Shown one piece after another: positions 1-55,056 of a DNA stretch of 55,056 bases; positions within the stretch are counted from its first letter, which is position 1; every line of letters begins with the position of its first letter. The stretch comes from Synechococcus sp. GreenBA-s (GTDB lineage: Bacteria; Cyanobacteriota; Cyanobacteriia; PCC-6307; Cyanobiaceae): assembly GCF_024345855.1 (NCBI RefSeq), contig NZ_JAGQBX010000014.1:1-55056 (forward strand). The letters are read 5' to 3'. The notes under the pieces were generated by a model. It made no database searches. It saw only the letters and a list, made by a program, of their open reading frames with translations, and was not told the origin of the DNA. A program made the translations under genes and the position numbers.

Positions 1-754
1 CCAGGGCTTCGGTGGAGGTGAAGGGCACGGCGCCGGGCATGTTGCCCACGGCGTAGTGCTGCACGCCGTGGATCGTCACCACCGGATCGGTGTGGGTGGT
101 CAGGGCCAGGTCGAAGGCGATCGAGAGGCGCAGCTCGTCGGAGTCCTCGTTGGCGGTGACGGCGTGGTCGGTGGCGGAGGGGAAGAGCACCAGCAGGCCG
201 GCCTCGGGGGCCACATCGAGCCAGGGGGCGTTCCAGCGGCCAGCGCCGGGGTGCTCGGCGCGGATCGGGCCGCCATGGCCCACGGCCAGCCCCGGCACCA
301 GCTCATTGGCCTGGTACTGGGGGAACAGCCGCAGACAGCCGCTGCGGCCGCTGCCATCGCCGTTGAGGTAGTAGATGGCGCTGAGATGGGCATTGGGGTG
401 GTGGTGGCGGCCCACCACCTGGCCCGCCTCGCTCACCACCGGCCAGGCCCGCTGGATGTGCAGCGCCACGGCGGAGCGGTCAAAGCCCAGGGCCTCCAGA
501 TAGGCCCAGGCCTGCTGCTGCACCTGCCGGCACAGGCCAGCAAAGGCCTCGAGGCGCTGCAGCTGCCACACGCCATTGATATCGCCGGTCCAGGCGCAGC
601 CGGGTTCGGGGTTGCCCGTCGCCTGGCCGCGCAGCGCCAGCACCTCCTGCATCCATACCGCGGAATCCCACGGGTCCGGCCGCAGCTGCACCCGGGCCAG
701 TGCCAGCGGGAACAACGGCTCCAGGCCGAGGGAACCGGGCGACGACGGGGGCAT
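1..754 (-). CDS. Putative 2OG-Fe(II) oxygenase (TIGR02466-like), 3' part missing
   Basis: This frame is open from an ATG at 754 to the left window edge, so about 251 residues are visible and the C-terminus is missing. Two stretches resemble the small 2-oxoglutarate/Fe(II) oxygenase family TIGR02466: HHHPNAHLSAIYYLNG near residues 117-132, and further on LLVLFPSATDHAV followed by ELRLSIAFD, which look like the second metal-binding His and the 2OG-binding Arg/Ser segment. The substrate is unknown for this family. It starts just beyond the terminator of the ATP synthase operon on the same strand, so it is probably transcribed separately. The frame is sure; the family call rests on motif recall. 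Confidence 0.68.
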   Translation of the reverse strand, partial: MPPSSPGSLGLEPLFPLALARVQLRPDPWDSAVWMQEVLALRGQATGNPEPGCAWTGDINGVWQLQRLEAFAGLCRQVQQQAWAYLEALGFDRSAVALHIQRAWPVVSEAGQVVGRHHHPNAHLSAIYYLNGDGSGRSGCLRLFPQYQANELVPGLAVGHGGPIRAEHPGAGRWNAPWLDVAPEAGLLVLFPSATDHAVTANEDSDELRLSIAFDLALTTHTDPVVTIHGVQHYAVGNMPGAVPFTSTEAL

Positions 755-765
755 CGGCAGCACGC

Positions 766-797
766 AAAAAAGGGGAGCCCCACACCGGGGGCTCCCC
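766..797 (-). terminator. Intrinsic terminator of the ATP synthase operon
   Basis: On the minus strand a 9-bp perfect stem (GGGGAGCCC at 789-797 read in reverse complement, with its partner at 772-780) encloses an 8-base loop and is followed by six T's (766-771). It lies 29 bases after the atpG stop codon. This is a textbook Rho-independent terminator and separates the operon from the oxygenase gene downstream. Confidence 0.85.
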
Positions 798-825
798 TCA
801 GCCTGCCTGAGGCCAGAGCGTGGCT

Positions 826-1779
826 TCAGGACATGGCGGCCGCGCCACCCACCACTTCCAGAATCTCCTGGGTGATGGCCGCCTGGCGGGCCTTGTTGTA
901 ATCCAGAGTCAGCGACTTGGCGAGCGCCTTGGCGTTGTCGCTGGCGTTGTTCATGGCCGTCATCCGGCTGGCCAGCTCGGAAGCGGCGGCCTCCTGCAGC
1001 GAACGCAGCAGCTGGTTCTGCAGATAGAGCGGCAGCAGCGCGTTGAGCAGCTGCTCGGGGCTCTGCTCGAACACGAAGTCCGACGGCAGGGTCGGGGCCA
1101 CGTTTGCGATCTTGTCGACCTCCACGCCGAGACGGCCGTCGCGGGTGGTGAGCCGGAAGATCTCATCGTCCGGGGTGGCGATGCCCTGGGGATCGAGGGG
1201 CAGCAGCGTCTGGGAGACGGGCTTGGAGCTCACCAGGTTGATGAACTTGGTGAAGATGATCTCGATCCGATCGGTGCTGCCGGAGAGGAACTCGGCCAGC
1301 ACTTCGTTGGCGATCTCGCCGGCTTCAGCGGCGCTGGGCACCTGCTCAAGGCCGGTGAAGGTGGCCCGGATCTTGTAGAGGTGGGCGCGGTTCTGGAAAT
1401 AGGTGATCGCCTTGCGGCCGATCAGCACAAGATCCACCGCATAGCCCTGGCCCTTGAGCTCAGCGAAACGCTGCTCGGTGCGCTTGATGATGTTGGCGTT
1501 GTAGCCACCGCACAGGCCCCGGTCGCCGGTGACGGCGAGCAGGGTGATGTTGCGCAGGTCGCGATCCTCCAGCAGGGGAGCATCGGCATCTTCGAAGCGC
1601 AGCCGGGACTGGAGGTTCTCCAGCACCCGGGCCAGGCGATCGGCGAAGGGGCGGCTGCGCAGGACCTGTTCCTGGGCACGGCGCACCTTGGCGGCAGCCA
1701 CCAGGCGCATGGCCTCGGTGATCTTGCGCGTGTTCTTGACCGAACTGATGCGGTCGCGGATGTCCTTGAGGTTCGCCAT
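826..1779 (-). CDS. atpG: ATP synthase F1 gamma subunit
   Basis: The 317-residue protein is the central rotor shaft of F1 on the thylakoid membrane and couples c-ring rotation to catalysis in alpha/beta. The N-terminus [20 protein letters not shown] and the C-terminal helix ([19 protein letters not shown]) are typical of the family. At about 317 residues it is longer than non-photosynthetic gammas (about 285-290); the extra segment around residues 195-235 (containing [19 protein letters not shown]) fits the insertion characteristic of cyanobacterial and plastid gammas, here without the paired regulatory cysteines of plants. It is the last gene of the operon, 12 bases after atpA. Cyanobacterial literature often calls this gene atpC. 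Confidence 0.97.
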
Positions 1780-1791
1780 TACTCAGGATCC

Positions 1792-3909
<2,118 letters not shown>

Positions 3910-3910
<1 letters not shown>

Positions 3911-4428
3911 CAGGCGTTCCCCAGGTTTTGGATGGACTGGTTCAGCAGCTGGGCCTGGCCGTCGGCATCGAGCTTGCCGGGCAGGCTGGCCAGGGCCTTC
4001 TCGATGGCGAGGCGGGCCGCTTCACGCCGCAGCTGGTTGGTGACACGGGCGGCCTCGGACTGGAGGTCGGCGGCGGAACCCTGCTTGAGGCGGGCCATCT
4101 CCTCAATGGTGCGCTTCTCGTTCTCCAGGCGGATCGCCTGGGCGCGGGCCTTACCGTCGGCACGGATCTGCTCGGCCTTCTTCTGGGCCTCGGCCAGACC
4201 CTGCTGGGCCTGGGCCAGCGACTCGCTGGCGGCGGCCAGACGCGTCTCGGCGTCCGTCAGCTCGGTGAGAATCGCCGCACGCCGCCGCTCCAGAATGCCG
4301 CCCAGGAAATTGGGAAGGAATTTGTAGAGGGCGAAAATGACGATCGCCAGGTTGATGATGTTGGTCTCAAACGGATTCAGGTTCAGCCCGAATGCACCGT
4401 GGGAGGCCAGGATCGTGGGGAAGTTCAT
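3910..4428 (-). CDS. atpF: ATP synthase Fo subunit b
   Basis: The 172-residue subunit b anchors the peripheral stalk. One transmembrane helix lies around residues 22-45 ([17 protein letters not shown]), followed by a long charged, Ala/Gln/Glu-rich helix that forms a right-handed coiled coil with b'. The start overlaps the stop of the upstream b' gene (ATGA), and its stop overlaps the atpH start, so three stalk genes are translationally chained. Confidence 0.95.
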
Positions 4429-4886
4429 TTGGCGGCCAGCAGGCGGTCGACGATCAGGTCACCGAGCTTCTCGGCATCACCCTGGAGCTGCTTGAAGGCG
4501 CTCTCGCGCTCAGCATCGATCTCGCGGCGGGCCTGTTCGCGGGAGGCATTGGCATCCGCGGTGGCGGCGGCCAGGGCGTCGCGGTAGAGGCGGTCGCAGT
4601 CCTGCTCCGCGTCCTGGATCAGCTTCTGGGTGGCCAGGCGGGCCTCCTTGAGCTGGGCGGCGAGATCCGCCTCCAGGCGCTCCACCTGGGCCAGCTTCTG
4701 CTTGGCCTCAGCACGGCTGGTGGTGATGTAGCCCTCACGCTCCTCCACAACCCGACCAACGGGGCGGAAGAACAGGGCGTTGAGAATGAAGGTGAGGAGC
4801 ACCACCTGCACCGCCATCAGCGGCAGGGTGGCATCGAGGTCGAAGAGACCTCCCTCCGTTGCACCGAGCAGTAGCCAGCTGGTCAT
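4425..4886 (-). CDS. atpF2: ATP synthase Fo subunit b'
   Basis: The 153-residue b' subunit replaces the second b of bacterial enzymes in photosynthetic organisms and dimerises with atpF. It has the typical short start ([20 protein letters not shown]), one membrane helix at about residues 22-42 ([18 protein letters not shown]), and then [14 protein letters not shown] leading into the coiled coil. It overlaps atpF by four bases (ATGA). UniProt and cyanobacterial papers often name it atpG; I use atpF2 to avoid confusion with gamma. Confidence 0.95.
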
Positions 4887-5007
4887 GAGGCGGGGGTGCG
4901 GGCGGATGAAGCGGGCCGCGGAACGGCTTGGGAGCTTGGTGCGAGCGGTTGGAGCAAGGGGTCAGCCGCCATCCGGCGACCGAACCCCCGCTCACCTCCG
5001 TTCGCGA

Positions 5008-5415
<408 letters not shown>

Positions 5416-6144
5416 TCAGTGGTGGGATTCGTGCACCGCTTCGCCGATGTAGTAGGCGGCGAGGGTGGCGAAGATCAGGGCCTGGATGGCACTGGTGAAC
5501 AGGCCCAGGAACATGGCCGGCAGGGGCACCACCAGGGGCACCAGGAAGGCCAGCACCGCCACCACCAGTTCGTCGGCCAGGATGTTGCCGAACAGACGGA
5601 AGGAGAGCGAGAGCGGCTTGGTGAAGTCCTCGACGATCTTGAAGGGAACCATGATCGGCGTGGGCTCCACGTAGTACTCGAAGTACCGGAAACCCTTGCG
5701 GCTCAGACCGGCGTAGAAATACGCCAGCGACACCAGCAGGGCCAGGGCCACGGTGGTGTTGATATCGGCGGTGGGGGCACCGAGTTCACCGCTGGGGAGG
5801 TGGATCAGCTTCCAGGGCACCAGGGCACCGCCCCAGTTGCTCACGAAGATGAACAGGAACAGGGTGCCGATGAACGGCAGCCAGTCGCGGTAGGCCTTCT
5901 CGCCGATCTGCTCGCGCGCCATGTCGCGGATGTAGTCCCACAGGAACTCGAGCAGGTTCTGCACGCCGCGGGGGTCGCGCTCCAGCTTGCGGGTGCCGAC
6001 CACGACCAGGGCGAGCAGGGCGCCGATCACGACCCAGGAACTCAGGAACACCTGGCCGTGGATCTTGAGGTTCCCGAGCTGCCAGTAGAGGTGTTGGCCC
6101 ACCTCCAGTTCGGCAAAGGGAAGAGCGAGTGGCAAGGGAACCAT
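5416..6144 (-). CDS. atpB: ATP synthase Fo subunit a
   Basis: The 242-residue integral membrane stator subunit provides the proton half-channels next to the c-ring. The diagnostic helix [17 protein letters not shown] around residues 186-202 carries the essential Arg, and the C-terminal helix has [18 protein letters not shown]. Five or so hydrophobic segments are visible. Upstream in the same direction lies atp1, 67 bases away. In plastid nomenclature this is atpI. Confidence 0.97.
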
Positions 6145-6211
6145 CGGGCTGGAAGGGCGGTGTCGCGCAGGCGACGGGTCGGAATGGGGGCCGGCGGGGC
6201 CAGGCGGCCGC

Positions 6212-6790
6212 TCAGCGGTCGAACAGCGCCTGGAGGAGCAGGGCGGGCTTGTAGAGCACGAAGCCGATCAGGGCCGGCAACAGCTCCAGCTGGGGGGAGC
6301 GCGAACTCGCCAGCACCAGCACCACCGGCACGAGCAGCTGGATCTTTCCCACCTTCTTGGAGCCGTTGCCGAGCTTGCTCACACTGCGGGCAAGGAGCCA
6401 CAGATAGAGCAGGCCAGCCAGGGCACCCACCAGCAGGCTGCCGGCGGTGGGGAGATCGAATCGCCAGGCCGTGAAGGCCACCGCCGCAGCGGAGACGATC
6501 ACGGTGGCGAGCAACAGGCGCTGCTGCAGTCGCCGGTAGTCGTCCAGCCCGCCATTGACGGCCGCCGAGGCGGCCGCAGGGTCCGCAGCGGCTGCTGCGG
6601 GGCTGGTGGACGGTGGAGTCTCCGAGGGCTCGGAGGCCACCGGGTCCAGGGCCAGATCGGCACGATCGCCGGCGGGGGAACCGCTCACCAACCCGCCTTC
6701 CGATCCCGCTGAGGGGACGTCGTCGGGGGGGGAAACGGGGCCTGCCTGCAAGGGCGCCGAGGCTCTGGAAAGGCGCGCGGAATCTATCAC
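6212..6790 (-). CDS. atp1: ATP synthase assembly protein Atp1 (AtpI/subunit I type)
   Basis: Up to 192 residues from a GTG at 6790. The first 80 or so are Pro/Ser/Ala-rich and acidic. The conserved part begins near [20 protein letters not shown] and contains about four hydrophobic stretches, including [20 protein letters not shown] and [18 protein letters not shown]. This matches the small membrane protein encoded first in cyanobacterial atp operons, thought to help c-ring assembly. The GTG overlaps the stop of the preceding methyltransferase gene (GTGA), which supports this start, but an internal GTG closer to the conserved domain is possible. Confidence 0.85.
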
Positions 6791-8031
6791 GCAGCGTTAC
6801 AAGCCCCGGCCTGGAGCAGCAGAACCTGCTGCCGCTGCAGGGTTCTGGCCGTGTCCAGCAGCCGGGCCCGTTCCCAGCCCAGGGGCAGCGCGCCCAGGGG
6901 CCCGGACAGCTCCTCGCCGCCCGTCTCGCCAGCAGCCCCGGAGGCCTCCACGGCCTGCAGCAGGGCCAGGCCATCGGCGCTCAGATCCAGGGGCGCCATG
7001 TCCGAATCGAGCAGGGCGGTGCCGGGCCAGCCCCACAGGCAGCGGTTGCGACGGCCGCGGGCCGCCAGAAGTGCTCCCTCGTCCGACCAGTCATGGCGGG
7101 CCGGTTCCCCCGGGCTGAGGAAGAACTCGAAGTGGCTGATGTCCGGATCCAGGTCCTCCACCAGCTGCCACTGCTGGCGCGGGGGCAGGGCGCGGGCCCT
7201 CTGCAGCAGCTCTCCCCCCAGCAGCCGGGCCGGATCCCATACCTGGGGATTGGAGAAACCGGCGAAGTGCAGGTCCGCCGAGGCCACGAAGGCGAACAGG
7301 CGCTCGAGGTTGTAGCTCGTCTCCTGGGGGTGCAGGTACATGTCGGCGAAGTTGGCGTCGGCGGCGCAGTCGATCGCCCAGCGCTGCTCGTGGTGCCGCC
7401 GCAGCCGGTTGTGCTCGGGTAGCTCCGTGAACAGCTGACGCCCCAGCCGCAGGCCCTCGGCGCCGCTGCCCACCCCCAGGGCCGTCAGGGCCCGCTGGCT
7501 GCGGTGGATCTCCCAGCGGCCACCGTCGGCATAGAGAAAGAGATGCAGCAGAGCGCCGGGAGCCAGCAGCGCGGCCAGGGCCCGCAGGCCCGCCTCCGGC
7601 TCGCGCAGGTGGTGCAGCACCCCCACCGAGTTGATGTAGTCGAACGGGCCCTCGCCCTGGAGCTCCAGCAGGCTGCGGTTCTCGATCCGCACCGAGGCCT
7701 GGCGGTCGCCGCCGGAGCGCCGCAGGCGCTCGCGGGCCACCTCAAGGGTGCCGGGGGAGATGTCCACCGCCAGGATCTCGGCGCCGGGGTTGAGGTGGGC
7801 CAGGTAGTCGGTACTCACCCCCGTGCCGCAGCCGGCATCGAGGATCCGCAGCGGCCGGTCCTCAAGCCGCGGCGGCAGGGCACCGGTGCTCGCCGCGTAG
7901 GCGGTGTCCACGCACCAGCGCCAGTTGTATCCGGGCGGCGGGCCGTCCTGCAGCGGATCCCCGGGGTAGGGGAAGCGGTCGTAGAAGGCGCTCACCACCG
8001 GCGTGGCGGCGTCGGCCGGGGACTGGGTCAT
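6787..8031 (-). CDS. Class I SAM-dependent methyltransferase, substrate unknown
   Basis: The 414-residue protein has a SAM-binding glycine motif ILDAGCGTGVSTDYLA near residues 64-79, an acidic motif ILAVDISPGTLEVARERL after it, and YINSVGVLHHL as motif IV. The N-terminal SAFYDRFPYPGDP resembles a group of bacterial methyltransferases often labelled only as generic methyltransferase. About 200 residues beyond the Rossmann fold form an additional domain I cannot assign. Its stop codon overlaps the atp1 start, so it may be the first gene of the atp transcript or host the atp promoter inside its 3' end. It is divergent from apcE across 176 bases. Confidence 0.8.
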   Translation of the reverse strand: MTQSPADAATPVVSAFYDRFPYPGDPLQDGPPPGYNWRWCVDTAYAASTGALPPRLEDRPLRILDAGCGTGVSTDYLAHLNPGAEILAVDISPGTLEVARERLRRSGGDRQASVRIENRSLLELQGEGPFDYINSVGVLHHLREPEAGLRALAALLAPGALLHLFLYADGGRWEIHRSQRALTALGVGSGAEGLRLGRQLFTELPEHNRLRRHHEQRWAIDCAADANFADMYLHPQETSYNLERLFAFVASADLHFAGFSNPQVWDPARLLGGELLQRARALPPRQQWQLVEDLDPDISHFEFFLSPGEPARHDWSDEGALLAARGRRNRCLWGWPGTALLDSDMAPLDLSADGLALLQAVEASGAAGETGGEELSGPLGALPLGWERARLLDTARTLQRQQVLLLQAGACNAA

Positions 8032-8207
8032 GGCAGGGGAAACAAGCGGAGCAGGACCGGCGGCACGGGGACCTGCTGGGGCGAGCTTTTCATGGCCCCA
8101 GCCGGGGCGCAGCAGGGGATCGCGTCAGGCTGCAAACATTTGTTCATGGCCGGCCGGGGGGCCAGAGGGGCAGCCGTAAGTTGCCTTGGCCCGGTTCGCT
8201 CTCCTCC

Positions 8208-11200
8208 ATGACTGTGACCGCCAGCAGCGGCAGCAGCAGGGTTGCACCCCAGCGCTACGACACCCTGCCGCTCTCCAGCGTCCGTCAGGCGGAACAGCAG
8301 GATCGCTTCCCCGACGGCACTGAGCTGCAGACGCTCGCCACCTTCTTCGAGAGCGGCAAGCTCCGCCTCGAGGCCGCCCGTCGCCTCTCGGCCAACGCCG
8401 AGACGATCGTCGCCCGTGCCGCCAACCGCATCTTCGCGGGGGGCACGCCCCTCTCCTATCTGGATGCGCCCCTGAGTCCAGCCGCCAGCGAGGAGACGCC
8501 CCTCGCCGCCGACCAGGTCGCCTTCCAGAAGTCGGTCCAGACGTTCACCGGCACCAGCGCCAGCAAGGGCAATTTCCTCACCCGCCTGCTGGAGGGCGGC
8601 GGTGACGCCGACGTGCGGGTGGTGATCCCCACCGGCTTCTCGCCGATCAGCGTCGCCGTCTACGGCACGGCGCGGATGAAGAAGTCGATCCGCGACCTGG
8701 CCTGGTTCCTGCGCTACGTGGGCTACGCCGTGGTGGCGGGCGATCCCAGCATCCTGGCGGTCAACACCCGCGGCCTGCGCGACGTGCTCGAGAAGGGCTG
8801 CTCCCTGGCCGCCACCAACGTGGCCCTGCAGGAGATGCGCGCCGGTGCGGCCGCCCTGCTCAAGGACCTGCCCGAAGCCCGCCAGCTGCTGATCGAGAGC
8901 TTCAACGTCCTGATCAAGGAGCTGGACGTTCCCACCCCCTCGCCGCGCCAGCGCCTCGGCAGCCCCGAGAACCAGGGCCTGCAGCTGCCCGCGATCTATG
9001 CCCTGGCGGCCCAGGGCAAGGCCCTCCGCTACAACCTGAAGCCGGGCATGACCGGCGCCCAGAAGGCCGAGGTGGTGCGCGCCGCCTACCGCCAGGTGTT
9101 CGAGCGCGACATCGTCAAGGGCTACAGCCAGGAGGTGGCGCCCGTTCAGGCCACCCAGATGCGCCAGGGCCAGATCTCCGTGCGCGAATTCATCCGCGCC
9201 CTGGGCCACAGCAAGGAATACCGCCGGCAGTTCTACAGCCGCTTCTCCAACAGCCGGGCCGTGGAGCTGGCCTTCCGCCACTTCCTGGGCCGGGGCATCA
9301 GCTCGAAGGAGGAATTCACCCGCTACTTCGACATCGTCAGCGCCCAGGGCCTCAAGGGCCTGGTGGATTCCCTGATCAACACCGCCGAGTACGCCCAGGT
9401 GTTCGGCGAGGAAACCGTTCCCTTCCTGCGGGACATCGGCGAAGAGGCCCAGGAGAGCGCCGGCTGGGGCAGCAACCGCAAGCTGTTCCGCTTCAGCGCC
9501 CCGTTCGAAGGCGCTCCCCAGTACGTCACGCTTTACGCCAGCTACCGCCGCCCCTTCGCCGACCAGCACCCCTACGGCGGCGGCAACGATCCGCTGGGCC
9601 TGAACTATGGGGCGATCTTCCCCTCGGGCACGGCCAGTGTGGCCACCCGTCCGGCGCCCTTCAGCTACGACAGCCGCCGCATCCTGGTGGGCAATGGCAT
9701 GCGCCAGCCCGGCCAGATGAACAGTCCCCAGTTCCGCGCCTCCACCCCCCGCAAGGTGGGGCCCAAGGTGGTGCGCCTGTCCCAGATCGCCACCGGTGGC
9801 AACTCGGTGCCCCGCCGCGGCGGCCAGCCCAGCGTGCGCAACACCGAGGCCGCCACCCAGGCCGTGATCAATGCGGTGTATGTGCAGGTGCTGGGCAACA
9901 CCGGCTACGCCGGTGAACGCAACAAGGTGGAGGAGATCAAGCTGGAGAACGGCGATCTCAGCCTGCGGGAGTTCATCCGCCAGGTGGCCCGCTCCGCTGC
10001 CTTCCGGCGCCGTTACTGGAGCGGCCTCTACATCACCAAGGCGATCGAGATCATCCACCGCCGCCTGCTGGGCCGTCCCACCTTCGGGCGCTGGGAGATC
10101 GACAGCTACTTCGACGTGGCCGCCCGCAAGGGCTTCTACGGCGTGGTCGACGCGATCCTCGACAGCCGCGAGTACAGCGAGAGCTTCGGCGAGGACACGG
10201 TTCCCTACGAGCGCTTCATCACCCCGACCGACCTCAGCAGCCGGCGGGTGCCGGCCCTCAGGCGCGAGCTGGATCTGGCGGCCTATGCCGATCTCACGCC
10301 GCGCCCGCGCCCCGAGGTGGCTCCCCCCAGCAACTTCCGCTATTCGGGCGAGCTCACCCCCCGCAACCTGCCCGCCAAGGCGGCCGTGGTGCGGGGCGGC
10401 TGGAGCGCCAGCCTCAGTGGCGGCCAGACCCTCACCCCCAGCGCCACCGCGGAGCAGGGCCCCGGCACCATCGCGACCCCGCCCGAACCCACCCGCAGCT
10501 GGAGCGCGCCCCGCTGGCAGCCCGGCGGCGGCCTCACCCCCACCTGGAGCTCCGGGGTCACCAGCTTCCGCACCGGCGTCAGCAGCGCCCCGGCGGCCCC
10601 CGCCATCGCCGTGGGCGGTGGGGCTCCCGTGGTCGGCGGCTGGTCCAAGGCCGTCGCGGGCAGCCTGGGCGCCGGCCTGGCCCAGCAGCCGGGCCAGGCC
10701 ATGCAGAAGGCCCTGCGGCCCGAGCGTCCCCAGGGCTTCGGCCGCCGCCAGAGCCTGGGACGCCCCCTGCAGCTGGCCCAGCGCCCCGGCCCCAGCGAGC
10801 AGAAGCAGGCCATCGACGCGGTCTACCGCCAGCTGCTGAACCGTCAGCCCCTCGCCGCCGAGCGACTGGTGGATGCCGAGTCGCAGCTGCGCAACGGCCA
10901 GCTGAGCGTGGCCGATTTCGTGGCCAAGGTGGCCGGCAGCGAGCTGTTCGAGCGCCGCCTCAACCGCATGGCGCCCCTGCGGGCCGCCGCCGCCGCCTAC
11001 CTGGCCCTGCTGGGACGCGCCGCCCAGCCCAACGAGACCAGCCGCTTCCTGGCCACCCGCACCACCAAGGGCCTGCGGGCCGCCATCGAGGCGATCCTCA
11101 GCAGCCAGGACTACGCCGACGCCTTCGGCCGCGACACCGTGCCGTACCTGCGCGGGTTAGCCACCAGCGACGGCATCCCGCTGACCACGGTGAACCGCAC

Positions 11201-11258
11201 GGCCGCCCTCTACGGCGGCAATGCGGCCCTCAATCCGCCGATCAAGGGCGCCATCTGA
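8208..11258 (+). CDS. apcE: Phycobilisome core-membrane linker ApcE (L-CM)
   Basis: The 1016-residue protein anchors the phycobilisome core to the thylakoid and is a terminal energy emitter. The ATG at 8208 (MTVTASSGSS) is the family start; an in-frame TTG 27 bases upstream is less likely. The N-terminal phycobiliprotein-like domain spans about residues 20-235, with the chromophore-binding Cys198 (EKGCSLAATN) and the usual long loop. Three linker (REP/PBS_linker) repeats follow at about 265-430, 547-675 and 861-985, each with the Y-R-Q or Y-V-Q helix and FGEDTVPY/FGRDTVPY signature. Three repeats predict a tricylindrical core. A 170-residue Ala/Pro/Gly/Ser-rich linker separates repeats 2 and 3. 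Confidence 0.98.
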   Translation: MTVTASSGSSRVAPQRYDTLPLSSVRQAEQQDRFPDGTELQTLATFFESGKLRLEAARRLSANAETIVARAANRIFAGGTPLSYLDAPLSPAASEETPLAADQVAFQKSVQTFTGTSASKGNFLTRLLEGGGDADVRVVIPTGFSPISVAVYGTARMKKSIRDLAWFLRYVGYAVVAGDPSILAVNTRGLRDVLEKGCSLAATNVALQEMRAGAAALLKDLPEARQLLIESFNVLIKELDVPTPSPRQRLGSPENQGLQLPAIYALAAQGKALRYNLKPGMTGAQKAEVVRAAYRQVFERDIVKGYSQEVAPVQATQMRQGQISVREFIRALGHSKEYRRQFYSRFSNSRAVELAFRHFLGRGISSKEEFTRYFDIVSAQGLKGLVDSLINTAEYAQVFGEETVPFLRDIGEEAQESAGWGSNRKLFRFSAPFEGAPQYVTLYASYRRPFADQHPYGGGNDPLGLNYGAIFPSGTASVATRPAPFSYDSRRILVGNGMRQPGQMNSPQFRASTPRKVGPKVVRLSQIATGGNSVPRRGGQPSVRNTEAATQAVINAVYVQVLGNTGYAGERNKVEEIKLENGDLSLREFIRQVARSAAFRRRYWSGLYITKAIEIIHRRLLGRPTFGRWEIDSYFDVAARKGFYGVVDAILDSREYSESFGEDTVPYERFITPTDLSSRRVPALRRELDLAAYADLTPRPRPEVAPPSNFRYSGELTPRNLPAKAAVVRGGWSASLSGGQTLTPSATAEQGPGTIATPPEPTRSWSAPRWQPGGGLTPTWSSGVTSFRTGVSSAPAAPAIAVGGGAPVVGGWSKAVAGSLGAGLAQQPGQAMQKALRPERPQGFGRRQSLGRPLQLAQRPGPSEQKQAIDAVYRQLLNRQPLAAERLVDAESQLRNGQLSVADFVAKVAGSELFERRLNRMAPLRAAAAAYLALLGRAAQPNETSRFLATRTTKGLRAAIEAILSSQDYADAFGRDTVPYLRGLATSDGIPLTTVNRTAALYGGNAALNPPIKGAI

Positions 11259-11305
11259 TCCCGGCACACTCGGCCAGGCCCCACGGGCCCAGCAGCAGCA
11301 CCGCA

Positions 11306-11331
11306 CCGGCCCCCACAGGGCCGGCTTTTTT
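11306..11331 (+). terminator. Intrinsic terminator after apcE
   Basis: CCGGCCC (11306-11312) pairs with GGGCCGG (11318-11324) across a five-base loop and is followed after one C by six T's. It is placed 47 bases after the apcE stop, so apcE is transcribed separately from apcABC. Confidence 0.85.
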
Positions 11332-11699
11332 ATTTGTGACAACAAGCCGGGAGAATCCCGATTGGCAGACTGTGCGTGAATAGGCGATCACGCCCCCTGA
11401 TTGTTAACAAGCGAGACAGGGGCCGCGTATTCACAACATCGCCGAAAGCCCTTGCAAGCCAAGGGATCTGCGGGATCGAAGCGCCGTGAAGAACTGTTAC
11501 CGGAGCCGGGGCTGCCGCGGGGCTCTGCCACAGAATGATTCGGCGCACAGCACTGCTGTCGCCTCCCCCAGCTCAGCCCCGCCACGGCGGGCCGTCCGCC
11601 GAAGCGGGCAGCCCCTGGCAGCGAGGCCCTGAGAGAGCCCCCTTACCCACCGGATATCGGTCTCCGTTCAGGCGACCGCTTGTTTCGAGGCAGAACTGC
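11332..11699 (+). promoter_or_regulatory. Promoter and long leader region of apcABC
   Basis: This 368-base gap between the apcE terminator and the apcA start holds no convincing gene. It is less GC-rich at its left end. TTAACA at 11404-11409 and TATTCA at 11428-11433, 18 bases apart, could be -35 and -10 elements, giving a leader of about 260 bases before apcA; this promoter assignment is only a guess from spacing. A long leader before a very highly expressed operon is plausible for RNA-level control. The existence of a promoter somewhere here is well supported by context. Confidence 0.4.
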
Positions 11700-12185
11700 A
11701 TGAGCATCGTCTCCAACTCGATCATCAACGCGGACGCCGAAGCCCGCTACCTCAGCCCTGGCGAACTCGACCAGATCAAGGCTTTTGTGAGTGGTGGCCA
11801 GCGCCGCATTCGCGTAGCCCAGGTCCTGAGCGAGAGCCGCGAGCGCCTGGTGAAACAGGCCGCCGGCGCCCTCTTCCAGAAGCGCCCCGACCTGATCTCC
11901 CCCGGCGGCAACGCCTACGGCGAGGAGATGACCGCTTCCTGCCTGCGCGACATCGACTACTACCTGCGCCTGGTGACCTACGGCGTGGTGGCTGGTGACG
12001 TCACCCCGATCGAGGAAATCGGGATCATCGGCGCCCGCGAGATGTACCGCTCCCTCGGCACTCCCCTGGAGGGCATCGCCGAGGCCGTGCGTGAACTGAA
12101 GGTCGCATCCGCGAGCCTGCTCACCGGTGCCGATGCCGAAGAGGCTGGCTTCTACTTCGACTACGTCGTCGGCGCCCTCTCCTGA
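11700..12185 (+). CDS. apcA: Allophycocyanin alpha subunit
   Basis: The 161-residue globin-fold phycobiliprotein of the phycobilisome core. It starts [20 protein letters not shown] and has the chromophore-binding Cys in [15 protein letters not shown] at about residue 81, followed by the conserved VTYGVVAGD. It pairs with ApcB to form the (alpha-beta)3 discs that pass energy to ApcE. First gene of the apcA-apcB-apcC operon, 38 bases before apcB. Confidence 0.98.
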
Positions 12186-12223
12186 GGTTGCTTCTTCCCT
12201 AATCCCGCCTCTTCTCAGCTTCC

Positions 12224-12712
12224 ATGCAAGACGCCATCACCAACGTCATCAATTCGGCCGACGTTCAGGGTCTCTACCTCGACGGCTCCTCCATCGGCCG
12301 CCTGGAGCAGTACTTCGCCTCCGGTGAACTGCGCGTGCGCGCTGCCGCCACCATCAGCGCCAACGCCTCGGCCATCATCAAGGAAGCCGTTGCCAAGTCG
12401 CTGCTGTACTCGGACATCACCCGTCCGGGCGGCAACATGTACACCACCCGTCGCTATGCCGCCTGCATCCGCGACCTGGACTACTACCTGCGCTATGCCA
12501 CCTACGCCATGCTGGCGGGTGACACCTCGATCCTCGACGAGCGCGTGCTGAACGGCCTCAAGGAGACCTACAACTCCCTGGGTGTGCCCATCGGCGCCAC
12601 CGTGCAGTCGATCCAGGCCATCAAGGAAGTGGCGGCCAGCCTGGTGGGTCCTGATGCCGGTCGTGAACTGGGCGTCTACCTCGACTACATCAGCTCCGGC
12701 CTGGGTAACTGA
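12224..12712 (+). CDS. apcB: Allophycocyanin beta subunit
   Basis: The 162-residue beta partner of ApcA. The start [20 protein letters not shown], the chromophore-binding Cys in [19 protein letters not shown] near residue 82, and the Asn of GNMYTT near residue 72 (the position methylated in beta phycobiliproteins) are all visible. Full length for the family. Confidence 0.98.
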
Positions 12713-12747
12713 TCCCGCGCCCTCGGCACACCCTGCGGATCATTCCC

Positions 12748-12948
12748 ATGCGTCTGTTCAAGATCACGGCCTGCATCCCCTCTCCTGAGAAGACCCGGAC
12801 TCAGCGCGAGCTGCAGAACACCTTCTTCACCAAGTGGGTGCCCTTCGAAAGCTGGTTCGCTGAACAGCAGCGGATCATGAAGCAGGGCGGCAAGATCCTG
12901 AAGGTCGAACTGGTCACCGGTCGTCGTCAGGTCAACGTCGGCAACTGA
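12748..12948 (+). CDS. apcC: Phycobilisome core small linker (L-C 7.8)
   Basis: The 66-residue CpcD-type linker (starts MRLFKITACIPSPEKTRTQR, ends KVELVTGRRQVNVGN) caps the allophycocyanin trimers at the ends of core cylinders. Full length. It is the last gene of the operon, with an intrinsic terminator 60 bases after the stop. Confidence 0.97.
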   Translation: MRLFKITACIPSPEKTRTQRELQNTFFTKWVPFESWFAEQQRIMKQGGKILKVELVTGRRQVNVGN

Positions 12949-13007
12949 GGCCTCAGCGCCGTGGGTTGCTGAGACCCCTAGCGCACAACGCCACCATGCA
13001 ATGCATC

Positions 13008-13032
13008 AGCCCGGCGCAAGCCGGGCTTTTTT
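13008..13032 (+). terminator. Intrinsic terminator of apcABC
   Basis: AGCCCGGC (13008-13015), a GCAA tetraloop, GCCGGGCT (13020-13027) and a run of six T's in total (13027-13032). It is a strong terminator. Confidence 0.92.
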
Positions 13033-13051
13033 GTTGGCAACCGCCGCGCAG

Positions 13052-14329
13052 ATGGGGGATAGTCGGTGCCACAGCTGCACCAGCACCGCCTTGTCCAGCG
13101 CCCCCGTTGCCGCCCGCCCGCAGCGCCACGGCGCGGCCTCCGGCCACGGGGGCCTGCGCCTGCTGCCGCTGCCCCTCGCCCACTGGCCGGCCGAAGCCAG
13201 GCTGTTGCTGGCCATGGTGGCCCTCTGGAGTCTGCTGGGGCTGCTGGTGCTCACCTCCGCCAGCTGGTGGGTGGCAAGCCGGGAAATGGGCGATGCGGCC
13301 TACTACCTCAAACGCCAGGGGCTCTGGATGCTCGCGAGCTGGGGCCTGCTCTGGCTGGGCATCCGCACCGACCTGCGGCGCTGGCTGCGGCTGGCGGGAC
13401 CGGCCCTGCTGGTGGGGGGACTGCTGGTGGCGGCCACCCTGGTGGCGGGCAGCACCGTGAACGGGGCCAGCCGCTGGCTGGTGCTGGGCCCGATCCAGAT
13501 CCAGCCCACCGAGCTGATCAAGCCCTTCGTGGTGCTGCAGGGGGCCGCCCTGTTCTCCCACTGGAAGCGGATCGCCCCCGATCAGAAGCTGATGTGGCTG
13601 GGGGTCTTCGGGGTGCTGATCCTGCTGATCCTCAAGCAGCCCAACCTCAGTACCGCCGCCCTCACCGGCCTGCTGCTCTGGCTGATGGCCCTGGCCTCCG
13701 GCATCAGCCTCACCGGCCTCGCGGCCACCGCCTCGCTCGGGGCGATGGTGGGCGTGGGCAGCATCCTGATCAACGAATACCAGCGCATTCGCGTCACCTC
13801 CTTCCTCAACCCCTGGAAGGACGCCCAGGGCGATGGCTACCAGCTGGTGCAGAGCCTGCTGGCCATCGGCTCCGGGGGCGTGTGGGGCGAGGGCCTGGGG
13901 CTCTCGACCCAGAAGCTGCAGTACCTGCCGATCCAGAGCACCGACTTCATCTTCGCGGTGTTTGCCGAGGAGTTCGGCTACGTGGGCTCGCTGATGCTGC
14001 TGCTGTTCCTGCTGCTGTTCGGCCTGGCGGGCCTGCGGGTGGCCCTGGCCTGCCGCAGCAACCAGCAGCGCCTGGTGGCGATTGGCTGCACCACCCTGCT
14101 GGTGGGCCAGTCGATCATGAACATCGCCGTGGCCAGCGGCGCCATGCCCACCACCGGTCTGCCGCTGCCGATGATCAGCTACGGCGGCAACTCGCTGCTG
14201 GCCAGCCTGCTGCTGGCCGGCCTGCTGATCCGCTGCTCCCTCGAGGCGGCCGGCCTGGAGCCGCCGCGGCCCGCCCGGGCCCGCCGGCTGGCCCAGGCCA
14301 GCGCCAAACCCACGGCAGTCCCCCGATAG
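13052..14329 (+). CDS. ftsW: FtsW/RodA/SpoVE-family peptidoglycan glycosyltransferase, probably FtsW
   Basis: A polytopic membrane protein of the SEDS family, which polymerises lipid II during division. About ten hydrophobic helices follow a 45-residue N-terminal extension. Diagnostic segments are NGASRWLVLGPIQIQPTELI, FAVFAEEFGYVGSL and the FtsW motif TTGLPLPMISYGGNS near the C-terminus. The frame opens upstream, but that part overlaps the apcC terminator, so I place the start at the ATG at 13052 (425 residues); an internal TTG is also possible. FtsW rather than RodA is inferred from overall similarity. Confidence 0.85.
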   Translation: MGDSRCHSCTSTALSSAPVAARPQRHGAASGHGGLRLLPLPLAHWPAEARLLLAMVALWSLLGLLVLTSASWWVASREMGDAAYYLKRQGLWMLASWGLLWLGIRTDLRRWLRLAGPALLVGGLLVAATLVAGSTVNGASRWLVLGPIQIQPTELIKPFVVLQGAALFSHWKRIAPDQKLMWLGVFGVLILLILKQPNLSTAALTGLLLWLMALASGISLTGLAATASLGAMVGVGSILINEYQRIRVTSFLNPWKDAQGDGYQLVQSLLAIGSGGVWGEGLGLSTQKLQYLPIQSTDFIFAVFAEEFGYVGSLMLLLFLLLFGLAGLRVALACRSNQQRLVAIGCTTLLVGQSIMNIAVASGAMPTTGLPLPMISYGGNSLLASLLLAGLLIRCSLEAAGLEPPRPARARRLAQASAKPTAVPR

Positions 14330-14371
14330 GCTGGGCCGACTGCCCAGACGCCGGAGCGCGCTGAATTGCCG

Positions 14372-15142
14372 ATGCTGGCTCTGCCCATTGCGACCAGCCT
14401 GCCCACGGCCGCCAGCCTGACCCTCGCCACCCTGCTGCCGGTGGCGGACTGGGCCCGCAGCAGCGAGGACCTGCTGCGCAGCTCCCTGGCGACCCCGGGC
14501 CCGTTGACCCTGGCCCTAGTGTTCGCCGGCGGGCTGCTCACCAGCCTGGGGCCCTGTTCGCTGTCGCTGCTGCCGGTGACCCTGGCCTACCTGGCGGGCT
14601 TCGATGGCGACGGCGGACGGCCCTGGCTGCGCAGCCTCAGCTTCACGGGCGGCATCATCGGCGCCCTGGTGCTGCTGGGCCTGGCCAGTGGCTGGCTGGG
14701 CCGCCTCTACGGCCAGATCCCCGGCCTGATCCCCACGCTGGTGGGGGCCCTGGCCCTGGTGATGGGCCTGAACCTGCTGGGCCTGCTGCGCCTGCAGCTG
14801 CCCGCCGGCCCCGACCCCGAGCAGTGGCGCCAGCGGGTGCCCGCCCCCCTCGGTCCCCTGGCGGCCGGCCTGGCCTTCGGGCTGGCGGCCTCCCCCTGCA
14901 CGACTCCGGTGCTGGCGGTGCTGCTGGCCTGGATCGCCCAGGCGGGCGATCCGCTGGTGGGGGTGGTGCTGCTGACCTGCTTTGCCGGCGGCCAGGTGCT
15001 GCCGCTGCTGCTGGCCGGCACCGCCGCCGCCTGGCTGCCGCGGCTGCTGGCCCTGCGGGCCCTGGGCCAGTGGGTGCCGCCGATCAGCGGGGTCGTGCTG
15101 CTGATCAGCGGCGGTCTCACCCTGCTGGCCCAGTGGTCGTGA
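14372..15142 (+). CDS. ccdA: CcdA-type thiol-disulfide transporter for cytochrome c biogenesis
   Basis: The protein has about six membrane helices and two symmetric redox-active cysteine motifs: [20 protein letters not shown] in the first half and [15 protein letters not shown] in the second. This is the CcdA/DsbD-beta family that carries reducing power from stromal/cytoplasmic thioredoxin across the thylakoid membrane to keep apocytochrome heme-binding cysteines reduced. An in-frame TTG lies two codons before the chosen ATG (14372). It is followed 103 bases later by ccs1, its pathway partner. Confidence 0.92.
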
Positions 15143-15245
15143 GCCCACGCTCGGCCCGCTTCCGCAGGCCCAGCGGCGGGCCCGGCGGCCAGCCCCAACG
15201 CTTCCGCGTCTCTCCCTGCCCTCTTCTCCACCGGATCCTGCGCCG

Positions 15246-16577
15246 ATGAGCACCGCCGCCCCATCCCTCGGCCGCTGGGGCCAGTTCGGCCGGCTGCTGG
15301 CCTGGATCTCCGACCTGCGGGTGGCGATCGGCCTGCTGCTGGTGATCGCCATCGCCAGCGGCATCGGCACGCTCGTGCCCCAGAAGGAAGCCAGCGAGCT
15401 CTATCACCGCGTGTTCGATAGCAAGCCCTGGCTGGGGCTGCTCAACGGCGACGCGATCCTGCGGCTGCAGCTCGACCACGTGTATTCGAGCAGCTGGTTC
15501 CTGGCGCTGCTGGCCTGGCTGGGCCTGGCCCTGATCCTGTGCAGCTGGCGCCGCCAGTGGCCCGCCCTGCAGGCGGCCCTGCGCTGGATCGACTACCGCT
15601 CGCCACGCCAGCTCAGCAAGCTGACCCTGGCCGAAACCCTCGAGAGCCCCGATCCCGGCGTGGAGCTCTCGGCCCTGCAGACCCTGCTGGCCCAGCGGGG
15701 CTGGCAACTGCAGCCCGCCGAGGGGCGCCTGGCGGCCCGCAAGGGCGTGCTGGGGCGGGTGGGCCCCCTGCTGGTGCACACGGGACTGGTGGTGCTGATG
15801 GTGGGCGCGGCCTGGGGCGCCCTGGCGGGCCAGCGGCTGGAGCGCTACCTGGCCCCGGGCCGGGAGCTGGAGCTGCTGGGCCGCCGCGGCGACAGCGAAC
15901 TCACCGTGGCCCTGGAGACGTTCCGCGTGGAGCGCGACCCGGCCGGCAGGCCTGAGCAGTTCCGCTCCCTGCTCAACCTCAGTGACGGCAGCGGCCAGGC
16001 CCTCGGGGCCTACGAGATCAGCGTGAACCATCCGCTGCGCCTCCGCGGCCTCACGATGTATCAGGCGGACTGGAGCCTGGTCGCCATCGGCGTGCAGCTG
16101 GGCAAGAGCCCGATCCTGGAGCTGCCGCTGCAGGCCTTCCCCCAGCTCGGAGAGCAGGTGTGGGGCATCGTGCTGCCCACCCGGCCGGACGGCAGCGAGC
16201 CCGTGCTGCTGAGCGTGTCGAACGAGCAGGGGCCGATCACGGTGTACTCGGCCGAGGCCCAGGTGATCGGCAGCCTCAGCCCCGGCGGCCCGGCGGTGGA
16301 CATCCAGGGGCTGCCCCTGCGGGTGGCCAGCGTGCTGCCCGCCAGCGGTCTGCTGCTCAAGCGGGATCCGGGGGTGCCGCTGGTCTACGCGGGCTTTGCC
16401 ATCGCCCTGGCGGGCGGGGCCCTCAGCCTGGTGGCCACGCGCCAGCTCTGGGCCGTGGCCGAGCCGGAACGGGGCCGCCTGCACGTGGGCGGCCTCTGCA
16501 ACCGCAACCTCACGGCCTTCGCGCGGGAACTGCCCCAGCTGCTGGCCGAGCTGCGCAGCGCCCCTCAGCAGGGCTGA
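15246..16577 (+). CDS. ccs1: Cytochrome c biogenesis protein Ccs1/ResB
   Basis: The 443-residue protein is the ResB component of system II cytochrome c maturation, which together with CcsA delivers and attaches heme on the lumenal side. Hydrophobic helices occur near residues 23-38 ([18 protein letters not shown]), 80-97 ([17 protein letters not shown]), 175-195 and at the C-terminus ([18 protein letters not shown]), with a large lumenal domain between. [11 protein letters not shown] is typical of cyanobacterial Ccs1. Its 3' end overlaps the convergent queF gene by 13 bases. Confidence 0.95.
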
Positions 16578-16978
16578 CGGGTGCCGTGGCTCGCCCGGAT
16601 CACCGTGTGCACGTTGCCGCGGGGGTTGAAGTCAGCCTCGAGCTGCATCCACACCGGCTCACAGGCCGCCACGAAGTCGTCGAGGATGCGGTTGGTCACT
16701 TCCTCGTGGGAGATGGAGCGGTCGCGATAGCTGTTGACGTAGAGCTTGATCGCCTTGAGTTCGATCACCCGCGGGCCCGGCTGATAGATCAGGCGCAGCA
16801 CGGCGAAATCGGGATAGCCGGAAAAGGGGCACTTGCAGGTGAATTCCGGCAGTTCAATCGCGATCTCATAGGCCCGGCCAGGCCGTGGATTCTCGAAGCA
16901 GATCAGCTCCGCCTCGGCGATGGACCGCTCGCCGTAGAGGGGGGTGCGGGTCTGGGAGTCGGCGAGGCCGGCGGTCAT
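16565..16978 (-). CDS. queF: NADPH-dependent 7-cyano-7-deazaguanine reductase (short form)
   Basis: The 137-residue unimodular QueF reduces preQ0 to preQ1 in queuosine synthesis. [18 protein letters not shown] contains the catalytic Cys and the following conserved Asp, and [14 protein letters not shown] is the QueF signature that binds the nitrile substrate. The start [20 protein letters not shown] at 16978 is the natural one; the frame remains open much further upstream only because of the high GC content. Divergent from glnB. Confidence 0.95.
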
Positions 16979-17059
16979 GGCGGGAACACCAGGGGGGCAA
17001 TGGGGGATGCTACGCACCCCCTCGCCCCTGGCGAGCCGCTGGCCGCCGGGGCGACGGGC

Positions 17060-17073
17060 GTAGCAACGGCTAC
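17060..17073 (+). promoter_or_regulatory. NtcA-binding site upstream of glnB
   Basis: GTA-GCAACGGC-TAC is a perfect GTAN8TAC NtcA box. A TAATGG hexamer, which could be a -10 element, begins 24 bases after it at 17098. That places the box centre about 42 bases before a likely transcript start near 17109, the geometry of class II NtcA-activated promoters. The glnB start codon is another 80 bases on. glnB is a known NtcA target in several cyanobacteria. Confidence 0.72.
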
Positions 17074-17122
17074 CTCGCCTGGCGGGCCGCTGCGGCCTAA
17101 TGGCCCTGTATCCGGGGCCTGA

Positions 17123-17527
<405 letters not shown>

Positions 17528-17538
17528 CGGGGGTCTCC

Positions 17539-17577
17539 GCCGGCTGGGGGGCTGCTGCTGCGGCCTCCGCAGCCGGC
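17539..17577. repeat. Inverted repeat between convergent glnB and tlyA
   Basis: GCCGGCTG at 17539-17546 is the exact reverse complement of CAGCCGGC at 17570-17577, separated by 23 bases. It sits in the 74-base gap between convergent genes and may act as a bidirectional transcription end, though there is no T-run. Confidence 0.35.
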
Positions 17578-17601
17578 CCGGCGCCACCGGATGCAGCCCC
17601 T

Positions 17602-18429
17602 TCAGCTCGCCAGGGTGGCCTCCACCAGTCGGCGGATCCCGGGCCCATCCGGAGCCGTGACGCTCGTCTCCTCGGGCCAGTCGCCGCGGCGCAGCCACAG
17701 CAGGTATTCATGGTTGCCGGCGGGCCCGGTGATCGGCGAGGCCACCAGGCCGCAGGCCCGCCAGCCTTCGCCCGCCGCCGCCGCCATCACCCCCGCGATC
17801 GCATCGGCATGGGCCGCCGGATCGCGCACCACCCCGCCCTTACCCACCCGCTCGCGGCCCACCTCGAACTGGGGCTTGACCAGCAGCAGCGCCTCCGCCG
17901 GCCCGCCGCTCAGCAGCCGTCCCAGGGCCGGCAGCACCAGGGCCAGGGCAATGAACGACACATCCGCCACCGCCAGATCGGGCCGCGGATCCTCATCGCC
18001 GTAGAGCTGCTCGGGCAGCAGGTGGCGCAGGTTGGTGCGCTCCTTCAGCACCAAGCGCGGGTCGGTGCGCAGGCTCCAGGCCGTCTGGCCGTAGCCCACA
18101 TCCACCCCGTAGACGCGCCGGGCGCCGTGCTGCAGCAGGCAGTCGGTGAAGCCGCCGGTGGAGATGCCGCCATCGAGGCACACCCGCTCCGCCACGCTGA
18201 TCGGGAAGGCCTCCAGGGCCGCGATCAGCTTCTCGCCACCGCGCGACACGAAGCGGGGCGGCTGCTCCACCTCCAGGGCCAGCTCCGGCGCCACGTCGAG
18301 GCCCGGCTTGTCGAGCACCCGATCGCCGCTGCGCACCCGGCCGGCCCGGATCAGCTGCTGGGCCTGCTGGCGGCTGGCGGCGAGGCCCAGCTCCACCAGC
18401 CGCAGGTCGAGGCGTTGCTTGCGGGCCAT
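17602..18429 (-). CDS. tlyA: TlyA-family rRNA (cytidine-2'-O)-methyltransferase / hemolysin-like protein
   Basis: The 275-residue protein has an N-terminal S4 RNA-binding domain (residues 5-60, [19 protein letters not shown]) joined to an FtsJ-like methyltransferase. The SAM motif is [16 protein letters not shown] near residues 84-99, with later segments ADVSFIALA and [12 protein letters not shown] that fit the family's catalytic Asp and Lys. Actinobacterial TlyA 2'-O-methylates 16S and 23S rRNA; the cyanobacterial target is assumed to be similar. Confidence 0.9.
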
Positions 18430-18579
18430 GGCGGAGTCGGCGAAGGAGTCGGCGGCGGGTTGGCTCCTGTTGTCCTACACCGAGGCGTGCAATCAGCCGC
18501 GATCCCGAACAAAACCAGTGCGGAACAGCACCGCAGCCGGGATCCGTCGCAGGATTTCCGCACCGCAGGAGTCGGGGCC

Positions 18580-18894
18580 ATGGCCCGCCCACAGGAGCCT
18601 GGACGATTGAGCCCCCTGGGCCTCGCCACGCCCGTCAACATCAGCAGCGGCGACAGCCGCCCTGCTCGCCGCACCGGCCCAGGCCTCACCACCGCCACGG
18701 CGCAGCCCCCAGGCAACGTGCTCGAACTGCTGCGGCCCGGCAGCTTCGTGAAACTGCAGCGCCACCCGTCCGACCTGCCCCCCTTCCAGCTGATCCGCTG
18801 CCAAGGCGGCCGCTGCTGGGTCCGACAACAGAGCTGGGGCCCCGCCGTCCACTGGGAAGTCCCCCACCGCCAGCTCAAGAGCCTCGGCGCCTGA
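18580..18894 (+). CDS. Small conserved-looking hypothetical protein
   Basis: A 104-residue frame starting MARPQEPGRLSPLGLATPV. The first half is low-complexity, while the second half (VLELLRPGSFVKLQRHPSDL, then FQLIRCQGGRCWVRQQ and HWEVPHRQLKSL) has the balanced composition and aromatic/charged pattern of a real small domain. I recall similar proteins in other picocyanobacteria but cannot name a family. The start is uncertain since the frame is open far upstream. It ends inside the left arm of a 17-bp inverted repeat and lies 138 bases before purB on the same strand. Confidence 0.55.
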   Translation: MARPQEPGRLSPLGLATPVNISSGDSRPARRTGPGLTTATAQPPGNVLELLRPGSFVKLQRHPSDLPPFQLIRCQGGRCWVRQQSWGPAVHWEVPHRQLKSLGA

Positions 18895-18970
18895 TCGCGG
18901 TGGCTGGCGCGGAGGCGGCATCGCCCGCCCCGCGGGCGCCGGCCGCCGGAGCACCAGCCACCGCGATCAG
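18891..18970. repeat. Long perfect inverted repeat upstream of purB
   Basis: CTGATCGCGGTGGCTGG (18891-18907) is exactly mirrored by CCAGCCACCGCGATCAG (18954-18970), 17 bp without mismatch, and after one mismatch two more pairs continue the stem. The 46-base loop is itself GC-rich. The left arm includes the stop codon of the small gene at 18580. A second six-bp hairpin (TCCGGC/GCCGGA, 18971-18989) follows directly. No T-run follows, so this is not a classical terminator. Confidence 0.8.
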
Positions 18971-19032
18971 TCCGGCTCCAGGGGCCGGAGTATCACCCCA
19001 TACATTGGGGGAGATGTGAGCCCGGCGCGGCC

Positions 19033-20328
19033 TTGATCGAGCGTTACACCCTGCCCGAGATGGGCGCCATCTGGAGCGAGCAGGCCAAGTTCCAGAGCTG
19101 GCTCGATGTGGAGATCGCCGCCACCGAGGCCCAGTGCGAGCTGGGCCGGGTGCCCGCCGAGGCGGTGGCCACGATCAAGGAGAAGGCGGCCTTCTCGGTG
19201 GAGCGCATCCTCGAGATCGAGGCCGAGGTGCGCCACGACGTGATCGCCTTCCTGACCAACGTGAACGAGCACGTGGGCGATGCGGGCCGCTACATCCACG
19301 TGGGCATGACCAGCTCGGACGTGCTGGACACCGGCCTGGCCCTGCAGATGAAGGCCTCCGTGGCCGTGCTGCGCTACGAGCTCGATGCGCTGGCCGAGGC
19401 CCTGCGCGAGCTGGCCCGGGCCCACAAGGGCACGGTGATGATCGGCCGCAGCCACGCCATCCACGGCGAGCCGATCACCTTCGGCTTCAAGGTGGCCGGC
19501 TGGCTGGCCGAAGTGGTGCGCAACCAGGAGCGGCTGGAGCGCCTGGAGCGGGTGGTGGCCGTGGGCCAGATCAGCGGCGCCATGGGCACCTACGCCAACA
19601 CCGACCCCCAGGTGGAGGCGATCGCCTGCCAGAAGCTGGGGCTGGAGCCGGATACCGCCAGCACCCAGGTGATCTCCCGCGATCGCCACGCCGAATACGT
19701 GCAGACCCTGGCCCTGGTGGGCGCCGCCCTGGAGCGCTTCTCCACCGAGATCCGCAACCTGCAGCGCACGGATGTGCTGGAGGTGGAGGAGAACTTCGCC
19801 AAGGGCCAGAAGGGCAGCTCCGCCATGCCCCACAAGCGCAACCCGATCCGCAGCGAGCGCATCAGCGGCCTGGCCCGGGTGCTGCGCAGCTACACCGTGG
19901 CGGCCCTCGAGAACTGCGCCCTCTGGCACGAGCGCGACATCAGCCACAGCTCCGTGGAGCGGATGATGCTGCCCGACTGCTCGGTGACCCTGCACTTCAT
20001 GCTGCGGGAGACGACCCAGGTGGTGAAGGGCCTGGGCGTGTATCCCGACAACATGGCCCGCAACATGAACGTGTACGGCGGCGTGGTGTTCAGCCAGCGG
20101 GTGCTGCTGGCCCTGGTGGAGGCGGGCCTGGCCCGGGAGGAGGCCTACCGGATCGTGCAGCGCAACGCCCACACCGCCTGGAACACCGATGGCGGCGACT
20201 TCCGCGCCAACCTGGCCGACGATGCCGATGTGACCGGCCGCCTCAACGCCGAGCAGTTGGCGGACTGCTTCTCCACCGACCTGCACCAGGAGAACCTGGG
20301 CGTGATCTGGGAGCGGCTGGGGATCTGA
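19033..20328 (+). CDS. purB: Adenylosuccinate lyase
   Basis: The 431-residue enzyme of the fumarase/aspartase superfamily cleaves SAICAR and adenylosuccinate in purine synthesis, each time releasing fumarate. The start is a TTG giving the family N-terminus MIERYTLPEMG. TSSDVLDT is at residues 93-100, the catalytic His region GRSHAIHGEP near 138-147, and the signature loop GSSAMPHKRNP at 261-271. Its stop is only nine bases from the stop of the convergent malic enzyme gene. Confidence 0.97.
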   Translation: MIERYTLPEMGAIWSEQAKFQSWLDVEIAATEAQCELGRVPAEAVATIKEKAAFSVERILEIEAEVRHDVIAFLTNVNEHVGDAGRYIHVGMTSSDVLDTGLALQMKASVAVLRYELDALAEALRELARAHKGTVMIGRSHAIHGEPITFGFKVAGWLAEVVRNQERLERLERVVAVGQISGAMGTYANTDPQVEAIACQKLGLEPDTASTQVISRDRHAEYVQTLALVGAALERFSTEIRNLQRTDVLEVEENFAKGQKGSSAMPHKRNPIRSERISGLARVLRSYTVAALENCALWHERDISHSSVERMMLPDCSVTLHFMLRETTQVVKGLGVYPDNMARNMNVYGGVVFSQRVLLALVEAGLAREEAYRIVQRNAHTAWNTDGGDFRANLADDADVTGRLNAEQLADCFSTDLHQENLGVIWERLGI

Positions 20329-20337
20329 GCCTCAGCC

Positions 20338-21996
20338 CTAGGCGTAGCTGGGCGTGTAGACGTGGCTGCGGATCAGGGCCTCGATGTCGTCCGGCCGCGC
20401 CACCCCGGCCAGGTTGCTGTCGAACACCAGCTTCGCCACCCGGGTGGCGGTGTGGATCGCCACCTCCAGCACCTCGGACTGGGGCGGGAACAGCATGCCC
20501 AGCTTCAGCTGCTCCTCGGTCACCTGGTCGGCCACGGCATGGGCCGCCTCGATGAACATCTCATCGGTCACCAGCTTGGCGTTGGTGGCCAGGATGGCCA
20601 GACCCACGGCCGGGAAGATGTAGAGGTTATTGGCCTGCGAGGGGATGTAGGTATGGCCGTTCAGATGCACAGGGGGCAGCTGCACGCCACCCGCAAAGAC
20701 AACCGTTCCCTTGCTCCAGGTGTAGGCCTCAGGGGCCAGGCATTCCATCTTCACCGTGGGATTGGAGAGGGGGAAGATGATCGGCTGGGCATTGTGGCGG
20801 GCCATTGCTTCCACCACCTCCTGGTTGAACAGCTTGCCCACGGTGCTCACGCCGATCAGGATCGTGGGCTTGAAGTCGTCGATGGCCTCGACGATGCGGG
20901 GGCACTCACTGGCCAGGCTGGTGTGATCAAAGGGCTGGCTGGGCGGCAGATCCTTGGCGTAGGGCTTCTTGTGGTCGGGCAGGCCGGGACGGCCTGACAC
21001 CACCAGGCCCTGGGTGTCGAACATGCGGATCTGCTGGCGGGCCACCTCGGCGGGGATACCCTGCTGGCCGAGGGCTGACACCATCAGATTGGCCAGGCCG
21101 ATGGCGGCGGAGCCGGCACCGAGGAAGAGCAGGCGCTGGTCCTTGAGCTGGCCGCCGGTGAGCTTGAGGGCGTTGATCACGCCCGCCAGGGTCACCCCCG
21201 CCGTGCCCTGAATGTCGTCGTTGTAGCAGCACACCTTGTCGCGGTAGCGAGCCAGCAGAGCGATAGCATCGACACCGGTCCAATCCTCGAAATGGATGCA
21301 GCAGTGGGGGAACACCTCCTGCACGGCCTCCACGAACTCATCCACGAAGGCATAGAGCTCCTCGGTGGGTGGCCGGTGCTGGCGCAGGCCCACATAGAGG
21401 GGATCGGCCAGGTAGGGCTCGTTGTTGGTGCCGGCATCGAGATAGATCGGCAGCAGGCCCTGGGGCGGCACCCCGGCCGTGGCCGTGTAGAGCTGCAGCT
21501 TGCCGATCGGGATGCCCATCCCGTTGGCGCCGAGATCGCCGAGGCCGAGGATGCGGCCGCCGTTGGTCACGCAGATGAAGCGCACATCCTTCTCGGGCCA
21601 GTTGCGCAGCACCTCCTTCACCTTGCCCTTGTGGGTGATGGAGAGATACAGGCCCAGGGGGCGCCGCAGGATGTGGTCGAAATTCAGGCAAGCATCGCCG
21701 ATCGTGGGGTCGTAGACGATCTCGAGGAACCGCGCCGGATCCGACATCAATGTGTGATAGAAGAGCGTCTCGTTGCTGTCGAGCAGGCCCATCAGGTAGA
21801 TGAAGCGGTCGAGATCGGTGGCCTTCTTGGCCAGCTGCTCCATCACGCGGCTGAGCTGGGTTTCCAGGGTCTCGGTGACATCGGGCACCAGGCCGGTGAG
21901 GCCGAGGGCTTCCCGTTCGGCGGCGGTGAAGCCGGTGCCCTTGTTGAGGCTGGGATCGTGCAGGAGTTCCATCCCGCGCTTGGTGGTGTCGCTCAT
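20338..21996 (-). CDS. Malic enzyme (NAD(P)-dependent, oxaloacetate-decarboxylating)
   Basis: The 552-residue enzyme decarboxylates malate to pyruvate with reduction of NAD(P). The ATG at 21996 (MSDTTKRGMELLHD) is chosen over an upstream in-frame start that would extend into the fumC end. The malic enzyme signature YNDDIQGTAGV is at 258-268, GLGDLGANGMGIPIGK lies at 151-166, and the dinucleotide-binding LFLGAGSAAIGLANL follows at about 288. The length and N-terminal domain (FIYLMGLLDSNETLFYH) are those of large-subunit NAD-type malic enzymes. It follows fumC by 67 bases, so the pair converts fumarate to malate to pyruvate. Cofactor preference cannot be read from the sequence with confidence. 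Confidence 0.93.
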   Translation of the reverse strand: MSDTTKRGMELLHDPSLNKGTGFTAAEREALGLTGLVPDVTETLETQLSRVMEQLAKKATDLDRFIYLMGLLDSNETLFYHTLMSDPARFLEIVYDPTIGDACLNFDHILRRPLGLYLSITHKGKVKEVLRNWPEKDVRFICVTNGGRILGLGDLGANGMGIPIGKLQLYTATAGVPPQGLLPIYLDAGTNNEPYLADPLYVGLRQHRPPTEELYAFVDEFVEAVQEVFPHCCIHFEDWTGVDAIALLARYRDKVCCYNDDIQGTAGVTLAGVINALKLTGGQLKDQRLLFLGAGSAAIGLANLMVSALGQQGIPAEVARQQIRMFDTQGLVVSGRPGLPDHKKPYAKDLPPSQPFDHTSLASECPRIVEAIDDFKPTILIGVSTVGKLFNQEVVEAMARHNAQPIIFPLSNPTVKMECLAPEAYTWSKGTVVFAGGVQLPPVHLNGHTYIPSQANNLYIFPAVGLAILATNAKLVTDEMFIEAAHAVADQVTEEQLKLGMLFPPQSEVLEVAIHTATRVAKLVFDSNLAGVARPDDIEALIRSHVYTPSYA

Positions 21997-22063
21997 GGCT
22001 GGGGGGATTAAAGGGGTGGGGTGGGAGTGAACGGGATGAAGGTCAGAACGGCGGACCGCGTCC

Positions 22064-23470
22064 TCAGCTGGAGGAGGCCACATAGGGTTTCACCATCTTC
22101 ACGGGATCGACGACCCGGTCGAAATCCGCCTCGGAGACAAAGCCCAGCTTCAGGGCCGCCTCCTTGAGGGTCAGATCGTTGTCGAGGGCATAGTGCGCCA
22201 CCTTGGAGGCCTTGTCGTAACCGATCACCGGGCTCAGGGCCGTGACCAGCATCAGGGAGCGCTGCAGGAATTCATCGATCTGCTTGTGGTTGGGCTCGGC
22301 CCCTGCCACCAGGAAGGTGCGGAAGTTGGTGCAGCCGTCGGTCATGATCCGCACTGACTTCATGATATTGAAGATCAGCAGCGGCTTGTAGACGTTCATC
22401 TCCAGATAGCCGCCGGCACCGCCGAAGGCCACGGCGGTATCGTTGGCCATCACCTGAACGGCGATCATCGCCAGCGCTTCGCACTGGGTGGGATTCACCT
22501 TGCCGGGCATGATCGAGGAACCCGGCTCATTGGCCGGGATCTTCAGTTCCGCCAGGCCGGCCCGGGGGCCGCAGGAGAGCAGGCGGATGTCGTTGGCGAT
22601 CTTGTAGAGCGACACCCCCAGCGTCTTGAGGGTGGCGCTGAGCTGCACCAGGTCGTCGTGGGCCCCCTGCACGGTGAACTTGTTGGGGGCGGTCACGAAG
22701 GGAAGGCCGGTGAGCTGGCCGATCTGGGCGGCCACGGCGGTGTCGAAACCCGGGGAGCAGTTGAGGCCCGTGCCCACGGCGGTGCCCCCCAGGGCCAGCC
22801 GGTAGACACCATCCAGCGCGTGCTCCAGGCGCTGCAGGTTGTCGTCCAGCATGCCCACGTAGCCGGAGATCTCCTGGCCGAGGGTGAGGGGGGTGGCGTC
22901 CTGGAGGTGGGTGCGGCCGATCTTCACGATGTCGGCCCAGGCCTGGGCCTTGGCATCGAGCGCATCGCGCAGGGCCTGCACGGCGGGCATCAGCTTCTGC
23001 TTCACGCCCAGCACCGCCGCCACGTTCATCGTGGTGGGGAACGAGTCGTTCGACGACTGCGACATGTTGACGTGGTCGTTGGGGTGCACCGGCGTCTTGC
23101 TCCCCAGCGGCTGACCCGCGATCTGCGAGCAGCGGTTGGCGATCACCTCGTTCACGTTCATGTTGAACTGGGTGCCGCTGCCGGTCATCCACACATGCAG
23201 CGGGAACTGGTCGAGGTGCTGACCGGCCTGGATCTCGTCGCAGACCTGAATGATCAGAGTCTTCTGAGTGTCGGGCAGACGGCCAGCGGCATTGTTCACC
23301 AGCGCAGCGGCCTTCTTGACGATGGCATAGGCGGGGATCATCTCGCGGGGGATGAGATCCTCACCGATGGAGAAGTGTTCGAGGGAGCGCTGGGTCTGGG
23401 CACCCCAGAGCATGTCGGCGGGAACGCTGACGGAACCAAGGCTGTCCGTTTCAGTACGCGTGGAGCTCAT
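22064..23470 (-). CDS. fumC: Class II fumarate hydratase
   Basis: The 468-residue homotetrameric, iron-independent fumarase. Family segments: [14 protein letters not shown] at 97-110, [12 protein letters not shown] at 135-146, [10 protein letters not shown] at 185-194 (catalytic His), and the superfamily loop [11 protein letters not shown] at 317-327. An AT-rich TTAATAAT box sits a few bases before the start codon and might be a -10 element. It is transcribed toward the malic enzyme gene. Confidence 0.96.
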
Positions 23471-24017
23471 GGGAGATTATTAAGAACAAAGGGATCGTCG
23501 CGACTCAAGCAACACAGCCAACACCACAGAACGTGGAGCAATGGCTTCAGGGGAATCCGCCGGTAAAAAACAAAGAGAAGACGAAGGCGGCGCGCACGCT
23601 TTTCAAGGGCCTAAAAGGAGAGGCGAGCCTGCCAGCCTGGACCGAAAACGCTCCACAGCAGCACAATGCACAACCCGACAAGCGCAGCCTGATCAAGACC
23701 AAGCGACCGACAGGTCACTGAAGCATTCTGTAACCAGCCGCCGAACAGTCGCTGTGTTGTGACTCACACCGTGTTGTCTCGCAGGCCAGCCCACCCAAGT
23801 GCTAAGTGGAGCACCCTGGAGCTGCCACCCTTCATCCACCTGAGCCAGGCAGCTCCGCTCCACGGCCCGTCTGACCCTCGGCCCAACCTGGCGGACTGTC
23901 CCGAGAAGACATCCGCCACCGATGGCAGAACAGGGCGGCCGCCGAATCGTCCCCAACAAGGAAGAGGCTCCATGCCTCTAACTAAGCTCTGCGGATCAAT
24001 CCTCAGACCTGCCGGTG
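23471..24017. other. Intergenic region between divergent fumC and porin genes
   Basis: This 547-base gap holds no gene I can support. It is visibly less GC-rich than its surroundings (about 57% GC counted by hand over 23521-23700). Short frames exist (for example 23533-23721), but they lack recognisable sequence. It presumably carries the promoters of fumC (minus) and the porin (plus). No clear palindrome, terminator or tRNA was seen. Confidence 0.5.
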
Positions 24018-25424
24018 ATGCCGCTCCTGCGTGGGGGACTCCGTCTCAGCGCTTCATGCCTGTTTCTGGCAGCTCCCACCTGGCTCGCCGGCGCTGCCAC
24101 AGCGGTGGCCGCAGAGGAGATCAGCGTCGAGGCGGCATCCGAGCCTGAGCAGCTTGCGCCCCCAGGGCCGCAACAACGCCTCGCAGCCGTGCCGGATGCG
24201 GCCGCCGTGGAAGATCAGAATTTCAGGCAGAACTATCTGCTCGGCGATTGGGGAGGCCTGCGCAGCGCGCTCTGGGAGAAGGGCATCCAGGCCAAAGTTC
24301 TGCTGATCACCGATCCCTACGGGAATCCCAGCGGAGGGCTCGCCAGGGGGTTCACCACCTACAGCATGGTCAGCGCCGACCTCAAGGTGGATACCGGCAA
24401 GACCCTAGGGCTGAAGGGAGGCGAGTTTCATGTCGGCTTTGCCGTCAACTTCGGCTCTCAGCTCTCCCAGGATGTTGTGGGCAATACCTTTCCAATCCAG
24501 TCGTCTGATGTCGCCCCACCCGGCCCCAGGCTGACGACCCTCAGCTACAGCCAGTCACTCTTTGACGACAAGCTGAACATCCGCCTGGGCCGGCTGTCGA
24601 TTGACAGCCTCTATGGCGAGGAGTTTGCCGCTTCCTCCTATTTCCGTCAGTTCACCTCGGTGGCCTTCAATGCCATCCCCTTCGCCATCTTCTACAACGC
24701 TCCCGGCGCCCTGGGCTATCCCGCCACCACCTGGGGTGCCCGGGCCCGCTACAGGCCAGCCGGTGATGTCTATGTGATGGCCGGCCTCTACAACGCCGAT
24801 CCAGCCGTGGGCCAGTCCAATCGCCATGGCCTGGATTTCACCCTCCAGGGCCCGGCCTTCGGGATCGGCGAGATCGGCTGGCTGCGCAACCAGGGGCCCA
24901 AGGCCACCGGCCTGCCCGGCAACCTCAAGCTGGGTGGCTTCGCGCTGGGGGGCAGCGTGCCGGCCTACGACTCCACCCGCACGCGCGGGGGCCGCCACGG
25001 CTTCTACCTGGTGGCCGATCAGGCACTCACCCGCCTGGGTGCCAGGGCCGAGGGCCGGCAGCTGGGGGTGTTCGGCAGCCTGGTGACGGCCCCCAACGAG
25101 GCCGTGAGTCCGATGCCGCTGTTCTTCAGCACGGGCCTGGTAGTCAACGGCCCCTTCGCCAGCCGCCCGAAGGATGTGCTGGCCCTCGGGGTGGCCTACG
25201 GCGGATACAGCGCGGCCCTGCGCCGGCAGCAGCAGGCGGAGGCGCTGCTGGATACCGCGATCCTTCCCCAGGTGAGCGAGCTCACCCTCGAACTCTCCTA
25301 CGCCCTCCAGCTGCTGCCGGGCCTGATCCTGCAGCCGGGGGTGCAGGTTCTGATCCGTCCCGGCGGCAGCCCCTCCACCCCCAATGCCCTGGCGCTGGGC
25401 GTGAATGCGGTGGTGAGCTTCTGA
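24018..25424 (+). CDS. OprB-family outer-membrane carbohydrate porin
   Basis: The protein (468 residues from the ATG; a GTG precedes it by one codon) begins with an N-terminal signal peptide ending near ATAVAAEE. FRQNYLLGDWGGLRSALWEKGI is split here as YLLGDWGGLR and LWEKGI, the hallmark start of OprB-type porins. Repeated amphipathic beta segments follow, and the chain ends in Phe (VNAVVSF), as outer-membrane beta-barrels do. There is no SLH domain, unlike the major cyanobacterial Som porins. It may import sugars or other small polyols; the substrate is inferred from family only. It lies alone between an AT-richer gap and the opposing helicase gene. Confidence 0.85.
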   Translation: MPLLRGGLRLSASCLFLAAPTWLAGAATAVAAEEISVEAASEPEQLAPPGPQQRLAAVPDAAAVEDQNFRQNYLLGDWGGLRSALWEKGIQAKVLLITDPYGNPSGGLARGFTTYSMVSADLKVDTGKTLGLKGGEFHVGFAVNFGSQLSQDVVGNTFPIQSSDVAPPGPRLTTLSYSQSLFDDKLNIRLGRLSIDSLYGEEFAASSYFRQFTSVAFNAIPFAIFYNAPGALGYPATTWGARARYRPAGDVYVMAGLYNADPAVGQSNRHGLDFTLQGPAFGIGEIGWLRNQGPKATGLPGNLKLGGFALGGSVPAYDSTRTRGGRHGFYLVADQALTRLGARAEGRQLGVFGSLVTAPNEAVSPMPLFFSTGLVVNGPFASRPKDVLALGVAYGGYSAALRRQQQAEALLDTAILPQVSELTLELSYALQLLPGLILQPGVQVLIRPGGSPSTPNALALGVNAVVSF

Positions 25425-25479
25425 GGGCGGCCGATGCCCAGCGGAACTCTGATCGCCAGCTTCTGGATGGCCCCAGCCC

Positions 25480-28380
25480 TCAGTCCGCCCGTTGCGTGGC
25501 CGGATTGGCCGCCTGGCCCGCCGCCACGAGGTCGATCGGCTCGCACACCGGGAAGCGGTTGATGGCCTTCAGCGCCAGGCGGGCGTTGCTGCGCAGCCGT
25601 TCGCTGATGGCCTCGCAGTAGGGGATCTGGGCCAGCAGGTCCACGGTGCGGCGCATGATCCGCACCACGTCGCCCTCATCGAGGGAGGTGTTGGCGATCA
25701 CGTCGTTCCAGGCGGCCCCCTTGGCCCAGGCGTGCACCAGGCCCATCAGTTCCGGCTCGAACCACACCGGCACCACCACCTTGGCCGTTTCCTGCTGGCG
25801 CAGCAGCTCGCGGCGGATGCCGCGCAGGTCGTGCAGGGCCTCCTCGGCCGCCGGGGGCGGCGGGTAGCCGCTCCACAGGTCGGGGCGGTTGACCTCGGTG
25901 GAGATGGCCTCGAGCAGGGACGCCAGATCCGCCGGCTCCAGCTCGTCGGCATGGCCGCTCATCAGGGCGAGACCGATCCAGAGCTCGTTGTCACCGCGGA
26001 TGGCCGCCACGGTGCGGCCGATCTCCGTGGGCTCGAGGCCCTCATCGCCGCCCAGGCAGCCGAAGCGCTGCAGGATCTCGATCAGGGCCAGGAAGGTCTC
26101 CCAGTGGCGGTTGGCCCGGAAGTGCAGGATGCGCTGCCGCTCCTCGATCTCCGCCTCCAGCTCCTCCATGCGCTGGCGCTGTTTCTTGAGCCGCTTGCGA
26201 TCGCCGGCGTGGTGGGCCGGATGCAGCTCCAGGGCCAGCTCCAGCTCCCGCACCAGGTGGGCCTGGGCCTGCACCTCACCGGCCAGGTCGTACTGGGGGG
26301 TGGTCATGTCGTGGCGGCGGGCCATCGAGGCCACCGCCAGGGCCAGGCCGCCGCTGGCCTGGTCGCCGTGGCGCAACTCGCCGGAGCGGTGCAGCTCGGG
26401 GGCCTGGATCTCGCGCACCTGCAGGCAGCTCAGCTCGGCGTGCAGGCTCACCACCGCGCCGCAGGGCACCAGGATCCACACGTTGTCGTCGGTGAGGCAG
26501 AGCAGCAGCGGGAACTGGCCCGGGCCCTCGAGCTTCTCCACGATCGCCGCGGGGGTCACCCGGCCCTTGAGCTGGGGCGTGCGCAGGCTCACCAGGGTGC
26601 CCTCGCTGGCGAAGCGCAGGGCCAGGGTGAGCTCGTGGGCCAGGGTCTCCTCGGCCTGCTGCTGCAGGATCCGCAGCAGGCGCCGCTCCTCCAGCAGGCG
26701 ACCGCGCTGCTTCTCGTAGGCCTCGAAGTCGTCCCAGGCCACGTCCGGACCGCTGCCCAGCAGGTGGACGAGCTGGGCGCGCAGCTCGGCAATGCGGGCC
26801 TCGTCCTCCACCAGATCGAGGGAGGCCAGGTAGCGGCCGAAGCTGCGCTCCACCAGCTCCTTGGCCTTGGGCAGCGCATAGCGCTGCAGCAGGTTCAGCA
26901 CCATGCCGTAGCTGGGGGTGAACTGGCTCACCAGGGGATCGGCGGGGCTGGTGGCCAGCTGGCCGGCCTCGCGCACCCCCTCGAAGCGGCTCTGCACCGT
27001 CACCACATAGCCCTGGGAATCGAGGCCCCGGCGGCCGGCCCGGCCCGCCATCTGCAGAAACTCGCTGCCCATCAGCGCCCGGTGGCCCCGCTCGGTGCGC
27101 TTGGAGAGGGCCGAGATCACGGTGCTGCGGGCGGGCATGTTGATGCCGGCGGCGAGGGTCTCGGTGGCGAACACCACCTTCACCAGCCCCTGCTGGAACA
27201 GCTCCTCGATCAGTTCCTTCCAGGCGGGCAGCACGCCGGCGTGGTGGGCGGCGATGCCGCGCAGCAGGGCGTCGTCGTGGCCGCCCTCGCGCACCGCCTC
27301 CGGGGTAGCGGCCACGTAGGCCTCCAGGCGGGCGCGGATGCGGGCCTGCTCCTCGGGCGACACCAGGCAGAGCTTGCCCAGGTCGCGCACGGCCTTGTCG
27401 CAGCCGCGGCGGCTGAAGATGAAATAGATGGCGGGGAGCATGTCGCGCTCGGCCATCTGGGCCACCACGAAGGCCAGGGGCGGGGCCTCGGGCTGGGGCG
27501 GCTTGGGGGTCTTCGGGCCCTTGCGCTTGTGGCCCTTGGGGGCACGCCACACCTTGCAGTTGGGGTGCAGATCGGTGCCCTCGTCGTTGAGCAGCGGATG
27601 CAGGCCCTTGGCGCTGCAGAAGCTGAACTGCAGCGGCACCGGCCGGAAGGTGCTCATCACCAGCCGGGTGGGACCGTGCACCTTGGCGATCCAGTCGGTG
27701 AGCTGGCCGGCGTTGGCCACCGTGGCCGAGAGGGCCACCAGCTGCACCGTGAGCGGGCAGTGGATGATCGATTCCTCCCACACGGTGCCGCGCTGGGAGT
27801 CGTTCATGTAGTGGCACTCATCGAGCACCACCGCCTCCACATCGGCCAGGGGATCGTCGTCCTGGTCGGCTTCCGCATAGAGCATGTTGCGGAAGATCTC
27901 GGTGGTCATCACCACCACCTTCGCCTCGCGGTTCACCGTGAAGTCGCCGGTCATCAGACCCACGTTCTCGGGGCCGAACTGCTCGCGGAAATCACGCAGC
28001 TTCTGGTTGGAGAGGGCCTTGAGCGGCGTTGTGTAGAACACCTTCTGGCCGTGGGCCAGGGCGCGGTAGATCGCGTATTCCCCAACCAGCGTCTTGCCGG
28101 AACCGGTGGGGGCGCTCACCACCACCGAGTGGCCCTGGTTGAGGGCATCGATCGCCTCGAGCTGGAAGTCGTCGAGGGGAAAGGGGAACAGCTGATCGAG
28201 GGGGGGGACGGCGCCGGACGCGGTCGGCGCCCCTGCTGTGGCGCCTGGAGACGGGTCAGGAGCAGGCCGATCGGGATCCGGGGCCGTTCGCTCAGGATCG
28301 GCGGCCGGGGGTTGCGTCTGGAGGGTGGAACCGGCCGGATCGGAGTCCTGATCGGGCACGTCGGGGCCGGTGCTGCGCAT
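25480..28380 (-). CDS. Ski2/Mtr4-like DExH-box RNA helicase
   Basis: The 966-residue superfamily 2 helicase. After a 60-residue Pro/Asp-rich leader come Walker A APTGSGKT at 90-97, DECHY at 187-191, SAT at 218-220, the domain 2 segment FATETLAAGINMPAR, and motif VI QMAGRAGRRG. The C-terminal third, with a charged helical stretch (KKQRQRMEELEAEIEERQR) and a DSHCT-like ending (DEGDVVRIMRRTVDLL), is the Ski2-like arrangement. Bacterial members are thought to act in RNA turnover or ribosome maturation. Divergent from bioF with 56 bases between them. Confidence 0.93.
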   Translation of the reverse strand: MRSTGPDVPDQDSDPAGSTLQTQPPAADPERTAPDPDRPAPDPSPGATAGAPTASGAVPPLDQLFPFPLDDFQLEAIDALNQGHSVVVSAPTGSGKTLVGEYAIYRALAHGQKVFYTTPLKALSNQKLRDFREQFGPENVGLMTGDFTVNREAKVVVMTTEIFRNMLYAEADQDDDPLADVEAVVLDECHYMNDSQRGTVWEESIIHCPLTVQLVALSATVANAGQLTDWIAKVHGPTRLVMSTFRPVPLQFSFCSAKGLHPLLNDEGTDLHPNCKVWRAPKGHKRKGPKTPKPPQPEAPPLAFVVAQMAERDMLPAIYFIFSRRGCDKAVRDLGKLCLVSPEEQARIRARLEAYVAATPEAVREGGHDDALLRGIAAHHAGVLPAWKELIEELFQQGLVKVVFATETLAAGINMPARSTVISALSKRTERGHRALMGSEFLQMAGRAGRRGLDSQGYVVTVQSRFEGVREAGQLATSPADPLVSQFTPSYGMVLNLLQRYALPKAKELVERSFGRYLASLDLVEDEARIAELRAQLVHLLGSGPDVAWDDFEAYEKQRGRLLEERRLLRILQQQAEETLAHELTLALRFASEGTLVSLRTPQLKGRVTPAAIVEKLEGPGQFPLLLCLTDDNVWILVPCGAVVSLHAELSCLQVREIQAPELHRSGELRHGDQASGGLALAVASMARRHDMTTPQYDLAGEVQAQAHLVRELELALELHPAHHAGDRKRLKKQRQRMEELEAEIEERQRILHFRANRHWETFLALIEILQRFGCLGGDEGLEPTEIGRTVAAIRGDNELWIGLALMSGHADELEPADLASLLEAISTEVNRPDLWSGYPPPPAAEEALHDLRGIRRELLRQQETAKVVVPVWFEPELMGLVHAWAKGAAWNDVIANTSLDEGDVVRIMRRTVDLLAQIPYCEAISERLRSNARLALKAINRFPVCEPIDLVAAGQAANPATQRAD

Positions 28381-28436
28381 GGGGGAATCCTAGGAGCAGA
28401 CTGCCGTCAGCCCAGGCACCCGTCAGCGGCCAGCCC

Positions 28437-29678
28437 TTGAGCGACGCCCCCCCCGATCCCCTGGCTCCCCTGGCCGCCGCCCTCGCAGCCCTGCCGGCCC
28501 AGCGACGCCGCCAGCTGCGCCACTTCCACCCCACCGGACCGGGGAGCCTGCGGGCGATCGGGACCGGCGCGGCACCGGCCGCCCCGCCTGCGGCCTCCCC
28601 CTCCGACCCGCGCGATCCGCTCCTGCTGGATCTGGCCAGCAACGACTACCTCGGCTTCGCCCAGCACCCCCAGCTGAAGGCCGCCGCCAGCGCCTGCATC
28701 GCGGCCCAGGGCGTGGGAGCGGGAGCCTCGCGGCTGGTGAGCGGCACGCGGCCAGTGCATGCCGAGCTGGAGCGGCGCCTGGCCAGCTGGCTGGGGCGGG
28801 AGCGGGTGCTGCTGTTCCCCAGCGGCTTCCAGGCCAACCTGGCGGCGGTGGGTGCCCTGGCGGACCGCCACAGCCTGGTGCTGGCCGACCGGCTGATCCA
28901 CCACTCGCTGCTGGTGGGGGTGCAGGCCGCCGGCGCCCGGCTGCAGCGCTTTGCCCACAACGACCTGGCCGATCTGGCGCGGCGGCTGGAGCGGGCCCGC
29001 AGCGCCGAGCCGCAGCGGCGCCTGCTGGTGCTGAGCGAGAGCCTGTTCAGCATGGAGGGCACCGCTCCGGACGTGGCGGCCCTGGCGGAGCTGTGCCAGC
29101 GCCACGGCGCCGCCCTGCTGCTGGATGAGGCCCACGCCCTGGGGGTGCTCGGGCCCGGCGGCCGCGGCCTGGGCCAGGGGCTGGCGGGGGTGCACCTGGT
29201 GAGCGGCACCTTCGGCAAGGCCTTCGGCAGCGGCGGCGCCTTCCTGGCCGCCGATGGCGTGGTGGGGGACTGGCTGGAGCAGTTCTCCGGGCCGTTCCGC
29301 TACACCACCGCCCTGGCCCCGCCCCTGGCCGCCGCGGCCCTGGCGGCCCTGGATCTGCTGGAGCAGGAACCCGGCTGCGGGGCGGCGCTGCTGACGCGGG
29401 CGCGGCGCTGGCGCGACGGCCTGGAGGCCGCCGGCTGGCCCCGTCCCCCCGGGGAGGGTCCGATCCTGCCGCTGCTGGTGGGCCGCGATGCCGCCGCCCT
29501 GGCCCTGCAGCAGCGGCTCGAGGCGGCGGGGCTGCTGAGCGTGGCCATCCGCCCGCCCACGGTGCCGGAGGGCACCGCCCGGCTGCGGCTGGTGCTGCGC
29601 CACGATCTGCCGCAGGGCAGCCTCGAGCGCCTGCTGGGGGCCCTGGGCCCACCGACCCACCCGCCGGAGCGCAGCTGA
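28437..29678 (+). CDS. bioF: 8-amino-7-oxononanoate synthase
   Basis: The 413-residue PLP enzyme joins pimeloyl-ACP and alanine in biotin synthesis. The start is a TTG. FPSGFQANLAAVGALADR at 127-144, DEAHALGVLG at 230-239 (PLP-ring Asp), and the Schiff-base Lys261 in SGTFGKAFGS identify it. Its stop shares a base with the bioK start (TGATG). First gene of the biotin operon. Confidence 0.93.
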   Translation: MSDAPPDPLAPLAAALAALPAQRRRQLRHFHPTGPGSLRAIGTGAAPAAPPAASPSDPRDPLLLDLASNDYLGFAQHPQLKAAASACIAAQGVGAGASRLVSGTRPVHAELERRLASWLGRERVLLFPSGFQANLAAVGALADRHSLVLADRLIHHSLLVGVQAAGARLQRFAHNDLADLARRLERARSAEPQRRLLVLSESLFSMEGTAPDVAALAELCQRHGAALLLDEAHALGVLGPGGRGLGQGLAGVHLVSGTFGKAFGSGGAFLAADGVVGDWLEQFSGPFRYTTALAPPLAAAALAALDLLEQEPGCGAALLTRARRWRDGLEAAGWPRPPGEGPILPLLVGRDAAALALQQRLEAAGLLSVAIRPPTVPEGTARLRLVLRHDLPQGSLERLLGALGPPTHPPERS

Positions 29679-30391
29679 TGGCCGTCGAGCTGATCGCCAT
29701 GCACGGCTGGGGCGGCGACCACCGCAGCTGGGCCCCCTGGGACGCCGCCGCCGCGGAGCGGGGCTGGCGGCTGAGCTGCGGCGAGCGGGGCTACGGCCGC
29801 CAGACGCCGCACCAGCCCAGCTGGGGCGGGGCTGGGGAGCGGGTGGTGCTGGTCCATTCCCTCGGCCTGCACCTGCTGCCGGCGGTGCTGCTCGAGCAGG
29901 CCACGGCGGTGGCGCTGCTGGCCAGCTTCGGCCGCTTCGTGCCGCCGGGGCCGCCGGGCCGGCGCCTGCAGCAGGCCCTGCGGGGCATGGCCGCCCAGCT
30001 GGAAGCCGGCGACGCCGCGGCCGAGGCGATGCTGCGGCAGTTTCTGGCGGAAGCGGCCGCACCCGCACCGCCCGAGTGGCTGCCCCACGGCCCCCTGGAG
30101 GACGGCCTCAGCAGCGACGGCCGCCAACGGCTGCACGACGACCTGGCCCTGCTGGGCCGCACCGACGGCCTTCCGGCCGGCTTCCCCGGCTCCGCGCGGG
30201 TGCTGATCGTGGAGGCCGCGGAAGATCGGATCGTCGCCCCCGAGAGCCGGGCGCTGCTGCGATCAGCCCTGCCCCAGGCGGAGCTGCTGCGCCTGGAGGG
30301 GGTGGGCCACAGCCTGCTCTGCCCCACGCTGATCCCCGCCGTGCTGCATTGGATCGAGACCCACGCGGCGGGAGGCCATGGTCAGGGCTGA
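29678..30391 (+). CDS. bioK: Pimeloyl-ACP methyl ester esterase, BioK type
   Basis: The 237-residue alpha/beta hydrolase has a GWGGDHRSW oxyanion region near the N-terminus and a likely catalytic triad Ser61 (VHSLG), Asp183 (EDRIVAP) and His211 (GVGHSLL). The nucleophile elbow is V-H-S-L-G rather than G-x-S-x-G. Its place between bioF and bioC matches BioK, the esterase that ends BioC-dependent pimeloyl synthesis in marine picocyanobacteria. It overlaps bioC by 14 bases. Confidence 0.82.
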   Translation: MAVELIAMHGWGGDHRSWAPWDAAAAERGWRLSCGERGYGRQTPHQPSWGGAGERVVLVHSLGLHLLPAVLLEQATAVALLASFGRFVPPGPPGRRLQQALRGMAAQLEAGDAAAEAMLRQFLAEAAAPAPPEWLPHGPLEDGLSSDGRQRLHDDLALLGRTDGLPAGFPGSARVLIVEAAEDRIVAPESRALLRSALPQAELLRLEGVGHSLLCPTLIPAVLHWIETHAAGGHGQG

Positions 30392-31181
30392 ACCCACAAG
30401 GTCTGAACCCCTAGCGGACCGGGCGAGCCCCTTCGCCGGCCGGGTGCGCCGCAACTTCGCCCGGGGTGCCGCCCTCTACGAGCGGGAGGCCCGGCTGCAG
30501 CGGGCCGTGGCCTGGCGGCTGGCCCGCCACTGCCGCGACCTGGCGATCCCCGCCGGCCCCTGCGCCGACCTGGGGGCCGGCACCGGCCTGCTGGCCGGGG
30601 CGATCGAACGGCTGCGGCCGGAGCTGCGGCTGCTGCGGGTCGACAACTGCCCGCCGCTGCTGGCCCAAGGCGCACCGGACTCCGCCTGCCTGCCCTGGGA
30701 CCTGAATGGCGGCCTGCCGCCCCAGCTGGGCGGCGCGGCGCTGCTGGGCTCCAGCTTCGCCCTGCAGTGGCTCGAGCAGCCGGAGCGGCAGCTCGAGCAC
30801 TGGGGCGGGCAGCTGCGCCCGGGCGGCTGGCTGGCCCTGGCGGTGCCCACCGCCGCCAGCTTCAGCCAGTGGCGCGCCGCCGCCGCCGCCGCCGCGGTGC
30901 CGTTCACGGGCCTGGCGCTGCCGGAGGCCGAGCCCATCGAGCGGGCGGCGGCCCGCCACCTGGAGATCCGGGTCTGCCGCCGGCTGCGGTTCAGCCGGCC
31001 GGCCCCGAGCGCCCTGGGCTTCCTGGGCCAGATCAAGGCGATCGGCGCCCAGGCCAGCCGCAGCCCCCGCCTGCGGCCCGCGGAGCTGCGGCGCCTGGAG
31101 GCCGCCTGGCCCAACGTCACCGGCAACCGCCTGGAATGGGAGGTGCTGCTGCTGCTCGGCCGTCGCCCCGGCGCGGCCTGA
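30378..31181 (+). CDS. bioC: Malonyl-ACP O-methyltransferase
   Basis: The 267-residue SAM methyltransferase caps malonyl-ACP as a methyl ester so that fatty acid synthase can elongate it to pimeloyl-ACP. The opening VRRNFARGAALYEREARLQR is typical of BioC (F-x-x-x-A-x-x-Y). The SAM motif ADLGAGTGLLAG is near residue 63, and LLGSSFALQWLEQPE matches the BioC motif. The very GC-rich codon use is like its neighbours. Confidence 0.9.
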   Translation: MVRAEPTRSEPLADRASPFAGRVRRNFARGAALYEREARLQRAVAWRLARHCRDLAIPAGPCADLGAGTGLLAGAIERLRPELRLLRVDNCPPLLAQGAPDSACLPWDLNGGLPPQLGGAALLGSSFALQWLEQPERQLEHWGGQLRPGGWLALAVPTAASFSQWRAAAAAAAVPFTGLALPEAEPIERAAARHLEIRVCRRLRFSRPAPSALGFLGQIKAIGAQASRSPRLRPAELRRLEAAWPNVTGNRLEWEVLLLLGRRPGAA

Positions 31182-31220
31182 GCGGCGGCCTGCACCGCAC
31201 CCACCCGATCGCCCAGCCCC

Positions 31221-31901
31221 ATGGCCCCCGTCCAGGACCGCCGCGCCGAGGCCCCCCTGCAGCTGGTGGTCTGCGGCACCGACACCGACGTGGGCAAGAC
31301 GGTGGTGAGCGCCCTGCTGGTGCAGGGCCTGGGGGCCCACTACTGGAAGCCGGTGCAGTGCGGCCTGGAGGGCGGCGGCGACAGCGGCCGGATCCGCACC
31401 CTGCTGGACCTGCCGGCGGAGCGGCTGCTGCCGGAGGCCTACCGCCTGACGGCCCCCGCCTCGCCCCACTGGGCGGCGGAGCTGGAGAGCGGCGATCCCG
31501 AGCGGCCCGGGCCGCCGATCGATCCGGCCCGCCTGGCCCTGCCGGCGGTGGCCGGTCCCCTGGTGGTGGAGTGCGCCGGCGGCCTGCTGGTGCCCCTGCG
31601 CCTGGACCTGCTGCAGATCGATCAGATCCGGCGCTGGGGGCTGCCGGTGCTGCTGGTGGCCCGCAGCGGCCTGGGCACCCTCAACCACACCCTGCTGTCG
31701 GTGGAGGCCCTGCGGCGGCGGGGGATCCCCCTGCTCGGGCTGGTGCTGAACGGCCCCCTGCACGCCAACAACACCGCCACCCTGGAGGAGCTGAGCGGAG
31801 CCCCCGTGCTGGCGTGTCTACCGCCGCTCACGGCGATCAATCCCGCCAGCCTGGCGGAGCAATGGCGGCGTCAGAACCTGGCCCATAAGCTGCTGGGGTG
31901 A
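31221..31901 (+). CDS. bioD: ATP-dependent dethiobiotin synthetase
   Basis: The 226-residue enzyme carboxylates diaminopelargonic acid to dethiobiotin. The P-loop CGTDTDVGKTVVSALL is at 18-33, followed by YWKPVQCGLEGGGDSG and later VVECAGGLLVPL, which are the BioD signature segments. It lies 39 bases after bioC. The transaminase gene bioA, which usually accompanies these genes in picocyanobacteria, does not follow here. Confidence 0.94.
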   Translation: MAPVQDRRAEAPLQLVVCGTDTDVGKTVVSALLVQGLGAHYWKPVQCGLEGGGDSGRIRTLLDLPAERLLPEAYRLTAPASPHWAAELESGDPERPGPPIDPARLALPAVAGPLVVECAGGLLVPLRLDLLQIDQIRRWGLPVLLVARSGLGTLNHTLLSVEALRRRGIPLLGLVLNGPLHANNTATLEELSGAPVLACLPPLTAINPASLAEQWRRQNLAHKLLG

Positions 31902-31911
31902 CGGCGCGGCC

Positions 31912-32067
31912 ATGAAACCCTCCCATCTGCTGGTGATTGGCGCCGTGGTGGCCGTCTGCGGCGCAGCCCTGGTGCTGTTCACCGACATCGAGGTCTCGGT
32001 GGTGCGCTGGGCCAGCTGCGGCCCCTTCGCGACCCAGCAGGAGGATCGAAGCGAACTCTGCCGCTGA
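31912..32067 (+). CDS. 51-residue single-helix membrane protein after bioD
   Basis: A short frame with an ATG only 10 bases after the bioD stop: MKPSHLLVIGAVVAVCGAAL is the start, a clear membrane helix (residues 6-24), followed by TDIEVSVVRWASCGPFATQQ and a charged tail with three Cys in all. Codon use resembles the neighbours, and it ends one base before the convergent DUF3143 gene. It is likely co-transcribed with the biotin genes. Function unknown; a link to biotin is only positional. Confidence 0.6.
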   Translation: MKPSHLLVIGAVVAVCGAALVLFTDIEVSVVRWASCGPFATQQEDRSELCR

Positions 32068-32068
32068 C

Positions 32069-32371
32069 TCAAGGGCCGGCCAGGATCGCCGCCTCCACGT
32101 CGGCGCGGGAGAGGCCGTAGGGGAAATGGCGCTCGTTGCGCAGACCCGCGCGCGGCCCGTCCGCCGCAGCGGCGGGGGCCGTGGCCTGCTGCCAGCGGAC
32201 GCTCAGCTCCTCGATCTCCAGCTCGATCTCGGCGCTCCAATCGCGGTGGTGCAGATCCCAGAGGCAGGGGTTACCCCGCTGCTGCACCGCCCCCAGCTCC
32301 TGCAGCCACTGCTCCAGGGCCGGCAGGGGGTGGTGATACAGGGGGGTCTGCGGCGACGGCAGGGGCGACAT
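32069..32371 (-). CDS. DUF3143-family protein
   Basis: The 100-residue protein ([20 protein letters not shown] at the start; [20 protein letters not shown] in the middle; ends RADVEAAILAGP) matches the small cyanobacterial family DUF3143. Function unknown. It is placed directly after the J-domain gene on the same strand and overlaps it by 101 bases in another frame, so the two are co-transcribed. The J-protein link suggests a chaperone-related role, which is inference. Confidence 0.75.
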   Translation of the reverse strand: MSPLPSPQTPLYHHPLPALEQWLQELGAVQQRGNPCLWDLHHRDWSAEIELEIEELSVRWQQATAPAAAADGPRAGLRNERHFPYGLSRADVEAAILAGP

Positions 32372-32891
32372 CCGAACGGGCGGAAGCTGGGGAGTCGGCA
32401 GTCTGCCCCGGCGAGTCCACCGGCACCGACCACCAGCTGGGGGGCCGGACCAGCTCGGCGCCACGGGCCCAGGCCAGCCCCACCCCCAGCACCAGGCTGA
32501 AGACCACCGCCAGGGCCAGCAGCACCAGGGCGAACCACTCACCGCCGGAGAGGTCGCGCCGCACCGAGGCGGGCGGGCGGGCCACCACCCGCCGCAATCC
32601 CGGCGGTGGGGCGGCGGCGGGTGGCGGCGCCAGGGTGGCGACCAGGCTGGCGTCGTAGGCGCGGCGGCGCTCGGGGTCGCTGAGGGCGTGGTAGGCCTGC
32701 TGCAGCCGGCCGAAGGCCTCCTGGGCCTCCGCCTCCGGCAGGGTGGTGGTGTCCGGGTGGTAGAGCTTGCTCAGACGCCGGAAGGCCTGGCGCAGCTCCT
32801 GGGCCGAGGCCGAAGGCTCCAGCTGGAGCAGCGCGTAGTGGTTGGCATGGCCCCTGTGGCGGGCCTCTCCGATGGAATCGCCGGCGACCAC
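32271..32891 (-). CDS. Membrane-anchored J-domain (DnaJ-like) protein
   Basis: About 206 residues from a GTG at 32891 (no ATG is available in frame). The J-domain [20 protein letters not shown] continues to KLYHPDTTT, with the essential HPD present, and ends at [10 protein letters not shown] membrane helix follows ([21 protein letters not shown]). The last 33 residues are Pro/Ala/Gly-rich and are encoded over the start of the DUF3143 gene in a different frame. J-domain proteins recruit and stimulate Hsp70; this one presumably acts at the membrane. Confidence 0.82.
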
Positions 32892-32946
32892 CGCTGCTGC
32901 ACCTGGTGTGCGGGATCCTAGGGAGCCTGCCCCTGCCCGCCCGCGG

Positions 32947-33738
32947 ATGCCCGCTGCCCCTGAGCCCACAGCTGCTGGCGCCGCCAACGCCGCCGACCCC
33001 GCTGGGGCCTGGGCCGGCCCGACCCCGGAGCTGTGGCAGGCCCTGGGCTGGGCACCGGATGACACCCAGGGCGCCCAGTTCATCGCCCTGCAGCAGCAGC
33101 TGCGCGAGTGGAACGGCCGCCTCAACCTCACCCGCCTGGTGGAGGGGGCCGACTTCTGGATCGCCCAGGTGTTCGACAGCCTCTGGCCGCTGCTGCCGCT
33201 GCTGCGGGAGCGCCCCGCCGCGCCGCTGCGCTGCATCGACGTGGGCACCGGCGGTGGCTTCCCCGGCCTGGCGGTGGCGATCGCCCTGCCCAACGCCCGC
33301 CTGACCCTGGTGGATTCGGTGGGCCGCAAGACCCAGGCGGTGCAGGCCATGGCCGAGGCCCTGGGCCTGGCGGAGCGGGTGGAGCTGCGCTGCGAGCGGG
33401 TGGAGCGCACGGGCCGCCAGAAGCGCTGCCGCGGCCAGTTCGACCTGGCCCTGGCCCGGGCCGTGGCGGCGGCGCCGGTGGTGGCCGAATACCTGGTGCC
33501 CCTGCTGGCCAGCGGCGGCGAGGCGCTGCTCTACCGCGGCCAGTGGTCGGCGGGCGACGAGGCGGAGCTGGACCGGGCCCTGGCCCTGCTCAAGGGCCGG
33601 GTGAGCCGCCGCGAGCAGCGCGAGCTGCCGGCCGGCCGGGGCCTGCGCACCGCCCTGACCCTGCAGGCCACGGCCCCCTGCCCGGGCCCGTACCCGCGGG
33701 CGGTGGGGGTGCCCGCCAAGCTGCCGCTCGGGGCCTGA
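32947..33738 (+). CDS. rsmG: 16S rRNA (guanine-527-N7)-methyltransferase
   Basis: The 263-residue RsmG (GidB) methylates G527 of 16S r[16 protein letters not shown] near residues 52-64, [15 protein letters not shown] at 97-111 (SAM motif) and [20 protein letters not shown] are the family segments. The start at 32947 ([11 protein letters not shown]) is chosen because it precedes the conserved domain by a short tail. Convergent with the aldo/keto reductase gene, 15 bases apart. Confidence 0.94.
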
Positions 33739-33753
33739 ACGCCAGCCGGTGCC

Positions 33754-34974
33754 TCAGTTCTGCTGCAGCCGGCGCACCGACTCGCCGCCGATCCGCTGCC
33801 GCAGCCGGCGCAGCAGGTCGGGGATCTGTGCGGCCCAGGGGCTCTCGCCGAGCACGCCCAGCAGCTCCGCCTCACTCACCGAGGTGTCGAGCGCATCGGC
33901 GTTGGCGCCGGGGAACCAGTGGCCGCCGGAGCCCAGCAGGCCGTAGCGGGCCCGGCCGAAGCTCTGCAGATCCCAGGCCTCCAGCAGGTTGTGCAGCCAC
34001 AGCAGCACCGGCAGGTTGATCTGGCCAGGGGTGTCCTGCCACTCCGGCAGGCCCTGCTCCCAGCTGGCCAGCCAGGCGTCGCCCAGGGCCTCGCGCCGGG
34101 CCCGCTCCAGCCGCGCCACGATCGGCGGCAGCAGCTCCGCCGCCCGGGGCAGCAGCGCCACGGCCTGCAGGTGCAGCTCCAGGTCCTCCGGCCGGGCAGC
34201 CCCCACGCTGAGGGTGTGGAGGCCGGGGGCCAAGAGGCAGAACAGGTCGTTGAACACGATCGGGTGCAGCGGCGCACACAGCTCCAGCAGCCGCGGCGAC
34301 GGGCTGTGCAGGTGGCCGCCCTTGTCGGTGGGGCTGATCACGAACACGCCCATGTCATGGGCGGTGGCGGCCGCGATCGCCGGGCCGTTGTCCTGGCGGA
34401 TGAAATACCAGTGCAGGTTGATGTAGTCGAAGCGATCCGATTCGATCGCCTCCAGGATCAGCGGCAGGGGGGCATGGGTGGAGAAGCCCACCGATCCAAT
34501 GCGGCCCTCGGCCTGCCAGCGGCGAGCCACGTCCATGCAGCCGCCGGGCCGCAGGGTCTGCTCCAGGTGCTCCGGCAGGTTGAGGCCGTGGATGGCCAGC
34601 AGCGCCACCCGCTCCACCCCCAGCCGCTCAAAGCTCAGGGCCAGTTCCGCCTCAAAGGCCGCCGCATCGTCCTGGGGGGGCACCTTGGTCTGCAGGAGGC
34701 GCCGGGGATCCGGGAACTGGGGCAGCAGCCAGCCCAGCTGGCGCTCCGACGTGCCGTAATGGCGCGCGGTTTCCACGTGGTGGAAGCCATGGGCCACCGC
34801 CAGCTCCAGGGTGGCGCGCAGGTTGGCCTGGCTCTCGGCCGTGATCTGATCGGCGGGCAGGTCGCTCCAGCTCTGCTGGAAGCGCATCCCCCCCAGCGAC
34901 AGCACCGGCATGGCCAGCTCGGTGCGGCCGAAGCGGCGGGTCGGCAGCGGGGCCGGCAGCTCCGGGGATGCCAT
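33754..34974 (-). CDS. Aldo/keto reductase
   Basis: The 406-residue protein has an N-terminal AKR barrel (LGGMRFQQSW, then HHVETARHYGTSE). By position the catalytic tetrad is Glu68, Tyr73, Lys97 (LQTKVPP) and His129 (LAIHGLN); the usual tetrad Asp is therefore Glu. FISPTDKGGHLHSPSPRLLE resembles the larger bacterial AKRs that often occur with iron-sulfur proteins, and the C-terminal 100 residues extend past the barrel. Its start shares a base with the stop of the ferredoxin gene (TGATG), so the ferredoxin could be its partner. Substrate unknown. Confidence 0.87.
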   Translation of the reverse strand: MASPELPAPLPTRRFGRTELAMPVLSLGGMRFQQSWSDLPADQITAESQANLRATLELAVAHGFHHVETARHYGTSERQLGWLLPQFPDPRRLLQTKVPPQDDAAAFEAELALSFERLGVERVALLAIHGLNLPEHLEQTLRPGGCMDVARRWQAEGRIGSVGFSTHAPLPLILEAIESDRFDYINLHWYFIRQDNGPAIAAATAHDMGVFVISPTDKGGHLHSPSPRLLELCAPLHPIVFNDLFCLLAPGLHTLSVGAARPEDLELHLQAVALLPRAAELLPPIVARLERARREALGDAWLASWEQGLPEWQDTPGQINLPVLLWLHNLLEAWDLQSFGRARYGLLGSGGHWFPGANADALDTSVSEAELLGVLGESPWAAQIPDLLRRLRQRIGGESVRRLQQN

Positions 34975-35441
34975 CAGGGCGCTTCACCCAGGGCGGGGCT
35001 GCCCGGTGCGGAACTGCCCAGGGCAGAGCCGCTGAGGGAGGAGTCGGCGCGGGGAATCAGCCGCTTGGGCCGGGCCGCGCTCGGGAGCCCCAGGGGCAGC
35101 AGCTCCTGGCGGCGCGCCTGCTGCTCAAGACCGGCCAGATCCTCGTAGGCGACCCAGTGGATGCAGTCCACCGGACAGGTGTCGATCGCCTCCTGAATCG
35201 TCTCGGTGCTGTCTCCGTCCTGGCGGAGGGCACGGGAGCGGCCCCAGTCGGGCTCCACCACGAAGGTGTTACCGGCCACGTGGGCGCAGTAGCGGCAGCC
35301 GATGCACACGGCCTCGTCCACCCACACCGCCTTCTGGCGCAGCCCACCGCCCAGCAGGGGCTCACGGCCGCTGGGCTCAACGGCGGGAGCAGCGGCCGCC
35401 GCAAAGGCCAGGGAGGGATCGACCGGGACAAGCCGGGGCAC
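34974..35441 (-). CDS. Ferredoxin-like [4Fe-4S] protein, cyanobacterial type
   Basis: The 155-residue protein carries one [4Fe-4S] site: Cys46, Cys49 and Cys52 in VCIGCRYCAHVAGNTF and Cys89 in DTCPVDCIHWV, with an extra Cys93. The C-terminal 45 residues are low-complexity. The start is GTG, directly abutting the ycf35 stop (TGA then GTG). This ferredoxin next to DUF1257 and DUF2997 is a recurrent cyanobacterial arrangement. Its electron partner is unknown; the aldo/keto reductase that overlaps it downstream is a candidate. Confidence 0.88.
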   Translation of the reverse strand: MPRLVPVDPSLAFAAAAAPAVEPSGREPLLGGGLRQKAVWVDEAVCIGCRYCAHVAGNTFVVEPDWGRSRALRQDGDSTETIQEAIDTCPVDCIHWVAYEDLAGLEQQARRQELLPLGLPSAARPKRLIPRADSSLSGSALGSSAPGSPALGEAP

Positions 35442-35834
35442 TCAGCCGTCCCAGCGGGTCACCACCAGCTCGATGCTGCCGTCGAGGGCCTGGCGCTGCT
35501 CGCTCACCTGGAAGCCCTCCTGCTCGGAGGCGGCCAGGATGCTGCGCAGGGCGTAGCGCTGGGTGAGCTGGGCCAGGAAACGCTCCACGGGCACCGGCTG
35601 CTTCCAGAGGTCGAGGTCGGTCACCAGCTCATAGCTGCCGACCTCGGCGTTCCAGCGGAAGCCGATGTCGCTGCCCTGCTCGCTGGCGATGGCCAGGTCG
35701 GCCAGTACGGTCTGGCCGCGGTAGCCGCGCACCGGGCGCTCGCCCTCACTGGGCTGGTGGCCCAGATCGCGCAGGGCATCGAGCAGGGCGCCGCGGTCAC
35801 GGAGTTCCGTCTTGACGGTGCTGAAGTGCGACAT
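35442..35834 (-). CDS. ycf35: Ycf35 / DUF1257 family protein
   Basis: The 130-residue protein begins MSHFSTVKTELRDRGALLDA, the signature start of Ycf35 (DUF1257), and contains SDIGFRWNAEVGSYELVTDL and QRYALRSILAASEQEGFQV. It is conserved in cyanobacteria and some algal plastids with no settled function. It lies 21 bases after DUF2997 and directly before the ferredoxin gene. Confidence 0.93.
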   Translation of the reverse strand: MSHFSTVKTELRDRGALLDALRDLGHQPSEGERPVRGYRGQTVLADLAIASEQGSDIGFRWNAEVGSYELVTDLDLWKQPVPVERFLAQLTQRYALRSILAASEQEGFQVSEQRQALDGSIELVVTRWDG

Positions 35835-35855
35835 GGGGCAGGTCTCGCGGGGAAC

Positions 35856-36080
35856 TCAGGACAGCGGTGCGGTGATGGTCTGCTCGGCGGTCACCGACTG
35901 GCCGGATGGGAGCGCCTGGGGCTGGTAGGCCTCGGAGGTGGCGCGGCGCTGCTGCACCACGCCCAGCTTGGCCTCAATCCGCTCGGTGAGTTCCTCGCAG
36001 CCGCTGCCGGCGATGCCCTCCACCAGCTCCTCCACGCGACCGTCGGGTCGGATGCGGAATCGGATGGTGTGCTGGGCCAT
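35856..36080 (-). CDS. DUF2997-family small protein
   Basis: The 74-residue protein begins MAQHTIRFRIRPDGRVEELV and continues GSGCEELTERIEAKLG, the DUF2997 pattern: a short beta hairpin with a conserved Cys (in GSGCEEL). Function unknown. It opens the tightly packed DUF2997-ycf35-ferredoxin-AKR run; the next gene upstream, the HEAT protein, ends 73 bases away on the same strand. Confidence 0.85.
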   Translation of the reverse strand: MAQHTIRFRIRPDGRVEELVEGIAGSGCEELTERIEAKLGVVQQRRATSEAYQPQALPSGQSVTAEQTITAPLS

Positions 36081-36153
36081 TCCGGGCAGCGGAAGGTGAC
36101 GGGATGCTAGCCGCGTCGTCCGGGCGCTGGGGGCGCTGGAAGCGGCCAGGCGA

Positions 36154-36954
36154 TCAGCTCAGCAGCCCCTCGTCCACCAGCGTCTGCAGGCGCTCCAGCA
36201 CCAGCGGATCCTCCAGCTGCTCCAGGGCGAGGCGGGCCTCGTCGCGCACGGTCAGGTCGCCGTCGTGGAGCATGGCCTTGAGCAGGGCCTCCACCACCTC
36301 CCGCTGGCGCGGCTCCACCAGATCGGGGTAGAGGCGGCCCAACGACCAGGCGCAGTTGCTGCGCACCACCGGTTCGCTGTCGATGCGCAGGCTGAGCAGC
36401 AGCTGGCCAGCGGCCTGATCGGCCTTGGCCAGACCCGTGGCACCGGCGTCGGCCAGGGAGCTGGCGGCCCAGAGGCGCACGGCGGCGATGTCGTTCTGCA
36501 GGGCCCGGATCAGGGGATTCATCACCGGGGCGTCCGGGTAGCTGCCCAGGCTCCAGGCCACGGCCTTGCGCACGTAGCCGTTGCTGTCGTTCTGGAGCAG
36601 AGCCAGCAGCGGGGTCACGGCCTGCAGGTCAGGGTTGCGGCCCAGGGCATAGACCGCGCTCATGCGCAGGATCGGGCAGCTGGCCTCCAGCAGGGGCAGC
36701 AGCTGGGCCGGAGCGCGCGGGTCGCGGTGCTCGCAGAAGATGCGCAGCCCCTGCATCCGCTCCTCATGGCTGCCGCGCAGCAGCTGCAGGCCCAGGTCGC
36801 ACTCGGCGGCCACATCCGCCTCGCCGGGATCGAGGGCGTCCAGGTCGTCGAGGGGATCCCCCAGCAGTTCCTCCGCCAGCTCCGAGGCGAGCACCTCCGG
36901 ATCCAGGGCCAGCTCGGCCGGGCTGTGGGAGAACGGTGGAAAGGGGTCCGTCAT
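36154..36954 (-). CDS. HEAT-repeat protein
   Basis: The 266-residue alpha-solenoid protein has an acidic first 50 residues and then about five HEAT-type repeats, recognisable in CPILRMSAVYALGRNPDLQ, GYVRKAVAWSLGSYPDA, AVRLWAASSLADAGATG, PVVRSNCAWSLGRLYPD and LTVRDEARLALEQLEDP. In cyanobacteria this fold is common in CpcE/F-type phycobilin lyases and in PBS degradation proteins, but I do not see enough to call it one; it may simply be a scaffold. Same strand as the DUF2997-ycf35 run, and possibly in the same transcript. Confidence 0.8.
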   Translation of the reverse strand: MTDPFPPFSHSPAELALDPEVLASELAEELLGDPLDDLDALDPGEADVAAECDLGLQLLRGSHEERMQGLRIFCEHRDPRAPAQLLPLLEASCPILRMSAVYALGRNPDLQAVTPLLALLQNDSNGYVRKAVAWSLGSYPDAPVMNPLIRALQNDIAAVRLWAASSLADAGATGLAKADQAAGQLLLSLRIDSEPVVRSNCAWSLGRLYPDLVEPRQREVVEALLKAMLHDGDLTVRDEARLALEQLEDPLVLERLQTLVDEGLLS

Positions 36955-36982
36955 CGGGCGATCGTAAAAGCCGGCCCCCGGC

Positions 36983-37108
36983 TCAGCCGATCGGCGCCGG
37001 GGCGGCCATGTCGCCCGGCAGCCAGATGCGGGCGCTCACCGCGAACAGGGCCAGGCCGAACAGCAGCACGATCGCGGCCGGAAGCAGGGTGGAGCGGAGA
37101 AACTGCAC
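36983..37108 (-). CDS. 41-residue single-helix membrane protein
   Basis: A short frame with a GTG start gives a protein made of FLRSTLLPAAIVLLFGLALF, a strong membrane helix, then AVSARIWLPGDMAAPAPIG and a stop. No ATG exists in this frame back to an upstream TAG. It lies 28 bases before the HEAT gene on the same strand. The amphipathic C-terminal tail and the fit to the gap make a real gene likely; I recall similar small proteins in other picocyanobacteria without a name. It could be a subunit of a thylakoid complex, which is a guess. Confidence 0.5.
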   Translation of the reverse strand: MQFLRSTLLPAAIVLLFGLALFAVSARIWLPGDMAAPAPIG

Positions 37109-37168
37109 GGCGGGCTCGGCGTTGACCCCATTGTGGCCGTCCAGCCGAACCGAACCCGCCGGGCACCC

Positions 37169-37864
37169 CTACAGGCCGCTGCCGTAGGCCACGACGCAGG
37201 CCGCATTGAGCAGCTGGGCTGCCGCGGCGCTGCTGGCGGGCAGGCCATTGAGCTGGCCGCTCTGGCAGTCCCCCTGGGCCGTCTGCAGCAGGCCATTGGC
37301 CCCATAGGAGAAGCTCACGCCGCTGGGGGGTGCGGCCAGCACCGTGGCGTAGTTGAGCTGGTAGCTGGTCTGGGGCACCACGAACACCGTGGACTGCTGG
37401 TCGGCGGCGCTGTTCACGGCACCGGCGATCGCGGCACCCGTGGCCAGGCCCGCCACCCCCCAGCCCAGGGGCCGGGCGCCGTACCAGCCGGTGGTCCAGG
37501 GCCGGGCGGCCCAGTAGCCACCAGCGGCCCAGCCCGGGTGATAGGCGGCGGCGCCATAGGCGGCGGCCGGGGCGCGGGTGAGCCCCACCCCGGGCGCCCC
37601 CCAGCCGGCCCCGGGGCGAACGCCGGCACCCGAGGCAGGACCACCGACACCACCGGCCCCAACCCCGGGGCGGGGGGTCAGGCCGGCGCCGGGGGCGCCG
37701 AAGCCGGCCCCCGGGCGCACCCCGGCACCGGAGGCGGGGCCACCGAAGCCGCCCCGGGCCGGGCGCGCCTGGGCTGCTGCCGTCAGCAGGTCCGCCCCGA
37801 GGGCGAGGGTCAGGCCGGTGGCGGCGGCCCACCTGAGGCCCTGGAGAGAACGGCGGACAGCCAT
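37169..37864 (-). CDS. Secreted Gly/Pro/Ala-rich repeat protein
   Basis: The 231-residue protein starts MAVRRSLQGLRWAAATGLTL and has a signal peptide ending near residue 33 (AAAQA-RPA). Then comes a Gly/Pro-rich region with two near-identical copies of a 23-residue motif, a stretch of YHPGWAAGGYWAARPWTTGW aromatic repeats, a hydrophobic GVAGLATGAAIAGAV segment, and a C-terminal domain with two Cys (GDCQSG and NAACVVAYGSG) that could form a disulfide. This layout is seen in uncharacterised cyanobacterial envelope proteins. The start at 37864 is chosen over an upstream one because it begins the signal peptide. Confidence 0.65.
   Translation of the reverse strand: MAVRRSLQGLRWAAATGLTLALGADLLTAAAQARPARGGFGGPASGAGVRPGAGFGAPGAGLTPRPGVGAGGVGGPASGAGVRPGAGWGAPGVGLTRAPAAAYGAAAYHPGWAAGGYWAARPWTTGWYGARPLGWGVAGLATGAAIAGAVNSAADQQSTVFVVPQTSYQLNYATVLAAPPSGVSFSYGANGLLQTAQGDCQSGQLNGLPASSAAAAQLLNAACVVAYGSGL
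37577..37744 (-). repeat. Two-copy tandem repeat inside the secreted protein gene
   Basis: Residues 41-63 and 74-96 of the secreted protein are nearly the same (GGPASGAGVRPGAG then F or W then GAPG then A or V then GLT). The period is 33 residues (99 bases). The two DNA copies, at 37676-37744 and 37577-37645, have diverged at several silent sites. Confidence 0.8.
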
Positions 37865-37997
37865 GGCAGGCAGCAGCGGAATGTCCCCACTCTGGACAGA
37901 ACGGACCACCTTGGCCGCGCCCGTCACCTCCGCGCCATCGCCCCGTCAGGCCGGGGTGCTGGAACGGCCTTAACGTGCCGCCACTTGAGCCGCCCCG

Positions 37998-39287
37998 ATG
38001 GTCCCGCAGGTCAAGCCAGCCGGGCGGCCCGCCGGCACCAGCCGCCGGCTCGTGGCCGTGACCGCCGAGGGCGTGGCCAGCGGGGCGCCGCTGATGGTGG
38101 GCAGCAAGCTGCTGCAGGGCTGGCTGACGGCCAGCGGCGTGCCCCTGGCCCTCATCGGCCTGATCCCCCTGGCGGAGCTGCCCTACACGCTCAAACTCTT
38201 CTGGGCGCCGCTGCTGGATCGCTGGCCGATCCCCTGGCCCGACCGGCGCCGCGGCTGGCTGCTCGCCATGCAGCTGCTGCTGGTGGCCGTGATCGCCGCC
38301 ATGGCGCTGCTGCGGCCCAGCACCGACCCGGCCAGCCTCACCGCCATCGGCGTGGCGGCCCTGGTGCTGGCGATCTGCAGCGCCACCCAGGACATCGCCG
38401 TGGATGCCTACCGCACCGACCTGCTGCCCGAGGCGGAACGGGGACCCGGGGCGGCGGCGGCGGCCCTGGGCTACCGCGCCGCCATGCTGGCGGTGGGGGC
38501 CGGTGGCTTCCTGCTGGCCGATCGCTACGGCTGGCCCGCCGCCTTCCTGGCCGCCGCGGCCCTGGTGGCCGCCGTGGTGCCGTTCACGCTCACGGCCCCG
38601 AAGCTGCGGCCGGTGGAGCATGCCGTCACCAGCCTGCGCCAGGCGGTGCTGGGGCCGGCGCGGGAATTCGTGCGGCGGGCGGGGCCGAACCGCACCTGGC
38701 AGCTGTTGCTGCTGGTGCTGCTCTACCGCTGGCCCGACGGCCTGCTCAGCGCCATGGCGATCCCGTTTCTGAAGCTGCAGGGCTTCAGCGAGGCGGACAT
38801 CGGCCTGGTGCAGGGCGGCTGGGCCATCGGCGCCACCATGGTCGGCACGCTGCTGGGGGGCACCCTGTTCGCCTGGCTGGGCATGAACCGCTCGCTGTGG
38901 CTGTTCGCGATCGCCGGTGCCGCCGGCAACCTCGGCTACTGGGCCCTGGCCCGCTTCGGCGGGGGCTTCACCGGGCTGATTGCGGCGGTGAGCCTGGAGA
39001 ACGTGAGCGGCGGCATGGTGGGCGCGGTGTTCGTGGCTCTGCTGATGAGCCTCTGCAACCCCCGCTTCTCCGCCACCCAGTACGCCCTGCTCTCGGGCGT
39101 CTACGCCATGAGCCGCTCGCTGCTCTCGGCGCCGGCGGGGCTAGTGGCCGAGCGGGTGGGCTGGCCCGGCTTCTTTCTGCTCACCGTGCTGGCCGCGCTG
39201 CCGGCCCTGCTGCTGCTGACGCGGCTGGCCCCCTGGGGCGAGTCGGAGGCGCGGGGGGCGTTCGATCCCGAGCGGGATCCCACCTGA
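37998..39287 (+). CDS. AmpG-like MFS permease
   Basis: The 429-residue protein has about 12 membrane helices. The segments LKLFWAPLLDRWPIPWPDRR and SATQDIAVDAYRTDLLPEAE are hallmark AmpG motifs, and VSLENVSGGMVGAVFVALL and SATQYALLSGVYAMSR support the assignment. AmpG imports anhydro-muropeptides for peptidoglycan recycling in proteobacteria; cyanobacterial homologues may transport these or other solutes. Convergent with thyX, seven bases apart. Confidence 0.85.
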   Translation: MVPQVKPAGRPAGTSRRLVAVTAEGVASGAPLMVGSKLLQGWLTASGVPLALIGLIPLAELPYTLKLFWAPLLDRWPIPWPDRRRGWLLAMQLLLVAVIAAMALLRPSTDPASLTAIGVAALVLAICSATQDIAVDAYRTDLLPEAERGPGAAAAALGYRAAMLAVGAGGFLLADRYGWPAAFLAAAALVAAVVPFTLTAPKLRPVEHAVTSLRQAVLGPAREFVRRAGPNRTWQLLLLVLLYRWPDGLLSAMAIPFLKLQGFSEADIGLVQGGWAIGATMVGTLLGGTLFAWLGMNRSLWLFAIAGAAGNLGYWALARFGGGFTGLIAAVSLENVSGGMVGAVFVALLMSLCNPRFSATQYALLSGVYAMSRSLLSAPAGLVAERVGWPGFFLLTVLAALPALLLLTRLAPWGESEARGAFDPERDPT

Positions 39288-39294
39288 GGGTGTC

Positions 39295-40017
39295 CTACGG
39301 CGCCAGCCTGGCCTTGTGCAGCCGGCTCTTCTCGTACCAGGCGGCGATCTCCGGCGCCCAGGCCACGAAGTGGGGCCAGAGCAGATCGCAGAGCACCCGG
39401 ATCTCCTCCTGGGCATCGAGCTTGGCCCGCAGGTCCATGAAGTGCAGGAAGGCCCGCAGGCTGAAGCTCACCACAAAGTGCTGGCGGTAGTCGAAGGGGA
39501 GGATGCCGCGGGCGTGCTCCTCGGCGAAGCCGGCATCGAGCAGTTCGGCGTAGCGCTCGGCGGCCGCCTGGCAGAGCTGCAGGTCCTTGGCCCGCTGCTC
39601 CTCGGTGTACGCATACTTCTTGCCCTGCCGGTCGCTGTAGCTGCCCACCGGCCGCAGGTAGAACACCTCCTCCAGCTCCAGGTCCCCGCGGGCGGCGCGG
39701 CGGATGCGGTCGCCCGTGTAGCGCATCGACTGCACATCGAAGCTCACCCCCACCCGGTGGGTGCGGGCCTGCTGCATCACGGAGTGGGGGAACCAGCCCA
39801 CGTTCAGCACGATCTGGGCGTGCTCCAGCGGGCCGTAGTGGCCGCGCTCCCCCGCCAGCAGCCGCTTCACGCAGATCTCGCCGGCCTTGGCCTCCTCGGG
39901 CCAGTCGGCCCGGTCGGCCGCCACGAAGCCCTCCGAATAGTCCTGGTGCATCGCGGCGTAGATGCACTGCTGGGGGTTGGGGGTGGCGGCGATCAGCTCG
40001 ACCCGGAAGCGGTTCAT
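39295..40017 (-). CDS. thyX: Flavin-dependent thymidylate synthase
   Basis: The 240-residue FAD enzyme methylates dUMP to dTMP using methylenetetrahydrofolate and NADPH. The signature is the variant RTHRVGVSFDVQSMRYTGDR of the ThyX motif, near residues 85-104. HYGPLEHAQIVLNVGW and FSLRAFLHFMDLRAKLDAQ are also typical. It replaces thyA in many picocyanobacteria. Confidence 0.95.
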   Translation of the reverse strand: MNRFRVELIAATPNPQQCIYAAMHQDYSEGFVAADRADWPEEAKAGEICVKRLLAGERGHYGPLEHAQIVLNVGWFPHSVMQQARTHRVGVSFDVQSMRYTGDRIRRAARGDLELEEVFYLRPVGSYSDRQGKKYAYTEEQRAKDLQLCQAAAERYAELLDAGFAEEHARGILPFDYRQHFVVSFSLRAFLHFMDLRAKLDAQEEIRVLCDLLWPHFVAWAPEIAAWYEKSRLHKARLAP

Positions 40018-40153
40018 GGGGCGGTGGGCGCAGGCGGGGCCGGCGGCACCCTAGGTCCGCTGCCGCTGGACACCCGAGGCGGAGAGCGAGGGGCCTGGCG
40101 GCCGCAGGAACCGCCTGGCCGGCAGGACAGCGTGAGCCCAGCGGGGACCTAGA

Positions 40154-40771
40154 TCAGCCGTGGCTGCGGGGGCCGGCCGCCGCAGCCGTGGCGGCCCCGG
40201 CGGCCTGGCCCAGGCTGCTGACCGTGCCCACGCCGGCCAGCCGGGGCAGGGGTGCGGCGGCGATCAGGGCGCCGGAGAGGGCCTCCAGCTCCGGGCGACT
40301 GCGGGCGCCCAGGGAGCGGCCCACGGGACGGCCCTCGGCGGAGAACAGCTCCAGCTGGGGAATGCCGTTGACCTCAAACCGATCGAGTTCGGGCTGCCAG
40401 CGCGGGTTATCCACATTGAGCAGCACCACGTCGAGGGCACCGTGGTGCTGCTGCTCGATCGCCTCCATCGCCGGCGCCATCGCCCGACAGGCCTCGCACC
40501 AGTCGGCGTAGAACTCCACCAGGGTGGGGCGCCCGTTGGCCAGGGCCACCGGCAGATCCAGCGACTGGCGCGCCAGCTTCTCCAGGGGCGCCGCCGGCTG
40601 CAGCCCGCCGCGCAGGGCGAACAGCGCCACGGCCAGCAGCGCCGCCAGGGCCGCCAGCAGCATCCGGGCCCGACGATCCAGCAGCGGGCCGTCCTGGGGC
40701 AGCGCCTGCGGACGGGTGGGGGAGGCGGAGGGCTCGGGGCTCACGCGTGGGAGCGCAGAGGGGGACTTCAC
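40154..40771 (-). CDS. txlA: Membrane-anchored thioredoxin, HCF164/TxlA type
   Basis: The 205-residue protein starts with GTG, has one membrane helix at about residues 37-54 (MLLAALAALLAVALFAL), and a thioredoxin fold with active site YADWCEAC (Cys92, Cys95) and the cis-Pro loop NGIPQLELF. HCF164 and TxlA receive electrons from CcdA and reduce apocytochromes in the thylakoid lumen. The partners CcdA and Ccs1 are encoded at 14.4-16.6 kb in this window. The C-terminal 25 residues are Ala-rich. Confidence 0.85.
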   Translation of the reverse strand: MKSPSALPRVSPEPSASPTRPQALPQDGPLLDRRARMLLAALAALLAVALFALRGGLQPAAPLEKLARQSLDLPVALANGRPTLVEFYADWCEACRAMAPAMEAIEQQHHGALDVVLLNVDNPRWQPELDRFEVNGIPQLELFSAEGRPVGRSLGARSRPELEALSGALIAAAPLPRLAGVGTVSSLGQAAGAATAAAAGPRSHG

Positions 40772-40857
40772 TCTGCCAGCGCCAGGCGATCGGTGCGGCG
40801 CCCGTGCGGTGGGGGCCGCCGAATGTTGCTACGGTCCGAGCTGGCGGAAGCCGAAGC

Positions 40858-41304
40858 GTGAAGCGGCGCATCACCCTGCATTTCCCCCGCGAGGCGGTGC
40901 ACCAGCCGATCACCTACCGGCTGGCGGTGGAGTTCGACGTGGCCGCCAAGATCCTGCGCGCCCAGATCGCCCCCAACCAGAGCGGCACCATGGTGGTGGA
41001 GCTCTCCGGCGACATCGACGACCTCGACGCCGCCGAGCACTGGCTCGAAGGCCAGGGGCTGGCGCTCAACCGCGCCCAGGGCCAGATCCGCGTCGACCTC
41101 GACCGCTGCGTCGATTGCGGCATCTGCTCCAGCGTCTGCCCCAGCGGCGCCCTGAGCAGCACGCCACCCCTCTGGCGGCTGCAGTTCGACGCCCGGCGCT
41201 GCCTGGTCTGCGAGCAGTGCATCCCCAGCTGCCCGCTGGAGGCCATTGCCCTGGTGCTGGATCAGCCCAGCGCCGACCGGCCGGCCGTGCGGAGCCTCTC
41301 CTGA
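40858..41304 (+). CDS. NIL-domain ferredoxin (two [4Fe-4S] clusters)
   Basis: The 148-residue protein starts with GTG (VKRRITLHFPREAVHQPITY). Its first 75 residues are a NIL domain, the ligand-sensing fold found in MetN; the second half is a bacterial-type ferredoxin with Cys84, 87, 90, 94 (CVDCGICSSVCPSG) and Cys115, 118, 121, 125 (CLVCEQCIPSCPLEA). The NIL-ferredoxin fusion is conserved in cyanobacteria and has been linked to methionine/sulfur or nitrogen metabolism, without a firm role. Its stop overlaps the next start (TGATG), so the membrane protein downstream is coupled to it. Confidence 0.85.
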   Translation: MKRRITLHFPREAVHQPITYRLAVEFDVAAKILRAQIAPNQSGTMVVELSGDIDDLDAAEHWLEGQGLALNRAQGQIRVDLDRCVDCGICSSVCPSGALSSTPPLWRLQFDARRCLVCEQCIPSCPLEAIALVLDQPSADRPAVRSLS

Positions 41305-41807
41305 TGGCCCTGCTGCGCCTGCTGGTCCTGCCGCTGCGGGCACCAATGCTGCTGGTGCTGCTGCTGGTGTGCATCTACCAGGGACTGCACTGGGCCGACG
41401 TGGCCCGCCAGGTGGCCAACATGCCGGCGGTGGTGGGCGAGGGGGCGATCCTGCGCGAGCTGTTCTGGCCCCTGCAGTGCGCCCAGGCCGTGCTGGTGGT
41501 GGTGCTGTGCACCATGCCGGACCTGCTGCTGCGGGAGCTCTCGCTGATGATGTCCTCCAGCAAGGCCCTCACCCTGGTGGTGACCCTGCTGGTGGTGATC
41601 ACCGGCGGCCTCTACCTGATGCACCTGAGCGTGTTCGCCGAGGTGCTGGTGCTGGCCTGCGCCGTGCTGCTGGCCCGGCTCGACCTCACGCGGCTGCGGA
41701 TCGTGCCGCCGGCCTGGCTGGCGGTAACCTCCCTCAGCCTGCTCGTGCTGGCGGGCGTGTGGATCGGCAAGCAGCTCCACGTCAGCCTCGATCACGTCAT
41801 TGGCTGA
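41304..41807 (+). CDS. Membrane protein coupled to the NIL-ferredoxin
   Basis: The 167-residue protein has four or five hydrophobic segments, including MLLVLLLVCIYQGLHW, CAQAVLVVVLCTMPDLLL, LTLVVTLLVVITGGLYLM and AEVLVLACAVLLARL, and ends near VWIGKQLHVSLDHVIG. No family is recognised. Translation is tied to the NIL-ferredoxin by a one-base overlap, suggesting a shared function, possibly at the membrane. Confidence 0.72.
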   Translation: MALLRLLVLPLRAPMLLVLLLVCIYQGLHWADVARQVANMPAVVGEGAILRELFWPLQCAQAVLVVVLCTMPDLLLRELSLMMSSSKALTLVVTLLVVITGGLYLMHLSVFAEVLVLACAVLLARLDLTRLRIVPPAWLAVTSLSLLVLAGVWIGKQLHVSLDHVIG

Positions 41808-41822
41808 TCCCGACCCCGCCCC

Positions 41823-43904
41823 TCAGCAGCCGGGCTCCTCAGGAAGGCTGTAGCTCCAGGCGTTGCCCAGCACCTTCTTGGTGTACAGCCGCGTTTCCGG
41901 GTAGGGGATGGCCTCCGTCCACAGCTCGGGCTCGCGCCGCGGGTCAGGACGCCCCGCCCCCAGCCAGCCGGCCACCGCGCCCGGGCCCGCGTTGTAGCTG
42001 GCCACCGCCAGGAAGGGCGCGCCCTGCCACTGGTCGAGCAGCTGCCGCAGGTAGCGGGCTCCCAGGGCGGTGTTGCGCTCCGGCTGCTTGAGCGCCTCCA
42101 GCGACTGGGGCTCGCCGGCGACCTCGGCAGCCGTGGCCGGCATCAGCTGCAGCAGGCCCACGGCGCCGACCGCCGAACTCACCCCCGCCGTGAAGCGGGA
42201 TTCCTGCCGGGCCACACCGAACAGCAGGTTCGGATCCAGCCCCGCCTGGGCCGCGGCCTGGGCAAAGGCGCTGCCGTAGCGGCGGGGGTGCAGCTGCTGC
42301 TCCCGCTGCCACTGCACCCGGCAGCTACCGGCCGGCAGCCGCAGGGCGGCCTGGTCGAGCTGGCCCAGGCCGGTCCAGTCGTCGCCGATGCCCGTCCGCA
42401 GCCGGCCCTCCAGCAGAAGCTGGCCGGGGCCCTCCGGCGGGCGGCCGCCACGGCGGGTGCGCCACAGCTCCCAGGCCTCCAGGGGCAGATCGAGGCGCCA
42501 GAGCCGATCCAGCAGCGGATCGCCGCTGGCCAGCGGCTGCCAGGGCAGCTCGCGGGCCCCAGCCGCAGCCCCGGGCCCCGCGGCCGTGGCCTGCGGATCG
42601 CGCGGATCGCGCTCCTCGAGCTCCCCCAGCCGCACCCGGGCCCGCCAGCCGTAGTAGCCGCCGGGGGCCAGGGGCAACACCTGCCGCCAGAAGCGCTCCG
42701 CCCCGGCCCGGTCGCCCTGGTTCTCGGCGGCCAGGCCCTGCCAGAAGAGCTGGCGGGCGGCCAGGGGGGCCGGCAGCTGGTCGGGGCGCAGGGCCGCCAG
42801 CAGGGTGGAGACCTCGCCCCACTGGCCCTTCAGGGCGGCGGCGCGGGCCAGCTCCCACTGCAGATCCCAGCTGGCCGGATCGCGGGGCCAGCGCTGCAGC
42901 ACCCCCCGCCAGGGACGGCGGCGCTCCAGGGCCAGGCGCGCCTGCACCGGCGCGCTGTCCTGCAGGGAGGGGGGCAGCTGGGCCAGGCGGGCCAGGGCGG
43001 CGGGATCCTGCTGCTGGCTCAGCAGCGCGGTGGCCTCCAGGGCTTCGGGGCTGGCGGGCAGACGGCGGGCCAGCGCCAGCAGCCGGGCATCGCCCTGGGC
43101 CGGGGCCTCGCCCTTGAGCAGGGCCTTGCCCAGGCTCAGCTCCAGGGGGGCGGAGCCGCGCGTGCCCCGCAGGCAGGCCACGGCCGCCGCACCGTCCCCG
43201 AGCTGGGCCAGGCCCGCCGCCAGCTGGCTGCGCTCGGCGGGCGAGGGGCGCGGCCCCTCGGCGGCGCAGGCCTGGCGCAGCAGCGGCTCGGCCCCGGGCC
43301 AGCGGGGCCCCCAGCGGGCCAGATGCACGGCCGCGCCCTGCTCCAGGGCGGCGGCCAGGGCGGCCGGGTGGGCCGGGAAGCGCCGCAGCAGCCGCTGGCG
43401 CAAGGGGGGGCGGTCGCGGCCCAGCGCGTAGAGGGCATCGGCGCTGGCGGGCTGCTGCGGGAAGTGCTCCAGCAGCTCGCCCCAGAGGGCCTCCGCCAGT
43501 GGCGCCTGACCGGCGGCGGCCGCGGCCTCGGCGCTGCGCTTGAGCGCCACCGCCGCCAGCGGGTCGCGGCCCCAGCCCTGGCCCCGTAGCAGCAGCACCT
43601 GGCGGGCGGGCGGGGTCTCGGGGCGGGCGCTGAGCAGCAGGGCAGCCTCGCGGCGCCGCTCCGGATCGGCGCTGACGTGGCGGAGCCGCTCCAGCTCGGC
43701 CGCCGGGGTAGTGGGATCGAGCGCGGCGGCCCTCTGGCTGAGCAGCTGGCGACCGACGGCCAGGGCCAGGCCCGTGCCCAGGCAGGTGAGGCCGATCAGC
43801 AAAGCGCCCCGAGGAGCGGGGGCGCCACCTGGGGCGCCGGAGGGGGTCGCACCGGAACGGCTGGCCGCTGGCGGAGGGGCGGCGGACGGGCTCGGCGCTG
43901 GCAA
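41823..43904 (-). CDS. slt: Soluble-type lytic murein transglycosylase (SLT domain)
   Basis: The frame gives 693 residues from a TTG start. After a membrane anchor (LLIGLTCLGTGLALAVGRQLL) lies a long alpha-helical superhelix of TPR-like repeats, then the SLT catalytic domain near residues 560-670: GVARQESRFTAG with the catalytic Glu at about residue 568, GAVGLLQLMPATA, and VASYNAGPGAVAGWL. The enzyme cuts peptidoglycan glycan strands to 1,6-anhydro-muropeptides. The exact start is unsure, because only TTG/GTG codons precede the anchor. It is placed beside glmM and a sugar kinase. Confidence 0.88.
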   Translation of the reverse strand: MPAPSPSAAPPPAASRSGATPSGAPGGAPAPRGALLIGLTCLGTGLALAVGRQLLSQRAAALDPTTPAAELERLRHVSADPERRREAALLLSARPETPPARQVLLLRGQGWGRDPLAAVALKRSAEAAAAAGQAPLAEALWGELLEHFPQQPASADALYALGRDRPPLRQRLLRRFPAHPAALAAALEQGAAVHLARWGPRWPGAEPLLRQACAAEGPRPSPAERSQLAAGLAQLGDGAAAVACLRGTRGSAPLELSLGKALLKGEAPAQGDARLLALARRLPASPEALEATALLSQQQDPAALARLAQLPPSLQDSAPVQARLALERRRPWRGVLQRWPRDPASWDLQWELARAAALKGQWGEVSTLLAALRPDQLPAPLAARQLFWQGLAAENQGDRAGAERFWRQVLPLAPGGYYGWRARVRLGELEERDPRDPQATAAGPGAAAGARELPWQPLASGDPLLDRLWRLDLPLEAWELWRTRRGGRPPEGPGQLLLEGRLRTGIGDDWTGLGQLDQAALRLPAGSCRVQWQREQQLHPRRYGSAFAQAAAQAGLDPNLLFGVARQESRFTAGVSSAVGAVGLLQLMPATAAEVAGEPQSLEALKQPERNTALGARYLRQLLDQWQGAPFLAVASYNAGPGAVAGWLGAGRPDPRREPELWTEAIPYPETRLYTKKVLGNAWSYSLPEEPGC

Positions 43905-43969
43905 GGGCCGCTGGCGGATGGGGGCATTCTGCGGGAGTTGGCATTCTGGGGAGAACCGCGCCCCGGGCC

Positions 43970-44209
43970 ATGGGCCTGCTCCATCCCCTGCAGCGCCGGC
44001 TGCCCGCCCTGCCGCCCCTGCTCAGCACCCTGCCCGGGGCGCCCCAGCGGCGGCGGGCCCTGCAGGTGCTGGCGGCCGCCGGGCTGGTGATGCTGCTGCG
44101 CCCGATCTGGCCGCTGGCGCTGCTGCCGGGCTGGCTGGTGGGGGCCCTGCTGCTCTGGGCCGCGGTCGAACTGCTGCGCTGGGCCTGGTGGCCGCGGCGC
44201 TGGCGCTGA
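43970..44209 (+). CDS. Small membrane protein (79 residues)
   Basis: Starts MGLLHPLQRRLPALPPLLST; two close hydrophobic segments (LQVLAAAGLVMLLRPIWPLA and LPGWLVGALLLWAAVELLRW) then a basic end. A good ATG and a place between the divergent slt gene and glmM (52 bases before it) support a real gene. No family recognised. Confidence 0.5.
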   Translation: MGLLHPLQRRLPALPPLLSTLPGAPQRRRALQVLAAAGLVMLLRPIWPLALLPGWLVGALLLWAAVELLRWAWWPRRWR

Positions 44210-44261
44210 GGCGACCCGGAACCAGCCCTTAGCCTGGCCGCTTGCTCGGCACTGCAGCGCG

Positions 44262-45650
44262 ATGGCGGAACTGGCCCCCTTCCCGGTCGGTCAACCCCTG
44301 GACCCCGGCAGCGCCAGCTTCGGCACCGACGGCATCCGCGGCCGGGTGGGCAGCGTCGTCACCCCCGCCCTGGCCCTGCAGCTGGGCTTCTGGTGCGGCC
44401 AGGTGCTGCCGCCGGGCGGGCCGATCGTGCTCGGTCGGGATTCGCGCAGCAGCGGGCCGATGCTGGTGGCGGCCCTGGCCGCGGGCCTCACCGCCGCCGG
44501 CCGCGAGGTGTTCGACATCGGCCTCTGCCCCACCCCGGCGGTGCCCGGCGCGATCCGGCGGCTGGGGGCCAGCGGCGGCCTGATGGTGTCCGCCAGCCAC
44601 AACCCTCCCCACGACAACGGCATCAAGGTGTTCGGCGCCTGCGGCGCCAAGCTCGGCCGCGAGCAGCAGGCTGCGATCGAGGCGGGCCTGCACGGTGCGG
44701 CGCCCGGCGCCGAGCTGCCGGGCAACGGGAGCGTGCACCGGCGCGACGACCTGCTGGCGGACTACCGCGAGGCCCTGCTGGCGAGCGTCGGCAGCACCCG
44801 GCTCGACGGCCTCAAGGTGGTGCTCGATCTCTGCTGGGGCTCGGCCACCAGCTGCGGCGAGGCGGTGTTCCGCAGCCTCGGGGCGGATCTCACCGTGCTG
44901 CACGGCGAGCCTGACGGCAGCCGCATCAACCAGGGCTGCGGCAGCACCCACCTCGAACCTCTGCGGGCCGCGGTGCTGGAGCGGGACGCGGCGATGGGTT
45001 TCGCCTTCGATGGCGACGCCGACCGCATGCTGGCGGTGGACGGCCGCGGCCGGGTGGTGGACGGCGACCAGATCCTCTACCTCTGGGGCCAGGCCCTGAT
45101 GGCGGATGGCCAGCTGCCCGCCAACCGGATCGTGGCCACCGTGATGAGCAACCTGGGCTTCGAGCGGGCCTGGCAGGCCAAGGGCGGGCTGCTGGAGCGC
45201 ACCGCCGTGGGCGACCAGTACGTCCACGCGGCGATGGAGGAGCTGGGGGCGGCCCTGGGGGGAGAGCAGTCGGGGCACATCCTCTCGGCCCAGCACGGCA
45301 TGAGCGGCGACGGCCTGCTCACCGCCCTGCAGGTGGCCAGCCTGATCAGCCAGCAGGGGGGCTCCCTGGCCGACTGGATGGACGGCAGCTTCCAGCCCTA
45401 CCCCCAGAAGCTGGTGAACGTGACCGTGCCCGACCGGGGGCGCCGCACCGGATGGGAGCAGTGCGAGGCCCTGTTCAGCGCCGTGGCCGCCGCGGAGGGC
45501 GCCATGGCGGGGCGCGGCCGGGTGCTGGTGCGGGCCAGCGGCACCGAGCCGCTGCTGCGGGTGATGGTGGAGGCCGCCGAGCAGGTCGACGTGGACCACT
45601 GGGCCGGGCACCTGGCGGCCCTGGCGGAGCAGCACCTCAACGCCGCCTGA
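44262..45650 (+). CDS. glmM: Phosphoglucosamine mutase
   Basis: The 462-residue enzyme interconverts glucosamine-6-phosphate and glucosamine-1-phosphate, the step before UDP-GlcNAc. FGTDGIRGRVG lies at 20-30, the phosphoserine loop MVSASHNPPHDNGIK at 108-122 (Ser112), the metal-binding FDGDADRML near 248-256, and the sugar-binding GGEQSGHI and the phosphate loop VRASGTEPLLRVM near the C-terminus. Convergent with the sugar kinase gene, 28 bases away. Confidence 0.96.
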   Translation: MAELAPFPVGQPLDPGSASFGTDGIRGRVGSVVTPALALQLGFWCGQVLPPGGPIVLGRDSRSSGPMLVAALAAGLTAAGREVFDIGLCPTPAVPGAIRRLGASGGLMVSASHNPPHDNGIKVFGACGAKLGREQQAAIEAGLHGAAPGAELPGNGSVHRRDDLLADYREALLASVGSTRLDGLKVVLDLCWGSATSCGEAVFRSLGADLTVLHGEPDGSRINQGCGSTHLEPLRAAVLERDAAMGFAFDGDADRMLAVDGRGRVVDGDQILYLWGQALMADGQLPANRIVATVMSNLGFERAWQAKGGLLERTAVGDQYVHAAMEELGAALGGEQSGHILSAQHGMSGDGLLTALQVASLISQQGGSLADWMDGSFQPYPQKLVNVTVPDRGRRTGWEQCEALFSAVAAAEGAMAGRGRVLVRASGTEPLLRVMVEAAEQVDVDHWAGHLAALAEQHLNAA

Positions 45651-45678
45651 GGCCGCCGGCCGGCACTGGGGCTCGACT

Positions 45679-46683
45679 TCAGTCCCTCAGGCGCTCGGCG
45701 GCCAGGGCCAGGGCGCCGTCGCAGGCATCGCCGGCGGGGGGCACCAGCCGGGCGGCCGGGAGCCGCCGGGCCAGCTGCTCGGCAAAACCCTGGCGCAGCT
45801 GGGCCAGATGGGTGACGGCCCCACCCACGGCGCACACCGGCGGGTGCTCCAGGCCCAGGGCCGCCGCGACGCCGCCCACCAGCTCCGCCAGGGCCTCGGC
45901 CGAGCGGGCCAGGATCCGCCGGGCGTGGGGATCACCGCTGGCCGCCAGCTGATCGAGCAGGGGCGCCAGGCGCGCAAACCCCGCCGGCCCGAAGCCCGGA
46001 TCCACCACCGCCGCCTTCACCGCCTGGGCGTCCTCGGCGTCCAGAGCCTGCCAGAGCCGGGCCCGCAGGGGGGTCTCGGGCAGCCGCCCGTCGGCCATCT
46101 GCACGCTCAGGGCCAGGCCGTCGCGACCCAGGTCCATGGCGGAGCCGGCCCCATCCAGCAGCCAGCCCCAGCCGCCGCAGCGGTGGGTGCGTCCGGCGCC
46201 GTCGCAGCCCAGGGCGATGCAGCCGGTGCCGCTGATCACCAGGATGCCGGAGCCCCGGGGGAAGGCCCCGCCCAGGGCCGTGCGCTCGTCGCCCGTGACG
46301 GCCAGCCGTTCCAGTGGCAGGCCCAGGGCTGCCGCCGCCAGGTTCAGGCCCTGACGCTGCACGGCGCTGCCGTGCTCAATGCCGCTGGCGCCGATCGCCG
46401 CGGCCGCCAGGGGGAGCGCTGCCGCGCTGGCGGAGCCCGAGGCCACCAGCGCCGCCCGGGCCGCCACCAGGCTGTCCGTGAGGGCCGCCATGAATCGCTC
46501 CGGGCCGCCCGGGGCGGCGAGATGGCTCACGCCGCCGGCCTCGCCCTCGGCCAGCGGCCGGCGGCGGCCATCGGCCCCCACCCAGGCCAGGCGGCAGCGC
46601 GTGTGGGTCTGGCCCGCATCGAAGCCGGCGATGAGGTGGCCAGGGGCAGGCTCACCGGGGAGCGGGGTCGGAGCCGGGCCCAT
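45679..46683 (-). CDS. BadF/BcrA-type ATPase family sugar kinase, probable N-acetylglucosamine kinase
   Basis: The 334-residue protein has the ASKHA fold: phosphate-1 motif IAGFDAGQTHTRCRL at 18-32, phosphate-2 GILVISGTGCIALGC, and adenosine motif AVGGAVTHLAQL, with the intervening RCGGWGWLLDGAGSAMDLGR typical of NagK-like members. Amino-sugar kinase activity is inferred from the family and from the neighbours glmM and slt. Its start shares a base with the ictB stop. Confidence 0.8.
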   Translation of the reverse strand: MGPAPTPLPGEPAPGHLIAGFDAGQTHTRCRLAWVGADGRRRPLAEGEAGGVSHLAAPGGPERFMAALTDSLVAARAALVASGSASAAALPLAAAAIGASGIEHGSAVQRQGLNLAAAALGLPLERLAVTGDERTALGGAFPRGSGILVISGTGCIALGCDGAGRTHRCGGWGWLLDGAGSAMDLGRDGLALSVQMADGRLPETPLRARLWQALDAEDAQAVKAAVVDPGFGPAGFARLAPLLDQLAASGDPHARRILARSAEALAELVGGVAAALGLEHPPVCAVGGAVTHLAQLRQGFAEQLARRLPAARLVPPAGDACDGALALAAERLRD

Positions 46684-48002
46684 CAGGGGGCGTCAGCCGT
46701 CCGGCTCACCGCCAGGGTGGCCAGGCAGAACCAGCCGGTGAGCTGCACCTCCGGCCGGAAGAAGATCGTGTCGGTGACCCCCTGGGCACCCAGGCCCGCG
46801 ATCGACGCCACCGCGGCCAGGGCCGGCAGGGCCCAGGCGGATTCGCCGCGCAGCTGGGCCAGGCCCTGGCGCAGGCTGGCCGCCAGCAGCCCCAGACCCG
46901 CCAGCAGGGCGGGGATGCCGCCCTCCACCAGCAGCTCCAGCGGCACCGAGTAGGCGCTCAGGGCGTTGAACTTGGGCTGCTGATAGAGCGGGTAGATCAG
47001 GTTGAAGGCCGTGTTGCCCGGCCCGATCCCCAGCCAGGGCCGCTCCTGCACCATCTGGAGTGCCGCCAGCCACACGTTGATCCGGAAGTTGTTGGAGCTG
47101 TCCTGACGGCCCACGAACAGGCTCATCACCCGCACCTGCAGCGCCTCGATCTGGGTCACGGCGACCACCAGCACCGCCACGCCCAGCAGCAGCACCAGCA
47201 GCGGCACCAGCCGCCGCCACAGGGCCGGCCAATGGCGGATGGCGCGCAGTAGCAACAGCAGCCCCACCACCCCCAGGGCCGCCACCATCCCCAGCCAGCC
47301 GCCGCGGCTGTAGCTGAGCAGCAGGGCCGCGGCCCCGAGCACCAGGGCGGCGGCGGCATAGAGCCGCTGGGGCCAGCGGCGCCAGCGCAGCAGCGCCACC
47401 ACCGCCAGGGGCAGGATCGGGATCAGGTAGCCCGCCAGCAGGTTGGGGTTCTCCAGGGGGCCGTAGACGCGGATCGTGCCGTCGGCCACGGAGTTGGGAT
47501 CGGCCCAGCGGGCCAGGGCGCTGGTGTCGCCGTAGAGCTGGCGGATGGCGATCACGCTGGTGACCAGCTCACCCGCCAGCAGGGCGGCCACGATCCGGTC
47601 CCACCAGGGGGGAGCGGCCGCCAGCAGCTGGCGCATCAGGGCATAGACCCCCAGGTAGCTCACCAGCTTGGCCAGGCCCTTGGCCGCCGCCACCGGCACC
47701 GGCGAGAAGCCCGTGGCCAGCACCATCACCCCGAGCATCACCAGCAGCCAGCCACTGATGGCGCCGATCCGACCGGGCGGGGTGCGCAGGGCCCACAGCA
47801 CCCAGAGCAGGCCCGAGGCGGTGATCAGCAGGCTGAGGCCACTGCGGGTGACCAGCGGCAGGCAGGCCATCAGGGCGCAGAGCACCAGGCCCGCCACCAG
47901 GCTGAGCCGCGAGGCCAGCGGCCCCTCGGCCCCCGCCAGCAGCCCCTGCCAGCGCAGGAGCCAGGGGGTGGCCGGTTCGGCCGGCGGGATGGCCTGGGTC
48001 AT
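46683..48002 (-). CDS. ictB: IctB/O-antigen-ligase-like membrane protein
   Basis: The 439-residue protein has 10-12 membrane helices and the Wzy_C/O-antigen ligase loop ([36 protein letters not shown]) together with [15 protein letters not shown]. It resembles cyanobacterial IctB, first linked to inorganic carbon accumulation though more probably a glycan ligase or polymerase. It is chained by overlaps to both neighbours: four bases with trmB (ATGA) and one with the kinase (TGATG). Confidence 0.85.
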
Positions 48003-48733
48003 GCGGCGGGGGGTTCGGAGGCCGGCGTGGTCGCCGGGTCGTCGGGCGGATTATCGGCGGCCCGCTGCCATTCCTCCAGATCCGCAAGCGGCGGCAGGGG
48101 GGCGCTGGTGCGCCGATACAGCACCCGATACACCGGCAGGCCCTGGTTGAGCACGTAGGTCTCGCGCTCGGTGGGCACCGCCAGCGGATTGGTGCGGCGC
48201 CAGGGGCGCTCGTCGTCGGCGGGGCGCTCAAAGCAGCCGCTGGCCTCGGTGAGGGCCAGCATCGGCTCGATCACCGCCGGCACGTCGCTCTGCAGGAACA
48301 GCTCCCGCCCCGGAGCCAGGGCGCCGGCGACGCTGAGCAGCAGCGCCGGCTGCAGCACCCGGCGCTTGTGGTGTTTCTTCTTGAACCAGGGGTCGGGGAA
48401 CTGGATCGACACCCGCTCCAGCTGCCCGGCCGGCAGGGCCGCCAGCCAGTCCTGCAGGCTGATGTTGGCGTTGCAGAACAGGAAGTGCAGCTGGCCCAGC
48501 CCCAGGGCGTCGCGGTCCGCCTGGGCCGCCTGCACCAAGGGGCGGCGGATCTCCACCCCCAGGTAGTTGCGCTGGGGTTCGGCCTGGGCCAGGGCCAGCA
48601 GGAAGCGGCCGCGGGCGCAGCCGATGTCCAGGTGCAGGGTCCGATCGGGCTCCGCAAACAGCTCGGCCGGCGGCGGCAGGGGCCGGGGCTGCTGGAAGAA
48701 GCGGCTGAGCGGGTTGACGTGCTGACGGACCAT
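47999..48733 (-). CDS. trmB: tRNA (guanine-46-N7)-methyltransferase
   Basis: The 244-residue TrmB. The SAM motif [16 protein letters not shown] is at 34-49, then [22 protein letters not shown], and the family signature [18 protein letters not shown] around 117-134. [17 protein letters not shown] closes the domain. First gene of the trmB-ictB-kinase run. Confidence 0.95.
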
Positions 48734-48744
48734 CGCGGGCGGAT

Positions 48745-50076
48745 TCAGACCTCGGGCGCGGGCTCGGGATCCCCCAGCAGGAAGCCCCAGCTGGCGGTGT
48801 AGCCGTGCAGGTGGGTGGTGCCGGCCACCGGCCCGATCTCGCCGTTGCAGAAGGCGCCGGCGATCGGAAGCCGGGGGAAGAGGGCGCCCGCCAACTCCAC
48901 ATCGCCGTCGGCGCGGCCGTAGAGGCCCTCACCCCGGCCCAGGCAGGCGAACAGCAGCGCGGCCAGAGGCTCACCGCCGCGCCGCTGCAGTTCCCCCAGC
49001 AGCTGCTCCTGCTCCTGGCGGGAGGCGCCGGCATCCCGCAGGTGGAACTGCACCTGCTGGCCCACCCGCATCCGCTCCGCCACCGCCACCGCCCCGTTGC
49101 GGGGATCGACGCCGATCAAGTTGCGCACCAGGAACGCCGGGCGCTGCAGGCCGTCGTCGGGGCCGCCGAGCTGGAAGCTGCTGCGGGCCACCCCCAGGAA
49201 CAGCGCGTGGCGCACCAGTTCCTTCTCCGCCGGCGCCAGGGTCTCGAGGATGGCCTGCAGGCAGGCCACAGGCGTGCCGCGCTGGTTGCCCGCGCTGAGC
49301 TGCTGGAGCACGTTGCGCTCGGCCTTCTCCACGGCGAACACCGGGCCGATCGGCCGGCAGCCCTGGGCCACCACCGGCTCGATCCGCCAGCGGCCACCGA
49401 TCAGGCAGCCCACCGCGCCGCCCACCACCCGGTCGTCGAAGAACAGGGAGCCGTGGCTGGCGCTGTGCTGGCCGGCGATGCCGCCCACCTTGGCGATGCC
49501 GGGGTAGGCGTAGTCGAGGCCGCTGATCAGGTCGTTGATGGCCGGGCAGCCCGGATCGACGAACAGCAGCATCGAGCGCCCCCGCTCGGGATCGGCCCCC
49601 ACCCACTGGATCCACTGCTGGCCGGGGCCATCCAGATCGGGCAGGGCGTCGCCCTCGAGCTGGAAGAGCTGCAGGTCGGCGCCGGGCAGATCCAGCAGGG
49701 TGACGCTGAGGGCCGGCTGCTGCTCCAGTTCATGGGGCACGCCATCGGGGCCCGTGCCCACCACGCCGCCGCCGGCGCAGCCGATCCAGTGGCGGGCCGG
49801 GATCGCCTCCCGCAGCAGTGGCAGCAGCCGCTGCAGATCACTGGCGAAGGCCGTGGAACAGAACACCAGGGCGAGATCCGCCGGCTGGGGCGCCTGGCCG
49901 GGCAGACGGGGGCGACGTGGGGCCTGCCGGTTCAGATCGCGCACGATCTCGGCCACCGCCAGCTCCAGGGCCACCGCCCGGGAGAGGGCCGTGCGGCAGC
50001 GGGCCACCCGCCCACGGCGGGCTCGCCAGGGCAGGGACCAACGCCGCGCAAGCTGGGCCGGAAGACGTACCGCCAT
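48745..50076 (-). CDS. FIST-domain protein
   Basis: The 443-residue protein consists of FIST_N (about residues 60-240) and FIST_C (about 250-400), with [35 protein letters not shown] and [15 protein letters not shown] as recognisable blocks and the ending [24 protein letters not shown] is a sensory ligand-binding domain, probably for small molecules such as amino acids. No signalling output domain is attached. It lies 11 bases upstream of trmB on the same strand. Confidence 0.88.
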
Positions 50077-50155
50077 AGGCGGACCCTACCGTGGGCCCGC
50101 CGGTGGGCAGGGGCGCGCCGGGCCGCGGATAATGGCACCTCCCTGAGCCCTCCCC

Positions 50156-50773
50156 GTGCCGGACCTGTTGCCCTACCGCACCCTTGTCTGGCTCGACTAC
50201 CGCCTGGCGGCGATCTTTGCCCTGGGGCTGCCGCTGGTGCTGCTGATCTGGGCGGCCCTCAAGCGGGAGCAGGCCCTGCTGCGCCTGCTGAGCCTCTACT
50301 GGCGGGTGGCCAGCCTGCTGCCGATCACGGTGCTGCTGCTGACCGACGCCAGACCCCTGGGCTACCTGCTGGGGGCCGTGGCCCAGCTGCTGCTGGTGGC
50401 CTCGGTGTGGTTCTGGGTGGACCTCAACGAGGAGCTGGCCGACCTGCCGCCCTGGCGGCCCCTGCCCTTCACGGTGCGGGCCTGGCGCTGGGGACTCACG
50501 GTGTTCGGGCTGCTGGGGGCGGCCCTGAGCGCCTCGGCCTTCCGCTGCCTGGCGGGCGCCCTGCAGCAGCCCGTCTGCGCCGTGTGGCTGGAGGCCCCCA
50601 AGGGCCTGCACCTGCATGTTGCCAAGTTGTTCTCCTTCGTGTTCGGCGGCGAGTGGACCTCCGCCGTGGCGGCCTTCGTGGGCTACCTGGGCCTGGTGGC
50701 CTATGTGGTGGGGCTGCTGCAGTGGCTGCTGGTGCGGCTGCCGAAGCAGGGACGCGTGGCCGGCGGCTTCTGA
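50156..50773 (+). CDS. DUF3177-family membrane protein
   Basis: The 205-residue protein starts with GTG and has five or so membrane helices (LAAIFALGLPLVLLIWAALK, VASLLPITVLLLTDA, LLGAVAQLLLVASVWFW, LTVFGLLGAALSASAFRCL, GYLGLVAYVVGLLQWLLV). It matches the DUF3177 family known from cyanobacteria. Function unknown. Confidence 0.78.
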   Translation: MPDLLPYRTLVWLDYRLAAIFALGLPLVLLIWAALKREQALLRLLSLYWRVASLLPITVLLLTDARPLGYLLGAVAQLLLVASVWFWVDLNEELADLPPWRPLPFTVRAWRWGLTVFGLLGAALSASAFRCLAGALQQPVCAVWLEAPKGLHLHVAKLFSFVFGGEWTSAVAAFVGYLGLVAYVVGLLQWLLVRLPKQGRVAGGF

Positions 50774-50787
50774 CGGTGGAGCCGGTG

Positions 50788-51147
50788 ATGCCATCCCAAC
50801 CCCCGACCGTCGCCGAGCTGCTGGCCGCCCTGGAGGAGCTGAGCCGCTCCCGGGCGGATCGGGTGCTGCGGCTGCGGGGGCGCCTGCCGGTCCCGGACGC
50901 CACGTCGGGCGGGCCTGGGGGAGCGGACGGCTTCGAACCCTTCGAGCTGCTGATCTTCCGCGGCTTCTCCAGCAGCGTCAGCCATCCCACGGCCTTTGAT
51001 CCGGATCAGCCGGCCCTGCCGGAGAGCGCCGTGATCGAGACCGCGGAGCTGCTGCAGGCCCCCCTGAATCCAGCGGCCGAGCAGCGCCTGGCGGGACCGG
51101 GGCCGGTCCAGGAGTTTCTGAGCCCTGAGCGTTGGCAGCCGGCGTGA
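50788..51147 (+). CDS. Conserved-looking hypothetical protein
   Basis: A 119-residue frame, MPSQPPTVAELLAALEELSR at the start, then DGFEPFELLIFRGFSSSVSH and PTAFDPDQPALPESAVIETA. The FRGFSSSVSHPT block looks like a conserved cyanobacterial/plastid small domain of unknown function (possibly DUF7734). It lies 14 bases after the DUF3177 gene, so probably the same transcript. A GTG 12 bases upstream is an alternative start. Confidence 0.62.
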   Translation: MPSQPPTVAELLAALEELSRSRADRVLRLRGRLPVPDATSGGPGGADGFEPFELLIFRGFSSSVSHPTAFDPDQPALPESAVIETAELLQAPLNPAAEQRLAGPGPVQEFLSPERWQPA

Positions 51148-51333
51148 TCGGGCGCCATCGGCCTGATGGAAAGATCTGGAGCCGATCGGACGCTGCAACG
51201 CTGTGCCCGGTCGCTGACGCCTGATCGCTGGCTCCGCCACCAGGGCTCGGGCGGCACCACGGGAATCCAACCACCGATAGGGGCTGGCACCAATCAGCCC
51301 GAAGCCAACCGGTTCAGACCCCGAACAGAACAA

Positions 51334-51356
51334 AGGCCCAATCCATGATTGGGCCT
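51334..51356 (-). terminator. Probable terminator of tRNA-Thr
   Basis: A 9-bp perfect hairpin (AGGCCCAAT paired with ATTGGGCCT, five-base loop) lies 25 bases past the tRNA 3' end on the minus strand, followed in that direction by the T-rich TTGTTCTGTTC. The uridine tract is interrupted, so it is a moderate prediction. Confidence 0.6.
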
Positions 51357-51380
51357 GAAGCGATAACTTTTAGAGCCAAA

Positions 51381-51452
<72 letters not shown>

Positions 51453-51495
51453 GTGGCCACGAACTTAGCATTCGGCCCTCACCCGCTGGCCGTCG

Positions 51496-51804
51496 ATGGT
51501 TCCTCCCGCCCGTGACACCCTGGACCCAGCCCTGCGCGCCCGGCTGTTGCAGGAGGCCCGCACCCCCTGGCGGGGCCTGCGGCGGGGTCTGTGGCTGGCC
51601 TTCACCGCATCAGCCGGCGTGGGCCTCGCCGCCATGGCGCTGCGGGCCTCCGCCGGCGGTGAGGTGGCCGGTTCAGACCTGCTGATCCAGGTCAGTGCCC
51701 TCGGCCTGTTCGGGATGCTGCTCTGGAAGGATCGCAGCGGTCCCGTCGATGGGGCTGGGGTCGCTGACGGGAAGGTCGACCGGGGCGGCAGCCAGGGGCG
51801 CTGA
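51496..51804 (+). CDS. DUF3493-like small membrane protein
   Basis: The 102-residue protein starts MVPPARDTLDPALRARLLQE; the block ARTPWRGLRRGLWLAFTASA begins the conserved part, followed by a membrane helix (GVGLAAMALRA) and a second hydrophobic segment (LLIQVSALGLFGMLLWKD). The P-W-R-G-L-R-R pattern is that of DUF3493, a family of cyanobacteria and plastids. The last 24 residues are low-complexity and lie over the opposite-strand 3' end of the next gene (132-base convergent overlap). Confidence 0.68.
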   Translation: MVPPARDTLDPALRARLLQEARTPWRGLRRGLWLAFTASAGVGLAAMALRASAGGEVAGSDLLIQVSALGLFGMLLWKDRSGPVDGAGVADGKVDRGGSQGR

Positions 51805-52890
51805 CGCCCCAGTGACCTCTGGCAGGGGTGCCGGCTCGGGCTTCGTGGACGGCCCAGGGTCCACGGCTGCTTCGCTGGCTTGATCGAGCTCCACGGCCTC
51901 CATGGGCTCACGGAGTGAGTCAGGCTCGACTGCCTCCGGGCTCGGGATGGCTTCACCAGGTCCATCGGCCTGGCCTGGCTCCTCAGCGGCAACGGGGTCA
52001 TGGGGCTCCTGGCCCTCTGCGGGCTCAGCCGTCGCGATCGATTGGCTGGACGCCTCGAGCTCGCTGGCTTCCTCGGGGTCGCTGGGCTCATCGAGCTCGC
52101 TGGGCGCCTCGGGCTGGCTTAGCGCAGGGGCCTCAGCGGCCAGGTCTGTGCTCTGTCCTTGGGGCTGCGCGGCTTCGGGCACTGTCGCCTGGACCGGGGC
52201 CGCAGCCCCTCCCGTTGCGGCGCGCCCCGGGGAGGGAGCGGCCGGAGGCTGGGGGTCCAATTGCAGGGGTGCCAGCAGCAGCAGGGGCAGCCCCAGGATC
52301 AGGCGCCGCTCGGCCGCCTCGGCCTGGCTGAGGGGCATGGTGGCTGCCACGAGCTCAGACCGGCGGCTGACCATCCACAGGGCCTGCACCAGCTGGTGCC
52401 ACTGCCACTGCAGCAGCGCCAGCACCAGGGCCGCCGCCAGCAGGCCGACCAGGCGCGAACTGCCGGCCAGAGGCGACCAGGACCAGGCCAGGCCCGCCGC
52501 GCTGTCCGCCCACCAGATCAGGGGCAGCGACAGGGCCACGCCGGCGCTGGTGAGCAGCTTGAGCGGCAGGGCCCCCTGCAGGGCGCTGAGCCGCAGCTGA
52601 TCGGGCCGCCGGCCCCGCAGCGGCACCTGCAGCAGCAACAGCGACCACAGATCGGGCGGCAGGCGCCAGAACAGGAAGGCCGAGCCGAGGCCACCGAGGG
52701 CCCAGGCCAGCAGCCGCTCCAGGGCCGGCCAGGGCCCCGGGTCGGCGCCGCCGAGCACCAGCACCAGCAGCACCGCCTCCAGGGGCAGGGCCGCCAGGCC
52801 GAGCAGCTGCAGCCAGAGCAGCGGTTCGCACCGGGCGGGATGACCCGGCTGCGCGGTGGCCTGGGGCAGGTCGGCCCGGCTGGTGGTCAC
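51673..52890 (-). CDS. Low-complexity tail membrane protein
   Basis: 405 residues from a GTG that begins two bases after the infB stop. The first 210 residues hold about five membrane helices (LQLLGLAALPLEAVLLVLVL, LAWALGGLGSAFLFW, LLTSAGVALSLPLIWW, LVGLLAAALVLALLQW, LILGLPLLLLAPLQ). From about residue 211 the protein is a 195-residue tail rich in Glu, Pro, Ala, Ser and Asp. It matches the type annotated in picocyanobacteria as low-complexity tail membrane protein, usually next to infB. Function unknown; likely co-transcribed with infB. Confidence 0.78.
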   Translation of the reverse strand: MTTSRADLPQATAQPGHPARCEPLLWLQLLGLAALPLEAVLLVLVLGGADPGPWPALERLLAWALGGLGSAFLFWRLPPDLWSLLLLQVPLRGRRPDQLRLSALQGALPLKLLTSAGVALSLPLIWWADSAAGLAWSWSPLAGSSRLVGLLAAALVLALLQWQWHQLVQALWMVSRRSELVAATMPLSQAEAAERRLILGLPLLLLAPLQLDPQPPAAPSPGRAATGGAAAPVQATVPEAAQPQGQSTDLAAEAPALSQPEAPSELDEPSDPEEASELEASSQSIATAEPAEGQEPHDPVAAEEPGQADGPGEAIPSPEAVEPDSLREPMEAVELDQASEAAVDPGPSTKPEPAPLPEVTGASAPLAAAPVDLPVSDPSPIDGTAAILPEQHPEQAEGTDLDQQV

Positions 52891-52892
52891 GG

Positions 52893-55056
52893 TCAGACGG
52901 TGAGGGTGCGGCGCTGGGTGACCAGCTTGAAGGCCTCCACCCGGTCGCCGTCCTGCCAGTTGGCGAAGCGATCGGTGCCGATGCCGCACTCGAAGCCGGT
53001 GGCGACTTCCTTGACGTCGTCCTTGTTGCGACGCAGGGAGTCGAGGTCGCCCTCGAACACCTTCTCCTTGCCACGCCAGACCCGCACCTTGCAGTTGCGC
53101 TGCAGCTTGCCGTTGGTGACGTAGCAGCCCGCCACGGCGCTCTTGCCGATGGTGAACACGGCCCGAACCTCGGCCTCGCCCAGGCTCTCCTCCACCAGCT
53201 CGGGCTCCAGCAGGCCCTCCATGGCCATCTGGATGTCCTCGAGCAGCTTGTAGATCACGTCGTAGTCGCGGACGTCCACGCCGGTGGCATCGGCGGCGCG
53301 CTTGGCGCCGGGGGCCATCGAGGTGTTGAAGCCCACGATCACGGCGCCGGAGGCGGCCGCCAGATCCACGTCGGTCTCGGTGATCTCGCCCGGGGCCGAG
53401 AGCAGCACCCGCACCTGAACTTCGCCCTGGGGCAGCTGTTCCAGGGAGCCGAGGATGGCCTCGACCGAGCCCTGCACATCGGCCTTGAGGATCAGGTTGA
53501 GCTCCTTGAGCTCGCCCTCGCTGGCCTTGCCGGACATCGACGCCAGCGACACCCGGCGCGAGGCCATCTGCTGGGCCAGACGGGTGGCCCGGGCCTCGTT
53601 GGCGCGATCGCCCACGACGGCGCGGGCGGTCTTCTCATCCGGGTAGACCTCGAACTCATCACCGGCTGTGGGCACCTCGCTGAAGCCCAGGGCCTCCACC
53701 GCATAGGAGGGGCCGGCCTCCTTGACCCGCTTGCCGGTGTCGTCGACCATCGCCCGCACCTTGCCGAGGATGGGGCCGGCGGCGAGCACGTCGCCGGTGC
53801 GCAGGGTGCCGTTCTGGATCAGCAGGGTGGCCACCGGGCCCTTGGCCTTGTCGAGGTGAGCCTCGATCACGGTGCCCTTGGCCATCCGATCCGGGTTGGC
53901 CTGGAGGTCTTCGACCTCGGTCACCAGCAGGATCATCTCCAGCAGCTGGTCGATGTTCTGGCCCTTGATGGCGCTCACCGGCACCATCACGGTGCTGCCG
54001 CCCCAGTCTTCGGCCACCAGGTCCAGGGCCGAGAGCTCCTGCTTGACGCGGTCGGGCTGGGCGCCCTCCTTGTCGATCTTGTTGATCGCCACCACGATCG
54101 GCACCTCGGCGGCGCGGGCGTGGCTGATGGCCTCCAGGGTCTGGGGGCGCACGCCGTCATCGGCGGCCACCACCAGCACCGCCACGTCGGTCACCTTGGT
54201 GCCGCGGGCCCGCATGGCGGTGAAGGCCTCGTGGCCCGGGGTGTCGAGGAAGGTGATCTTGCGGTGCTCCCCGGCGTGGGGGATCTCCACCTGGTAGGCA
54301 CCGATGTGCTGGGTGATGCCACCGGCCTCGCCGGCCGCCACCCGCGTCTTGCGGATCGCGTCCAGCAGGCTCGTCTTGCCGTGGTCCACGTGGCCCATCA
54401 CGGTCACCACGGGCGGGCGGCGGATCAGGTGAGCCAGGTCGCTCTCCTCGATCATCTCCACCGTCTTCTTGGCGGCTTCCTGGACGTCGTCCTCCAGCAC
54501 CGGCACGCCGAATTCCTCGGACACCGTCTCGATCGCCGAGAGGTCGAGGGTCTGGGTGACCGTGGCGATGATGCCCTTGAAGAACAGGCTCTTGATGATC
54601 TCGGAGCTCTCGACGCCGAGGCGATCGGCCAGTTCCTGCACCGTGAGGTTGCCCTCCGGCACCACGAGCATGTCGGGCCGCACGGCCTTGGCATCGCGGG
54701 CGGCCCGCAGCTCCATGGCGCGGCGGCGCTGGCGCTGGCGGGTGGTCTCCTTCTTGCGCTTGCGCATCGCCGCCACGGGCTTGGCGGCGGGGGCCGCCGC
54801 CTTGCCACGGGGCTTGGCGGGGCGGGCCAGGCTGGCCTGCAGCACCTGGGCCTCGTATTCGCCGGCGTAGCCGCCGGTCTCGGCCGTCAGCGCGTCGTCG
54901 TTCTCACCAATGATGTGGACCTTGGTGCGCTGCTTCTGGGGCGAGCGGCTGCGCAGGGCCTCGAGCTTGGCGCTGTCATCCCAATCGGGGCGACGGGCCC
55001 GGCCGGGCGGCTGGGGCGTGCGGAAACCGGGGCGACGGGGCGCCGAGGGCGGGGTG
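52893..55056 (-). CDS. infB: Translation initiation factor IF-2, 5' part outside the window
   Basis: About 720 residues of IF-2 are visible; the gene runs off the right edge, where its N-terminal low-complexity region lies. The IF2_N segment [20 protein letters not shown] is followed by the G domain with G1 [13 protein letters not shown]3 DTPGHEAF and G4 NKID (AINKIDKEG), then domains II-IV (C-terminal [18 protein letters not shown]). The factor places initiator fMet-tRNA on the 30S subunit. The ATG at 54845 in this frame is internal; the frame remains open, with IF-2-like basic sequence, to the window end. Confidence 0.97.

Follow-up and report, generated by a model that had tools for sequence, protein, structure and literature searches.

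The gene neighbourhoods of the Ycf35 (DUF1257) and DUF2997 families suggest, as far as sequence can tell, that these small proteins act with a protein-remodelling ATPase of the Ycf46 type rather than with the aldo/keto reductase (AKR) that adjoins them in the stretch of 55,056 nucleotides of Synechococcus sp. GreenBA-s analysed here (the window). Ycf35 is a plastid and cyanobacterial reading frame, and its family is repeatedly linked to one type of AAA+ ATPase and to an Hsp70-like gene; the link spans bacteria and archaea, once includes the DUF2997-ycf35-ferredoxin trio directly, and turns an 'unknown redox protein' into a testable question about an ATPase partner. The trio, as 'cluster g', and its ferredoxin Fed7 are already known from the published excerpts of PMC4284462. 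The gene sets, their linkage and co-occurrence, and the invariant residues reported below are direct observations.

The Window Locus and the Conserved Trio

The genes concerned are listed here in the direction of reading.

36154..36954, minus strand: HEAT-repeat protein, 266 aa (Pfam HEAT_2 6e-28, HEAT_PBS 9e-15); the run conserved in the family starts here
35856..36080, minus strand: DUF2997 protein, 74 aa (PF11211, 2.3e-19); Gly14 and Cys28 invariant
35442..35834, minus strand: Ycf35/DUF1257, 130 aa (PF06868, 2.2e-37); Ser2, His3 and Gly58 invariant
34974..35441, minus strand: Fed7-type single [4Fe-4S] ferredoxin (PF13370, Fer4_13, 2.6e-15); motifs CIGCRYC and CPVDC
33754..34974, minus strand: aldo/keto reductase AKR, 406 aa (PF00248, Aldo_ket_red, 7e-12); family-specific attachment
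32433..32843, minus strand: small J-domain protein, start not settled; a neighbour past the convergent rsmG, not counted as part of the run

In gene coordinates the junctions from DUF2997 through ycf35 and fed7 to the AKR are +21, 0 and −1 bases: fed7 starts with a GTG immediately after the TGA of ycf35, and the AKR start shares one base with the fed7 stop. These coordinates agree with the first-pass annotation, which had described four packed genes on the minus strand with just such junctions. Its gene run did not include the HEAT-repeat gene, which ends 73 bases before DUF2997 on the same strand and lies upstream of fed7, again on the same strand, in each of the 111 window-family genomes that carry fed7. 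The matches of the window proteins to DUF2997, DUF1257, Fer4_13 and Aldo_ket_red all exceed the curated Pfam cut-offs. Spacing and conservation together point to HEAT-DUF2997-ycf35-fed7-AKR as a probable single transcription unit.

Across a sample of 146 genomes of the phylum, DUF2997, ycf35 and fed7 follow one another colinearly on a single strand in 64/64 Cyanobacteriia from 22 families, with 1.7–1.9 kb between the DUF2997 and ycf35 matches in two of them (G109 and G119). Such colinearity means that the association exceeds chance, and it bears out the earlier claim that the three recur together in cyanobacteria. It also counts against the possibility, with which the dependence of the core genes ssl1263, fed7 and ycf35 on SigD (excerpts of PMC8875361) would agree, that unrelated stress proteins merely share a transcript and its regulation; since phages, moreover, carry the DUF2997/Ycf35 pair alone, we give shared regulation only a slender probability.

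The excerpts of PMC4284462 describe in cluster g the same three genes, in the same order and with the same ferredoxin type as in the window (fed7 is sll0662 in Synechocystis), and the accompanying table includes Cyanobium gracile. The cluster legend is given without the upstream HEAT gene and the downstream AKR of the window's family; a variant g', assigned to Prochlorococcus and unexplained in the legend text, may denote a longer cluster. The AAA+ association was not found in these excerpts. A preprint (excerpts of PMC13131479) already records DUF2997 from further bacterial phyla, from archaea and from a number of viruses.

The Aldo/Keto Reductase as a Family Trait

The AKR is a family-level attachment to the trio. 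It adjoins fed7 in 100 of the 103 window-family genomes that have both, and an orthologue is present in 61/64 Cyanobacteriia of the phylum sample; outside the window's family, however, it is near fed7 in only 1/58 Cyanobacteriia (G036, at 806 bp), the sample-wide occurrences being limited to six members of that family plus G036. Inside the family, fed7 is accompanied by no AKR match (E 1e-60) in 8/111 genomes. Thus the AKR is not adjacent solely in this genome, nor are ycf35 and the ferredoxin mostly apart, and the conserved unit of the first-pass annotation stands, with the trio kept throughout the Cyanobacteriia and the AKR beside fed7 in nearly all family genomes with both. Its treatment of the AKR as a general member does not: as a core member the AKR is rejected, and it is kept here as a family trait.

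The window AKR scores 45.5 bits against PF00248 (cut-off 24). The catalytic tetrad of aldo/keto reductases is Asp-Tyr-Lys-His; in 12/12 aligned orthologues Glu replaces the Asp and the Tyr is kept (ETA..YG.SE), a TK motif is present in 11/12, and the His was seen by eye in the window protein only. A paralogue of the AKR lies elsewhere in the window genome (contig C68, L069).

Fed7 and the Redox Readings

The window ferredoxin fits the Fed7 type in its single [4Fe-4S] cluster, its CIGCRYC and CPVDC motifs and its five cysteines, whose columns are conserved in 39/39 aligned relatives. Published excerpts on Fed7 (PMC4284462) name the DnaJ protein Sll1384, FtrC and glutaredoxin 2 as partners (binding to Sll1384 and FtrC being two-hybrid data from Synechocystis only), describe mutant phenotypes, and report that fed7 rises under low iron, high light and low carbon. 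Since the ferredoxin is Fed7, with known partners and phenotypes, the locus is not the 'uncharacterised redox system' that had been supposed. Nothing was found here in support of electron transfer between the ferredoxin and a Ycf35/DUF2997 complex, and non-photosynthetic phylum members and viral loci carry DUF1257 or DUF2997 with no Fed7 match. The full proposal, in which the AKR also processes a linked metabolite, is favoured by the tight packing of the genes and the frequent adjacency of AKR and fed7 in the family. The rarity of this adjacency elsewhere and the family genomes with fed7 and no AKR match oppose it, and neither Ycf35 nor DUF2997 has a cofactor site that Pfam recognises; we consider it very unlikely.

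Another reading is a thiol-redox relay. Here Fed7, acting between FtrC and glutaredoxin 2, would reduce or oxidise Cys28 of DUF2997 with Ycf35 as partner, the trio working without the AAA+ ATPase. A Fed7-FtrC-Grx2 pathway is in print (excerpts of PMC4284462), the Fed7 cysteines are invariant as described, and the conserved cysteine of DUF2997 that had been remarked upon earlier is confirmed, with Cys28 and Gly14 both invariant in 42/42 aligned proteins. However, this cysteine is kept also in phylum members and phages with no Fed7 match, so that Fed7 does not explain its invariance, and the relay leaves the AAA+ linkage described below unaccounted for. Overall, it is unlikely.

In plant and thaumarchaeal DnaJ-Fer proteins (excerpts of PMC3564930) a Fed7-like domain is joined to a chaperone component, a connection to Fed7 drawn in PMC4284462; the window's Fed7, by contrast, stands as a protein of its own. 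The product of the neighbouring J-domain gene matches a family J protein at 1.1e-24, which itself matches Pfam DnaJ at 2e-20. It was considered as a candidate for Sll1384; at nine opened loci of its relatives (the J gene being uncalled at one), DUF3143 was matched beside it at four and inspection by eye recognised no adjoining suhB or hisZ, and on this context the gene is not claimed as Sll1384.

Linkage to a Ycf46-Type AAA+ ATPase

Among the matches listed, a short DUF1257 paralogue adjoins a Ycf46-type AAA+ gene on the same strand in 57/57 rows, one per genome, with 146–526 bp between matches; these rows omit further short matches in genomes already counted (G097:C71, G068:C1:1121235, G145:C5), the window genome's own copy and other unlisted rows. 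DUF2997 is within 1.5 kb of such an AAA+ gene, same strand, at all 16 of its places in the non-photosynthetic family f24, and beside one at 17/24 places outside Cyanobacteriia. Of the eight places outside f24, six were fetched (all but G032 and G038): at G016 (L086) an Hsp70-like gene, the AAA+, DUF2997 and DUF1257 follow in succession on one strand, and no AAA+ was found in the flank at the other five (some flanks being short, and one contig only 3.7 kb). Outside Cyanobacteriota, in 17 loci obtained by a pattern search of genome contigs and picked by DUF1257 alone, the AAA+ adjoins DUF1257 in 16 (15 archaeal, one clade) and an Hsp70-like gene is present in 13. The accessory loci opened in Cyanobacteriia contain the AAA+ in 10/12 and an Hsp70-like gene in 8/12, and the four plasmid loci opened (13 plasmid records found) all carry a gene annotated as an AAA family ATPase. 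The AAA+ and Hsp70-like profiles derive from proteins encoded at these same loci, so that the matches at L033–L042 are partly by construction. The AAA+ was absent from the flanks of DUF1257 loci of other phylum members at 7/7 opened (L045–L051; some flanks short), and it was not found in the fetched locus of the window genome's own short DUF1257 (L070).

The trio itself is linked directly in genus g85 of the window's family, where all four sampled genomes have AAA+-HEAT-DUF2997-ycf35-fed7 in a row (and the AKR also in one), the AAA+ being 66–67% identical to the window genome's copy. Just 4 of the 102 window-family genomes with both genes have fed7 and the AAA+ within 10 kb; all belong to one genus, and this counts therefore as one event. 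In the window genome the Ycf46-type AAA+ is present (9e-111), its sole strong match being on another contig (C41) and not beside the DUF pair. It is found in 64/64 Cyanobacteriia at 9e-111 or lower, and in 109/121 genomes of the window's family (76/76 of those of good quality). Among the 82 genomes from outside this class, with the AAA+ scored as present at a best E of 2.4e-81 or lower, 24 have the AAA+ with a DUF, five the AAA+ with neither DUF, one a DUF only and 52 neither (Fisher 8e-15, relatedness uncorrected).

Where the AAA+ adjoins the short paralogue, its P-loop contains a cysteine in 22/22 proteins read, and its tryptic peptide matches peptide 260–271 of Slr0374 in length and cysteine position; from this one peptide we infer that the ATPase type is probably that of Slr0374. 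Cys269 of that peptide is 91.6% reduced in the light and 78.3% in the dark (excerpts of PMC13214033). The stress conditions of Ycf46/Slr0374 (excerpts of PMC7496141 and PMC13214033) overlap those of fed7. This ATPase type, which the present survey places beside relatives of Ycf35/DUF2997 in several lineages, is unlinked to the trio in the window genome, and the family copy has no P-loop cysteine (GPQGTGKS). A literature search excluding subscription papers found none joining Ycf46 with Hsp70 and AAA.

A Possible Role as ATPase Partners

AAA+ ATPases with small adaptor proteins are known, as are Hsp70/J-protein systems; the loci described here resemble them in that genes for small partners lie next to those of an ATPase and an Hsp70-like protein. 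To our knowledge, neither DUF1257 nor DUF2997 has been placed in any adaptor family described so far. Our tentative reading, to which we assign somewhat less than an even chance, is that Ycf35 and DUF2997 serve a Ycf46-type AAA+ machine as accessory subunits, Fed7 providing the redox input. The pair would be small adaptor or regulatory subunits of the ATPase, a putative protein-remodelling machine elsewhere often encoded with an Hsp70-like protein. In Cyanobacteriia the pair would have become tied to Fed7, which may convey a redox and iron signal through its cluster or its extra cysteine and whose tie to FtrC and DnaJ is published (excerpts of PMC4284462); protein remodelling could thereby track the oxidative state as well as light and iron. 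A scaffold role may fall to the HEAT protein, and the AKR may be a lineage-specific passenger or side enzyme. The complex, the redox control and a client are all predicted, and in the window genome the AAA+ partnership would operate in trans. If correct, this would join Fed7-DnaJ, Ycf46 and Ycf35 in one stress pathway.

Without an ATPase, the stress-induced trio might instead be an assembly factor of photosynthesis or iron acclimation, which helps to build or repair an Fe-S or photosystem component. This would fit the SigD dependence of the core genes and the response of fed7 to iron, light and carbon, as well as the case of red algal plastids, where the presence of ycf35, ycf34, ycf46 and pbsA tracks habitat (excerpts of PMC5940233), and that of phage P-SSM7, which has hli genes on one side of the pair and psbA on the other. 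Methanogens and Fed7-lacking phylum members, however, carry DUF1257 or DUF2997, and psbA is matched in just 6/80 viral loci, many with short flanks; we regard an assembly factor as improbable.

The accessory-subunit reading may be carried further: Ycf35/DUF2997 could belong to an ancient AAA+/Hsp70-like machine of methanogens, non-photosynthetic bacteria and cyanobacteria, to which oxygenic phototrophs attached Fed7 and thus light and iron sensitivity, with ycf35 and ycf46 as its plastid remains and the cyanophage copy as an adaptor that redirects the host ATPase in infection. This is possible but rather doubtful; if true, two 'hypothetical' cyanophage genes would gain names. A literature search excluding subscription papers found none pairing cyanophage with ycf35. 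DUF2997 is beside Ycf35 in 77/80 viral loci, the remaining three having no upstream DNA, and neither Fed7 nor AKR was found in the flanks of these loci.

Ser2, His3 and Gly58 of Ycf35/DUF1257 are invariant in 51/51 aligned rows. The single-chain models have pLDDT values of 90.2 (Ycf35) and 77.3 (DUF2997); the latter gave no telling structural match, and the former no Foldseek match at E 0.001. Structurally closest to the Ycf35 model is a KA1-like domain (VIA, Z 6.5, rmsd 3.5 over 79 residues), a similarity within the range of common arrangements.

Conservation of the DUF2997-ycf35-fed7 unit

The four genes listed in the first-pass annotation (DUF2997, ycf35, ferredoxin, aldo/keto reductase) and their junctions are correct on re-reading of the window, but that list omitted a HEAT-repeat gene upstream. 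The full run is:

36954-36154, minus strand, HEAT-repeat protein
36080-35856, minus strand, DUF2997
35834-35442, minus strand, ycf35 (DUF1257)
35441-34974, minus strand, single-cluster ferredoxin (Fed7)
34974-33754, minus strand, aldo/keto reductase (AKR)

The successive gaps are 73, 21, 0 and -1 bases; past the AKR lie rsmG (plus strand) and genes for a small J-domain protein and a DUF3143 protein. The small J-domain gene (32433-32843 in the window; 5725-6291 in locus L102) is found at most about 2.5 kb from fed7 in all six phylum-sample genomes that belong to the window's family, and shortly downstream of it in genome G019.

The DUF2997-ycf35-fed7 cluster is itself already known: in a review of Synechocystis ferredoxins (PMC4284462) it is 'cluster g', assigned to most tabulated cyanobacteria, including Cyanobium gracile, with Prochlorococcus strains labeled g' in the cluster table. 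The review gives DnaJ Sll1384 and FtrC as two-hybrid partners of Fed7, with which glutaredoxin 2 acts together, and reports that cells lacking Fed7 withstand oxidative, metal, salt and low-iron stress less well, and that fed7 is raised under high light and when iron or carbon is low; SigD dependence of ssl1263, fed7 and ycf35 is described in PMC8875361. Since these partners, phenotypes and SigD dependence are published, the term 'uncharacterised', originally applied to the whole system, fits Ycf35 and DUF2997 but not the ferredoxin.

Fed7 occurs in 64 genomes of our 146-genome phylum sample, all of them Cyanobacteriia, from 22 families; in 64/64 the genes for DUF2997, Ycf35 and Fed7 run colinearly on the same strand, DUF2997 being 1.7-1.9 kb away in two (G109, G119). 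Orthologues of the AKR (E 1e-100 or better in the 64 Cyanobacteriia, E 1e-60 in the window's family) are present in 61 of the 64, and follow fed7 only in the six members of the window's family and in G036 (806 bases between); the remaining 54 are on a different contig or more than 20 kb off. Within that family, probably the group of Cyanobium, marine Synechococcus and Prochlorococcus, 121 genomes were sampled: 111 have fed7, 104 the AKR and 103 both. Of these 103, 100 have the AKR adjoining fed7, with spacings from -64 to +142 bases (the exceptions being G153, G203 and G231), and eight genomes with fed7, four of them 99% complete, have no AKR match at E 1e-60. The HEAT gene lies 648-1092 bases upstream of fed7 in 111/111. 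Thus the family unit is HEAT-DUF2997-ycf35-fed7, and the AKR is a usual but dispensable addition. The reading of these genes as one unit is right; processing of a linked metabolite by the AKR is unsupported, as its proximity to fed7 is confined to one family and G036, and so is the proposed electron transfer between the ferredoxin and a Ycf35/DUF2997 complex.

Short DUF1257 paralogues and a Ycf46-type ATPase

The window genome has a second DUF1257 on its contig C23 (63993-64244; locus L002), a divergent short form (49 bits) adjoining a frame that resembles purN by eye; no AAA+ gene lies beside it in the stretch opened (L070). The short form covers profile columns 1 to about 90. Among the matches listed, with one row per genome, it occurs in 57 Cyanobacteriia outside the window's family, and in 57/57 of these rows an AAA+ ATPase (Pfam AAA 1.9e-28) lies on the same strand, 146-526 bp apart. 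We call this type Ycf46 because Slr0374 is so named in PMC7496141, and because the P-loop peptide, like Slr0374 260-271, is 12 residues long, has its Cys at position 10 and ends in Lys; PMC13214033 lists that Slr0374 peptide, with Cys269, as light-responsive (91.6% reduced in light vs 78.3% in dark). On this likeness the type would probably correspond to Slr0374. The P-loop Cys (GVPGCGKS) is present in 22/22 AAA+ genes beside short DUF1257 (20 families; L071, L072, L217-L236).

Twelve accessory loci in Cyanobacteriia (L033-L044), chosen for DUF1257 near DUF2997 or for a long frame, have the AAA+ gene in 10 and an Hsp70-like gene in 8, with GrpE as well in one. DUF1257 was also found in 13 plasmid records; an annotated AAA family ATPase is present in 4/4 loci opened, one of which has grpE and Hsp70 too. 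Two accessory frames (L038 6278-7690, L040 3083-4180) have similar HEAT-like starts and different C-terminal parts (pentapeptide repeats, FGE-sulfatase), and a 557-aa frame (L043 5602-7275), possibly a fusion, has DUF1257 as its last ~90 residues, the rest having no Pfam match.

The sole strong Ycf46-type match of the window genome is on another contig (C41:3237-4742), with orthologues in 109/121 family genomes and in 76/76 of good quality. This AAA+ gene is directly upstream of the trio unit in 4 of 102 family genomes with both fed7 and AAA+, all of genus g85, in the order AAA+, HEAT, DUF2997, ycf35, fed7 (G254 adds the AKR) and with a P-loop that lacks the Cys (GPQGTGKS). The g85 arrangement is one evolutionary event, yet it unites the trio with the partner indicated by the paralogues.

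Association outside Cyanobacteriia

DUF2997 was matched at 24 places in the phylum outside Cyanobacteriia, 16 in family f24 and eight elsewhere, six of the eight being opened. In f24, a non-photosynthetic family with genomes of about 2 Mb and no Fed7, the AAA+ gene is at most 1.5 kb from DUF2997 on the same strand in 16/16 places; Pfam finds no DUF1257 in this family, and weak DUF1257-like matches occur in L079 and L085. A radical-SAM gene is in the run in 7/7 f24 loci opened, one of them recognized by Pfam (Fer4_12) and the other six by eye. In G016 (L086) an Hsp70-like gene is followed by AAA+, DUF2997 and DUF1257 on one strand. No AAA+ gene was found in the flanks of five further DUF2997 places (L052, L087-L090) or of 7/7 DUF1257 loci (L045-L051). 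With AAA+ presence set at a best E of 2.4e-81 or lower, 82 genomes outside Cyanobacteriia divide into 24 with AAA+ and a DUF, 5 with AAA+ alone, 1 with a DUF alone (G096) and 52 with neither, counts that ignore relatedness.

When genome_contigs was scanned with a pattern for the DUF1257 type that other phylum members have, neighbors not being a criterion, 23 loci were obtained. AAA+ was found in 0/6 from Cyanobacteriota (including Sericytochromatia; three are the records of L045, L047 and L051). The 17 others come from 15 methanogens of Methanomicrobiales, one Hydrogenedentota and one Deltaproteobacteria; AAA+ adjoins DUF1257 in 16/17, the exception (L111) stopping 13 bases past the match, and an Hsp70-like gene is present in 13/17. 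The methanogens form one clade in the tree, so these loci represent few independent events. The L114 run consists of radical-SAM, DUF1257, AAA+, WD40-repeat and Hsp70-like genes; here and in L079-L085 the radical-SAM gene encodes a different Fe-S protein at the place that Fed7 has in cyanobacteria.

Conserved residues and a possible role

Ser2, His3 and Gly58 of Ycf35 are invariant (51/51 rows), as are Gly14 and Cys28 of DUF2997 (42/42 rows). Modeled at pLDDT 90.2, Ycf35 consists of seven strands with two helices, and its best second-look match, a KA1 domain (Z 6.5), is within the background of such searches; the DUF2997 model (pLDDT 77.3) gave no match. Neither structure search pointed to an enzyme.

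From the observed gene sets, linkage, co-occurrence and invariant residues, we infer that DUF2997 and Ycf35 may be a pair serving a Ycf46-type AAA+ machine, which Fed7 would place under the control of redox state and iron in oxygenic phototrophs; the HEAT protein would be a scaffold and the AKR a side enzyme. Such an ATPase partnership is a new, testable reading of a known cluster. The fed7 responses, those of the slr0374 operon to oxidative stress, high light and a lack of iron (PMC7496141), and the presence of ycf35, ycf46, ycf34 and pbsA in 127 red algal plastids, which tracks habitat (PMC5940233), are consistent with this mechanism and do not prove it.

Phage copies

Among phage records, 15 gave a match to Ycf35 and 9 to DUF2997. 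The two genes overlap in P-SSM2 and P-SSM7, and in P-SSM7 sit between hli genes and psbA; T4-GC 174 and 175, two hypothetical cyanophage genes that overlap, encode DUF2997 and Ycf35 (L073 5802-6381, L074 5832-6384). The 8 phage rows included in a 94-row tree cluster together next to G107, a 1.7 Mb genome of the window's family (support 99/76, with a long-branch warning), which is the position expected of a gene acquired from a host. Of 139 relatives found in viral_contigs, 80 were kept (L130-L209): DUF2997 was detected in 77, the other three having almost no upstream DNA, and no profile match to Fed7, AAA+, AKR or Hsp70-like proteins was found in flanks of at most 5 kb. The pair is thus the smallest traveling unit. 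Two long viral contigs (L215, L216) carry a DUF2997 of a different type.
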